NCBI GenBank assembly: GCA_026414605.1
Contig: JAOAIP010000005.1
Span: 1-45,277, forward strand
Length of the DNA: 45,277 nucleotides
Reading direction: 5' to 3'
From: Bacteroidia bacterium
Lineage (GTDB): Bacteria > Bacteroidota > Bacteroidia > B-17B0 > Aurantibacillaceae
Part shown: positions 1 through 45,277 of the stretch, one piece after another
Layout of the letters: each line of letters begins with the position of its first letter
Position numbering within the stretch: the stretch's first letter is position 1
Notes under the pieces: model-generated
What the model saw: the letters and a program-made list of their open reading frames with translations, nothing else
Databases searched by the model: none
What the model was told of the DNA's origin: nothing
Position numbers and translations under genes: made by a program

Positions 1-9
1 TTCTCATAA

Positions 10-44
10 GTTTTGCTTTTTTGCGGCAAAATTAAAAGCAAAAC
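10..44. repeat. 11-bp inverted repeat next to the terminator
   Basis: GTTTTGCTTTT (10-20) is repeated as its exact reverse complement at 34-44 around a 13-nt spacer. The right arm abuts the terminator stem that begins at 45. It has no obvious T-run of its own. It could be a second weak hairpin in the 3' region of the flanking transcripts, or chance in AT-rich DNA. Confidence 0.4.
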
Positions 45-76
45 AAAAAGACAGGAAATTTATTCCTGTCTTTTTT
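45..76. terminator. Bidirectional intrinsic terminator
   Basis: A 13-bp perfect stem (45-57 with 63-75) encloses a 5-nt ATTTA loop. A T-run follows on the plus strand and the complementary A-run makes it work on the minus strand too. It lies downstream of the leftward rsmA gene, so it probably ends that transcript, and may also end a rightward gene lying outside the window. Confidence 0.85.
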
Positions 77-146
77 ATTTTTTATTTTCTGCAATGTATT
101 ATGGTATTTTTTTAGAAATTATTTTGGACAATAGTGATAATTTTTA

Positions 147-917
147 CTAAACTTTTTCTTGAATGGCTTTTGTAATTTCAATAAACTCTTGGTAATTGAG
201 TTGTTCAGGACGTTTATCTTGATAAGGCAATGTTTGATATTGAGACCATTTTTTCAAACTATTGCGTAAGGTTTTTCTTCTTTGTTGAAAAGATGTTTTC
301 ACTACTTCAAAATAAAGTTTTTCATTTACAGGCAATGTGTTTTCATTTTTGTTTTCTAATGCAATAACGGCTGATTTTACTTTTGGCGGAGGATTAAAAT
401 TACCTTCATTGACGGTAAAAAGATACTTTGTGTGATAAAATGTTTGTAGTAATACACTTAAAATGCCATACTCTTTGCTGCCTGATGGAGCACATATTCT
501 TTCAGCCACTTCTTTTTGAAACATTCCTACTACATTCATCACATTTTCTTTGTGTTCAAGAACTTTGAATAAAATTTGACTTGAAATGTTGTAGGGAAAA
601 TTACCTATAATATTGACTTTTTGTGTAGATAATAAAGAATGAATATAAGAGGAATGCAGAAAATCTTCTAATAAAAATTGATCAGAATGTTCGGGAAATT
701 TTTGTTTTAAATACTCAATAGATTCTTGGTCAATATCAATAGCAATGAACTGATGTTTAGGAAAATGAGAAATGAGTTTTTCGGTAAGTACGCCCGTTCC
801 TGCACCTATTTCTATGGAAAACAAGGGAGGATATTTTAAAAATGCAGTGATGATATTTTCTGCAATAATAGGATTTGTCAAGAAATGCTGACCAAGATGT
901 TTTTTTGCTTTTACCAA
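147..917 (-). CDS. rsmA: 16S rRNA adenine dimethyltransferase RsmA/KsgA
   Basis: This is the SAM-dependent enzyme that dimethylates two adjacent adenines near the 3' end of 16S rRNA (A1518/A1519 in E. coli numbering) during 30S maturation. The 256-aa protein has the family N-terminus HLGQHFL, the SAM-binding loop EIGAGTGVLT at about residues 36-45, and the catalytic motif NFPYNIS near residue 106, where the usual form is NLPYNIS. The length is normal for the family. The start is a TTG (plus-strand 915-917); no in-frame ATG lies upstream, and the family start just before VKAKKHLGQ supports it. The gene begins 12 nt after the stop of the DUF4286 gene, so the two are probably co-transcribed. The terminator at 45-76 follows. 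Confidence 0.95.
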   Translation of the reverse strand: MVKAKKHLGQHFLTNPIIAENIITAFLKYPPLFSIEIGAGTGVLTEKLISHFPKHQFIAIDIDQESIEYLKQKFPEHSDQFLLEDFLHSSYIHSLLSTQKVNIIGNFPYNISSQILFKVLEHKENVMNVVGMFQKEVAERICAPSGSKEYGILSVLLQTFYHTKYLFTVNEGNFNPPPKVKSAVIALENKNENTLPVNEKLYFEVVKTSFQQRRKTLRNSLKKWSQYQTLPYQDKRPEQLNYQEFIEITKAIQEKV

Positions 918-929
918 AATGATTTGTTT

Positions 930-1235
930 TTATTGGATTTTTTTCAAGACAGTACGAGTTGCTACAAATTTTCCTTCAAATTTATCTTTATGTTCTTTTT
1001 GAAGTTGTGAAGCAAATTCTTTTTGATATTTTTCAAGATCTTCTACTTTTTCAAAAAGATATTGAACATTGTAAGTACTTAAATCTTCGGATAGTGCAGA
1101 GTAAACTTGATAGATATTGTATTTTAAAAAGCATCCTGTATTCATCACATCAGGGATGTGTTTTTGAATCATCCATTCCAACCATTCTTTTTCTAAATTT
1201 TTATCAATTGCAATGGTTACAGAGTAAATAAACAT
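930..1235 (-). CDS. DUF4286 family protein
   Basis: This small soluble protein of about 101 aa matches the DUF4286 family, which is common in Bacteroidota and has no established function. It resembles ferredoxin-like/dimeric alpha-beta barrel proteins in style: an N-terminal strand MFIYSVTIAID, then a helix EKEWLEWMIQKHIPDVM. I chose the ATG at 1235 rather than the TTG two codons upstream. It is the first gene of a leftward pair with rsmA, and a -7 promoter box lies at 1257-1264. The linkage hints at a housekeeping role but does not prove one. Confidence 0.8.
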   Translation of the reverse strand: MFIYSVTIAIDKNLEKEWLEWMIQKHIPDVMNTGCFLKYNIYQVYSALSEDLSTYNVQYLFEKVEDLEKYQKEFASQLQKEHKDKFEGKFVATRTVLKKIQ

Positions 1236-1256
1236 AATCAAATAAAATTAATGGCA

Positions 1257-1264
1257 CAAATATA
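1257..1264 (-). promoter_or_regulatory. Promoter -7 box for the DUF4286-rsmA pair
   Basis: On the minus strand the sequence reads TATATTTG, a perfect match to the Bacteroidota -7 consensus TAnnTTTG. It lies about 22 nt before the ATG at 1235. I see no good -33 TTG at the usual 19-21 nt spacing. Confidence 0.55.
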
Positions 1265-1311
1265 CGGCTAATTGTTCAATGTGTTAAGTATGATTTGTTC
1301 TTTATATTACT

Positions 1312-1319
1312 TACATTTG
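1312..1319 (+). promoter_or_regulatory. Promoter -7 box for the exonuclease gene
   Basis: TACATTTG matches the Bacteroidota -7 consensus TAnnTTTG and sits 25 nt before the ATG at 1345. A weak -33 candidate (TATG at 1289-1292) is at 19-nt spacing. It is divergent to the box at 1257-1264 in the same short intergenic space. Confidence 0.6.
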
Positions 1320-1344
1320 TAGCAAACATTCAAATATTAAAATA

Positions 1345-2013
1345 ATGATTCAAAAAATTTTGTTTTTAGACATTGAGACCGTGCCTGTAAAGTATAGATA
1401 TTCAGAACTATCAGATAGAGAAAAGAAATTGTGGGATGCAAAATGGAAGTATAATCCTGATATTAATCCTGAAGAACAATACAGCAAAGCGGGTATTTAT
1501 GCAGAATTTGCAAAGGTGATATGTATAGGATTAGGGTATGTAGATAATCAAGATAATATCAAATTAAAAGTATTAGCAGATGACGATGAAAAAGTGTTGT
1601 TGTCTGAATTTAATAATTCTTTGTATAAGTTTTATCAATATGTGTTTAAGACCTATAATGCAGAATACAATTTATGTGCCCACAATGGAAGAGAGTTTGA
1701 TTTTCCTTTTTTGTGTCGTAGAATGCTTATCAATGACATTGCTATTCCTGAAATTTTAAAATCAGGGAGAAGAGATATGTTGTTGGACACTATGGATATG
1801 TGGAAGTTTGGCGATTATAAAAATTTTACTTCACTTGATTTGTTAGCGTATGTGTTTAATATAGAATCGCCCAAAGAAGGCATTGATGGAAGTATGGTAG
1901 CAAAAGTTTATTATGAAGATAAGGATATTGACAAAATAGCAACATATTGTCAAAAAGATGTAGAGACATTAATTAAAGTGTATAAACGTTTATTAGGAAT
2001 GAAAGTTGATTAA
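1345..2013 (+). CDS. PolB-like 3'-5' exonuclease
   Basis: This 222-aa protein is a DEDDy-type exonuclease of the stand-alone 'predicted 3'-5' exonuclease related to the PolB exonuclease domain' group. The three metal-binding motifs are present: DIET (D9, E11); Exo II in HNGREFDFPF (D119); and Exo III in YCQKDVETL (Y201, D205). There is no polymerase domain. It probably trims or proofreads nucleic acid in the cytoplasm, but the substrate is unknown. The ATG at 1345 follows a good promoter box. The next gene starts 23 nt downstream, so a three-gene rightward unit to 3585 is likely. Confidence 0.85.
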   Translation: MIQKILFLDIETVPVKYRYSELSDREKKLWDAKWKYNPDINPEEQYSKAGIYAEFAKVICIGLGYVDNQDNIKLKVLADDDEKVLLSEFNNSLYKFYQYVFKTYNAEYNLCAHNGREFDFPFLCRRMLINDIAIPEILKSGRRDMLLDTMDMWKFGDYKNFTSLDLLAYVFNIESPKEGIDGSMVAKVYYEDKDIDKIATYCQKDVETLIKVYKRLLGMKVD

Positions 2014-2036
2014 ATTCAGTAAATAACATTGTAAAA

Positions 2037-2666
2037 GTGGTGTCAATAGAAATTTTAATAACAGTATTTTTTTTGAGTGTTTTGCACGGACTAATTCCAA
2101 GCCATTGGGTGCCTGTAATGGCATTAAAAAAGCAATATCATTGGACGATTTTAAAAACATTTAAAGTTACTGCTTTAGTGAGTATTGCTCATATTATCAG
2201 CACTATTATTATTGGTGTTGCTTTTTCATTTTTAGGTAATTTATTATCTCGGAGGTTACAACATACTTTTTCTATTCAGGTAGTATCTTCTTTAATTTTA
2301 TTTTTATTTGGCATCATTTTTATTTATAGACATTATTATCATCATCATTTTCATTTATACCATCAAGATGAAGTTTTAAAACAAAAAAATATATCCCGAC
2401 AAATACGCTTATTAATCATTGCAATGCTTTTTTCACCTTGTATGGAAATCACAGGAATGTATTTTGTTGGAGGTATTTTTAATTGGCAGTTTGTAGTATG
2501 GATTTCTTTGATTTATTTCATAGTATCGTTTTTTAGTTCTTTACTTTGGATTTTGTTTTTTGATGCATTATCCAAAAAATTTAATTTTCATCATATTGAA
2601 CACAATAGTGGATTGCTTTCAGGAATGAGTTTGATTATTAGTGCAGTTCTCATTTATTTTATTTAA
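2037..2666 (+). CDS. Polytopic membrane protein, NicO/UreH/TauE-like, with His-rich loop
   Basis: The 209-aa protein has about five to six hydrophobic segments and an N-terminal motif LHGLIPSHW inside a membrane helix. A loop around residues 98-108 is rich in histidine (HYYHHHFHLYHQ). Two later features are FSPCMEI in a membrane segment and a second His pair (FHHIEH). This resembles small metal or organic-ion exporters of the NicO/UreH/TauE group, where His-rich loops bind Ni, Co or Zn, but I cannot assign a family with certainty. Translation probably starts at GTG 2037 or the adjacent GTG 2040; there is no suitable ATG. It lies between the exonuclease and lipid-kinase genes. Confidence 0.6.
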   Translation: MVSIEILITVFFLSVLHGLIPSHWVPVMALKKQYHWTILKTFKVTALVSIAHIISTIIIGVAFSFLGNLLSRRLQHTFSIQVVSSLILFLFGIIFIYRHYYHHHFHLYHQDEVLKQKNISRQIRLLIIAMLFSPCMEITGMYFVGGIFNWQFVVWISLIYFIVSFFSSLLWILFFDALSKKFNFHHIEHNSGLLSGMSLIISAVLIYFI

Positions 2667-2685
2667 GAAATAAAGCCAATATACG

Positions 2686-3585
2686 ATGCTAACAGAAAAA
2701 ACTTTGTTTGTAATCAATTTATTGTCAGGCACTGATAAATCAAGAGAAACGATTATTACTTCTATTCAACAAAAATATCCAAATTCAGATTTAATAGTTA
2801 TTAAAACTAAAAATGATTTTCCAATTGCTTTACAAAAATCAAGAGAGGAAAAATATCAATTTGTTATAATTAATGGAGGCGATGGAACTATAAATAGTTT
2901 TTTGCCTATACTTATAGAACATAATAAAGTGCTTGGTATTCTGCCATCGGGTTCAGGAAATGGCTTGGCAAGAAGTTTGAAGTTAGATTTAAATGGAAAT
3001 AAAGTATTAAATACAATTCAAGAAAAAACAATTCAAAAAATAGATGTGGGTAAATTGAATATCTATCAAAAGGAGAAAAAAGAAAGTGTGTATTTTTCTT
3101 GTGCTATTGGTTTTGGAATAGATGCGGCTATTGCAGAAAATTTTGAATCACAGAAATTAAGAGGATTTTGGGGATATGTGCAAGCATCATTGAAAACAAT
3201 TTTTTCATATCATCCGATTAAAGCAAGGGTTTTAGTAGATGATATACTTGTTCCTGATAAATCCTATCTTATTCTTTCTATAATGAATATCCCACAATAT
3301 GGAAATGATTTTTATTTAGCCCCATCTGCACGAATTGACGATGCGACATTAAATGTCGTTTTGCTTGAAAAAATAAATATGCTCGTTTATCCTTATGTAT
3401 TGTATAATCTTATACGACGAAAAGAAAAATCACCAATGCAATACATTAAAGGAAAATCAATAGAGATAAACTTTCATAATACTAATACCATCATCTTGCA
3501 TATAGACGGAGAACCGAAATATTTAAATGATGTTCAACAGATACAAATAGAAATAATTCCTAATTGTCTTCAAGTGTTATGTTGA
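2686..3585 (+). CDS. Diacylglycerol/sphingosine-kinase-like lipid kinase
   Basis: The 299-aa protein belongs to the DAGK_cat (YegS/BmrU/DgkB-like) family of ATP-dependent lipid kinases, which phosphorylate diacylglycerol or related lipids at the inner membrane. The nucleotide-binding motif GGDGT is at 64-68 and the second glycine-rich motif PSGSGNGLAR at 87-96. The common form of the latter is PxGTGND, so this is the sphingosine-kinase-like SGN variant. The C-terminal beta-rich domain ends with LHIDGEPKYL, typical of the family. The ATG lies 19 nt after the preceding stop. The gene ends 4 nt from the stop of hemCD, which converges on it with no terminator between. Confidence 0.85.
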   Translation: MLTEKTLFVINLLSGTDKSRETIITSIQQKYPNSDLIVIKTKNDFPIALQKSREEKYQFVIINGGDGTINSFLPILIEHNKVLGILPSGSGNGLARSLKLDLNGNKVLNTIQEKTIQKIDVGKLNIYQKEKKESVYFSCAIGFGIDAAIAENFESQKLRGFWGYVQASLKTIFSYHPIKARVLVDDILVPDKSYLILSIMNIPQYGNDFYLAPSARIDDATLNVVLLEKINMLVYPYVLYNLIRRKEKSPMQYIKGKSIEINFHNTNTIILHIDGEPKYLNDVQQIQIEIIPNCLQVLC

Positions 3586-3589
3586 AAAA

Positions 3590-5206
3590 TTAAATAACTT
3601 GCATTATAGCCCCTGCAATGGCTATATCATCAAAGGCAATAGGCATAGTAATTAATGATGGTGGAATAGAATGTTGTAGCAATTCATTTTTTGTGCTTTC
3701 GCCCATTGCAATGATTTTAGTTTTTTCAGAGATGGTATTATTTTTTAAAAACGAACGAACATTAGAAGGGCTTGTAAAAACAATAATATCTAATAAATTC
3801 CTTAATTTTTCTTGTAGTTCAATAGTTTCATAAATTGGTAAGTAAATAACATTACAGTTTTTTTCAATGATTTTACCAATACTTTTATTACTAATGTTGG
3901 ATGATGGAAATAATACCGATTGTTTTTGACACACTTTTAAGAATTCCAATGCTACTTTTTCACTATCTGTGCTTTGCCCAATAAAATCAGGCGTTATATT
4001 ATATTGTTCAAGAAAATTTGCTGTTGATGAACCAATGCATCCCACTTTTTTATTTTTCAGTATTTCTTTATTTGCTAATGAATTTTCAATAAAATATTTT
4101 ATTGCGTTTTTGCTATTGAAAAAAATCCAATCTGTGTTTGGTATTTCAGAGATAATAAGAGGACGAGTTTGAATAAAAGGTTTATCAATAATCGTCCATT
4201 GTAATCTTTGAGCCATTTTTTTTAAGAGATTACTTTCATTTAATGTTTTTGTAATTAATATCTTTTTATTTGTTGGATGTTGTAAGTAATTTTGAATTTT
4301 AGTAATACATTCTTTGGCTGTATGAGTGAGATTGGTAATTTCTTTATCTTGGATTATGCACGGAATAAATGTTTTTGTCTTGTCATTATTAAAACTTATG
4401 AATAATTGATAGTTGGAATCGCTTTTTTCACAATAAATTCCAATGGGTTTGCTACATCCACCGCCCATCCATTTTAATAAACTTCTTTCTATTTTACTAC
4501 ATTCTTCGGATGTTTTATCAGAGAATTTTTGAATAAGTGAATAAAGTTTGTCATCTTCTTTTCGTATTTGAAATGCAATGATGCCTTGTCCTGCCGCAGG
4601 AACAAAATGGTGTAGAGGCAAGGGTAAAACATCAAATTCATTTAATGGAATATTCAATCTTTCAATTCCCGCACGAGCCAATATAATTCCATCGTATTGA
4701 CGATTTTTTAATTTTTCAATTCTTGTAGGAACATTACCACGAAGTGGCAAAATATCAATATCTTCTCTTAATGAATGCAGTTGTGCATAACGACGAGCCG
4801 ATGAGGTGCCAATACGTGCATTTTTTTTTATGGATAATATTTGTTTTTTATCTATTGCATCTTTGTGTAAAATTAAAATATCATTGGCAGGATGTCTTGG
4901 GCTTAATCCTGCAATAATTAACGCTTGTTTTTTCTCTTCCCAAAATATCGCTTCTACATCCTTAAAAGAATGCACAGCAAGGTCAATTTCTTTTTTTAAT
5001 AAAGCATCTTCAATTTCTTTAGTAAAAAAATTTTTTCCTTCTAACTTATCAAAACTATTTTCCCAATTTTGATTTTTATCCCCTGATGTAACAATGATTT
5101 TCAATTCTGATTCTACACCTTCTTGGGCTAATAATTCTTGGGTGTATTTGGCTTGCCATAATGCTAATTGACTTCCACGAGTGCCAATGATGATTTTTTT
5201 AAACAT
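3590..5206 (-). CDS. hemCD: Fused hydroxymethylbilane synthase / uroporphyrinogen-III synthase
   Basis: A 538-aa bifunctional heme-pathway enzyme. Residues 1 to about 310 are HemC, which polymerises four porphobilinogens: IGTRGSQLALWQ at the N-terminus, catalytic Asp in AVHSFKDV (D83), IGTSSARR near 132-139, LRGNVPTR, and the dipyrromethane-cofactor Cys251 in GGGCSKPIG. Residues about 313-538 are HemD, which closes and isomerises the ring: NKKILITKT, DWIFFNSKNA, IVFTSPSNVRSF and IIAMGESTKNEL. The usual Pro after KDV is Glu here. Separate HemC and HemD are about 310 and 250 aa, so the length equals a clean fusion with no stop or frameshift. hemA lies 45 nt upstream in the same direction. Confidence 0.93.
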   Translation of the reverse strand: MFKKIIIGTRGSQLALWQAKYTQELLAQEGVESELKIIVTSGDKNQNWENSFDKLEGKNFFTKEIEDALLKKEIDLAVHSFKDVEAIFWEEKKQALIIAGLSPRHPANDILILHKDAIDKKQILSIKKNARIGTSSARRYAQLHSLREDIDILPLRGNVPTRIEKLKNRQYDGIILARAGIERLNIPLNEFDVLPLPLHHFVPAAGQGIIAFQIRKEDDKLYSLIQKFSDKTSEECSKIERSLLKWMGGGCSKPIGIYCEKSDSNYQLFISFNNDKTKTFIPCIIQDKEITNLTHTAKECITKIQNYLQHPTNKKILITKTLNESNLLKKMAQRLQWTIIDKPFIQTRPLIISEIPNTDWIFFNSKNAIKYFIENSLANKEILKNKKVGCIGSSTANFLEQYNITPDFIGQSTDSEKVALEFLKVCQKQSVLFPSSNISNKSIGKIIEKNCNVIYLPIYETIELQEKLRNLLDIIVFTSPSNVRSFLKNNTISEKTKIIAMGESTKNELLQHSIPPSLITMPIAFDDIAIAGAIMQVI

Positions 5207-5251
5207 TGCAATGTTTTAATTTGACAATAAACAAAACTTATTAATGACAAT

Positions 5252-6496
5252 TTACTTTAATAGAATGCTTTTTAATTTTTTATAGGTAACAGTATTATAT
5301 TTTCCTTCAATGTATTCTACAATTTCTTCAATAAGTTGTTTTTGAGTAGGTTCTAATGTTTCTAACTTTTTCTTAAATACTTCATTAAGTGCTTTGTGTT
5401 TGTAGTGTTTGAATTCTTCAGGAATTTCTTTGATAATATTTTCAACACATCTTTCTTTGAAAATTTGCATAAATTCTTCAAGATTCTGATGAATAATTTG
5501 CTTTGCTTCAAAAATAGATTGCTTGCGTTTGATCAAATTTTCTTGTGCTTGTTTTTTAAGAGATGCTATATCAATGTATTCAAAAGTATAGTTTTGACGA
5601 ACGTTTTCATCTACATCAGATGGATTGCTCAAATCTACAATGATAGGATGAGAATGGGCTTCAAATAATTTTTTGTAAATATCTTCTGTAACAAGAGCAG
5701 ATGGCGATGCAGTGCATACAATAAGTACATCGGTAGGATAAGAAGGAATTTCTTTTAATTCATTCAAACTCATAAAATGCCCGCCGTATTTGGATTGCAG
5801 GGCTTGGCTTTTTTCTTTTTTACGACTTACAAAAGTATAGTGATAAGAACTATTATGAAAATATTTCATAAACGTTTGCATTGTAACGCCTGAACCAATC
5901 AGGGTTACTTTGGCATTTGCAGGGATGTTTAATTGCTTTGTTTTTCGGGCAGCCAAAGATGCTACCGATACAGGGTTTTTTGCGATGTCCGTTTCTGTAA
6001 ATACTTGCTTGCCTGTTTCAATGGCTTTTTTAATCACTAAACGTAATAAATCGCCCGTTAATTGAAGGTCTCGGCAGGTTTCATAAGCCGTACGAACTTG
6101 GGTTAAAATTTCTCTTTCACCGACTACCATTGATTGTAAAGAAGAAGTTACTTCCATCAAATAGCGTACAGCCATTTCATCTTTTTTGAAAATGCTTTTT
6201 TCTTTTAACTTGCTTTTTTCTTCAGGAGATAGGTGGTTATAAAAATCTACGAAAAATTGATTGGCTTGTTCTTTGCTAATAGATTGTTTGCTTACAATAT
6301 AAAACTCACAACGATTACAGGTGCTAATGTGCATTATTTCACTTGCATCAAAATAGGATTTAATTTGTTGAAGTTGTTGAGTATAAATTTCTTTTTCTGC
6401 AGAATTTAAATACAATTTACCAATGAGTTGTAAGGGTAATTTCTTGTGAGAAAATGCTATAATATACAAATGATTGCTTTCTAATTGAAGTTTCAT
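5252..6496 (-). CDS. hemA: Glutamyl-tRNA reductase
   Basis: This enzyme makes glutamate-1-semialdehyde from Glu-tRNA with NADPH, the committed step of the C5 route to tetrapyrroles. The 414-aa protein has the catalytic cysteine in STCNRCEFY (C60); most homologues have Thr where the second Cys (C63) stands. It also has MVVGEREILTQVRTAYE, the NADPH-binding segment ANAKVTLIGSGVT and a C-terminal helical dimerisation region. The ATG at 6496 is followed by MKLQLESNHLYIIAFSHKK, the expected first strand. It is the first gene of the hemA-hemCD unit. A -7 box and two phased direct repeats lie just upstream. Confidence 0.93.
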   Translation of the reverse strand: MKLQLESNHLYIIAFSHKKLPLQLIGKLYLNSAEKEIYTQQLQQIKSYFDASEIMHISTCNRCEFYIVSKQSISKEQANQFFVDFYNHLSPEEKSKLKEKSIFKKDEMAVRYLMEVTSSLQSMVVGEREILTQVRTAYETCRDLQLTGDLLRLVIKKAIETGKQVFTETDIAKNPVSVASLAARKTKQLNIPANAKVTLIGSGVTMQTFMKYFHNSSYHYTFVSRKKEKSQALQSKYGGHFMSLNELKEIPSYPTDVLIVCTASPSALVTEDIYKKLFEAHSHPIIVDLSNPSDVDENVRQNYTFEYIDIASLKKQAQENLIKRKQSIFEAKQIIHQNLEEFMQIFKERCVENIIKEIPEEFKHYKHKALNEVFKKKLETLEPTQKQLIEEIVEYIEGKYNTVTYKKLKSILLK

Positions 6497-6500
6497 ACCG

Positions 6501-6508
6501 CAAAATTA
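6501..6508 (-). promoter_or_regulatory. hemA promoter -7 box
   Basis: The minus strand reads TAATTTTG, matching TAnnTTTG. It is only 4 nt from the hemA ATG at 6496, so the transcript would be nearly leaderless or the real promoter is elsewhere. The tandem repeats at 6527-6548 lie where an activator would bind. Confidence 0.45.
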
Positions 6509-6526
6509 CAAAGCATTATTTCAAGA

Positions 6527-6548
6527 ATTGTCATTGGATTGTCATTAG
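6527..6548. repeat. Two tandem 11-bp direct repeats upstream of hemA
   Basis: ATTGTCATTGG (6527-6537) is followed directly by ATTGTCATTAG (6538-6548), and a partial third ATTGT follows. The 11-bp period is about one turn of B-DNA, so both copies face the same side of the helix. They lie 19-40 bp upstream of the hemA -7 box, which suits a regulator binding site. Only two full copies exist, so this is suggestive only. The rest of 6497-6668 shows no gene. Confidence 0.4.
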
Positions 6549-6668
6549 ATTGTTTGGGGTAAAATGTGTTTAAAGAAAGATACTATAACCAGTTTTTAAA
6601 ATGCAAAATTTTACTTAACATCTATGAGTTTCTTAATAAAATACTTTTTGATTATTCTACTACAAATA

Positions 6669-7670
6669 TTATTGATACATCAAATTACATCCTCTAATGT
6701 CAGAAAAATCGCTACGACCAAGTATTTCAAAACTTCCGTCATCATAAAGTTTCCCTAAATCGGATGTTGCAATAAAAGAACAAGAATGTATATTGGCTAA
6801 ATCAATGATGTTTATCAAACCTTGTTTATTGGAAGTATAAATAGCAAAAGGATCGTCCATTTCTCGCACTAATACTTTCATCCAAGGGGGAGTATAAAAA
6901 ATACCATCGTTTTTGGAATATGCTTGCGATAAAAGTTCTGTCATTCCGTATTCACTGTGAATGCTATTTACGGCTAATTTTTCTTTTAAATAAGCGTGAA
7001 AAAGATGTTTGGGCATTTCTTTTCTTTTGCCTTTCATACCGCCTGTTTCCATTACAATGACAGAAGGACTTTCTATCTTTGATGAATTTTCACAAAAATC
7101 CATTAGTGCATAACTCAAGCCAAGAATAAATATCTTTGTATTTGTCTTAAGGTGTTTTTCAATAAGAGAACGGGCTGTATTAAAGTCATTTAAATAAAAT
7201 CCACTTTCTTGATAAATAGAAAGCGATTGTAAATACTTTGCCATATAAATTAATGAAGAATGCGGTCTTTGGTCATCATTAGGTAGTAAAAAAATGAATA
7301 AGTAATTTTTAGGATGTCCATAAAAATGGGTAAATCCTCGTAAAATAGATTCTTTGTAAATGGACTCATCAAAAATATAATGGCGAGATAAATTATTTTG
7401 TGTAGTGCCACTACTCTCAAAAAACAATGTGGTTGGTGTAATAGAAAAACAAGTAACGGTATGAAACTTAAAAAACTCTATGGGTAAAAAAGGAATTTGT
7501 GTATAATGTTGAATACCTGAAATGTCTTGCTTTTTTCTTTGAAATAAATGATTTACAAAGGCATTGTAAATGGGATTTTGTTTGTATTGGTAATGAAAAA
7601 CTTTTATAGCAAATTGATTAAATTCAGAATCAGATTGTATTTTGAAAATATCTCTTGGAGAAAATAACAC
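6669..7670 (-). CDS. LuxE/acyl-protein synthetase-like protein
   Basis: The 333-aa protein resembles the LuxE acyl-protein synthetase family (ANL superfamily relatives that activate a fatty acid with ATP or transfer it to a protein Cys). The phosphate-binding-type motif FFESSGTTQ is at about 83-91, with a later HSEYGMTELLSQAY that matches the ANL 'YGxTE' motif. The end (LGRSDFSDIRGCNLMYQ) resembles the ANL hinge region. No other lux genes are near, so a bioluminescence role is not implied; O-antigen or lipid acyl-activation roles are possible. The only plausible start is GTG at 7670, 13 nt after the 3' end of tRNA-Arg with no terminator between, so it is probably on the same transcript. Confidence 0.75.
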   Translation of the reverse strand: MLFSPRDIFKIQSDSEFNQFAIKVFHYQYKQNPIYNAFVNHLFQRKKQDISGIQHYTQIPFLPIEFFKFHTVTCFSITPTTLFFESSGTTQNNLSRHYIFDESIYKESILRGFTHFYGHPKNYLFIFLLPNDDQRPHSSLIYMAKYLQSLSIYQESGFYLNDFNTARSLIEKHLKTNTKIFILGLSYALMDFCENSSKIESPSVIVMETGGMKGKRKEMPKHLFHAYLKEKLAVNSIHSEYGMTELLSQAYSKNDGIFYTPPWMKVLVREMDDPFAIYTSNKQGLINIIDLANIHSCSFIATSDLGKLYDDGSFEILGRSDFSDIRGCNLMYQ

Positions 7671-7683
7671 TATGTAAAATTTG

Positions 7684-7755
7684 TGGTCCCACCAGGAATC
7701 GAACCTGGATCAAAGGTTTAGGAAACCTCTATTCTATCCGTTGAACTATGGGACC
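7684..7755 (-). tRNA. tRNA-Arg (anticodon CCT)
   Basis: On the minus strand the 7-bp acceptor stem GGTCCCA/TGGGACC, a D-arm, an anticodon arm with loop TTCCTAA (anticodon CCT, reads AGG) and a TTCGATTC T-loop are all present. Discriminator base A is at 7684. The 3' CCA is not encoded; the next bases are CAA. It lies 128 nt downstream of tRNA-Ser, beyond a terminator, and 13 nt upstream of the LuxE-like start codon. Confidence 0.95.
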
Positions 7756-7835
7756 TTATTGGTGATAAAAGTTTGAGAAAATTAATCTTGCTGCAAGTTT
7801 AATGAATAAACAGTAGAAGTAGAAGGGAGATGATA

Positions 7836-7867
7836 AAAAAACAAAACCACCTTTTAAGAAGGTGGTT
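7836..7867 (-). terminator. Intrinsic terminator after tRNA-Ser
   Basis: On the minus strand, AACCACCTT (7867-7859) pairs with AAGGTGGTT around a 5-nt loop (CTTAA), followed by a T-rich tail TTGTTTTTTT. It is placed 17 nt after the tRNA-Ser 3' end, so it should end that transcript, and tRNA-Arg then needs its own promoter or read-through. Confidence 0.8.
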
Positions 7868-7883
7868 GCTTATTAAATGGAAG

Positions 7884-7970
7884 CGGAGAGAGAGGGATTC
7901 GAACCCCCGGTGCCTGTTAAGGCACAACGGTTTTCAAGACCGCCGCATTCGACCACTCTGCCATCTCTCC
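7884..7970 (-). tRNA. tRNA-Ser (anticodon TGA)
   Basis: An 87-nt class II tRNA on the minus strand. Acceptor GGAGAGA pairs with TCTCTCC. The anticodon loop CTTGAAA gives TGA (reads UCA and other UCN by wobble). A long variable arm TGCCTTAACAGGCA identifies serine. The T-loop is GTTCGAATC. Discriminator is G at 7884 and CCA is not encoded. Confidence 0.96.
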
Positions 7971-7975
7971 GGGGG

Positions 7976-8008
7976 CAAAGATAATACAAACTTTACCTAT
8001 TTTCCAAA
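7976..8008 (-). promoter_or_regulatory. Promoter of tRNA-Ser
   Basis: On the minus strand a TTTG (-33) at 8008-8005 is followed 21 nt later by TATCTTTG (-7) at 7983-7976. Both match the Bacteroidota consensus. The -7 box ends 5 nt before the mature tRNA 5' end at 7970, implying a very short leader. Confidence 0.65.
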
Positions 8009-8057
8009 TGTTTTAGTAAAATTATTTTAGGATATACATTGTTCAAATCATTTTTTG

Positions 8058-8065
8058 TATGTTTG
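8058..8065 (+). promoter_or_regulatory. Promoter -7 box for the T9SS cargo gene
   Basis: TATGTTTG matches TAnnTTTG, with TTG at 8039-8041, 16 nt upstream. The ATG contained in this box (8059) is therefore not the start codon; the CDS starts at 8089. Confidence 0.6.
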
Positions 8066-8088
8066 CAAACAGTAAAAAAATTACAACT

Positions 8089-9123
8089 ATGAAAAAAATA
8101 GCATTATTCGTCTCAATGTATGGTATTTTGAGTAGCGTTTCTATTGCTCAAACGCTTAATCAGTCAACGCACGCTCCTGCTATAGGGGATGTGTATACCT
8201 TTCAATATGCAGATCCTGCATCCTTGCCAAGTAATTTAGGAAATCCAGGAACAGGTAATACTTTTAATTTTAGTGGTTTATCTATTTATCCTGGTACAAA
8301 TACGAGTCAAGGTGTTAGTGTTGCTTCTACTGGAAGTGCTTCTGCATATCCTAACGCCAATGTGGCTGTTCAAACAGGAACAGATAATGTATTCTACAAG
8401 TCGCAATCAACAAAGTTAGATTATTATGGTGGAAGTGTTACTCTGGGTGGGTATCCCGTGGTTTTAACTTTCACTTCTCCTGCTACACTTGGTACTTATC
8501 CAATGGCATTAGGTACTACTAATACTTCTACTGTTGCTGGCACTATCAACTTTATGGGTAATAATGGAAATTTTGTTGGTACAAATAGTTTTACTGCAAA
8601 TGCAACAGGTACATTAGTCGTACCTGGTGGTGCTTCTTATTCTAATGTTTTACGTGTTCAATCATTTCAAAATTTGACTTTTACGGTTTCATTTGTTCAA
8701 GGCACGCTTACCGTAAATCAATACGATTACTATGCCCCAAATTATTCTAATTTCCCTAATCCAAACAATAATTGGCCTGTTATTTCTGTTCAACAATCTA
8801 CAATCTCTTCTACAATTGGTGGTACTTCAGTTCAAACCACTGTTACTATCAATAGCAATTATAATGTATTAGGCATCACTAATTCAAATAACATTTCTGC
8901 TTCTCATATAATGATATCTCCTAATCCTGTAAAAGATGTTTTGACTGTATCATCTGACCTACCAATCAATAAAATACAATTATTAGACATTACAGGTAAA
9001 GTTATTGTGGATACAAAAAATAATTCTATAGATTGCTCTACATTAAGTAATGGAACTTATTTTGTAAGAATGGAAGATAAATCAGGAAAAATTATCACTG
9101 AAAAAGTAATGATTCAGCATTAA
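8089..9123 (+). CDS. Secreted T9SS type A sorting domain protein
   Basis: A 344-aa exported protein. It starts with a signal peptide (MKKIALFVSMYGILSSVSIAQ) and continues with a Ser/Thr/Asn/Gly-rich beta-type domain with no recognisable catalytic motif. The C-terminal domain, about 70 aa (MISPNPVKDVLTV, then LLDITGKVI, LSNGTYFVRM and a closing EKVMIQH), is the T9SS type A signal that sends proteins across the outer membrane to the cell surface. I chose the ATG at 8089 because the in-frame ATG at 8059 lies inside the promoter -7 box. The function of the mature domain is unknown. A strong terminator follows. Confidence 0.85.
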   Translation: MKKIALFVSMYGILSSVSIAQTLNQSTHAPAIGDVYTFQYADPASLPSNLGNPGTGNTFNFSGLSIYPGTNTSQGVSVASTGSASAYPNANVAVQTGTDNVFYKSQSTKLDYYGGSVTLGGYPVVLTFTSPATLGTYPMALGTTNTSTVAGTINFMGNNGNFVGTNSFTANATGTLVVPGGASYSNVLRVQSFQNLTFTVSFVQGTLTVNQYDYYAPNYSNFPNPNNNWPVISVQQSTISSTIGGTSVQTTVTINSNYNVLGITNSNNISASHIMISPNPVKDVLTVSSDLPINKIQLLDITGKVIVDTKNNSIDCSTLSNGTYFVRMEDKSGKIITEKVMIQH

Positions 9124-9145
9124 TTTTTCTAAACAAACCTTGATT

Positions 9146-9181
9146 AAGCCCTTTGTAAAACTATTTGCAAAGGGCTTTTTT
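9146..9181 (+). terminator. Intrinsic terminator after the T9SS cargo gene
   Basis: AAGCCCTTTG (9146-9155) pairs with CAAAGGGCTT (9168-9177), a 10-bp stem with a 12-nt loop, followed by a T-run to 9181. It starts 22 nt after the stop codon. Confidence 0.88.
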
Positions 9182-9225
9182 ATTTTTGAAGTAAACTACT
9201 CACATATCTTAAACTAATTAAACTA

Positions 9226-9375
9226 ACCACAAAGGACATAAAGAAAGTAATTAGTTAAAAGTAGAAAATGAAAAGTTTTATGCCACTATAACTCTAAATC
9301 TCTAAATTGCAAAAATATTCTCATTTACTTTCAACTTTATACTTTCAACTTTTAACTAATTGTGTTCTTTGTGGT
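9226..9375. repeat. Imperfect inverted-repeat intergenic element
   Basis: The left arm (9226-9266: ACCACAAAGGACAT... then TTAGTTAAAAGTAGAAA) matches the reverse complement of the right arm (about 9344-9375) in two blocks: a 16-nt block with 14 matches and a 17-nt block with 16 matches. The left arm carries about 9 extra nt between the blocks. The inner part holds two direct copies of ACTTTCAACTTT (9327-9338 and 9341-9352). Such CCACAAAG-type intergenic palindromes are common in bacterial genomes. There is no gene in 9184-9414. It may be a decayed mobile palindrome or a long mRNA hairpin. Confidence 0.5.
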
Positions 9376-9414
9376 AAAATATAAATGATCAGGAACTCTT
9401 TAGAAAATTATAAT

Positions 9415-10665
9415 TTAATCAAGCAAATCTTCAAAAAATAGTGGATACGATTTACTAATTGCTTCGGGGTTTTCAATAACAACAGGATTTTCTGAAATAG
9501 TAGCAGCAATAGCACCTGCCATCGCTATTCTATGATCATTGTGTGAATGAAAAATCCCGCCTGATAATTTTCCATTTCCTTTAATAATCATTGTGTCTTT
9601 TTCAGTAGATATTTCTAAACCGAGACGAGAAAATTCCTTGATTAAGACATTTAATCGGTTGCTCTCTTTATTGATGAGGCGTGAAATACCTGAAAGTGTA
9701 GAAGTGCCATTTATCCCCGCAGCAAGCACTACCAGCGGTGGAAATAAATCGGGACAGTGTGTAAGATTGACATTAAATGGTTTTAATTCATTAGATTTTT
9801 CTACAATAAGTTCGTTTTTGTTTTCAATGTAAACCCGAGCATTACATTGTTCAAGTATTTTTAAGATAGATTTATCTGCTTGTGGGGATTCGAAATTTAA
9901 TCCTAAAAATCTCCCTTTTCCTGACAAGACAGCCGCTACAATAAAAAAAGCAGCATTGCTCCAATCTCCTTCTGCTATAGTATTTATGGGTTGAAGTTGT
10001 TGTGGGGCTTTTATGTGAAAATGATCGTAATCTTTTGAATGTTTTATTTGGATGCCAAATAACTTTGCAGTGTTGATTGATAATTCAATATAGGGAATAC
10101 TTATAGGATGATTGACAAAGATAGTAACATCCTTTGATGACAAAGGGGCAGCAAATAACAATCCCGTGATGATTTGAGAAGTGTCTGTTTCTTTGATTTG
10201 TATATTAGAGTAATTGGCTTTACCTTTTACATAAAGGGGTAAGTAATTATTTTGAGAATGCACTTCACATCCTGCTTGCGATAGGATGTCTATCAAAGAA
10301 GACATATTTCTTTTCAAAATACTTCCTTTGCCTGTTAGCACAACTTCATCAAATAGGGCGGATGCGATGATACCAAACATTCTTGCACTAAGTCCTGATT
10401 CATTAATGTCAATGATTAGCGATTTGTTTTGTGGAAACTTTGAAATTCCTGTAATTTCAAGGGTTTTAGCATTTACTTTAATACTTGCACCTATTTGTTG
10501 AGCCACTGATAAAGCGGCATTTACATCATCACAAAAATGAACATTGTGAATAAAACTTGTTTGGTTACAAATAGAAGAGAGTGCTATTAGGCGTTGAAGA
10601 TGGCTTTTGGAGGCAGGAACAGTTAATGTTTTATTGAATTGAAAAGGAACAACAATTTTAGACAT
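9415..10665 (-). CDS. aroA: 3-phosphoshikimate 1-carboxyvinyltransferase (EPSP synthase)
   Basis: The sixth shikimate-pathway enzyme, joining shikimate-3-phosphate and phosphoenolpyruvate. The 416-aa protein shows the substrate Lys motif PASKSHLQRL (usual PGSKS), EGDWSNAAFF, DLFPPLVVLAAG and the C-terminal HNDHRIAMAG. The region that is usually NAGTAMR reads NESGLSARMF, one residue longer and clearly different; I recall similar ESGLxxRMF forms in Chitinophaga-type relatives. It is the last gene of the leftward unit that starts with the sigma factor at 13768, only 3 nt after the SixA-like gene. No terminator is obvious after the stop. Confidence 0.9.
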   Translation of the reverse strand: MSKIVVPFQFNKTLTVPASKSHLQRLIALSSICNQTSFIHNVHFCDDVNAALSVAQQIGASIKVNAKTLEITGISKFPQNKSLIIDINESGLSARMFGIIASALFDEVVLTGKGSILKRNMSSLIDILSQAGCEVHSQNNYLPLYVKGKANYSNIQIKETDTSQIITGLLFAAPLSSKDVTIFVNHPISIPYIELSINTAKLFGIQIKHSKDYDHFHIKAPQQLQPINTIAEGDWSNAAFFIVAAVLSGKGRFLGLNFESPQADKSILKILEQCNARVYIENKNELIVEKSNELKPFNVNLTHCPDLFPPLVVLAAGINGTSTLSGISRLINKESNRLNVLIKEFSRLGLEISTEKDTMIIKGNGKLSGGIFHSHNDHRIAMAGAIAATISENPVVIENPEAISKSYPLFFEDLLD

Positions 10666-10668
10666 ACA

Positions 10669-11157
10669 CTATTTAGGAAATTTATATTCCGTTTTAAGAG
10701 AAAGTACTTCCCCAATTTTTTTCCATTGGTTTACATCAAATTTTAAGATAGTTATTCCGCAAGTGGGAATGTTATCTATTGTAATATCTTTGCTTAAAAG
10801 ATTGAATAGATTAGTAATAGTAGGGTTATGACCAAAAAATAGTGCTGTATTAATGGCATCGGGCAAAGAATGAATGTTGTTTAAGAAATCATCGGTAGTG
10901 GCTTCGTAGATGCCGTATTTTATTTGAATATCTTGTTCATTATAGTTTAAATTTCGGGCAAATATCAAGGCAGTAGAAATAGCACGAATAGCAGGACTTG
11001 AAACAATAAGTTGAAACTGATAAGGTTGGGAAGCCAACCATTTGCTTTGAGAATAAGCATCTCGGTAGCCACGTTCATTGAGCGGTCTATCAATGTCTTT
11101 CAAAAATTCATATCCCCAATCTGATTTTGCGTGACGAATGAGTATTAGTGTTTTCAT
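10669..11157 (-). CDS. SixA-like histidine phosphatase
   Basis: A 162-aa single-domain enzyme of the histidine phosphatase (phosphoglycerate-mutase-like) superfamily. The phosphohistidine motif RHAKS is at residues 8-12; SSPAIRAIST supplies a second phosphate-binding Arg, and FGHNPT the second catalytic His. SixA enzymes act on phosphohistidine proteins, but homologues in this branch are often of unknown substrate. It is co-oriented with era (37 nt upstream) and aroA (3 nt downstream). Confidence 0.85.
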   Translation of the reverse strand: MKTLILIRHAKSDWGYEFLKDIDRPLNERGYRDAYSQSKWLASQPYQFQLIVSSPAIRAISTALIFARNLNYNEQDIQIKYGIYEATTDDFLNNIHSLPDAINTALFFGHNPTITNLFNLLSKDITIDNIPTCGITILKFDVNQWKKIGEVLSLKTEYKFPK

Positions 11158-11194
11158 ACTACTTTTTTAGGGGTTTTAATAAAATTAAATAACT

Positions 11195-12106
11195 TTAATC
11201 AGCGTCTTTATATCCAAAGTAATTTAGTTTGTTTTTATTGTTTCGCCAATTTTTCTCTACTTTTACAAAAAGTTCAAGATAAATTTGTTTTTTGAAAAAT
11301 GCTTCTAAATCCTTTCTGGCGGCTATTCCAAGTTCTTTAATGGCTCTTCCTTTTTCGCCAATAATAATCATTTTTTGAGTTTCTCTTTCAACAATAATAT
11401 CTGCTTGGATACGAATGATTTTTTCATCTTCTTTGAATGAATTGACAATTACTTCTACTGCATAAGGGATTTCTTCTTTGTATAAAAGAAGAATTTTTTC
11501 ACGAATAATTTCGCTTACTATAAAGCGTTCTGTTTTGTCGGTGATATTTTCTTTATCAAAATAAGGTGGAGATTCGGGAATATAATTTTTTATTTCATTT
11601 AAAAATTCTTTGACACCTGTGCCAATTAAAGCAGAAATTTTTAAGATATGTGCATTGGGTAGTTGTTCTTTCCATTCTCTTTCTATTCTATTTATGATGT
11701 CTTCTTTTACAAGGTCTATTTTATTAATCACCACAAACACGGGGACTAAACTGGCTTTGAAGCGTTCAATGTATTCAGTTGGAATATCACAGGGTTTGTG
11801 AGCATCAATGAGTAATAGCAAAACATCTGCATCTTGAAATGCTTGATCAATGTATTGAAGCATTTTGTGATGAAGTTCATTGGAGGGCTTTTGGACAATT
11901 CCTGGCGTATCTGAAAAAATAATTTGGTAATTCGGTTCATTGTAGATGGCTAAAATACGATGACGAGTGGTTTGTGCTTTGGGTGTAACAATGTTAAGTT
12001 TGAATCCCATTATAGCATTTACTAACGAAGATTTTCCCGCATTTGGGCATCCTATAATATTGACATATCCGGCGTAATGTTTTTGAGTAGTAAGTGGTGT
12101 ATTCAT
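11195..12106 (-). CDS. era: GTPase Era
   Basis: An essential GTPase that binds the 3' end of 16S rRNA and aids 30S assembly. The 303-aa protein carries G1 GCPNAGKS (19-26), the TT switch I, G3 DTPG, G4 NKID and G5 SAL, followed by the C-terminal KH domain with IIGEKGRAIKELG. Length is standard. It begins 10 nt after the stop of the protease gene, so its expression is probably tied to the sigma factor/protease unit. rsmA, which modifies nearby rRNA bases, is elsewhere in the window. Confidence 0.96.
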   Translation of the reverse strand: MNTPLTTQKHYAGYVNIIGCPNAGKSSLVNAIMGFKLNIVTPKAQTTRHRILAIYNEPNYQIIFSDTPGIVQKPSNELHHKMLQYIDQAFQDADVLLLLIDAHKPCDIPTEYIERFKASLVPVFVVINKIDLVKEDIINRIEREWKEQLPNAHILKISALIGTGVKEFLNEIKNYIPESPPYFDKENITDKTERFIVSEIIREKILLLYKEEIPYAVEVIVNSFKEDEKIIRIQADIIVERETQKMIIIGEKGRAIKELGIAARKDLEAFFKKQIYLELFVKVEKNWRNNKNKLNYFGYKDAD

Positions 12107-12116
12107 AGAGGATTAA

Positions 12117-13178
12117 TTATACAGATTTTTGATAGACATACACTTTAAAGATAAAGGTCTTCATTTTTTGTATTGTAGATGATTTGTTTTCTTTTTTTGA
12201 AGGGAATTTTTTGAATGCTTTAGTCCATATTTGTTTAATGCTATCAGCAGGTAATGAATCTTTAATGTTATAAATCATTGTTGATTTAAGAGCAAAGGCA
12301 ACACCTTCCATACTTGTATTTTTACTCATTACTATGCCAATCAATGATCCACTATTATCAAATAAAGGACCACCGCTATTTCCAGGATTTAATGGCAGAG
12401 TAATTTGATAAAAAGCAGAATCGTTGTCATAACCATTCATTGCACTGATGTATCCTTCGTTGTATACCAATTGGTCAGAGGGATAACCAAGCGTAAATAC
12501 ATTGCTTCCTAATTCTGCAGGTTTGTTTAATAAGTGAATAGGGATATTTGTAATTTTTAATTGAGGAATATAAAGCAAAGCAAGGTCTAAATTTTTATTG
12601 GTGTATACAACAAGTGCTTTGTTTCTTTGAAGATATTCATTTTCTACAAAAACAGAATCGGCATTTTGAACAGAATGGTAGGTAGTAAGTAAGTAGTTAG
12701 AAGCAATTAAAAAGCCCGTAGATTGGCTATTAGCAGTGGGATGTTGTTGGGTTTTGATTTTTTCAATGTTTTGTACAAGATGATGCTGTTGTTTTTGGAT
12801 ATTACTTAATTCTTTTTTTAAGTAAGTGATTTCTTTATCTTGTTTTTTAGTTTCTTTTTTTAATGTATCATAAAACCATAGTCCTGTTAGGGTTACAACC
12901 AATGCTACAGATGCCGCAATATAAGCCACTCGCCACCAGTTCTTTTTATGATGGTCAGAAATAGATGTCATTTCTTCAAGATACCATTCATTCATTATTT
13001 GTTCTAATTCATTTTTTTGATGGTAATCTTTAAAGGCATTCATTAAACTTTGATACTCATCAAATGCTTTTTTGATAGTATCATTTGAATTCAGTGTTTC
13101 TTCAAATGCTTTTTTTTCTTCTTCATTCATTTGATGTTGTAGATATTTGTCAAACAAGTCGGTCATATTGGGGTTCAT
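12117..13178 (-). CDS. Membrane-anchored trypsin-like serine protease with anti-sigma-like N-terminus
   Basis: A 353-aa protein with four parts: an acidic helical cytoplasmic region 1-80 (LFDKYLQHQMNEEEKKAFEE) like the N-termini of Bacteroidota anti-sigma factors; one transmembrane helix at about 83-102; a Lys/Gln-rich coiled coil at about 105-145; and a trypsin/DegP-like domain at about 150-310 with H168 in LTTYHSV, D198 in NLDLALL and S268 in NPGNSGGP. No PDZ domain is seen. It overlaps the stop of the upstream ECF sigma gene by 4 nt (ATGA), so the two are translationally coupled. I infer that it controls that sigma factor from the membrane. The family cannot be named with certainty, and the protease target is unknown. 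Confidence 0.8.
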   Translation of the reverse strand: MNPNMTDLFDKYLQHQMNEEEKKAFEETLNSNDTIKKAFDEYQSLMNAFKDYHQKNELEQIMNEWYLEEMTSISDHHKKNWWRVAYIAASVALVVTLTGLWFYDTLKKETKKQDKEITYLKKELSNIQKQQHHLVQNIEKIKTQQHPTANSQSTGFLIASNYLLTTYHSVQNADSVFVENEYLQRNKALVVYTNKNLDLALLYIPQLKITNIPIHLLNKPAELGSNVFTLGYPSDQLVYNEGYISAMNGYDNDSAFYQITLPLNPGNSGGPLFDNSGSLIGIVMSKNTSMEGVAFALKSTMIYNIKDSLPADSIKQIWTKAFKKFPSKKENKSSTIQKMKTFIFKVYVYQKSV

Positions 13179-13768
13179 AGGTTTATATTTTTAGTAAAAG
13201 AAGGTTCATTTGTTTCAAAAAATATCTTTTTTAATCTTTGGAGGCATTTGTATTTTTGATTTTTGGCTACATCGGCATTGTTGTATCCTAATTTTTCTGC
13301 AATTTGTTCCATTGACAAGTGGTTGTAATAAAATTCTTTTAATAATTGATAACAAGGATTGCCGAGTTGTTGCATAGCCACTTGCATTTTTTCAATATGT
13401 TTTTCTTTTTCTTGATATTCTTCTAAATAAGATGCTATATCGTCATCTTTAGAATCAAAATTTTGATGGTATAAATCTCCTGAAGGGTAGAGGTTTTTAT
13501 GTTTATTTAAGTGCTTTAACCACAACCTTCTTGCTATTGCGTATATCAAGGTAGATAATGAAGATCGTAAAATAAAATCTTCTTTTTGGGCATTATGAAT
13601 AAGCACCATTAAGGTTTCGTGATAAATATCTTTGGCGTCTGATTCATTGCCATTATTGGTTAGTACAAAATGCCGTATCATCTTAAAATACTGCCGATAC
13701 AGGGCTTTTAAAATGATTTCATCGTGTTGTTTAATGCCATTTATAAAATCTATGTCAGAATATTGCAT
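13175..13768 (-). CDS. ECF-type RNA polymerase sigma factor
   Basis: A 197-aa sigma-70-family regulator. Region 2 appears as LYRQYFKMIRHFV and DAKDIYHETLMVLI (about 23-60). Region 4 has a helix-turn-helix in LSMEQIAEKLGYNNADVAKNQKYKCLQRLKKI (about 152-183). There is no region 1 or 3, the ECF layout. Its stop overlaps the start of the membrane protease with anti-sigma-like N-terminus, the usual arrangement for a sigma/anti-sigma pair. A -7 box is at 13797-13804. Confidence 0.88.
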   Translation of the reverse strand: MQYSDIDFINGIKQHDEIILKALYRQYFKMIRHFVLTNNGNESDAKDIYHETLMVLIHNAQKEDFILRSSLSTLIYAIARRLWLKHLNKHKNLYPSGDLYHQNFDSKDDDIASYLEEYQEKEKHIEKMQVAMQQLGNPCYQLLKEFYYNHLSMEQIAEKLGYNNADVAKNQKYKCLQRLKKIFFETNEPSFTKNINL

Positions 13769-13796
13769 TGGCTTTACATTAATACTAATTAGCCCA

Positions 13797-13804
13797 CAAA
13801 AGTA
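13797..13804 (-). promoter_or_regulatory. Promoter -7 box for the sigma factor operon
   Basis: The minus strand reads TACTTTTG, matching TAnnTTTG, 28 nt before the sigma factor ATG at 13768. No clear -33 TTG is visible. Confidence 0.5.
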
Positions 13805-13920
13805 ACCTTTTTAAAATAGATGGGCTATAATTTGAAAGTGGTTTAAATATAAAGATCAAATAAACTAATAAAAATCCTTGAGTATTTTTACACAGAGTGT
13901 TTTAAGAAATATGATTTCTT

Positions 13921-14778
13921 TTAAAAATCACCAAAGGGAGTTTCTGGTAATTGATTAAGTGCTAATTTGGTTTGTTCTTCATTAGGGGCTTTACCGTGCC
14001 ATTTGTGTGTGCCCATCATAAAATCAACACCATAGCCCATTTCTGTTTTATTGATTAAGACAACGGGTTGCTGTTTTCTGCTAAGATTCAGGCATTCATT
14101 AAGTTTTTCAATCACTTTTTCAAGTTGGTTGCCATCTGGATTTTCTACTACTTTCCATCCAAATGCTTCAAATTTTAATTTTAAATTTCCCAAAGGCATC
14201 ACATCTTCTACATTTCCGTCAATTTGTTTATTGTTGTAATCAATAATGGCAATATAATTATCTACTTTTTTACCAGCGGCAAACATAGTGGCTTCCCAAA
14301 TTTGACCTTCTTGAAGTTCGCCATCACCGTGCAAACTAAACACTGTTCTATCATCTTTATTGAGTTTTTTGGCAAGAGCAGCACCAATGGCTACGCTCAT
14401 TCCTTGTCCTAAGGATCCAGATGCTATGCGAATGCCCGGTAAATGTTCGTGAGTAGCCGGATGTCCTTGTAAGCGAGAATTAATTTTTCTAAAAGTATGA
14501 AGTTCACTTATTGGGAAATAACCGCTACGGGCTAATACGCTATAATAAACAGGAGTAATATGTCCATTACTCAAAAAGAATAAGTCCTCGCCAATACCAT
14601 CCATATTAAATGGCTGTGGTTGATGTTTCATTATTTTGAAATAGAGAGCAACGAGTACTTCTACGCATCCCAAAGAACCACCAGGATGTCCTGACTGTGC
14701 ATTAAATACCATTCTAATGATATCTCTTCGGATTTGAGTGGATAATACTTTTAATTCCTCAATGGTATAATTTTTCAT
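13921..14778 (-). CDS. Transketolase, N-terminal (ThDP-binding) subunit
   Basis: The 285-aa protein is the first half of transketolase, which moves two-carbon units in the pentose phosphate pathway. It contains SGHPGGSLG (29-37) and the thiamine-diphosphate/Mg motif GDGELQEGQ...NN (151-183), and it ends near residue 285 with ETPFGDF, the normal boundary of split enzymes. In many Bacteroidota the C-terminal half lies immediately downstream, but here only 152 nt without an open gene separate it from the sigma factor, so the partner must be elsewhere. Start ATG at 14778. Confidence 0.9.
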   Translation of the reverse strand: MKNYTIEELKVLSTQIRRDIIRMVFNAQSGHPGGSLGCVEVLVALYFKIMKHQPQPFNMDGIGEDLFFLSNGHITPVYYSVLARSGYFPISELHTFRKINSRLQGHPATHEHLPGIRIASGSLGQGMSVAIGAALAKKLNKDDRTVFSLHGDGELQEGQIWEATMFAAGKKVDNYIAIIDYNNKQIDGNVEDVMPLGNLKLKFEAFGWKVVENPDGNQLEKVIEKLNECLNLSRKQQPVVLINKTEMGYGVDFMMGTHKWHGKAPNEEQTKLALNQLPETPFGDF

Positions 14779-15056
14779 TGTGATTTTTTAGCGGCAAAAG
14801 TGCAAAAATTTAGTCCTATTAAAAAAAGAAATAAGGGAGAATTATATTGATAAGTGGATATTGTTTAATTGTAAGTTTGTTTTTGCATTATACAAGTTTA
14901 TAATTTGTAATTTTGTGTTTATATTTTGAATAAAAAGCAAATGCATAAATTTATCTAATTCCTAATTTGAAAGATAATCTAATGACTACAATATACTATT
15001 AAACATACTTCCAAACACGAATTTTTTTCCGTAGGTTTGCCTCAAAAATTACCACA
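14779..15056. other. Divergent intergenic region with three -7-like boxes
   Basis: This is 278 nt between leftward transketolase and rightward oxidoreductase. The plus strand carries TAAGTTTG (14872-14879), TAATTTTG (14908-14915) and TAGGTTTG (15032-15039), all fitting TAnnTTTG. Only the last is placed to drive the oxidoreductase. I see no ORF worth calling and no stable hairpin. Confidence 0.4.
15032..15039 (+). promoter_or_regulatory. Promoter -7 box for the PaaE-like gene
   Basis: TAGGTTTG matches TAnnTTTG and lies 17 nt before the ATG at 15057. There is no convincing -33 element. Confidence 0.5.
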
Positions 15057-16121
15057 ATGTCTCATTTTTATCCACTAAAAGTAAAAAATATAGAAAAAGT
15101 TTCAAAAGATGCAGTAGCAGTTACTTTTGATGTGCCACTGCAATATGTGTCCCAATTTCGCTTCAAACACGGCCAATTCATAACTTTAAAGATTAATATC
15201 CACGGAGAACCAGTTATTCGTTCATATAGTATTTGCACAAGCCCGTATTCTGAAAAAGAATTGAAAGTGGCTGTAAAAGAAGTGCCGGGTGGAAAAATGT
15301 CTACTTATATCAATAGAGAATTAAAAATAGGCGACACAGTAGAAGTAATGCCCCCTTCTGGAAAATTTTATACAGAACTCAACTCATCCCATCAAAAAAA
15401 ATATGTTTTGTGGGCTGGTGGTAGTGGTATTACGCCAATGATGAGTATCATTAAAAGTGTTTTATTCATTGAAAAGCAAAGTCAAATTATTTTGTTTTAC
15501 GCTAATAGAGAAGTAGATAATGTGATATTTAAAGATGAAATTGATACTTTAAGCAAGAATAATCCCAACTTTCAAGTTGTTTATATTTTTGATAATCCAC
15601 CGGCTAATTATACAGAAGAACAGTCAGGACTCTTGAATGAACAAAAAATTAAAACGTTATTAGAAAAGCATAATGCTTTAAATGCAGATGAACATTTTAT
15701 TTGCGGTCCTACACCAATGATGCAATTAATTGAAAGTACATTAAAACAATTAAATACTTCTTCTGAAAAAATTCATATTGAATACTTTACAGCCGTTGAG
15801 TCCGATATAAAATCTGCTGCTACCGAAGAAACCAATATCGTTTCTGAAGTTACAGTCATTCTCTATGGTATAGAAACTACTTTTACTTTGCCTTCTAATG
15901 GAGTAAATATCCTTGATGCGGCTATTCAACACGGAGTAGATGCGCCCTTTAGTTGTAAAGGCGGGGTTTGCAGTACTTGTAGAGCAAAGGTTTTAGAAGG
16001 AAAAGCCAAGATGGATGTCAATTATGCATTAACCGAACAAGAAGTAGCAGAAGGATTTGTTCTTACTTGTCAAGCCCATCCTATTACTGAAAAGGTAGTC
16101 GTTGATTACGATGCATTATAG
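15057..16121 (+). CDS. PaaE-like FAD/NAD(P)H reductase with 2Fe-2S domain
   Basis: A 354-aa electron-transfer protein with three domains. The FAD-binding barrel has RSYSICTSP, the NAD(P)H domain has WAGGSGITPMMS and ICGPTPMM, and the C-terminal plant-type ferredoxin domain has C300, C305, C308 and C338 (CKGGVCSTC, then LTCQAHP). This is the layout of PaaE, the reductase of phenylacetyl-CoA epoxidase, and of related hydroxylase reductases. No paaABCD or other oxygenase gene is nearby, so the electron acceptor is unknown. lptB follows 39 nt downstream on the same strand and may be co-transcribed. Confidence 0.85.
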   Translation: MSHFYPLKVKNIEKVSKDAVAVTFDVPLQYVSQFRFKHGQFITLKINIHGEPVIRSYSICTSPYSEKELKVAVKEVPGGKMSTYINRELKIGDTVEVMPPSGKFYTELNSSHQKKYVLWAGGSGITPMMSIIKSVLFIEKQSQIILFYANREVDNVIFKDEIDTLSKNNPNFQVVYIFDNPPANYTEEQSGLLNEQKIKTLLEKHNALNADEHFICGPTPMMQLIESTLKQLNTSSEKIHIEYFTAVESDIKSAATEETNIVSEVTVILYGIETTFTLPSNGVNILDAAIQHGVDAPFSCKGGVCSTCRAKVLEGKAKMDVNYALTEQEVAEGFVLTCQAHPITEKVVVDYDAL

Positions 16122-16160
16122 TTTTTTTTGATAAAAGTGCTTGACGGATGAAATACAATT

Positions 16161-16886
16161 ATGCGTTTGTATACCGATAAAATAACTAAAAAATACAGAA
16201 ATCGTGTAGTAGCGAATGAAGTTTGTATTGAAGTTTCACAAGGAGAAATTGTGGGATTATTGGGTCCTAATGGGGCAGGGAAGACCACCTCTTTTTATAT
16301 GATTGTAGGAATGATTAAGCCCAATAGTGGAAGAATTTTTTTAGGCGATATGGACATTACCGATTTACCAATGTACAAAAGGGCACAATTAGGCATTGCT
16401 TATTTACCTCAAGAAGCATCTGTATTTCGAAAATTATCTGTAGAAGACAATATCCTCGCTATTCTTGAAATGACAAATCTTTCAAAAGAAGAACAACAAG
16501 CACGGTTAGAAGAATTATTATCCGAATTCAACTTACATCACGTTCGAAAAAATTTAGGCGATCAACTTTCGGGTGGTGAAAGACGAAGAACAGAAATAGC
16601 ACGGGCGTTAGCCACTAAGCCAAAGTTTATATTATTAGATGAACCATTTGCAGGAGTTGATCCCATTGCCGTTGAAGATATTCAATCAGTTGTAAAAAAA
16701 TTAAAAGAAAAAAACATTGGTGTTTTAATTACAGATCATAATGTTCACGAAACATTGAGTATCACAGACAGAGCGTATTTGCTCTATTCTGGAAAAGTAA
16801 TAAAATCAGGAACTGCCGAAGATTTGGCTAATGATGAAATGGTAAGAAAAGTGTATTTAGGACAAAATTTTGAATTAAGAAAATAA
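16161..16886 (+). CDS. lptB: LPS export ABC transporter ATP-binding protein LptB
   Basis: The ATPase that drives lipopolysaccharide from the inner membrane to the Lpt bridge. The 241-aa protein has Walker [10 protein letters not shown] (35-43), the Q-loop [10 protein letters not shown] typical of LptB, signature LSGGERRR (136-143), Walker B FILLDEP and the switch His in ITDHNVHET. Close similarity to the LptB type makes the assignment firm, although LptA/C/F/G are not in this window. It converges on the FKBP gene. Confidence 0.93.
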
Positions 16887-16918
16887 ATGTTTATTGAAAA
16901 ATCTCAAACAACAAGTCC

Positions 16919-16948
16919 AATAACTAACAGCAATTTTTCTGTGTTATT
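16919..16948. terminator. Possible weak hairpin between lptB and the FKBP gene
   Basis: AATAACTAACAG (16919-16930) and CTGTGTTATT (16939-16948) form an imperfect stem with a 2-nt bulge around CAATTTTT. There is no clear T-run, so termination is uncertain. Confidence 0.3.
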
Positions 16949-16956
16949 ATAGCACA

Positions 16957-17490
16957 TTATTTTTTCTTGTAAATGTGAACTTTGTACAATATCGGTGATT
17001 GTGGAGGTATTTTAGAAAAATCTCCTAATAAACCATGGGCTAAAGCAGAAGGAATTAAAATATATGCTTTATCGCCATAATGTAAATAAGGCATAACTTT
17101 ATGAATACCGCTTTCTATGTGTTCCCCGCCTACTATAAATGTTTTTGGTTTACCTCCATCTGTATAACATATTGTGCCGTTTAACAATGAAATTGTATAA
17201 TTCATAGTTACTTCTTCACCATCTTGTATTTTTTGTTGCTTGGGCACACTGTCAAATACATAATAACGAACACCAAAATTTGTTCTTTTGAAAGGCATTT
17301 GATGGGTCTTTTCAAAATAATCCATTTCATCTATTTCTTTTTGCACCACTCTTTGATTCGCAATTTCAAATTGTCTTTTCAATTTTTCTCTGTCTATTTT
17401 TATAGGACGTTTTATTTCTTCATCAGAATTTATACAATGGGTCAATGTTAGAGAAAACAGTATTAAAAAATTTGTTATCGCTTTATACAT
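16957..17490 (-). CDS. FKBP-type peptidyl-prolyl isomerase lipoprotein (GldI-like)
   Basis: A 177-aa lipoprotein. The signal peptide ends in LTHC, with Cys19 as the lipidated residue. Residues about 85-177 form an FKBP domain (DGEEVTMNYTISLLNGTICY, then GIHKVMPYLHYGDKAYILIPSALAHG, GDFSKIPPQSPILYKVHIYK). The length and layout resemble GldI, the isomerase linked to gliding and secretion in Flavobacterium, and other extracytoplasmic FKBP lipoproteins of the phylum. It probably helps fold exported proteins. No gld/por genes are adjacent, so the GldI role is inference. Confidence 0.8.
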   Translation of the reverse strand: MYKAITNFLILFSLTLTHCINSDEEIKRPIKIDREKLKRQFEIANQRVVQKEIDEMDYFEKTHQMPFKRTNFGVRYYVFDSVPKQQKIQDGEEVTMNYTISLLNGTICYTDGGKPKTFIVGGEHIESGIHKVMPYLHYGDKAYILIPSALAHGLLGDFSKIPPQSPILYKVHIYKKK

Positions 17491-17614
17491 AATAAAAATA
17501 TTTTTTTGTAATGGCGTTTTAAGTTAAGTGTTCTATAATTTATTTATTCATTCTATTTAAAATTCCAATTCTTTTCTCTTATATCAAAAATATCTGTTTT
17601 ATCAAAAGGCAAAA

Positions 17615-18556
17615 TTATTTATCTGTTTTCAAAAATTTCAAATTTCTTTTAAATCCTTTGAATTTGCTTCTTTTGATAGGAGAAAATTTAAATAAAACTT
17701 TAAATTGTTCTTCTTTAAGATCTTCCCAATCTTTTTCTGTAAAATTTAGTATCTCGGGAATAGGTTCTAATTCAGGATGTTGATGGGGCATAGCAAATCT
17801 ATTCCAAGGACAAACATCCATACAAACATCACAACCAAATAGCCAATTATCCATTTTTCCCTTAAATTCTTCAGGGATTAATTCATCTTTTAGTTCTATT
17901 GTCAAATAAGAAATACATTTTGATGCATCTACAACATAAGGTTGAATAATAGCATCTGTTGGGCAAGCATCTATACATCGGGTGCATTTTCCACAATAAT
18001 CTTTAATTTCGCTATCAGGTTCAAGTTCTATATCTGTTACTAACTCTGCTATAAAATAATAAGATCCTTTTTGTTTGACGATTAAGTTAGAATGTTTTCC
18101 TATCCACCCCAAACCACTTTTTTTTGCCCATACTTTTTCTAAAATGGGTGCACTATCTACACAAGCACGAGCATTGAATTCACCAATTTTCTCTTTTAAT
18201 ATCTTGTATAATGCAGATAATTTTTCTTTGAGAACATCATGATAATCTTTTCCATAAGCATATTTAGATATTTTGGGGGAAAGAGAATTTTGTTTTTGAG
18301 GAGGATAATAATTAAAAAGTAAGGAAATAATAGATTTAGCATTTGGTAATAATAATGCAGGATTGATACGAATGTCAAAATATCTTTCCATATAATTCAT
18401 CTTGCCGTGCATCCCCTTTTTTAACCAATGTTCTAAATGTTTACCTTCATCTGAAAGAACTTCTGCTTTGGCTATACCACAAGCATCAAAGCCCACTTGA
18501 AGGGCTGTTTCTTTAACGATTTTTGAAAACTGCTGTTTTTGAATACTCTTTTTCAA
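17615..18556 (-). CDS. queG: Epoxyqueuosine reductase
   Basis: A cobalamin- and 4Fe-4S-dependent reductase for the last step of queuosine synthesis in tRNA anticodons. The 313-aa protein has [11 protein letters not shown] at the start, then two 4Fe-4S clusters: [16 protein letters not shown] and [11 protein letters not shown]. Its length fits the catalytic core form, without the C-terminal HEAT repeats of some homologues. ruvB lies 114 nt upstream on the same strand. Confidence 0.93.
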
Positions 18557-18670
18557 TGTTTTGAAAGTATTGTATAGATTAGATTTAATTGCGTAACTAT
18601 GTTTATCGCAATAATGAGAAATTTATTATTTGACAGAATAATGAGTTAGATAAATTGAAAAACATTTAAA

Positions 18671-19699
18671 CTAAAATAAAGACCCTGGTGTTCGTTTTTC
18701 TCTTTTCAAATGTTGATAGGCCTTTAAGGTGGCTTCTCTTCCACGAGGTGTACGAACGATGTATCCTTCTTGAATGAGGAAGGGCTCATACACTTCTTCA
18801 ATAGTGCCGGCTTCTTCTCCCACTGCGGTGCTAATCGTATTGATACCTACTGGTCCCCCTTTGAATTTATCAATGATAGTAGTAAGTATTCGTATATCCA
18901 TTTCATCCAGTCCGTTTTCATCTACATTAAGGGCTTTAAGAGCGTAAGTAGTGATGGCAAGATCGATGGAACCATTTCCTTTGATTTGAGCAAAGTCACG
19001 AACGCGTCTCAAGAGAGCATTAGCAATTCTTGGAGTACCGCGGCTTCTTCGGGCTATTTCAAAGGCAGCAATGTCTTCAATCTCTACATTGAGTATAGAG
19101 GCACTTCGCAAGACAATGTTGGTAAGTGTTTTAGCATCGTAATAGTCCAATCTTGTGTTGATGCCAAATCGTGCGCGAAGTGGTGCAGTGAGCAAGCCGC
19201 TACGTGTTGTAGCCCCTACCAGTGTAAATGGATTAAGTTTTATTTGTACGGTTCTTGCACTGGGTCCGCTGTCAATCATTATGTCAATCTTGTAATCTTC
19301 CATTGCAGAATAGAGATACTCTTCTACAATAGGACTTAAACGATGTATTTCATCAATAAACAAAACATCATAAGGATCAAGATTGGTAAGTAATCCTGCC
19401 AAATCACCAGGTTTTTCTAATACAGGACCAGAGGTAATTTTGATATTTACGCCTAATTGGTGAGCAATAATATGTGCTAAGGTTGTTTTGCCAAGACCAG
19501 GCGGTCCGTGTAAAAGCACGTGATCCAGTGCTTCTTTTCTTTGCTTAGCCGCAGAAACGAATATTTTTAAGTTATCTACAATTTTTTCTTGTCCAAAAAA
19601 ATCATCAAACGATAATGGACGCAGTGCTTTTTCAATCTGAATATCTTCGGGAGATAATTGCGACTTTTCAGGATTTAAATTTTCGTTTACCATTGTCAT
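18671..19699 (-). CDS. ruvB: Holliday junction branch migration ATPase RuvB
   Basis: The hexameric AAA+ motor that, with RuvA, drives branch migration of Holliday junctions. The 342-aa protein has Walker [10 protein letters not shown] (65-73), Walker B FIDEIHRL, sensor [10 protein letters not shown], the arginine finger PLRARFG and a C-terminal winged helix ending TPRGREAT. The start is ATG 19699 or 19693 (MVNEN); both are possible. ruvA and ruvC are not in the window. Confidence 0.97.
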
Positions 19700-19713
19700 T
19701 TACAAATTCGCAA

Positions 19714-19721
19714 CAAAACTA
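19714..19721 (-). promoter_or_regulatory. ruvB promoter -7 box
   Basis: The minus strand reads TAGTTTTG, a TAnnTTTG match, 14 nt before the ATG at 19699. A TTTG lies 16 nt further upstream, short of the usual spacing. Confidence 0.5.
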
Positions 19722-19811
19722 CTATTTTTATTAGTAGCAAAAAAGTGAAAAGAGTTTGAAACAAAAAGAGGGAGTGGTTGGTTGGGTTTAAGAATATATT
19801 GCTTTAAAAAT

Positions 19812-19841
19812 AAAAAGGCAGATGAGAACATCTGCCTTTTT
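19812..19841. terminator. Bidirectional terminator after the aconitase gene
   Basis: A 13-bp perfect stem (19812-19824 with 19829-19841) with a 4-nt loop AGAA has A/T tails on both sides. It follows the leftward aconitase stop by 35 nt. Confidence 0.9.
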
Positions 19842-19876
19842 GAAAAATCATTTTCAAAAAATGAAAGAAAATCTAT

Positions 19877-22147
19877 CTAACTATTTTTCACTTTATTGCG
19901 AATAATATTTAAAGCACCTCCGGCTTTGAACCATTCTATCTGTTGTTCATTGTAAGAATGGTTAGCTAAAATGGTTTCTTGACTTCCATCTTTATGATGG
20001 ATAACGATGGTTAATGGCTTTCCTGGTGTAAATTGTGTTAAACCAATAATATCAAAGGTGTCGTCTTCTTGGATTTTGTCATAATCGTTTTTGTCAGCAA
20101 AGGTCAATGCCAGCATTCCTTGTTTTTTCAAATTTGTTTCGTGAATACGAGCAAAGGATTTTACTAATACTGCTTTTACACCGAGATAACGGGGCTCCAT
20201 TGCAGCGTGTTCGCGAGAAGAACCTTCTCCATAGTTTTCATCGCCTACAATGATAGATCCAATGTTGGCGGCTTTGTATGCTCTTTGTACTTTGGCTACT
20301 TCTTCGTATTGTCCGGTTAATTGGTTTTTAGTTTTACCTGCTTCTCCTGTAAAAGCATTGACAGCACCAAGTAGTAAATTATTAGAAATGTTGTCTAAGT
20401 GTCCTCTGTATTGGAGCCATTTTCCTGCAGGAGAAATATGATCTGTAGTACATTTGCCTTTTACTTTTATCAGTAATTTTAATCCATACCAATCGGTACC
20501 TTCCCAAGGAGAGAAGGGTTTTAAAAGTTGTAAGCGTTGGCTATCGGGTTTTACTTTAATTTCAATTTGACTACCATCTATGGCAGGGGCTTGGTAGCCA
20601 GGGTCATCTACTTTGAATCCATTGGGTGGCAATTCAAAACCTGTAGGAGGGTCTAATTTGACGGCTTTTCCTTCTTCATTGATAAGAGTATCTGTCATTG
20701 GGTTAAAGTCCAAACGACCTGCAATAGCCAAGGCAGTAACCATTTCAGGAGATGCTACAAAAGCGTGTGTATTAGGATTTCCATCTTGACGAGCAGAGAA
20801 GTTTCTATTAAATGAATGAACGATGGTGTTTTTTTCTTTTTTATCAGCACCTGGTCTGTCCCACATTCCTATGCAAGGCCCGCAGGCATTAGCAAATACC
20901 TTTGCACCAATTTTATTGAATATATCTATAAGCCCATCCTTTTCAATGGTATAACGAACTTGTTCTGATCCGGGAGTAATGGTAAATTCTGCTTTGGCTT
21001 TTAATTTTTTTTCTTCGGCTTGCTTAGCCACAGAGGCGGCACGAGAAATGTCTTCATAAGACGAGTTGGTACAAGAGCCAATGAGCCCTGCACTTACTTC
21101 TAAAGGCCAACCATTTTTTTCGGCTACTTCTTTAATTTTGCTAATAGGTGTGGCTAAATCAGGAGTAAATGGACCATTTAAGTGAGGTTCTAATTCAGAT
21201 AAATTGATTTCAATGACTTGATCAAAGTATTTTTCAGGATGTTCGTAAACCTCAGCATCTGCAGTGAGGTGTTCTTTAATGGTATTGGCTAAATCAGCGA
21301 CTTCTTTTCTATCAGTAGCAACAAGGTAGCGATACATTGAATCGTCATAAGCAAAGATAGAGGTAGTAGCCCCTACTTCTGCTCCCATATTACAAATAGT
21401 GGCTTTTCCCGTAGCACTAAGAGATTTTGCTCCTTCACCAAAGTATTCAATAATTTTATCAGTTCCTCCTTTTACGGTAAGAATACCGGCTACTTTTAGT
21501 ATCACATCTTTTGGAGAAGCCCATCCGTTGAGTTTTCCTGTGAGTTTAACGCCGATGAGTTGAGGCCATTTTAATTCCCAAGGTAATCCTGCCATTACGT
21601 CGCAGGCATCAGCACCGCCTACACCTATTGCAATCATTCCTAAACCACCTGCATTTACAGTATGACTATCAGTACCTATCATCATTCCACCAGGAAAAGC
21701 ATAGTTTTCAAGTAATACTTGATGGATGATACCTGCACCGGGTTTCCAAAATCCGATGCCGTATTTTGCAGAAACAGAAGACAAGAAGTCATAAACTTCT
21801 TGGTTCATTTTTATGGCTCTGTCTAAATCTTCTTTAGCATTTGATTTAGCAACGATTAAGTGGTCGCAGTGAACGGTAGATGGCACGGCTACTTTTGGGC
21901 GACCTGCTTGCATAAATTGGAGCAAAGCCATTTGTGCTGTTGCGTCTTGCATTGCTACACGATCTGGAGCAAATTCTACATACGATTGCCCTCTTTTGAA
22001 ATCTTCTATTTTTTGTGTAGGATGTAGATGTGCATAGAGAACTTTTTCTGCAAATGTGAGAGGACGAGGAATGTGTTTTTTTACTTCCTTCATTTTTTCG
22101 GGAAAGTGTTGATAAACACTTTTAATCATTTCAAAATCAAACAACAT
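19877..22147 (-). CDS. Aconitate hydratase (mitochondrial type)
   Basis: A TCA-cycle enzyme that interconverts citrate and isocitrate using a 4Fe-4S cluster. The three cluster cysteines are C359 (LIGSCTNSS), C422 and C425 ([10 protein letters not shown]). The 756-aa length and the N-terminal style ([21 protein letters not shown], then [19 protein letters not shown]) match the mitochondrial-type family rather than AcnA (about 890 aa) or AcnB. The C-terminal swivel domain contains [21 protein letters not shown] -7 box lies just upstream and a terminator follows, so it appears monocistronic. Confidence 0.95.
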
Positions 22148-22166
22148 AGTTTTTATTTTTAGCCCG

Positions 22167-22174
22167 CAAAGATA
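22167..22174 (-). promoter_or_regulatory. Aconitase promoter -7 box
   Basis: The minus strand reads TATCTTTG, matching TAnnTTTG, 19 nt before the aconitase ATG. No -33 element is obvious. Confidence 0.55.
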
Positions 22175-22449
22175 GGAATTTTGTTTTAATTGACAGGAAG
22201 GGAAAAATTTGTCTATTTTTAAGAAGATGCTTATAATTGCACCTTTAAGAGAATGAAAAGTATAATTGAGGATTAATCTTTGTAATGAAAATAATAGTAT
22301 TTACAGGGAAAGTAAAGGGATTTATAAAGAATTTTTCGTCTAAAGAGGATAACTAATTATTAAAAGAATCAAATACAGAAGCAGGTGGCTAATTCTTTTT
22401 TGGGTTGTTCGTCGTTCATGTCTATCTCTCACATTCAACTTAAATTCTG

Positions 22450-22457
22450 TAACTTTG
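22450..22457 (+). promoter_or_regulatory. Promoter -7 box for the secreted esterase
   Basis: TAACTTTG matches TAnnTTTG and lies 18 nt before the ATG at 22476. Confidence 0.55.
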
Positions 22458-22475
22458 TAGCCAAATAAGATAACA

Positions 22476-23627
22476 ATGAAGTACAAAAGTTTATTTATTT
22501 TGGTGATAATGTTTGTCTTTGGAATAAAAGCACAAACGGGAAATACAATTGTTGATAGTATTTATTCAGGAGGAAAGTATCGTTCTTATAGATTATACAT
22601 TCCTGCTAATTATACAGGCAGTAATGCAGTGCCACTCATTTTAAATTTACACGGTTACACTTCAAATGCTCTTCAACAACAATTGTATTCTAACTTTATG
22701 CCTATTGCAGATACAGCGGGATTTTTAATGGTCTATCCACAAGGAGTAACGGATATGTCAGGAAATCCCTTTTGGAATGCAGGAACTGTGGCAACTTCTT
22801 ATGTCAATGATACCTTGTTTTTAAATCAATTGATTGATTCATTGAAAGCAATGTATAATATCGATGAAGGGCGAGTATTTATGACAGGTTTAAGCAATGG
22901 GGGTTTTATGAGTCACTATATGGCGTGCTTTTGTAATAGAAAAATTAAGGCAATAGCATCGGTGGCAGGAACGTGGTTTAATTTTTGGCCAACGTGTTCG
23001 CTAGGAAAAATTATTCCTGTAATGCATATTCATGGTACTGCCGATCCAACTGTGCCTTATTATGGCAACTCTTCTATGCTTTCTGCGGATAGTACGGTCA
23101 AGCGTTGGGTAAATAAAAACAATTGTATTCCTGTTGCGTCCTATTCGGCTGTGCCCGATATAAATACAAGTGATGGAAGTACTGCCGAGCATTATAGATA
23201 CTTTATTTCAGGAAATTCAAAGTCCATTGTTGAGTTCTTCAAAATAAATGGAGGGGCTCATACCTGGCCAGGATCGCCTTATATCATAGGCACTACCAAT
23301 CAAGATATTAATGCTTCTGCTCAAATTTGGAGATTTTTTAAGCAATTTAATGCCAATGATTTTTCTACAAATGTTGAGTTGATGACTGCTAATAAAAATA
23401 CTTTATTATTGTATCCGCAACCTGTAAATGAAAAATTGCATATAGAATACAGCGATTTTATCCATCATATTAAAATTCAAAGTATATCCGGTCAATGTAT
23501 AAAAGAATATCATTTTGATCATTCTACGAAAAATGAAATTTTAGATTTAGATTTTTTAGATAATGGTGTTTACTTGATAACCATCAATCATCATTTTACT
23601 CAAAAACTTGTCAAAATAGAAAATTAA
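22476..23627 (+). CDS. Secreted PHB-depolymerase-family esterase with T9SS sorting domain
   Basis: A 383-aa exported alpha/beta hydrolase. The signal peptide is residues 1-20, ending GIKAQ. The catalytic domain (about 25-300) has the nucleophile in GLSNGG (S140), Asp in HGTADPTVPY (D190) and His in GGAHTWPGS (H262), as in the PHB depolymerase/LpqC/feruloyl esterase family (carbohydrate esterase 1-like). The last ~75 residues (LLLYPQPVNEKLHIEY, then LDFLDNGVYLITI, KLVKIEN) are a T9SS type A sorting domain, so it is placed at the cell surface. The substrate is a polyester or acylated polysaccharide, not decidable here. It shares 4 bp at the stop codons with rsmB. Confidence 0.87.
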   Translation: MKYKSLFILVIMFVFGIKAQTGNTIVDSIYSGGKYRSYRLYIPANYTGSNAVPLILNLHGYTSNALQQQLYSNFMPIADTAGFLMVYPQGVTDMSGNPFWNAGTVATSYVNDTLFLNQLIDSLKAMYNIDEGRVFMTGLSNGGFMSHYMACFCNRKIKAIASVAGTWFNFWPTCSLGKIIPVMHIHGTADPTVPYYGNSSMLSADSTVKRWVNKNNCIPVASYSAVPDINTSDGSTAEHYRYFISGNSKSIVEFFKINGGAHTWPGSPYIIGTTNQDINASAQIWRFFKQFNANDFSTNVELMTANKNTLLLYPQPVNEKLHIEYSDFIHHIKIQSISGQCIKEYHFDHSTKNEILDLDFLDNGVYLITINHHFTQKLVKIEN

Positions 23628-24802
23628 GATTGTTTCTTTTGTAGTAAAGCCATATAGAATCCATCAAAGCCATCAGAGGGATAAAGTGTTTGTTCTTTTA
23701 CAAGAGAAAATTCAGAATGTTGATTTAAAAATTTTTTCACTTGATGTTCATTTTCTTCAGGAAGGATGCTGCAAGTTACATAGAGTAGATAAGCATTATC
23801 TTTTACCATTGTTGAATAATCATTTAAAATTTGTTGTTGAATAGCAATTAGTTCTGAATAATTTTCTTTGTTGAATTTTAATTTAGTATCAGGATTTCTT
23901 TTAATAACACCTGTTCCCGAACAAGGTGCATCAATCAAAACAACATCTGCAGAATGGCTTAATCGTTTTATAGTTTTTGAGGAATCAATAGGTTTGATTT
24001 GGATATTAGAACATCCTGCACGGGCTGAACGTTTTTTTAGTTCTAGTAATTTTTTTTCTTCTACATCCATTGCAATAATCTGTCCTTTGTTTTGCATTAA
24101 AGCAGACAAATGCAAGGTCTTTCCACCTGCACCAGCACAAGCATCAATTATTCTTTTTGCGGATTGAAGTATTTCTTTCGGAATAAAATGATCCACTTTT
24201 TGAGATGATACATCTTGAAATTCATAATATCCTGCTTTGAATAAATCATTTTGAGATAAGTAAGATTTATTGGTAATAATTAGTGCTTCAGGAACATCAT
24301 CTACTTTTTTTGATTCAATTCCAATGTTAAAAAGTTTTTTTTGTAATTCATCACGAGAAATTTTCAAAGTATTTGTACGAATGACCAGTGCAGCGGATTC
24401 ATTTAATGCAGATGCTTCTTTTATCCATTTTTCTTTTCCTAATTGTTGAATACCTTCTTCCCATAGTGGTTCATTGTAAGAGTATTTTATTCTATCAGGT
24501 ATTTCTTTTTTTTCATCAATGGAGATTTTTGATATGGACAAATTATCAATGGGGATATTATTTTTAATGAAATAAGTATGAATAATTTTTCTTAAATCAG
24601 TACTTTTAGAAAGATATTGATAGTAGTAATAGTAGCGAACAATGTTGTAAGTGGTTTCCGCAATGAGTTGCCGATCTCTTTTGCCAAGTTGCTTGTTTGT
24701 TTTAAAGATGTATTCTAATACTTTATCAGTATAAAAATTTTCATTAATAATTTTATTTAATGCAGAAATGATGTTATTTAATACAGGGCGATGTAATCTC
24801 AT
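23624..24802 (-). CDS. RsmB/NOP family 16S/tRNA cytosine-C5 methyltransferase
   Basis: An RNA m5C methyltransferase. Motifs: the SAM loop DACAGAGGKTLHLSA, catalytic motif IDAPCSGTGVIKRNPD, and the second catalytic Cys in VTCSILPEENE. The N-terminal helical NusB-like part (KRDRQLIAETTYNIVR) fits RsmB. I start it at ATG 24802 (MRLHRPVLNN), since the six upstream codons begin with a TTG. rsmB is the likely identity, but related NOP members cannot be excluded. The stop overlaps that of the converging esterase. Confidence 0.85.
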   Translation of the reverse strand: MRLHRPVLNNIISALNKIINENFYTDKVLEYIFKTNKQLGKRDRQLIAETTYNIVRYYYYYQYLSKSTDLRKIIHTYFIKNNIPIDNLSISKISIDEKKEIPDRIKYSYNEPLWEEGIQQLGKEKWIKEASALNESAALVIRTNTLKISRDELQKKLFNIGIESKKVDDVPEALIITNKSYLSQNDLFKAGYYEFQDVSSQKVDHFIPKEILQSAKRIIDACAGAGGKTLHLSALMQNKGQIIAMDVEEKKLLELKKRSARAGCSNIQIKPIDSSKTIKRLSHSADVVLIDAPCSGTGVIKRNPDTKLKFNKENYSELIAIQQQILNDYSTMVKDNAYLLYVTCSILPEENEHQVKKFLNQHSEFSLVKEQTLYPSDGFDGFYMALLQKKQS

Positions 24803-24876
24803 AAAATTAATTCCGTGCAAAAATGCGGTATTTTAAGATTATTAAATGAAAATTTTGTTAGGATGTTAGTATAAGA

Positions 24877-24906
24877 TTGAGGTTTAATATAATTTTCGTA
24901 TTTTTG
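24877..24906 (+). promoter_or_regulatory. Complete promoter for the PKD-repeat cargo gene
   Basis: TTG at 24877-24879, a 19-nt spacer and TATTTTTG at 24899-24906 give the full Bacteroidota promoter TTG-N19-TAnnTTTG. The -7 box ends 18 nt before the ATG at 24925. This is the best promoter in the window. Confidence 0.75.
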
Positions 24907-24924
24907 TAACATCATTTTTTCATA

Positions 24925-27165
24925 ATGTTGAAGAGGTTTGTCATAGTTATATTTTGTCTTTTGATATTTTTTAAAACGAATGCTACGCATATTGTAGGAG
25001 GAGAAATTTATTATGATTATCTTGGAAATAATCAGTATAGAATTACGTTAAAAGTGTACAGAGATTGCTACAATGGGATTCCGCCATTAGATAATCCTGC
25101 TCATATTGATATTTTTGATAAGTTTGGAAATATCGTAAAGGCATTGAATGTTCCATTAATGTCTTTAGTATCTGTTCCGCCGAGCATTAATAATTCTTGT
25201 ATTCAAGCCCCTAATACAGTTTGTGTAGAAGAAGGGACTTATCAATTTGTAGAGACCTTGCCACCTTTGAATGGAGGTTATTATATTGTTTATCAAAGGT
25301 GTTGTAGGAATAATACGATATTAAATTTAGTAGTGCCCGGAAGTATAGGGGCTACTTATTGGGAACACATTCCGGGACCAGAAGTAGCACAGCCCAATAG
25401 TTCTCCACGATTCAAAAATTTTCCACCTATCTTTATATGCAATGGTCTTAATATCAATTTTGATCATTCTGCCACAGATCCGGATGGGGATATATTGTTA
25501 TATTCTTTATGTAGTGCATTTAATGGATTAGATGCGTGTTGTCCAGTTTTAAATGGTACTGCTTATACGCCATCCACGGGAAATTATTGTAATTCTCCAC
25601 CGCCATCTTGTCCTTCTGATTATCCGCCACCACCGTATACGAATGTGCCTTATATTTCGCCCTATTCAGGAACGTATCCTATGGCTTCAAATCCTGCCAT
25701 TAGCATTCATCCAAATACAGGATTATTAACAGGAAATCCTACATTAAATGGACAATGGGTAGTAAGTGTTTGTGTAAGTGAATATCGCAATGGACAATTG
25801 ATTGGCGTTCATCAAAGAGAGTTTCAATTTAATGTAGTTACTTGCACCGTTACCGTAGTGAGTGCGATACAAGATCAAACGCAAAAGTGCAATGGATTAA
25901 CAGTGCAATTTCTCAATCAAAGTATAGGATCAACTACTTTCTTTTGGGATTTTGGAGATCCTACTACATTAGCAGATACTTCTCATTTGTCCAATCCTTC
26001 TTATACTTATCCCGATACAGGAATGTATCAAGTTACACTCATTGCAAACCCCAACAAGCCCTGCAGTGATACTTCTAAAAAAACATTTTATGTATATCCA
26101 AAGTTTAATCCTACTTTTTCACCACCACCTGCACAATGCTTGACAAACAATAGTTTTTCTTTTAATGTAGGGGGAACGTATTCGAGTTATACTACTTTTC
26201 AGTGGAATTTTAGTTCTAATGCAACGCCATCTGTTTCTACAATGTCTGCACCAACTAATGTGCAGTATGATACATCTGGTTATTTTCCTGTAACTGTTAC
26301 AATTACTCAACAACCTTGTGATACTATTTTATCGGGCAATGTAGAAGTAATTCCACCGCCTGAAATTAGTGCAACGCCCATAAGTGCAACAACCTGTGTA
26401 AATAATGCTATCCAATTACAACTTACTACAAGTCATTTAAAAAATCCTGTTTATCAATGGTATTTTAGTAATGGAAGTGTTTCAAAAGATAGTATTCCTA
26501 CTGTCTCTTTTAATACAGCAGGTGTTTATAGTTATTCTGTATTCATTCAAAGCAATGGAGTATGCACGGCTACTTTTAATATCAATGCAGTTAATAGTAT
26601 CACGGTGTATCCTAATCCTGTGGCAGATTTTGTCTTTTCACCCACTATCACTACGATATTTGATCCAGATATTTTATTTACGGATAATAGTCAAAGTGGA
26701 AATTATGAAAGTTTTAGTCCTTCTATCCTTCAATGGAAATGGACATTAGAAGATGGAACTATATTAAACGATGTAAAGCAGTTTATACATACTTATGCAA
26801 ACTATGGAGAATATTATGTGAGTTTAGAAGTTACCAATACTTATGGATGCAAAGATAAAGTGAGAAAAAAAATTACCATTTTACCTGAATATAGATTTTG
26901 GGTGCCCAATGCTTTTACGCCCAATAATGATGGTTTGAATGATGTCTTTTTGCCAATTGTATATGGAGTAGAAAATTATGTGTTAGAAATTTATGATAGA
27001 TGGGGAGAAAAAATTTTTCATACAGATAATGTCAAACAAGGATGGGATGGCTATTACAAAGGTGTTTTATGCAAAGAAGATGTGTATGTATGGAAAATCA
27101 ATTTTAAGAATGTGATTAGTAGAAGACAAGAAGAACATTTAGGACACGTTACATTAATACGATGA
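24925..27165 (+). CDS. Large PKD-repeat surface protein with gliding-motility C-terminal domain
   Basis: A 746-aa secreted adhesin-like protein. It has a signal peptide (residues 1-20, ending KTNA) and an N-terminal Cys-rich domain, HIVGGEIYYDYLGNNQYRIT onwards, common in Bacteroidota surface proteins. Several PKD-type repeats follow (about 305-650; for example VQFLNQSIGSTTFFWDFGDP and SLEVTNTYGCKD). The CHU_C/type B T9SS signal ends the protein: FWVPNAFTPNNDGLNDVFLP, then YDRWGEKIFHTDN and KGVLCKEDVYVWKI. It is expected on the cell surface or secreted, in adhesion or gliding. Operon partners are not seen. Confidence 0.88.
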   Translation: MLKRFVIVIFCLLIFFKTNATHIVGGEIYYDYLGNNQYRITLKVYRDCYNGIPPLDNPAHIDIFDKFGNIVKALNVPLMSLVSVPPSINNSCIQAPNTVCVEEGTYQFVETLPPLNGGYYIVYQRCCRNNTILNLVVPGSIGATYWEHIPGPEVAQPNSSPRFKNFPPIFICNGLNINFDHSATDPDGDILLYSLCSAFNGLDACCPVLNGTAYTPSTGNYCNSPPPSCPSDYPPPPYTNVPYISPYSGTYPMASNPAISIHPNTGLLTGNPTLNGQWVVSVCVSEYRNGQLIGVHQREFQFNVVTCTVTVVSAIQDQTQKCNGLTVQFLNQSIGSTTFFWDFGDPTTLADTSHLSNPSYTYPDTGMYQVTLIANPNKPCSDTSKKTFYVYPKFNPTFSPPPAQCLTNNSFSFNVGGTYSSYTTFQWNFSSNATPSVSTMSAPTNVQYDTSGYFPVTVTITQQPCDTILSGNVEVIPPPEISATPISATTCVNNAIQLQLTTSHLKNPVYQWYFSNGSVSKDSIPTVSFNTAGVYSYSVFIQSNGVCTATFNINAVNSITVYPNPVADFVFSPTITTIFDPDILFTDNSQSGNYESFSPSILQWKWTLEDGTILNDVKQFIHTYANYGEYYVSLEVTNTYGCKDKVRKKITILPEYRFWVPNAFTPNNDGLNDVFLPIVYGVENYVLEIYDRWGEKIFHTDNVKQGWDGYYKGVLCKEDVYVWKINFKNVISRRQEEHLGHVTLIR

Positions 27166-27205
27166 GGTTTTTTAATTTTAATTAAAGGTTTTGTTTAATT
27201 ATTGT

Positions 27206-27715
27206 TTAATAATCTTCTAATTTTATCTTTGAGTTAATAATGTTGTATATTTTATTTGTATGAGAATTTAATTCTTTCCACTGATCAATAGATCTAAAAG
27301 AACACGAATACTGAGCACAATCTTTATTAATAGTTATTTTTAAATTACCAACATAACATGTTACTTTACTATCAACTCTTGGGCTTTGCAAAAAAATGCT
27401 ATCAATTAAGTTATATATTAAATCTCTTTCAGATTTTGACAGAAGAAATGTCGTATCTTTGGTGCAAATAATATCGGCTTCAAAACCACCTTCATTTTCG
27501 TATTCATAATAATAAATATGACAAGAATCTTGGTTAGGTATGATGATCTTTTGATGATCTGTTTCAATTGTTATAATATCGTAAGATTTATCTTTATTAT
27601 TAATGGTAATACTATTGTTTTTATTGGTATTAGTATGCGAATTTTTACATTGAACTATAAGTAAAATAAACGTTATTGTAACGACTAATGTGTATGTGAG
27701 ATTTTTAATAATCAT
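27206..27715 (-). CDS. Hypothetical lipoprotein linked to methylmalonyl-CoA mutase
   Basis: A 169-aa protein of unknown function. The signal peptide (about 1-22, LLIVQC) gives lipidated Cys23. A Ser/Asn/Lys-rich linker follows, then a region with several Cys residues (DSCHIYYYEYE, TCYVGNLKI, CAQYSCSF). I recognise no domain. It starts 3 nt after the mutB stop, so it is probably on the same transcript, but nothing in the protein suggests a role in B12 metabolism. Confidence 0.7.
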   Translation of the reverse strand: MIIKNLTYTLVVTITFILLIVQCKNSHTNTNKNNSITINNKDKSYDIITIETDHQKIIIPNQDSCHIYYYEYENEGGFEADIICTKDTTFLLSKSERDLIYNLIDSIFLQSPRVDSKVTCYVGNLKITINKDCAQYSCSFRSIDQWKELNSHTNKIYNIINSKIKLEDY

Positions 27716-27718
27716 AAT

Positions 27719-29845
27719 TTACTCTTTAAAATGTTCCAACAAATACTCCAATAATTTCCTTGCAGATACAGTGTTTGAAGTGCCGGGACCAAAAATGAAT
27801 TTTACGCCCGCATTGTATAAAAATTCATAATCTTGTGGAGGAATCACTCCGCCGGCTACTACTACTATGTCTTCTCTGCCGTATTTTTTAAGTTCTTGTA
27901 TGGCTTGTGGAATGAGGGTTTTATGCCCTGCAGCCAAACTTGAAATAGCCAAAACATGAACATCGTTTTCTATGGCTTGTTTAACGGCTTCTTCGGGGGT
28001 CTGAAACAATGGTCCAAGATCTACGTCAAAGCCCATATCAGCATACGCCGTGGCTACTACTTTAGCCCCACGGTCGTGTCCATCTTGTCCTAATTTGGCT
28101 ATCATTATTCGGGGGCGTCTGCCTGTTTGTTCTGCAAACTTATCCGATAATTTCAAGATTTCTTCTATTTCTTTTTTGTCGGTAGAAGCATTCATATATA
28201 CACCAGTTAATGTATTCGGTCTTGCCTGATAGCGTCCATACACTTTTTCAAGAGCATAGGAAATTTCGCCTAAAGTGGCTCGTCTTCGGGCGGCAATGAT
28301 GGCTAATTCCAATAAGTTTCCTTGTCCTGTTTGAGCAGCATTTGTGAGTTGTTGGAGGGCTTCTTCAACGGCTTGTTGATCTCGTTCTTGTTTGATTTTT
28401 TGTAGTCGGGCTATTTGTTGATTTCTCACTTTGGTATTATCTACTTCTAATATATCTATTTTGGTTTCTTCATTTACAATGTAATCATTGACGCCTACAA
28501 TAACATCTTTCCCACTATCAATACGGGCTTGCTTGGCTGCTGATGCTTCTTCAATTCGTCTTTGGGGGAGTCCTTCTAAAATGGCTTTTGTCATTCCACC
28601 CAATTGTTCTACTTCTTGAATAAGTTCCCATGCTTTGTGGGCTAATTGATGTGTAAGATATTCTACATAATAAGATCCGCCCCATGGGTCAATGACTTGT
28701 GTAATGTTGATTTCGTTTTGTAAAATCAATTGTGTATTTCTTGCAATGCGAGCGCTAAAGTCGGTTGGCAAAGCCAATGCTTCGTCCAAAGAATTGGTAT
28801 GTAAACTTTGTGTATGTCCTAATACAGCGGCTAATGCTTCAATGGCTGTACGAGTGATGTTATTAAATGGATCTTGGGCGGTCAAACTCCATCCACTGGT
28901 TTGGCAATGCGTACGGAGAGCCATCGATTTGTCGCTTTGAGGATGGAATTGCTTGACAATTTTTGCCCACAACATTCTTGCGGCACGCATCTTGGCAATT
29001 TCCATAAAATAGTTCATTCCTATGCCCCAAAAGAACGAAAGCCGCGGCGCAAAGTCATCTATTTTCAAGCCCGCTTTAAGCCCTGTACGAATGTATTCTA
29101 ATCCATCGGCTAAGGTATACGCCATTTCAATATCGGCAGTAGCACCGGCTTCTTGCATATGATAACCACTAATGGAGATGGAATTAAACTTGGGCATATA
29201 CTTGGCTGTGTAAGCAAATATATCTCCAATGATTTTCATAGAAGGTTCGGGTGGATAGATGTAAGTGTTTCGCACCATAAATTCTTTGAGAATATCGTTC
29301 TGAATGGTGCCACTGAGTTGATGTTGTTTGACACCTTGTTCTTCTGCGGCTATGATGTAAAAGGCCATTATTGGCAATACAGCCCCATTCATTGTCATTG
29401 ACACACTCATTTGGTCAAGGGGAATTTGATCAAAAAGAATTTTCATATCTTCCACGGTGTCAATGGCTACGCCGGCTTTTCCAACATCTCCAACTACACG
29501 TGGATGATCGCTGTCATATCCACGATGGGTGGCTAAATCAAATGCAACGGATAATCCTTTTTGACCTGCGGCTAAATTTCTTCGGTAAAAAGCATTACTT
29601 TCTTCGGCAGTGCTAAATCCCGCATATTGACGAATAGTCCAAGGACTTTTGACATACATACTGGAATAAGGTCCACGCAAAAATGGTGGTATGCCTGCGG
29701 CAAATCCAAGATGTTCAGCATCTTGAATGTGTTCTTTTGAATGATAGTTGAAAATAGGGATGTTTTCTGCAGTTTGAAAAGATATTTCATTTTTTAGTTC
29801 AAAGTTATTGGATAAATGTACGGATGTTGAAAATTTTTTTCTCAT
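27719..29845 (-). CDS. mutB: Methylmalonyl-CoA mutase large subunit
   Basis: The adenosylcobalamin-dependent enzyme interconverting succinyl-CoA and methylmalonyl-CoA, used in propionate metabolism. The 708-aa chain holds the TIM-barrel catalytic domain ([20 protein letters not shown] near 60-80; [12 protein letters not shown]) and a C-terminal B12 domain with the axial-ligand motif DGHDRG (His590), followed by [10 protein letters not shown]. Its small partner starts upstream with a 5-nt gap. The lipoprotein follows 3 nt downstream. Confidence 0.96.
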
Positions 29846-29850
29846 AATGA

Positions 29851-31191
29851 CTAAATTTGATTTTCAAAATATTCTGCCAATCTCTTGTATTTTAAGGCAT
29901 TTGGAGTGGATGAATGTTGTAATGAGTAATAAAATTGATTTTTCTTTTCTTGATTGGGTAAAGGATATTTGTTAATTCCAATGAGTATTTTTTGGGTATC
30001 AATGTATTCTTTTAATTGTTTTTCAAAGGAGTTTTGGATGTCTTTTTGAATGACAGCATTTTCAAGCAAAGGTATAAGACCTTGTTGTTTTTCAATTCTT
30101 AAAAACTGCTGATATGCTTTTTCTACAAGGGCTTGCGTATAATTTTCTACATAAAAACTACCAAGTGCTGTTTCAGCCGTTTTGCTCAAATAACTTTCTT
30201 CTCGCATAATGATTAGTTGATTTCTTGCCATTCGTAGGGAAAAATCTGATATTTTATTAAAAGGATAATCAAACGGCAAAATACTAATAGAATTAGCACC
30301 ACCAAATATCGCACTCATTGATTCAGTAGTGGTGCGAATGATGTTGTTGTAGATGTCAAGATAACTTTTATTCATCAAAGTAGTTTGTGCGTGAATGTGA
30401 ACATTAGCGGTGTGGTTGTATTCTTTGAGTAAATGATGAATTAAAATTCGTAATGATTTAAATTTTGCAATTTCAGTAAAAAATGAATATCCAACAGAAA
30501 GTTGAAGATGAATGTCTTTGTATTTTGAAAGTTGATTTTTGGTGTCAAGATAAAAAAGGTATTCATTGAGATGAGCAAGAGTGTATGCTAATTCTTGAAT
30601 AACGTTACATCCGCTTTCTTTGTATAATGAGGCATTGACGGGAATATGATTAAGATGGTGTAATATCTCAAAATCCTTTTCTTGAGAAAGATGCCATTCA
30701 CCAAAATAAGTGTATAAAAAAATAGGGTCAATGTTTATGAAGCAATTTTTTTGTTGAGTAAATTCATTATTGGATAAATAAATATCTTTGTGTTTTTCTA
30801 ATAAATCAAAGGTATCAAAGGAAATATGGATATTAGAATAAATGTGTGGAAGTGAGATATTATTAAATACTTCTGAATAATGGATAGGATGAAAAAAATT
30901 TAATGCGATACCTGTAGCCCCGCCGTTTAAGGATGTAATAAGATGTTCGTTGAGTTCTTCTGCAGAATGATTTTCAGTGGGAATAAATTGTGTGATTTCC
31001 CAGTTTTGATGATGATAAGTAGGAGTGATAGCAAGGTTTTGGATGTGTTCTTGATTGTAAAATGGACGAATATCAAGACCTTCGGGGGTGTGCCAAAAGA
31101 GTTCTTGTATAGAGGTGATTTTAAGGTCTTTGAGAATTTTTTCTTCCCATTCTTTGGCTGATACAGGTTGAAATTCTGAAAATAATTTCAT
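29851..31191 (-). CDS. mutA: Methylmalonyl-CoA mutase small subunit, short form
   Basis: The 446-aa partner of MutB. It resembles the barrel domain of the family ([36 protein letters not shown]) but lacks the B12-binding DxHxxG motif and the whole C-terminal domain. Classical actinobacterial MutA is about 640 aa with a degenerate B12 domain, so this is the short form found in many Bacteroidota. It is structural rather than catalytic. No cobalamin riboswitch is visible in the 110 nt upstream. Confidence 0.9.
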
Positions 31192-31302
31192 AGTGAAGGA
31201 TATTTAATTATTTGGATAAGATTGTTGAACCGAGTGAAGCAAGTTGTTTTGTATTAAATTATTTATAATTAGTATCAGTGTATTTGTGATGTAGGTTTAT
31301 GT

Positions 31303-31827
31303 TTATAAAAATTGAGTGGCTTCTTTTTTTAAGTATTCAAGGGCTATTTCGTGTGGTAACTTTTTATCCAGAGAACTTGCAAGGTTAATGATAGTGAGAG
31401 ATAATTCGTTGCTTGAGTTTTCGGGGGGAACTTTAGAATAAGCAATGTTAATGAGTTTGATAGTTTCTTCTTTGGCTGTTTTAATCAGTTCCCAAGCCCC
31501 GCTGGACATAAATAATTGTTGAGAAAGATTGTGTTCGTATTCTTGTTTAATAGTTTGAATAAGTGCGTGATGAAGTTGTTTATTGGTCATATTGGGTTTA
31601 TTGACACGAACTACTAAAGAATTAGGATTTAATCGTTCTAAAAAAATCACCATTCTTTCGTATGCTTGAATTTTCATTGGGGTAGTTTGTTGTGTAATAG
31701 ATTTTCTGATTTCTAATTCTCTTCTTTTTTCTTCGGATTTCAAAAATTCTTTGATGACTAAATAAATGATGGCGGCTGTCAATAAGGAGGGTAAAATAAT
31801 TTGTAATAATTGAATCCAAACGTTCAT
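31303..31827 (-). CDS. Small membrane-anchored protein (DUF7935-like)
   Basis: A roughly 174-aa protein from ATG 31827 (MNVWIQLLQIILPSLLTAA), which makes more sense than the longer start 45 nt upstream. An N-terminal transmembrane helix (about 6-27) is followed by a charged linker (KSEEKRRELEIRKS) and a helical soluble domain (MKIQAYERMVIFLERLNP). This pattern is seen in Bacteroidota proteins of unknown function. I recognise no catalytic motif and cannot assign a role. Confidence 0.7.
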   Translation of the reverse strand: MNVWIQLLQIILPSLLTAAIIYLVIKEFLKSEEKRRELEIRKSITQQTTPMKIQAYERMVIFLERLNPNSLVVRVNKPNMTNKQLHHALIQTIKQEYEHNLSQQLFMSSGAWELIKTAKEETIKLINIAYSKVPPENSSNELSLTIINLASSLDKKLPHEIALEYLKKEATQFL

Positions 31828-31960
31828 AAAAATTTTTTGCTGAAAGTTACAAACAAAAACAAGATATAGCAAGTAAGAAAGAAGGGTGATGCAATGGGGT
31901 TGTTGATAAATTGGCTATTTTATATTTTTTTCCTTTAATTTGCTCAAAAAATAATTAAAT

Positions 31961-34519
31961 ATGCTGGAGAAAATCAATTCTAATTGGAAAGTAGCAAGTT
32001 TAGCAGCCATTGTAGTTTTTATCGTTGTTACGATAATGTATTTTAAGCCAATGTATTTTGAAGATAAAGTTTTACAACAAGGCGATATTTTGAGACATAA
32101 GGCAATGAGTAAGGAAATAATGGATTATAGAGAAAAATACCATAAAGAACCGCTTTGGACGAATTCAATGTTTAGCGGAATGCCTGCTTATCAAATTTCA
32201 ACAGAATATAGTGGAAATTGGTTGTCTTTTTTAGATAAGTTATTTAAGGGATTTTTAATACATCCTTCGGGGTATTTGTTTTTGTATGGTTTTGGATTTT
32301 TCATTTTACTAATAGTGTTAAGAGTGCCTTATTTATTGGCTATTTCGGGGGCATTGGCGTATGCTCTTTCTTCTTATTTTTTAATTATCATAGAAGCAGG
32401 ACATAATTCTAAAGCCAATGCAATAGGGTATATGCCTTTGGTAATAGCGTCTTTGATATTGTTATTTAAGAACAATCAATGGATAGGATTTTTACTTTCT
32501 ACATTATTTTGGGCACTTGAAATCAATGCCAATCACCTTCAAATCACTTATTATTTGGTGTTTTTAGTGTTTATTTTTTGGGCGTATTGGTTGTATGAAG
32601 CATTTTTATCAAAGCATTTGAAGCCCTTTATTCAACGTTCTGTTTTGCTTGGTGTATCCATTTTTTTAGCAGCATTGCCGAATATGGGTAATTTACTAAC
32701 GACTTATGAATATGGAAAATATTCTACTCGTGGTAAAAGCGAATTGACAATAGGTCCTGATTTGAAGCCCAATACAAGTATTAAAACTACGGGTTTGGAT
32801 AAGGACTATGCTACACAATGGAGTTATGGTATTGGTGAATCGTTTAGTTTTCTAATTCCTGATTTTAAAGGAGGAGCATCTCAATCTATTGCTAATGCAG
32901 ATCCTGATGCATTAAAAAAGATACCTTCTGAAATGCGAGAAGTGATAGGCAGTCAGTCCGCTTATTTTGGACCACAGCCATTTACAAGTGGTCCTGTGTA
33001 TTTGGGTGCCATTGTCGTGTTTTTGATGATTATCGGATTTTTTGTTGTGCCCAAAGAATGGAAAATACCTTTATTGATTGTTTTAGTGCTATCGCTTTTT
33101 TTAGCGTGGGGGAAAAATTTTATGTTATTAACGGATATATTTATGGATTATGTGCCAGGGTATAATAAATTTCGTGCTGTTTCAATGATATTGGTTTTAC
33201 TTGAATTTGCAGCACCTTTAATGGCTGTGTTGTCTTTGCATTATTTAAGTCAAAATTGGAATAAATCAATTATCATTGGAAAAAAACAAATCACAGTAGA
33301 AAAGTTAGTAGTATGGAATTTTGTGATTGTTGGAGGTTTCTGTTTATTCAATTACTTAATGCCTGGATTATTTAATTCCTTCAAAGCCCCTGACGAAGAA
33401 GCAATATTGTTAAGTGAATACACTAAGGCAGGATATCCAAAAGAAGAAGTTAGCAAATTTATTCAACAAATGATGCCACATCTTGAAGAAGCCCGAAAAA
33501 ATATTGTCAAATCGGATGCTATAAGGTCGTTTATATTTATTACTTTGATGTTTGTGTTTTTGTGGGCTTATATAAAGAAAAAAATGAATGCATCTCTATT
33601 GTTTTTGGCTTTTGGGACTTTTACAGCCATTGATTTATACACAGTAGATAGAAGATATTTTGGAGAAAATGCATTTGTGCCTAAATCCAGTGTTCAACAA
33701 TTGTTTGTTCCTTCACCTGCAGATGAATTGATTTTAAAAGATACTACAAAATACTATCGTGTATTAAATTTAGCCACTAATACTTTTAATGATGCAAATA
33801 CTTCTTATTTTCATAAGTCAGTAGGAGGTTATCATGGGGCTAAATTAAAGAAATATCAAGAGTTGATAGATTTTCATTTAAGTAGAGAAATACAAAGATT
33901 TTATCAAATGTTGAATCAAATAGGTGGCAATGATAGTTTAATAGAAACACAAGTGCTTCCGTCTTTACAGGTGATTAATATGTTGAATACAAAGTATATT
34001 TTATTACCTATCAAATCAGGAACTATACCAATGCCTAATGTGACGGCAAATGGTAATGCGTGGTTTGTTAAAGACATTATCACTGTAGCAAATGCCGATA
34101 GTGAAATCGTGAAATTATATTCTATCAATACCAAGACACAAGCCGTTATTCAGCAAAAGAATAAATTACCAGAAATTAAAAATTCCTATTCAGGAGTAGG
34201 AAAAATTTATCTAACAGAATATGCACCCAATGAGTTAAAATATACTTCTATTTGTGATGAAGAACAATTTGCCGTATTTTCAGATATTTATTATCCAAAA
34301 GGATGGAATGCATACATTGATGGAAAATTGCAACCGCATACTTGTACGAATTATGTATTGAGAGGAATGATTATCCCCAAAGGTACACATCGTATTGAGT
34401 TTAAGTTTGAACCAGAATCCTATAAAATTGGCAATACTATTGCTTATGCAGGTTCTATTATTGTTTATGCTATCTTGATTGTAAGTATATGGATGTTGTG
34501 GAAACAAATCAAAAAATAA
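31961..34519 (+). CDS. YfhO family integral membrane protein
   Basis: An 852-aa polytopic protein of the YfhO family (GT-C-like fold). The N-terminal half has about ten hydrophobic helices. The conserved loop LWTNSMFSGMPAYQIS (about 67-82) and the C-terminal FSDIYYPKGWNAYIDGK are hallmarks. YfhO proteins in Firmicutes help glycosylate lipoteichoic acid; the role in Bacteroidota is not settled, but lipid-linked sugar transfer to envelope glycans is likely. It is followed by coaBC, whose start overlaps its last 31 nt. Confidence 0.88.
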   Translation: MLEKINSNWKVASLAAIVVFIVVTIMYFKPMYFEDKVLQQGDILRHKAMSKEIMDYREKYHKEPLWTNSMFSGMPAYQISTEYSGNWLSFLDKLFKGFLIHPSGYLFLYGFGFFILLIVLRVPYLLAISGALAYALSSYFLIIIEAGHNSKANAIGYMPLVIASLILLFKNNQWIGFLLSTLFWALEINANHLQITYYLVFLVFIFWAYWLYEAFLSKHLKPFIQRSVLLGVSIFLAALPNMGNLLTTYEYGKYSTRGKSELTIGPDLKPNTSIKTTGLDKDYATQWSYGIGESFSFLIPDFKGGASQSIANADPDALKKIPSEMREVIGSQSAYFGPQPFTSGPVYLGAIVVFLMIIGFFVVPKEWKIPLLIVLVLSLFLAWGKNFMLLTDIFMDYVPGYNKFRAVSMILVLLEFAAPLMAVLSLHYLSQNWNKSIIIGKKQITVEKLVVWNFVIVGGFCLFNYLMPGLFNSFKAPDEEAILLSEYTKAGYPKEEVSKFIQQMMPHLEEARKNIVKSDAIRSFIFITLMFVFLWAYIKKKMNASLLFLAFGTFTAIDLYTVDRRYFGENAFVPKSSVQQLFVPSPADELILKDTTKYYRVLNLATNTFNDANTSYFHKSVGGYHGAKLKKYQELIDFHLSREIQRFYQMLNQIGGNDSLIETQVLPSLQVINMLNTKYILLPIKSGTIPMPNVTANGNAWFVKDIITVANADSEIVKLYSINTKTQAVIQQKNKLPEIKNSYSGVGKIYLTEYAPNELKYTSICDEEQFAVFSDIYYPKGWNAYIDGKLQPHTCTNYVLRGMIIPKGTHRIEFKFEPESYKIGNTIAYAGSIIVYAILIVSIWMLWKQIKK

Positions 34520-35724
34520 ATTCGTCAAAAAAGCGTGTATTAATAGGTATTACAGGCGGAATCGCTGCCTATAAAATACCTTTGCTCATACGATTATTGG
34601 TTCAAAATAACTATGAAGTAAAAGTTATTGTTACAGAGTCGGCTCAACATTTTGTTACTATTGAAACATTATCCGTATTGTCTAAAAATATTGTATACAA
34701 AGATTTTTTCAATGAAAAATACGAGTGGAATAACCATATTCATTTAGCAGATTGGGCAGATATAATGCTTATCGCACCTGCTACAGCTAATACATTAGCA
34801 AAATTGGCTTATGGGTATTGTGATAATTTGCTATTGGCTACTTATTTATCTTATACTAAAAAAGTAATCATTGCCCCTGCAATGGATGCAGAAATGTGGG
34901 AGCATCCAACGGTGCAAGAAAATATAAAGACACTCAAAGAACGAAAAAATAATATCGTATTGCCTGTTGAATATGGAGAATTAGCCAGTGGAATAAAAGG
35001 ATGGGGAAGAATGGTAGAGCCCGATTTTATTTTCAATGTTATTCAAAAAGTTATTTTCAAAGCCAATCAGTTCAATAATAAAAAAGCATTGGTAACAGCC
35101 GGTGCTACTTATGAGCCAATAGATCCAGTGCGATTTATCGGAAATAGAAGTTCAGGTAAAACGGGCATTGCCATTGCAGAGGAATTAGCACAAAGAGGTG
35201 GTGAGGTTTATCTGATTTATGGACACATTCAAGTGCCTTTGCCTCATCATCCAAATATCTATCCCATATTTGCGGGCACAGCACAAGTAATGTATGATGC
35301 TTGTGTGAAGTATTTTGGTGAGGTTGATTTAGCCGTGCTTTCAGCAGCAGTTGCTGATTATACTGTTGAAAATGTCGCAACATCCAAAATTAAAAAGGAA
35401 AATGATAATTTAGTTTTGCATTTAGCCAAAACCAAAGATATTCTTAAAACATTAGGAGAACAAAAGAAAACACATCAACTTTTAGTGGGCTTTGCTCTTG
35501 AAACAGAAAATGTAATAGAGAATGCGTATAAAAAATTGATTCTTAAAAATGCAGATATTATTTTCGCCAACATCTCATCTGCTGAAAATCCTGCTTTTAA
35601 TGTTGATGAAAATGAATTAATAGTTATTTCAAAAGATGGAATTTCAAAATCACTTGGCAAGCACAAAAAGTATATTTTAGCAGAAAAAATTGTAGACGAG
35701 ATTGCCGATCAATTGAAAAAGTAG
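34489..35724 (+). CDS. coaBC: Bifunctional phosphopantothenoylcysteine decarboxylase / phosphopantothenate-cysteine ligase
   Basis: Two steps of coenzyme A synthesis. The CoaC (FMN) domain has ITGGIAAYK, catalytic His in HIHLADWAD (H83), IAPATANTLAK and APAMDAEMW. The CoaB domain has TAGATYEPIDPVRFIGNRSSGKTGIA. The ELASGIKGWGRM segment carries Ser167 where E. coli Dfp has the active-site Cys (ACG...GRM); I recall Ser in other Bacteroidota too. The only in-frame ATG, 34489, lies inside the 3' end of the YfhO gene (31-nt overlap), suggesting coupled translation. Its stop abuts that of the converging lipoprotein gene, with no intervening base. Confidence 0.93.
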   Translation: MDVVETNQKINSSKKRVLIGITGGIAAYKIPLLIRLLVQNNYEVKVIVTESAQHFVTIETLSVLSKNIVYKDFFNEKYEWNNHIHLADWADIMLIAPATANTLAKLAYGYCDNLLLATYLSYTKKVIIAPAMDAEMWEHPTVQENIKTLKERKNNIVLPVEYGELASGIKGWGRMVEPDFIFNVIQKVIFKANQFNNKKALVTAGATYEPIDPVRFIGNRSSGKTGIAIAEELAQRGGEVYLIYGHIQVPLPHHPNIYPIFAGTAQVMYDACVKYFGEVDLAVLSAAVADYTVENVATSKIKKENDNLVLHLAKTKDILKTLGEQKKTHQLLVGFALETENVIENAYKKLILKNADIIFANISSAENPAFNVDENELIVISKDGISKSLGKHKKYILAEKIVDEIADQLKK

Positions 35725-36501
35725 TTATTTCTTCCAATCCACAATTTTCATTTTGTAGATGAATCCCTTTTCAGGACGATTTTCAACGGGAACACCAGGA
35801 ATAATTGTTTGTGATTCTAAATAGATAATTTCCTTATACACCATTCCTACATTGCGAGCATATTTTTCTACTTCATTTTGATATTGAATTAAACTTCGGT
35901 ATTGATATTGTTGGACTTTTAAGGTTTGAGAAAAATAAATGTTATTGATAGTTTCAGGTGTATTTACATATTCGTATTTGTAGGTTTGAGTGCCCAAAGT
36001 ATTTTTAGCGTTTCCATTCCATTGTGCATTGGTTTTTACGGGAAAAATCAATTTGACAAAAGGGATATTTTCTTCCACTTTAACGATATTGTTTGAATAA
36101 GGCGTAATGCTCCAAACATCTTTGATTTGCCAAGGAATTTGATCATAAGATTTAGTGCTATCATAATATCTAATATATCTTTCTAATCTGTAAGATGTGG
36201 TGTTTTCGTCATTAGCAAATGCTTCGGTAATGATTTCTTTGAGTTGATACTGATAATTTTTTGCTTGATGTGTGAGTTCATCATAAGCAGTGCTATCTAC
36301 TTCATAAATAATATAATAACCTACTTTTATTGGAAAGTAATCTTTACCAAAATCAATGGTGGTGGTATCAAGAGAATTTTTTTTACAGTTTAAAAATAAC
36401 AACACATTTCCTACCAATAGTGAATAGAATAAAAAGCGGGTTTTCTTGATATTAAGCAGCGTGAACAGGAATTTGAAATTGTATTTCCACGGTTTTTCCA
36501 T
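35725..36501 (-). CDS. Hypothetical lipoprotein
   Basis: A 258-aa protein with a long N-region and hydrophobic stretch (FLFYSLLVGNVLLFLNC; lipidated Cys39), then a beta-rich domain containing FPIKVGYYIIYEVDST. The family is widespread in Bacteroidota but without known function. The only in-frame ATG is 36501, inside the RsbW-like gene (50-nt overlap), giving an unusually long 20-residue stretch before the hydrophobic core. A non-ATG start nearer the core is possible. Confidence 0.65.
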   Translation of the reverse strand: MEKPWKYNFKFLFTLLNIKKTRFLFYSLLVGNVLLFLNCKKNSLDTTTIDFGKDYFPIKVGYYIIYEVDSTAYDELTHQAKNYQYQLKEIITEAFANDENTTSYRLERYIRYYDSTKSYDQIPWQIKDVWSITPYSNNIVKVEENIPFVKLIFPVKTNAQWNGNAKNTLGTQTYKYEYVNTPETINNIYFSQTLKVQQYQYRSLIQYQNEVEKYARNVGMVYKEIIYLESQTIIPGVPVENRPEKGFIYKMKIVDWKK

Positions 36502-36871
36502 TGTTTTTGAATTCTACTTTGTCGGCTAATTGGTGAATGATAAAAATACCTCTGCCGCCAATTTTAGTAATGTTTTCGGGCAATGTAGGGTCGGGTAAAT
36601 TTTGATAATCAAATCCATCTCCTTCGTCAGACACCACAAATTTCAAGATATCTTGATTGATAAGATATTCAATAGTTACTTTTTTATCAGGATTGGATTT
36701 GTTGCCGTGATAAATGGCATTATTAACGGCTTCTGTAAGTGCAATGAGGATATTACCAAAAGCATCTTCAGGAATGTCGTATTTTTCACAAAGTGATTGT
36801 ACTAATTTTTCTACTTCTGCGATTGTATCGGAATTAGAAGGAAATAAAATTTTTTGTGAGGATGCTTCCAT
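36452..36871 (-). CDS. RsbW-like anti-sigma/serine kinase ATPase
   Basis: A 139-aa GHKL ATPase of the HATPase_c_2 anti-sigma regulatory family. The N box (EAVNNAIYHGN), G1 (DEGDGFDY) and G2 (GGRGIFII) are all present. Such proteins phosphorylate an STAS anti-anti-sigma protein and sequester a sigma factor in Firmicutes. Bacteroidota lack SigB, and no STAS or PP2C gene is near, so the partner is unknown. It is followed by an overlapping lipoprotein gene. A -7 box is at 36918-36925. Confidence 0.85.
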   Translation of the reverse strand: MEASSQKILFPSNSDTIAEVEKLVQSLCEKYDIPEDAFGNILIALTEAVNNAIYHGNKSNPDKKVTIEYLINQDILKFVVSDEGDGFDYQNLPDPTLPENITKIGGRGIFIIHQLADKVEFKNNGKTVEIQFQIPVHAA

Positions 36872-36917
36872 CTTAAAGTATTATTTTGAAAAAATTTAAG
36901 GTTTAATTAGATGAACA

Positions 36918-36925
36918 CAAAGTTA
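36918..36925 (-). promoter_or_regulatory. Promoter -7 box for the RsbW-like gene
   Basis: The minus strand reads TAACTTTG, matching TAnnTTTG, in the 61-nt gap between the DUF4175 stop and the RsbW-like start (46 nt from ATG). It suggests that the RsbW-like gene can be transcribed separately. Confidence 0.45.
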
Positions 36926-36932
36926 ATTAAAA

Positions 36933-39900
36933 TTATTTAATGAGATTAAAATAAGTTTGAGTTTTTTCTTTGTAAAAAGGTTTTAAGAAAATGGGAGAAT
37001 TAATAAGATCTTCAATTTCTTTGGAAAGTTGTTTATTATACTCAAAATTTTGCTTTGGGTTAGTTTTGTTGAAATTTTTAGGTTCACGGCTTTCTCTTTT
37101 TTCGTCTTCTTCTTGTTCACGGATGGCTTTTTCTGATTCTAAAAGGCGAGTTAAAATTTCTTGTTGACGCATAATGGTTTGATCTGTAATTCTGTTATTG
37201 ACAATGTCTTTTTCAGTTTCTTCCATCATAGAGGCGATATCACCGCCAGGATTTTTTCCTTGCTGTTTGAGTTTTTGCATTAGTTCTTGGAGTTGTTGGC
37301 GAAGGAGTTCTTGTTGAGCCGCCATTTTAGCGAGTTGTTCTGCGATAGAACCACCGGGTAGTTGTCCCTTATTGTTTTGTTGTCCTTTTTGCATTCCTTC
37401 TTTGAGTTGTTTGAGTTGTTCATTAAGTTGTTTTTGGAGTTCGCTCAATTTGGGTTTTGAAGGTTGTGTAGATGGTTTTTGTCCTTTGCCGCTTCCTGGC
37501 TTTTTGCAAGATCCACTGCCGGGTTTGTTGCTGGGGTTTTTCATTTGTTGTTGGAGGTTTTCCAGTGATTCATTGAGCATTAGTGCAAGGTTATTGATAG
37601 ATGTAAAGGTCTTTTGCATAGCAACGGCTGCCATTGCAGAATTATGTTCTGCCAGTTGTTCAATGCTTTGTTTTGAATTTTGTTGGATGTTAGAAATTTC
37701 TTTGTTGATGGAAGAAGAAAGTTGAGGATTTCTTTTAGAAACAGCAAGGATGCTATCTTCTATGATTTTGGATTGGTCAAGGAGTTTTTTTTGTTCACGA
37801 GCAATGCGAGAATATTTGGGGTCATTAGGTTTGGTGGTTTGTAATTGTTTGATTAAATCTTCTTGTTCAAAGGATAGTCGCATTAGGTTGTCCAAAATTT
37901 GTTTAAGGTTTTCTTCGCTTTCTGCTTGTTGTTCTTCTTGCATTTTTTCAAGGGATTGTTGAAGTTGTTCTTTCATTTCTTTCATTTTATCAGAAGCATT
38001 TTTTTGATGTTTAGAAGAATTGGATTTATTATTGTTTTTTAATTGTTCAGTGGCTTGTTGTTGTTCATTATTAATTTGTTGTTCTTGTTGTTCGGTGTTA
38101 GGGAGTTGATTAGGTCTTTCTAAAGATTGATTGATAGAGTGCATTTCTTTTAATTGTTCTTGAAGGTCTTTGAATTGTTGGTTAATTTGTTGTTGTTGTT
38201 GCATTAAATCTTGTGGATTGCTTTTTTTATCTTCTGTTTGTTGAGATAGTTTGTCTTGTTGTTGTTGAAGTTTATCTAATTGTTCAATGGCATTTTGTAA
38301 TTTTTGTTCTACTTGAAATTGTTTGAAAATTTCCAGTGTTCTATCCAATTCTTTTTCAATATCTTTTGTATTCATTTTGAGTTCTTCCAATTTTTGTTCA
38401 AGGATTTTTTTGTCCAATAATTTATTACTCAATTCTTCTAATTCTTGAATAAGTTTTTGCATTTCAGGAGTAAGGATGTTGTCAAATAATTTTTGAAGTT
38501 CTTCGTATTTTTTGAGGAGTTCTTCGTTGTATTCTTTTTGGTTTTCTAATTCTTTATTTTTGTTTAATTGCTGTTTGAGTTGTTCAATATTTTCTTGAAT
38601 ACTCTTTTGTTTTTGCAAAAGATTTTGGATGGCTTTTTTATCTTCAAAACTTAATTGTTTTTTTTCTAAAATTTTATTGTAAAGTTGAGTGATTTCTTTT
38701 TGAAGATTTTTAGTTTGTTTGATATTGCTTTCTAATTCGTTTTTAATTTGTTCGTTATTTTTTGAGATGTTTTTTTCAATTTCAGTAAGTGTAGGAAGAT
38801 TAAATATAAATATATCCGAACGTGTTTTTTTGGCACCATTGACGCCGTCGTTATCATATACTTCAAAATAGTATTCTACTTTATCACCGGACTTTAGTGC
38901 AGGAAAATTTGTATGATCTACAAAGTAGTTAAATATCTGTGTAGGAGCCGTACTAATGGGTATTTTACTTTGCCAGTGAAGGGTTGTTGTTTTATCAGTA
39001 GAATCGGTAGTGTGAATGTTAGCGTGAAATTCTAATTTAGAAAAACCATAATCGTCCTTTATTGTTCCAAAAAATGAGGGATTAAATACAACAGAATTTG
39101 AATCTTTTATTTGTTGAACTTCTATTTGGGGATATTGATCAGGAATGACTTGAATATTGAAAAAAGTAGAGTCAGTAGGTTGTTGTAAAAATTGATTTTG
39201 AGCCGCTAAAATGTAGGGTGTTGATGTTTTGAATATTTTTTGAAATGAAATGATAGGTTGTTGTGTATTGATTACTATTTGTGTGTCTTTGAAAATGAGA
39301 TAAAATTTTTCAGTATTGATAGTATTAAATGTCCATACGACTTTAGTGCCTTCGGGAATAATTAAATCGCCTGTGTTATGAATGTTTTCGGGTTGTTTAT
39401 TCAGATATTTGGGATAATGCAATTGGATATGAAAGCCCGTTATCATAGGGCGGGGAAGGACTTTGAGCACATAATCAGTCTTTACATCCAGTCCTTTTAA
39501 TGAAAAAGCAATATCTTTTTGAGGATTTTTGAACGTGTAGGTGTATTGATTTTTAAATGTTTTTTGTAATAAAAAATCATTTCCGTTGATGGTAATAAAA
39601 ACTTTATCGGGAATTGTCTTGCCTTTCAAATGCACCTTTAATTCAAACGACTCGTTTTGCAAACATTCTAATTTTTCGTTTTCTATTTCAAAAGTAAAAG
39701 GTGGAACATAAAATGATTCGTTGTATTTAATAATTCTTTTTGTACTACTTTGAAATAAATCAGGAACAAAAATAAATACAAGCAAAAACACAACAGCAGG
39801 CGGAACTATCCAACGAAGATATTTTAAATTATCTTTTATAGAAATGATAGAAGTAAATGGGATAGGGGCTAATTCATTTGTTTTTTGTTGAATAGATGCT

Positions 39901-40277
39901 AATAAGAGGGCATTATCAGGCGATTGTTGAGACATTTCTTCTAATAACAAAGCATTTAGTAATTTATCTTGAATGTTGGGGAAATGTTTGCCAATAATGA
40001 TAGCGGCTTCTTTGTAAGAGATGACTTTGCCTATTTTGTATAGTTTAAGCAATGGAATAACAATAAAATAAACGAGAGCCGTAAGGTTAGATAGAATCCA
40101 AAACAAAAATAAAATAAAACGGATATTAGAACTGAAATTACCAATATATTCAGCAAAAGAAATAAACAAGTAAACACTCAAAAAGGAAAGTGTAAAAAAG
40201 ATACCACCTTTGACAAGTTGATTCAAATAATACTTTCTAATAAAAGCATCTAATTTATGTAATAATAAATTTTGCAC
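36933..40277 (-). CDS. DUF4175 family membrane protein with long coiled coil
   Basis: An 1114-aa protein. Three transmembrane helices lie near the N-terminus (about 20-42, 50-78, 150-170), then a beta-rich, probably periplasmic domain (about 180-500) and a very long Gln/Lys/Glu/Leu-rich coiled coil (about 505-1060, with QQQ-type runs). A low-complexity Gly/Ser/Lys/Pro patch (KPGSGSCKKPGSGKGQKP) interrupts it near 920. The overall layout matches DUF4175, common in Bacteroidota with unknown function. It is large and costly, so it is probably structural or an envelope scaffold. No terminator is seen at either end. Confidence 0.83.
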   Translation of the reverse strand: MQNLLLHKLDAFIRKYYLNQLVKGGIFFTLSFLSVYLFISFAEYIGNFSSNIRFILFLFWILSNLTALVYFIVIPLLKLYKIGKVISYKEAAIIIGKHFPNIQDKLLNALLLEEMSQQSPDNALLLASIQQKTNELAPIPFTSIISIKDNLKYLRWIVPPAVVFLLVFIFVPDLFQSSTKRIIKYNESFYVPPFTFEIENEKLECLQNESFELKVHLKGKTIPDKVFITINGNDFLLQKTFKNQYTYTFKNPQKDIAFSLKGLDVKTDYVLKVLPRPMITGFHIQLHYPKYLNKQPENIHNTGDLIIPEGTKVVWTFNTINTEKFYLIFKDTQIVINTQQPIISFQKIFKTSTPYILAAQNQFLQQPTDSTFFNIQVIPDQYPQIEVQQIKDSNSVVFNPSFFGTIKDDYGFSKLEFHANIHTTDSTDKTTTLHWQSKIPISTAPTQIFNYFVDHTNFPALKSGDKVEYYFEVYDNDGVNGAKKTRSDIFIFNLPTLTEIEKNISKNNEQIKNELESNIKQTKNLQKEITQLYNKILEKKQLSFEDKKAIQNLLQKQKSIQENIEQLKQQLNKNKELENQKEYNEELLKKYEELQKLFDNILTPEMQKLIQELEELSNKLLDKKILEQKLEELKMNTKDIEKELDRTLEIFKQFQVEQKLQNAIEQLDKLQQQQDKLSQQTEDKKSNPQDLMQQQQQINQQFKDLQEQLKEMHSINQSLERPNQLPNTEQQEQQINNEQQQATEQLKNNNKSNSSKHQKNASDKMKEMKEQLQQSLEKMQEEQQAESEENLKQILDNLMRLSFEQEDLIKQLQTTKPNDPKYSRIAREQKKLLDQSKIIEDSILAVSKRNPQLSSSINKEISNIQQNSKQSIEQLAEHNSAMAAVAMQKTFTSINNLALMLNESLENLQQQMKNPSNKPGSGSCKKPGSGKGQKPSTQPSKPKLSELQKQLNEQLKQLKEGMQKGQQNNKGQLPGGSIAEQLAKMAAQQELLRQQLQELMQKLKQQGKNPGGDIASMMEETEKDIVNNRITDQTIMRQQEILTRLLESEKAIREQEEDEKRESREPKNFNKTNPKQNFEYNKQLSKEIEDLINSPIFLKPFYKEKTQTYFNLIK

Positions 40278-40377
40278 TTAATTTTTTGCACTAAATTTAC
40301 AAAAAAGAATAGGAAGAAAATTGTGAATAAATGTTGAATAGTGAGATATTTTGTCAATAAGAAATAAAAGAAAAGAA

Positions 40378-41250
40378 TCACCCCTTCTTTCTCTCTATCA
40401 AAGATAATAAGTACTGACCATAACCGCTCTTCATTAAGGGTTGTGCTATTTGGATTAATTGTTCGTCATCAATATATCCCATATTATACGCTACTTCTTC
40501 TATACAACCAATTTTTAGCCCTTGTCTTTCTTCAATTGTTTGAACAAACAAACCTGCTTGCATTAATGAAGCAAAGGTACCTGTATCCAACCATGCAGTT
40601 CCTCTTTCCATTACCTTTACTTTGAGTTTTCCTCTTCGTAGATATTCTTTATTAACATCGGTTATTTCATATTCGCCTCTGGCAGAGGGTTTAAGGTTTT
40701 TAGCAATTTCAATCACATCATTGTCATAAAAATACAATCCGGGCACAGCATAATTGGATTTGGGTTTTTGTGGTTTTTCTTCAATAGATAAAACATTAAA
40801 TGCTTTGTCAAATTCTACTACTCCATAGCGTTCGGGGTCGCTTACATGATAGGCAAAAATAATTCCACCATCAGGATTATTACATTGCTGAAGCATACGG
40901 CCAAATCCTGTTCCGTAAAAGATATTATCGCCCAATATCAAAGCCACTTTGTCTTTTCCTATAAAGGATTCGCCAATAGTAAATGCTTGTGCTAATCCTT
41001 CTGGTTTTTCTTGAATAGCATAAGAAAAAGAGCATCCAAGTTTTTTCCCATCACCTAATAGTTTTTGAAAAAGAGGCATATCGTGAGGGGTAGAAATAAT
41101 AAGAATATCTCTAATACCAGCCATCATCAATACGGATAATGGATAATAAATCATCGGTTTATCATATACGGGAATAATTTGTTTGCTTATTGCTAATGTG
41201 ATAGGGTGCAAACGAGTACCTGAACCGCCTGCTAATACAATTCCTTTCAT
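40378..41250 (-). CDS. rfbA: Glucose-1-phosphate thymidylyltransferase
   Basis: Makes dTDP-glucose, the first step toward dTDP-rhamnose and other deoxysugars for surface polysaccharide. The 290-aa protein begins [18 protein letters not shown], the nucleotide-binding motif, with [13 protein letters not shown] and LGDNIFYG later; GTAWLDTGT is near the C-terminus. rfbB, C and D are not in the window, though the glycan-related unit to the right is adjacent. Confidence 0.95.
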
Positions 41251-41321
41251 ATATTTTTTTGTGCTAAAAATACTGAAAAAAATTTGATGATAAGTATCTT
41301 ATTTTTTATTATTGCGACACT

Positions 41322-41900
41322 ATGAAATTTTGTGCGGTATTTTTTTACTTTTTTTTAATAGTGGATGTTTTTGCTCAACATTCAGAAAAAGTAGTTCAAT
41401 ACATAAAAAATCATTCTCATTTTGCTATTATAGAAATGTATCGTTACAAAATACCTGCCAGCGTTACTATGGCACAGGCCATCATTGAAAGTGCTGCGGG
41501 AACAAGTGATTTAGCCCAACAAGCCAATAATCATTTTGGCATTAAGTGCCATGCAGATTGGGAAGGAATGAATTTTATTAAAGACGATGAGGAACATACA
41601 GAGTGTTTTAGAAAATATCTTTCCGTAGAAGAATCATTTCGTGATCATAGTTTATTTATTGTAAGTCGTCCGAGGTATAATGAACTCTTTAATTTGCCCA
41701 TTTATGATTATAAGGCATGGTGCAATGGATTAAAAGAATGTGGATATGCTACGCAAAAAGATTATCCCGAAAAATTAATCAATATCATAGAAAAATATCA
41801 ATTATACAAATTAGATCATTTATGGATTTATGATGACGAAAACGAAGCCATTAGCATATTAGAAGTGGAATTAAAAACAATGTATCCCACTAAAGGATAA
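41322..41900 (+). CDS. Secreted GH73-like N-acetylglucosaminidase
   Basis: A 192-aa exported peptidoglycan hydrolase of the FlgJ/GH73 family. The signal peptide is about residues 1-19 (FAQ end). The catalytic Glu is in AQAIIESAAGTS (E56). NHFGIKCHADWEG and the later YDYKAWCNGLKECGYATQKD belong to the family. Most Bacteroidota homologues carry LysM repeats after the domain; none is seen here. It starts the rightward unit with GT2, GNAT and SpsF genes (5 nt to the next). Confidence 0.87.
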   Translation: MKFCAVFFYFFLIVDVFAQHSEKVVQYIKNHSHFAIIEMYRYKIPASVTMAQAIIESAAGTSDLAQQANNHFGIKCHADWEGMNFIKDDEEHTECFRKYLSVEESFRDHSLFIVSRPRYNELFNLPIYDYKAWCNGLKECGYATQKDYPEKLINIIEKYQLYKLDHLWIYDDENEAISILEVELKTMYPTKG

Positions 41901-41905
41901 AGTAT

Positions 41906-42550
41906 ATGGTGTCAGTTATTATTACAGCATATAATTACGATAGATATTTAGAACGATGTTTGAGAAGTGTGTTGGATCAGTCATTGCCAAAATCACAATA
42001 TGAAATTATTGTAGTAAATGACGGAAGTACCGATAAAACCAAAGAAGTATTAGATAATTATACAGATGTAGCAAGAGTTTTTCATCTTGAAAAAAATAGA
42101 GGGTTGTCGTACGCAAGAAATTTTGGAATTAAAAAAGCCCGTGGAATGTTTGTAGTTTTTGTAGATGCAGATGATTATATACAGCACGATATGCTTCTTA
42201 TTCAAAAAACATTTTTGACTGAAAATAATAAATTAGATGCTGTTTCGGTAGATTATTATTTGGTAGATGAAAGAGGCACTCATATAGAACACGTTAATGC
42301 CGAAGAAAAACCGATTGCGTGTGGAATAATGTTTCGCAAAGATTTCTTATATGATGTTGGTTTGTACGATGAATCATTCAGAGCCCGTGAAGACGAGGAC
42401 TTACGCATTCGCTTTTTGAAAAAATATAAAATTTACAACATCATTTTACCATTGTATAGATACCGTATGCACGACAGTAATTTGACAAAAGACAAACAAA
42501 AAATGGATGAACATTTGAATAAGTTAATCAAAAAACATAAAAAGTTATGA
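41906..42550 (+). CDS. Family 2 glycosyltransferase
   Basis: A 214-aa GT-A enzyme that transfers a sugar from a nucleotide donor. It begins SVIITAYNYDRYLERCLRSV, then VVNDGSTD and the metal-binding VDADDY. No membrane segment is seen, and at 214 aa it is shorter than typical GT2 proteins. The acceptor is unknown. Its stop overlaps the GNAT start by 4 nt (ATGA), indicating translational coupling. The neighbours suggest assembly or modification of a surface glycan. Confidence 0.88.
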   Translation: MVSVIITAYNYDRYLERCLRSVLDQSLPKSQYEIIVVNDGSTDKTKEVLDNYTDVARVFHLEKNRGLSYARNFGIKKARGMFVVFVDADDYIQHDMLLIQKTFLTENNKLDAVSVDYYLVDERGTHIEHVNAEEKPIACGIMFRKDFLYDVGLYDESFRAREDEDLRIRFLKKYKIYNIILPLYRYRMHDSNLTKDKQKMDEHLNKLIKKHKKL

Positions 42551-43140
42551 GAGTTTATTTAAGAGAGTTAACACATGATGATGTCAATGATGAATATCTA
42601 AGTTGGTTTAGAGATAATACTGTAACATCTTTTTTAGAAGTTGATGGTAAATCCTTAACTAAAAAAATTGTTGAAGATTATATAGATGAAGGAAAAAATT
42701 CAGGTACCTATTATATGCACGCAATATGTTTTACGGAAAATAATAAACATATTGGCAATTTAAAGATTGGACCAATTAATAAAAAGCACAATGTTTCTGA
42801 TTTAGTGTGTGTTATTGGGGATAAAAATTATTGGGGAATGGGATTAGCAACTGAAGCAATAAAATTAGGAAATCAATTAGCATTTGAAAAATATGGAATA
42901 AGAAAATTACACGGACAGATATATGCCGATAATATAGGTAGTATAAAGGCATATTGCAAGGCAGGATGGATTATTGAAGGTGTCATTAGAGGTAGATACT
43001 TGGTAAATGGTGAACCAATGGATCAAATTTTAGTAAGTTGTCATAATCCTAAATTTTTTACTAGTGTTGAACAAGATTTATACAATGTTGAAAAATTAAA
43101 GGAGTGGATTAATTTTAGAGAAAGTTTCTTAAAAAAGTAA
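42547..43140 (+). CDS. GNAT family N-acetyltransferase
   Basis: A 197-aa RimJ/RimL-type acetyltransferase. The N-terminal MRVYLRELTHDDVNDEYLSW is typical. The acetyl-CoA loop is YWGMGLATEAIKLG and the C-terminal motif NIGSIKAYCKAGWIIEG. In glycan loci, close relatives (for example PseH) acetylate amino groups of nucleotide-linked sugars. The coupling to GT2 and SpsF suggests the same here, but the substrate cannot be stated. No sugar aminotransferase is in the window. Confidence 0.85.
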   Translation: MRVYLRELTHDDVNDEYLSWFRDNTVTSFLEVDGKSLTKKIVEDYIDEGKNSGTYYMHAICFTENNKHIGNLKIGPINKKHNVSDLVCVIGDKNYWGMGLATEAIKLGNQLAFEKYGIRKLHGQIYADNIGSIKAYCKAGWIIEGVIRGRYLVNGEPMDQILVSCHNPKFFTSVEQDLYNVEKLKEWINFRESFLKK

Positions 43141-43143
43141 TCA

Positions 43144-43914
43144 ATGATTCTCTGCCTTCTTCAAGCCCGAATGGGTTCAACACGATTGCCTCAAAAGGTT
43201 TTAAAACCTATCATTGATAATATCCCTTCTTTGTATTTGCAGTGGGAAAGAATTTCCCCATCTACCAAAGTTGAAAAAATTGTTGTGGCTACCTCACATC
43301 TTCCACAAGACGATGTTATTGAACATTTTTGTAATCAATGGCAAATCCCTGTTTTTCGTGGAGATGAACAAAATGTATTAAGTCGTTTTTATGAAGCCGC
43401 AGTAGTATATCAAGCGGATGTGATAGTTCGCATTACTGCCGATTGTCCATTGCATCATTACAAGGTAATAGATTGGTGTATAGAACAATATCAAAAACTA
43501 AATGTTGATTATTTTTCTAATTCTAATGAGCCCCCCGTTTTAGAAGATGGATGGGATACCGAAGTATTTTCCTTTAATGCATTAAGAACTGCATATTTTG
43601 AAGCACAAAAAAATTTTGAAAAAGAACATGTAACCCCTTACATCAAATTATCAGGTAAGTTCAAATGCCACTATCAAAAGTATCTTTCTGATAATCCTAA
43701 TAATTACAAACTTTCCTTAGATACTGAAGATGATTATCGTCTTATCCAAATCATTTTCAAACATTTTTATCCAAATATTATGTTTGAAGTTAATGAAGTT
43801 GTAAAACTTCTTCAAGATCATCCACATCTTTTGGAAATCAATAAAAATAGCATTATTAATGCAGGATATCAAAAGAGTTTAGAGGAGGAAGAAAGAACAA
43901 AAGGGTTAGAATAG
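43144..43914 (+). CDS. SpsF-like cytidylyltransferase (CMP-sugar synthesis)
   Basis: A 256-aa enzyme of the CTP_transf_3 family, resembling SpsF. It begins CLLQARMGSTRLPQKVL, the nucleotide-binding motif, with VVATSHLPQDDVI and VRITADCPL later. Related proteins are found with nonulosonic acid and other glycan pathways and are thought to activate a sugar acid with CTP. It follows GNAT by 3 nt. The C-terminus (LEINKNSIINAGYQKSLEEE) is typical of the SpsF group. Confidence 0.85.
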   Translation: MILCLLQARMGSTRLPQKVLKPIIDNIPSLYLQWERISPSTKVEKIVVATSHLPQDDVIEHFCNQWQIPVFRGDEQNVLSRFYEAAVVYQADVIVRITADCPLHHYKVIDWCIEQYQKLNVDYFSNSNEPPVLEDGWDTEVFSFNALRTAYFEAQKNFEKEHVTPYIKLSGKFKCHYQKYLSDNPNNYKLSLDTEDDYRLIQIIFKHFYPNIMFEVNEVVKLLQDHPHLLEINKNSIINAGYQKSLEEEERTKGLE

Positions 43915-43976
43915 TAGTCATGTTTAATAAAATTGTTTTAACTTTAATTTTATTTCAAATTGAGAAAAGATACTTT

Positions 43977-45277
43977 CTATATAACTTCGTATAAATAAAT
44001 TTTCCAATAGAGACCGTAAAATACTTTTACTAATCTTAATTTGTCAGTGGGCTCTTTAATTTCAAAGCAAGAAAAAACAAACTTTCCTTTTAATTTTTTA
44101 AACAAGTCATAATTAATATCTAATCTATTATTTTTAAAATTTAGTGGCACATATGCTTTATTATGCATAGAGTATTTGTGTAAAATTAATTCTTCAAAAA
44201 GATTTTTATAAGTTTTTGGAACATAATTACAATAACCATCTATTGTATAAAATCCGAAATAAAAAGTAATCATAGGTGAAAGAACTTTAGAGTAATTAAT
44301 ACTATCATCAATAGAGTTTTCTGGATCAATTTCAATTGTAATACACCTATAGTCCTCGGGTTTAAATTTATAATTATTTTTTATAAATAAATGAATTTCT
44401 TTAAATAATTGCTCATCAAAGTATTCTTTAAAATTAGGGTGAGGTTGTTTTAAATTGTTAGATAAAGTTGATTCTAATGCACAGGGAAATTGGGTAACAT
44501 CAGTAGATGTTGTTCCTGTGGTAAATAAAAAAAATAAGATATTTAATATCACCAGAGTGCTTGCAAGTTGCCAAGCATATTTATTTTTAAATTGGTGATA
44601 AATGCTAATTATTGAAGCGGAAAATAAAATTAACCACAATAATGGGTTCAAAACAAATGGTCTAAAAGTTATAGATGATAGAAGTTTTTTTAATAAGGGG
44701 AAAAAACTAAAAAAAGATAATAAATATGATTTTAAGTATTTGCCGTATGATATACAAATTATAAAAATTATCATTGCTATTATAATCTTTAATAGTTTAT
44801 TTTCATTTTTAATGTATAAAATAGAAATTGATAAAAATAAAGATAGTAACACAAAAGGAAATATCTTTATAGGTGATTCAATATAAGATTTAATAAGTAA
44901 TTCATAATTATAAATTAATTTGTATAAAGAAAACATATTTGAAGTTATATTTGAATAATTTAAATTATTACTCAATCTTTGTGAATCAAATCCATCGATA
45001 ATACTTAAAAATAATCTATACTCAGTAAAGATACCTAATACAATGAAAATGATAATTGTTAGTATCAATATTTTATTAAATTTCTTAGAAGATAAAAGTC
45101 CATAAATAAATATGATAAGCAAAATTAAAATAAAATACATATTTGAAAAATAAAATGATGAATAGAAAGGATATGTGATAATAACAAACCAATCCCATTT
45201 GCTATTTATTTTTTTATAGAAATTTAAAAAACTATATAAAAGCAATGGCATCCCTGCTATGCTCAAACCACCTAATG
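43977..45277 (-). CDS. Partial DUF6044-like polytopic membrane protein
   Basis: The C-terminal part, at least 429 aa, of a membrane protein. About eight hydrophobic segments lie in the first 260 residues (for example FYFSNMYFILILLIIFIYGL), followed by a soluble C-terminal region with the family-like ITFYFGFYTIDGYCNYVP. The frame is open to the window edge (no stop in the last codons LGGLSIAGMP), so the gene starts outside. DUF6044 members are YfhO-like and lie in glycan loci. The DNA is even more AT-rich than its neighbours. It converges on the SpsF-like gene. Confidence 0.75.
   Translation of the reverse strand, partial: LGGLSIAGMPLLLYSFLNFYKKINSKWDWFVIITYPFYSSFYFSNMYFILILLIIFIYGLLSSKKFNKILILTIIIFIVLGIFTEYRLFLSIIDGFDSQRLSNNLNYSNITSNMFSLYKLIYNYELLIKSYIESPIKIFPFVLLSLFLSISILYIKNENKLLKIIIAMIIFIICISYGKYLKSYLLSFFSFFPLLKKLLSSITFRPFVLNPLLWLILFSASIISIYHQFKNKYAWQLASTLVILNILFFLFTTGTTSTDVTQFPCALESTLSNNLKQPHPNFKEYFDEQLFKEIHLFIKNNYKFKPEDYRCITIEIDPENSIDDSINYSKVLSPMITFYFGFYTIDGYCNYVPKTYKNLFEELILHKYSMHNKAYVPLNFKNNRLDINYDLFKKLKGKFVFSCFEIKEPTDKLRLVKVFYGLYWKIYLYEVI

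Follow-up and report, generated by a model that had tools for sequence, protein, structure and literature searches.

A putative anti-sigma factor fused to a DegS-like protease domain is linked to an ECF sigma factor and a predicted lipoprotein regulon in Bacteroidia

Background

The sigma-E/RseA/DegS/RseP cascade of E. coli is a described case of regulated proteolysis around an ECF sigma factor (PMC10202637). The locus reported here resembles it in bringing together an ECF sigma factor, a putative membrane anti-sigma factor and a DegS-type serine protease, and in possessing an Ala-Ala pair where the membrane helix begins. RseP cleaves RseA at the corresponding Ala-Ala, after VAA, and ClpXP acts next. 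Unlike the sigma-E system, however, the putative anti-sigma factor and the DegS-like protease form one chain here, a PDZ domain is lacking, and only a very small regulon is predicted.

Within the phylum, the nearest precedents are the EcfO/Reo and Das/Dma systems of Bacteroides, which are likewise ECF/anti-sigma pairs of Bacteroidota with lipoprotein targets. The targets of EcfO include surface lipoproteins (NigD), and the pair has been proposed to answer outer membrane stress (PMC13114119, PMC13088901). Reo and Dma span to the outer membrane and no protease has been described in them, whereas domains of this type reaching through the outer membrane are absent from our protein, which has 353 aa and whose C-terminal end consists of a protease domain followed by a short tail. 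In addition, the predicted targets of the fusion system are low-complexity lipoproteins of 60-90 aa that were not identified as NigD.

The nearest precedent for an HtrA-family domain on an anti-sigma factor is RsgI9 of Clostridium thermocellum, which carries an S1C (HtrA-family) peptidase-like domain. RsgI-type anti-sigma factors also have XAA motifs in the membrane helix, and ClpXP degrades fragments ending in XAA (PMC12203970). They differ from the present protein in their SigI-type sigma partner and in self-cleavage by a different autoproteolytic domain, and the S1C-like domain of RsgI9 has been described as a polysaccharide binder. Finally, the class I anti-sigma domains of RsiW and RslA resemble the N-terminal domain in fold, with weak scores, and D11 of RseA, the acidic residue of helix 1, has a counterpart in D/E10 of the fusion (PMC7406223). 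Unlike RsiW and RslA, the protein studied here has no zinc-binding His/Cys motif. Searches of the open-licence literature turned up no ECF anti-sigma factor joined to a trypsin-like protease; an earlier mention in the main ECF re-classification is possible.

Organization of the sigma-protease locus

The window, that is, the whole 45,277-nucleotide stretch of DNA that was analysed, belongs to a genome of 2.48 Mb in 76 contigs. It contains the following genes of interest:

13175..13768, minus strand: ECF sigma factor, 197 aa (TIGR02937 above cut-off)
12117..13178, minus strand: putative membrane anti-sigma/protease fusion, 353 aa (family matches, hydropathy and AlphaFold model)
13175..13178, minus strand: ATGA overlap of the sigma stop and the protease start, 4 nt common to both genes
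11195..12106, minus strand: era, the next gene (NF000908 above cut-off), a genus-specific linkage outside the conserved system

The sigma protein matched TIGR02937 (sigma70-ECF) with 57 bits against a cut-off of 42.9, and the same family was matched by all 66 aligned sigma members at E <= 0.001. A sequence-only reading of this DNA had described a 4-nt ATGA overlap between the two genes, a single-pass membrane protein and a complete trypsin triad. Each of these features was recovered: the overlap lies at 13175-13178 on the minus strand, the protein has one hydrophobic segment (best residues 84-102), and H168, D198 and S268 lie within TTYHSVQ, LDLALL and PGNSGGP. The full-length model, with its DegS-type fold, also agrees with the proposal that an anti-sigma front and a protease are joined in one chain. 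Among the named relatives, the distance from the sigma gene to the protease gene ranges from -23 to +220 nt and is exactly -4 in 14 of 78 loci. Thus, gene adjacency is conserved, but the exact overlap is not.

Distribution and linkage to the sigma gene

The window genome contains one full-length copy of the fusion. Of the 87 genomes of the order, 80 encode a full-length relative, usually 33-38% identical and aligning from about residue 5 to the end, and one more has a copy truncated by a contig end. In the class, about 59 of 395 sampled genomes, representing ten families, carry it. Named members include Pedobacter, Chitinophaga, Pontibacter, Mucilaginibacter, Sphingobacterium, Olivibacter and Adhaeribacter. 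A search of viral contigs found no relatives. In two genomes of the order in which the protease was not found (G050 and G055), the promoter described below and the sigma gene are present, and the contig ends inside the sigma gene.

The linkage of protease homologs to a sigma gene had been set as a test by the sequence-only reading, which also called for a search for the same pair in other Bacteroidota. A sigma gene lies directly upstream of the fusion in each of the 78 named loci for which upstream sequence exists, its frame being incomplete in two of them, and in 245 of 251 loci of the full, redundant locus set; many environmental members of the Bacteroidota carry the pair as well. The refuting outcome, protease homologs with no sigma gene beside them, is clearly not borne out. 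The further suggestion, a role for the sigma factor in tuning translation by way of era, found no support in this comparison. In the window, era starts 10 nt beyond the protease stop, and it follows the fusion only in the same-genus loci L001, L004, L005 and L006; among the 78 scored named loci, it does so only in the two that belong to that genus. Because the era link is limited to the genus of the window genome, the translation-tuning idea is unsupported.

Two more trypsin-like proteins are encoded in the window genome (L002 on contig C52 and L003 on contig C48 of G000), in frames of 583 and 495 aa. They were rejected as further fusions, since the alignment covers the protease domain only, and neither a sigma gene nor an anti-sigma front was present among the frames read at the C52 locus.

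The N-terminal region as a putative anti-sigma domain

12963..13178, minus strand: residues 1-72, predicted helical anti-sigma domain with acidic residue 10, Tyr12 and Phe25 (AlphaFold helices, weak RsiW/RslA folds, sister module)

The AlphaFold model of the N-terminus contains helices at residues 3-13 and 19-31 and a long helix at 33-71; the expectation for a class I anti-sigma domain is a bundle of three helices at the N-terminus and a fourth helix preceding the membrane. Family databases gave weak matches only for the front of the window protein (NF052375, E 0.0018; DUF3379, E 0.0043), and no anti-sigma family was matched in a Pfam scan of 69 fusion members. We also used sister loci, which are those of the closest sigma genes not adjoining the protease gene. 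A profile of the N-terminus matched the protein encoded after the sister sigma gene in 15 of 20 loci, over the first ~65 residues, with E values from 3e-10 to 9e-5 (database size set to 100,000). No further match was found at E <= 1 among the 369 ORFs of these loci, the window's own protein aside. The remainder of the matching sister proteins differs, with a C-terminal part other than that of the fusion. In addition, three of ten scanned sister proteins matched NF052375 'anti-sigma factor' (best E 5.4e-8).

A search of 350,542 PDB chains with the modelled first 100 residues gave RsiW bound to SigW as the best match, and RslA was also among the twelve fold matches listed. Scores for RsiW were weak (Foldseek E of 1.1; Z of 6.3, within a range common for helical bundles). 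Given this weakness and the ease with which small helical bundles match, the fold matches were treated as supporting evidence only. Asp or Glu occupies position 10 in 149 of 153 distinct pairs; in class I anti-sigma domains, the acidic residue of helix 1 contacts sigma region 4 (PMC7406223). Coevolution between the sigma factor and the N-terminus was also analysed by mutual information and mean-field couplings (153 pairs, ~97 effective); the couplings extended across the entire protein, and those within a protein were not sensible.

Taken together, the sister-module profile, the RsiW/RslA folds, NF052375 and the acidic residue at position 10 lend better support to the view that the front of the fusion is an anti-sigma domain, as had been proposed from the sequence, with family-database matches of the window protein itself that are weak. 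The comparison points to a recurrent anti-sigma module in Bacteroidota that exchanges its periplasmic parts. One protein adjoining a sister sigma gene (L194:620-3022, minus strand) combines the same anti-sigma-like N-terminus with a cytochrome c domain (Cytochrom_C, E 1e-9) and is a possible haem- or redox-sensing anti-sigma factor. Another sister protein (L183:174-2540, minus strand; 788 aa) has an anti-sigma-like N-terminus followed by a large remainder that matched no family, and might be Dma-like.

Membrane helix, linker and protease domain

12870..12929, minus strand: residues 84-103, transmembrane helix (hydropathy)
12912..12920, minus strand: residues 87-89, predicted site-2 cut and ClpXP degron (A88 and A89 invariant, XAA motif)
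12744..12869, minus strand: residues 104-145, helical linker in the periplasm (model helix 75-140)
12279..12731, minus strand: residues 150-300, DegS/HtrA-like serine protease domain with no PDZ (Trypsin_2, DegS delta-PDZ fold, triad)
12129..12191, minus strand: residues 330-350, conserved C-terminal tail of a helix and a strand (confident in the model)

The alignment of 153 distinct pairs revealed eleven invariant positions over residues 3-353. Nine of them fall in the protease domain, and the remaining two, A88 and A89, open the membrane helix and are the sole invariant residues upstream of that domain. Residues 87-89 read IAA in the window and mostly VAA in the relatives, the usual context being VAAS. 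This pattern suggests intramembrane cleavage of the fusion at Ala-Ala, followed by degradation by ClpXP. The stretch from 104 to 145 is probably a coiled-coil linker, according to the model, in which the helix 75-140 has low confidence around 113-115.

The fusion protein matched Trypsin_2 with 76.8 bits against a cut-off of 27.6. The full AlphaFold model is confident over the protease domain, and its best fold match was DegS delta-PDZ; this part also resembles the MarP family. H168, D198 and S268, together with the oxyanion glycine G266, are identical in all 153 pairs. No PDZ family was found in the scan of 69 fusion members; therefore, the fusion is not DegS, though its action may resemble that of the DegS protease domain. 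The C-terminal tail past the protease domain is strongly conserved as R..Q.K......V..VY.

A conserved predicted promoter in front of the sigma operon

13779..13807, minus strand: predicted sigma-dependent promoter GGTTAC-N16-GTATTAA (exact match ahead of the sigma operon)

A two-block motif, GGTTAC-N15/16-GTATTAA, was first seen by reading upstream regions. Exact copies occur in 66 of 76 loci (the window and the named relatives) and in none of the shuffled regions; among distinct loci, 119 of 152 have one. A conserved two-block promoter ahead of the factor's own gene is common, though not universal, among ECF factors. In the 2.48 Mb window genome, the operon's own site was the only match to the strict pattern. 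Most genomes across the order contain one or few strict matches, and typically one of these, of the form GGTTAC(C/T)TTT, is located ahead of the sigma gene.

A predicted regulon of lipoprotein genes

We then applied a weight matrix to the 78 named loci. The operon's own site was found in 74 of them, and other sites numbered only 63. Of these extra sites, 60 lie ahead of a gene for a small lipoprotein, mostly oriented divergently from the operon and distributed over 54 loci. By comparison, 12% of small ORFs in the studied loci pass the same loose lipobox test. The loci come from related species, so that the counts are non-independent events. A Pfam scan of the target lipoproteins, which are low-complexity proteins in the 60-90 aa range, gave nothing convincing.

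The predicted target in the window genome is a 62-aa lipoprotein gene on contig C58, with an intergenic promoter match 28 nt upstream containing one mismatch and a terminator-like hairpin 3' of the gene. Its orthologs in two same-genus genomes are divergent from the sigma operon and carry the same motif. In the mismatch-tolerant search of the window genome, the raw number of matches does not exceed that of the reversed-pattern control; the credibility of the C58 target thus comes from its intergenic position and its orthologs rather than from match counts. The remaining matches with 1-2 mismatches lie inside long open frames and were rejected.

In Mucilaginibacter (L091 and L112), small lipoprotein genes are arranged in tandem upstream of the sigma gene, each with its own promoter, and up to three such promoters occur in a row, one per lipoprotein. 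A longer lipoprotein of 286-288 aa, coiled-coil-like and preceded by a GGTTAC...GTATTAA promoter, was observed in several genera on other contigs of relatives (L265, L268, L269, L270, L271 and L276); judging from the promoter, it is likely a second conserved regulon member. The sigma regulon is likely small, comprising its own operon and lipoprotein genes. The promoter and the predicted lipoprotein regulon are what is new here, and they say more about what the sigma factor controls than the sequence-only reading, in which they were absent.

Proposed mechanism and alternative explanations

The reading that we favour, with somewhat better than even confidence, is that the sigma factor is held by an RseA/DegS-like fusion, and that a cleavage cascade started by the fusion itself leads to induction of its own operon and of small lipoproteins. 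At rest, the cytoplasmic helical domain (residues 1-72) would keep hold of the sigma factor. An envelope signal, perhaps linked to lipoproteins, would switch on the periplasmic protease, whose first cut would fall in the helical linker of its own chain or of a neighbouring copy. The membrane helix would then be cut by an RseP-type protease at its invariant Ala-Ala pair, after which ClpXP would clear the remainder through its XAA end, as the motif suggests. The freed sigma factor would act at GGTTAC-N15/16-GTATTAA to transcribe its own operon together with at least one small lipoprotein gene. In this scheme, self-cleavage as the site-1 step is inferred from the architecture only; the linkage to the sigma gene, the domain order, the intact active site, the invariant Ala-Ala, the promoter and its predicted targets come from comparison of the sequences themselves. 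We also entertain, tentatively, a closed loop in which a single polypeptide serves as anti-sigma factor and as its own site-1 protease, and the induced lipoproteins feed back on the protease as ligand or inhibitor, so that lipoprotein traffic in Bacteroidota would be monitored.

The chief rival reading is that of an anti-sigma factor with a protease that spares itself and degrades other envelope proteins, with substrate binding or turnover signalling across the membrane. HtrA proteases commonly degrade misfolded envelope proteins, which counts for this explanation, as do the fully conserved catalytic site and the predicted targets, which are envelope lipoproteins. However, it accounts for the invariant Ala-Ala of the membrane helix less simply than a cleavage cascade does, and we consider it possible at well below even probability. 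It might also be supposed that the protease-like domain is a sensor module that only binds, like the C-terminal S1C peptidase-like domain with which the anti-sigma factor RsgI9 of Clostridium thermocellum binds polysaccharide (PMC12203970). In that case, loss of the triad would be expected in some lineages, but the three residues are identical in 153 of 153 pairs while the protein varies at 30-40% identity; a binding-only module is therefore disfavoured and seems quite improbable.

A different objection is that the front is not an anti-sigma domain at all, and that a MarP/HtrA-like membrane protease is simply co-transcribed with a sigma factor controlled otherwise. The lack of a Pfam anti-sigma match, the weak NCBIfam similarity and the resemblance of the protease part to MarP are all compatible with this. 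However, the same N-terminal module follows sister sigma genes in loci without any protease, and RsiW and RslA are among the best fold matches, which makes such a scenario unlikely. As for the unit coupling envelope stress to ribosome assembly via era, era starts shortly after the protease stop in the window and also comes next in the other same-genus loci, but outside the genus era is absent there while the promoter and the lipoprotein linkage persist, and we give this explanation almost no weight.

Significance

In a survey, class I anti-sigma domains adjoined only 6% of Bacteroidetes ECF sigma genes (PMC7406223). Under the favoured cascade, an anti-sigma factor with its own DegS-like protease would spare the textbook sigma-E cascade one separate protein. 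The promoter sequence and the group of small lipoproteins together offer a concrete, testable regulon in the culturable Pedobacter, Chitinophaga and Mucilaginibacter.
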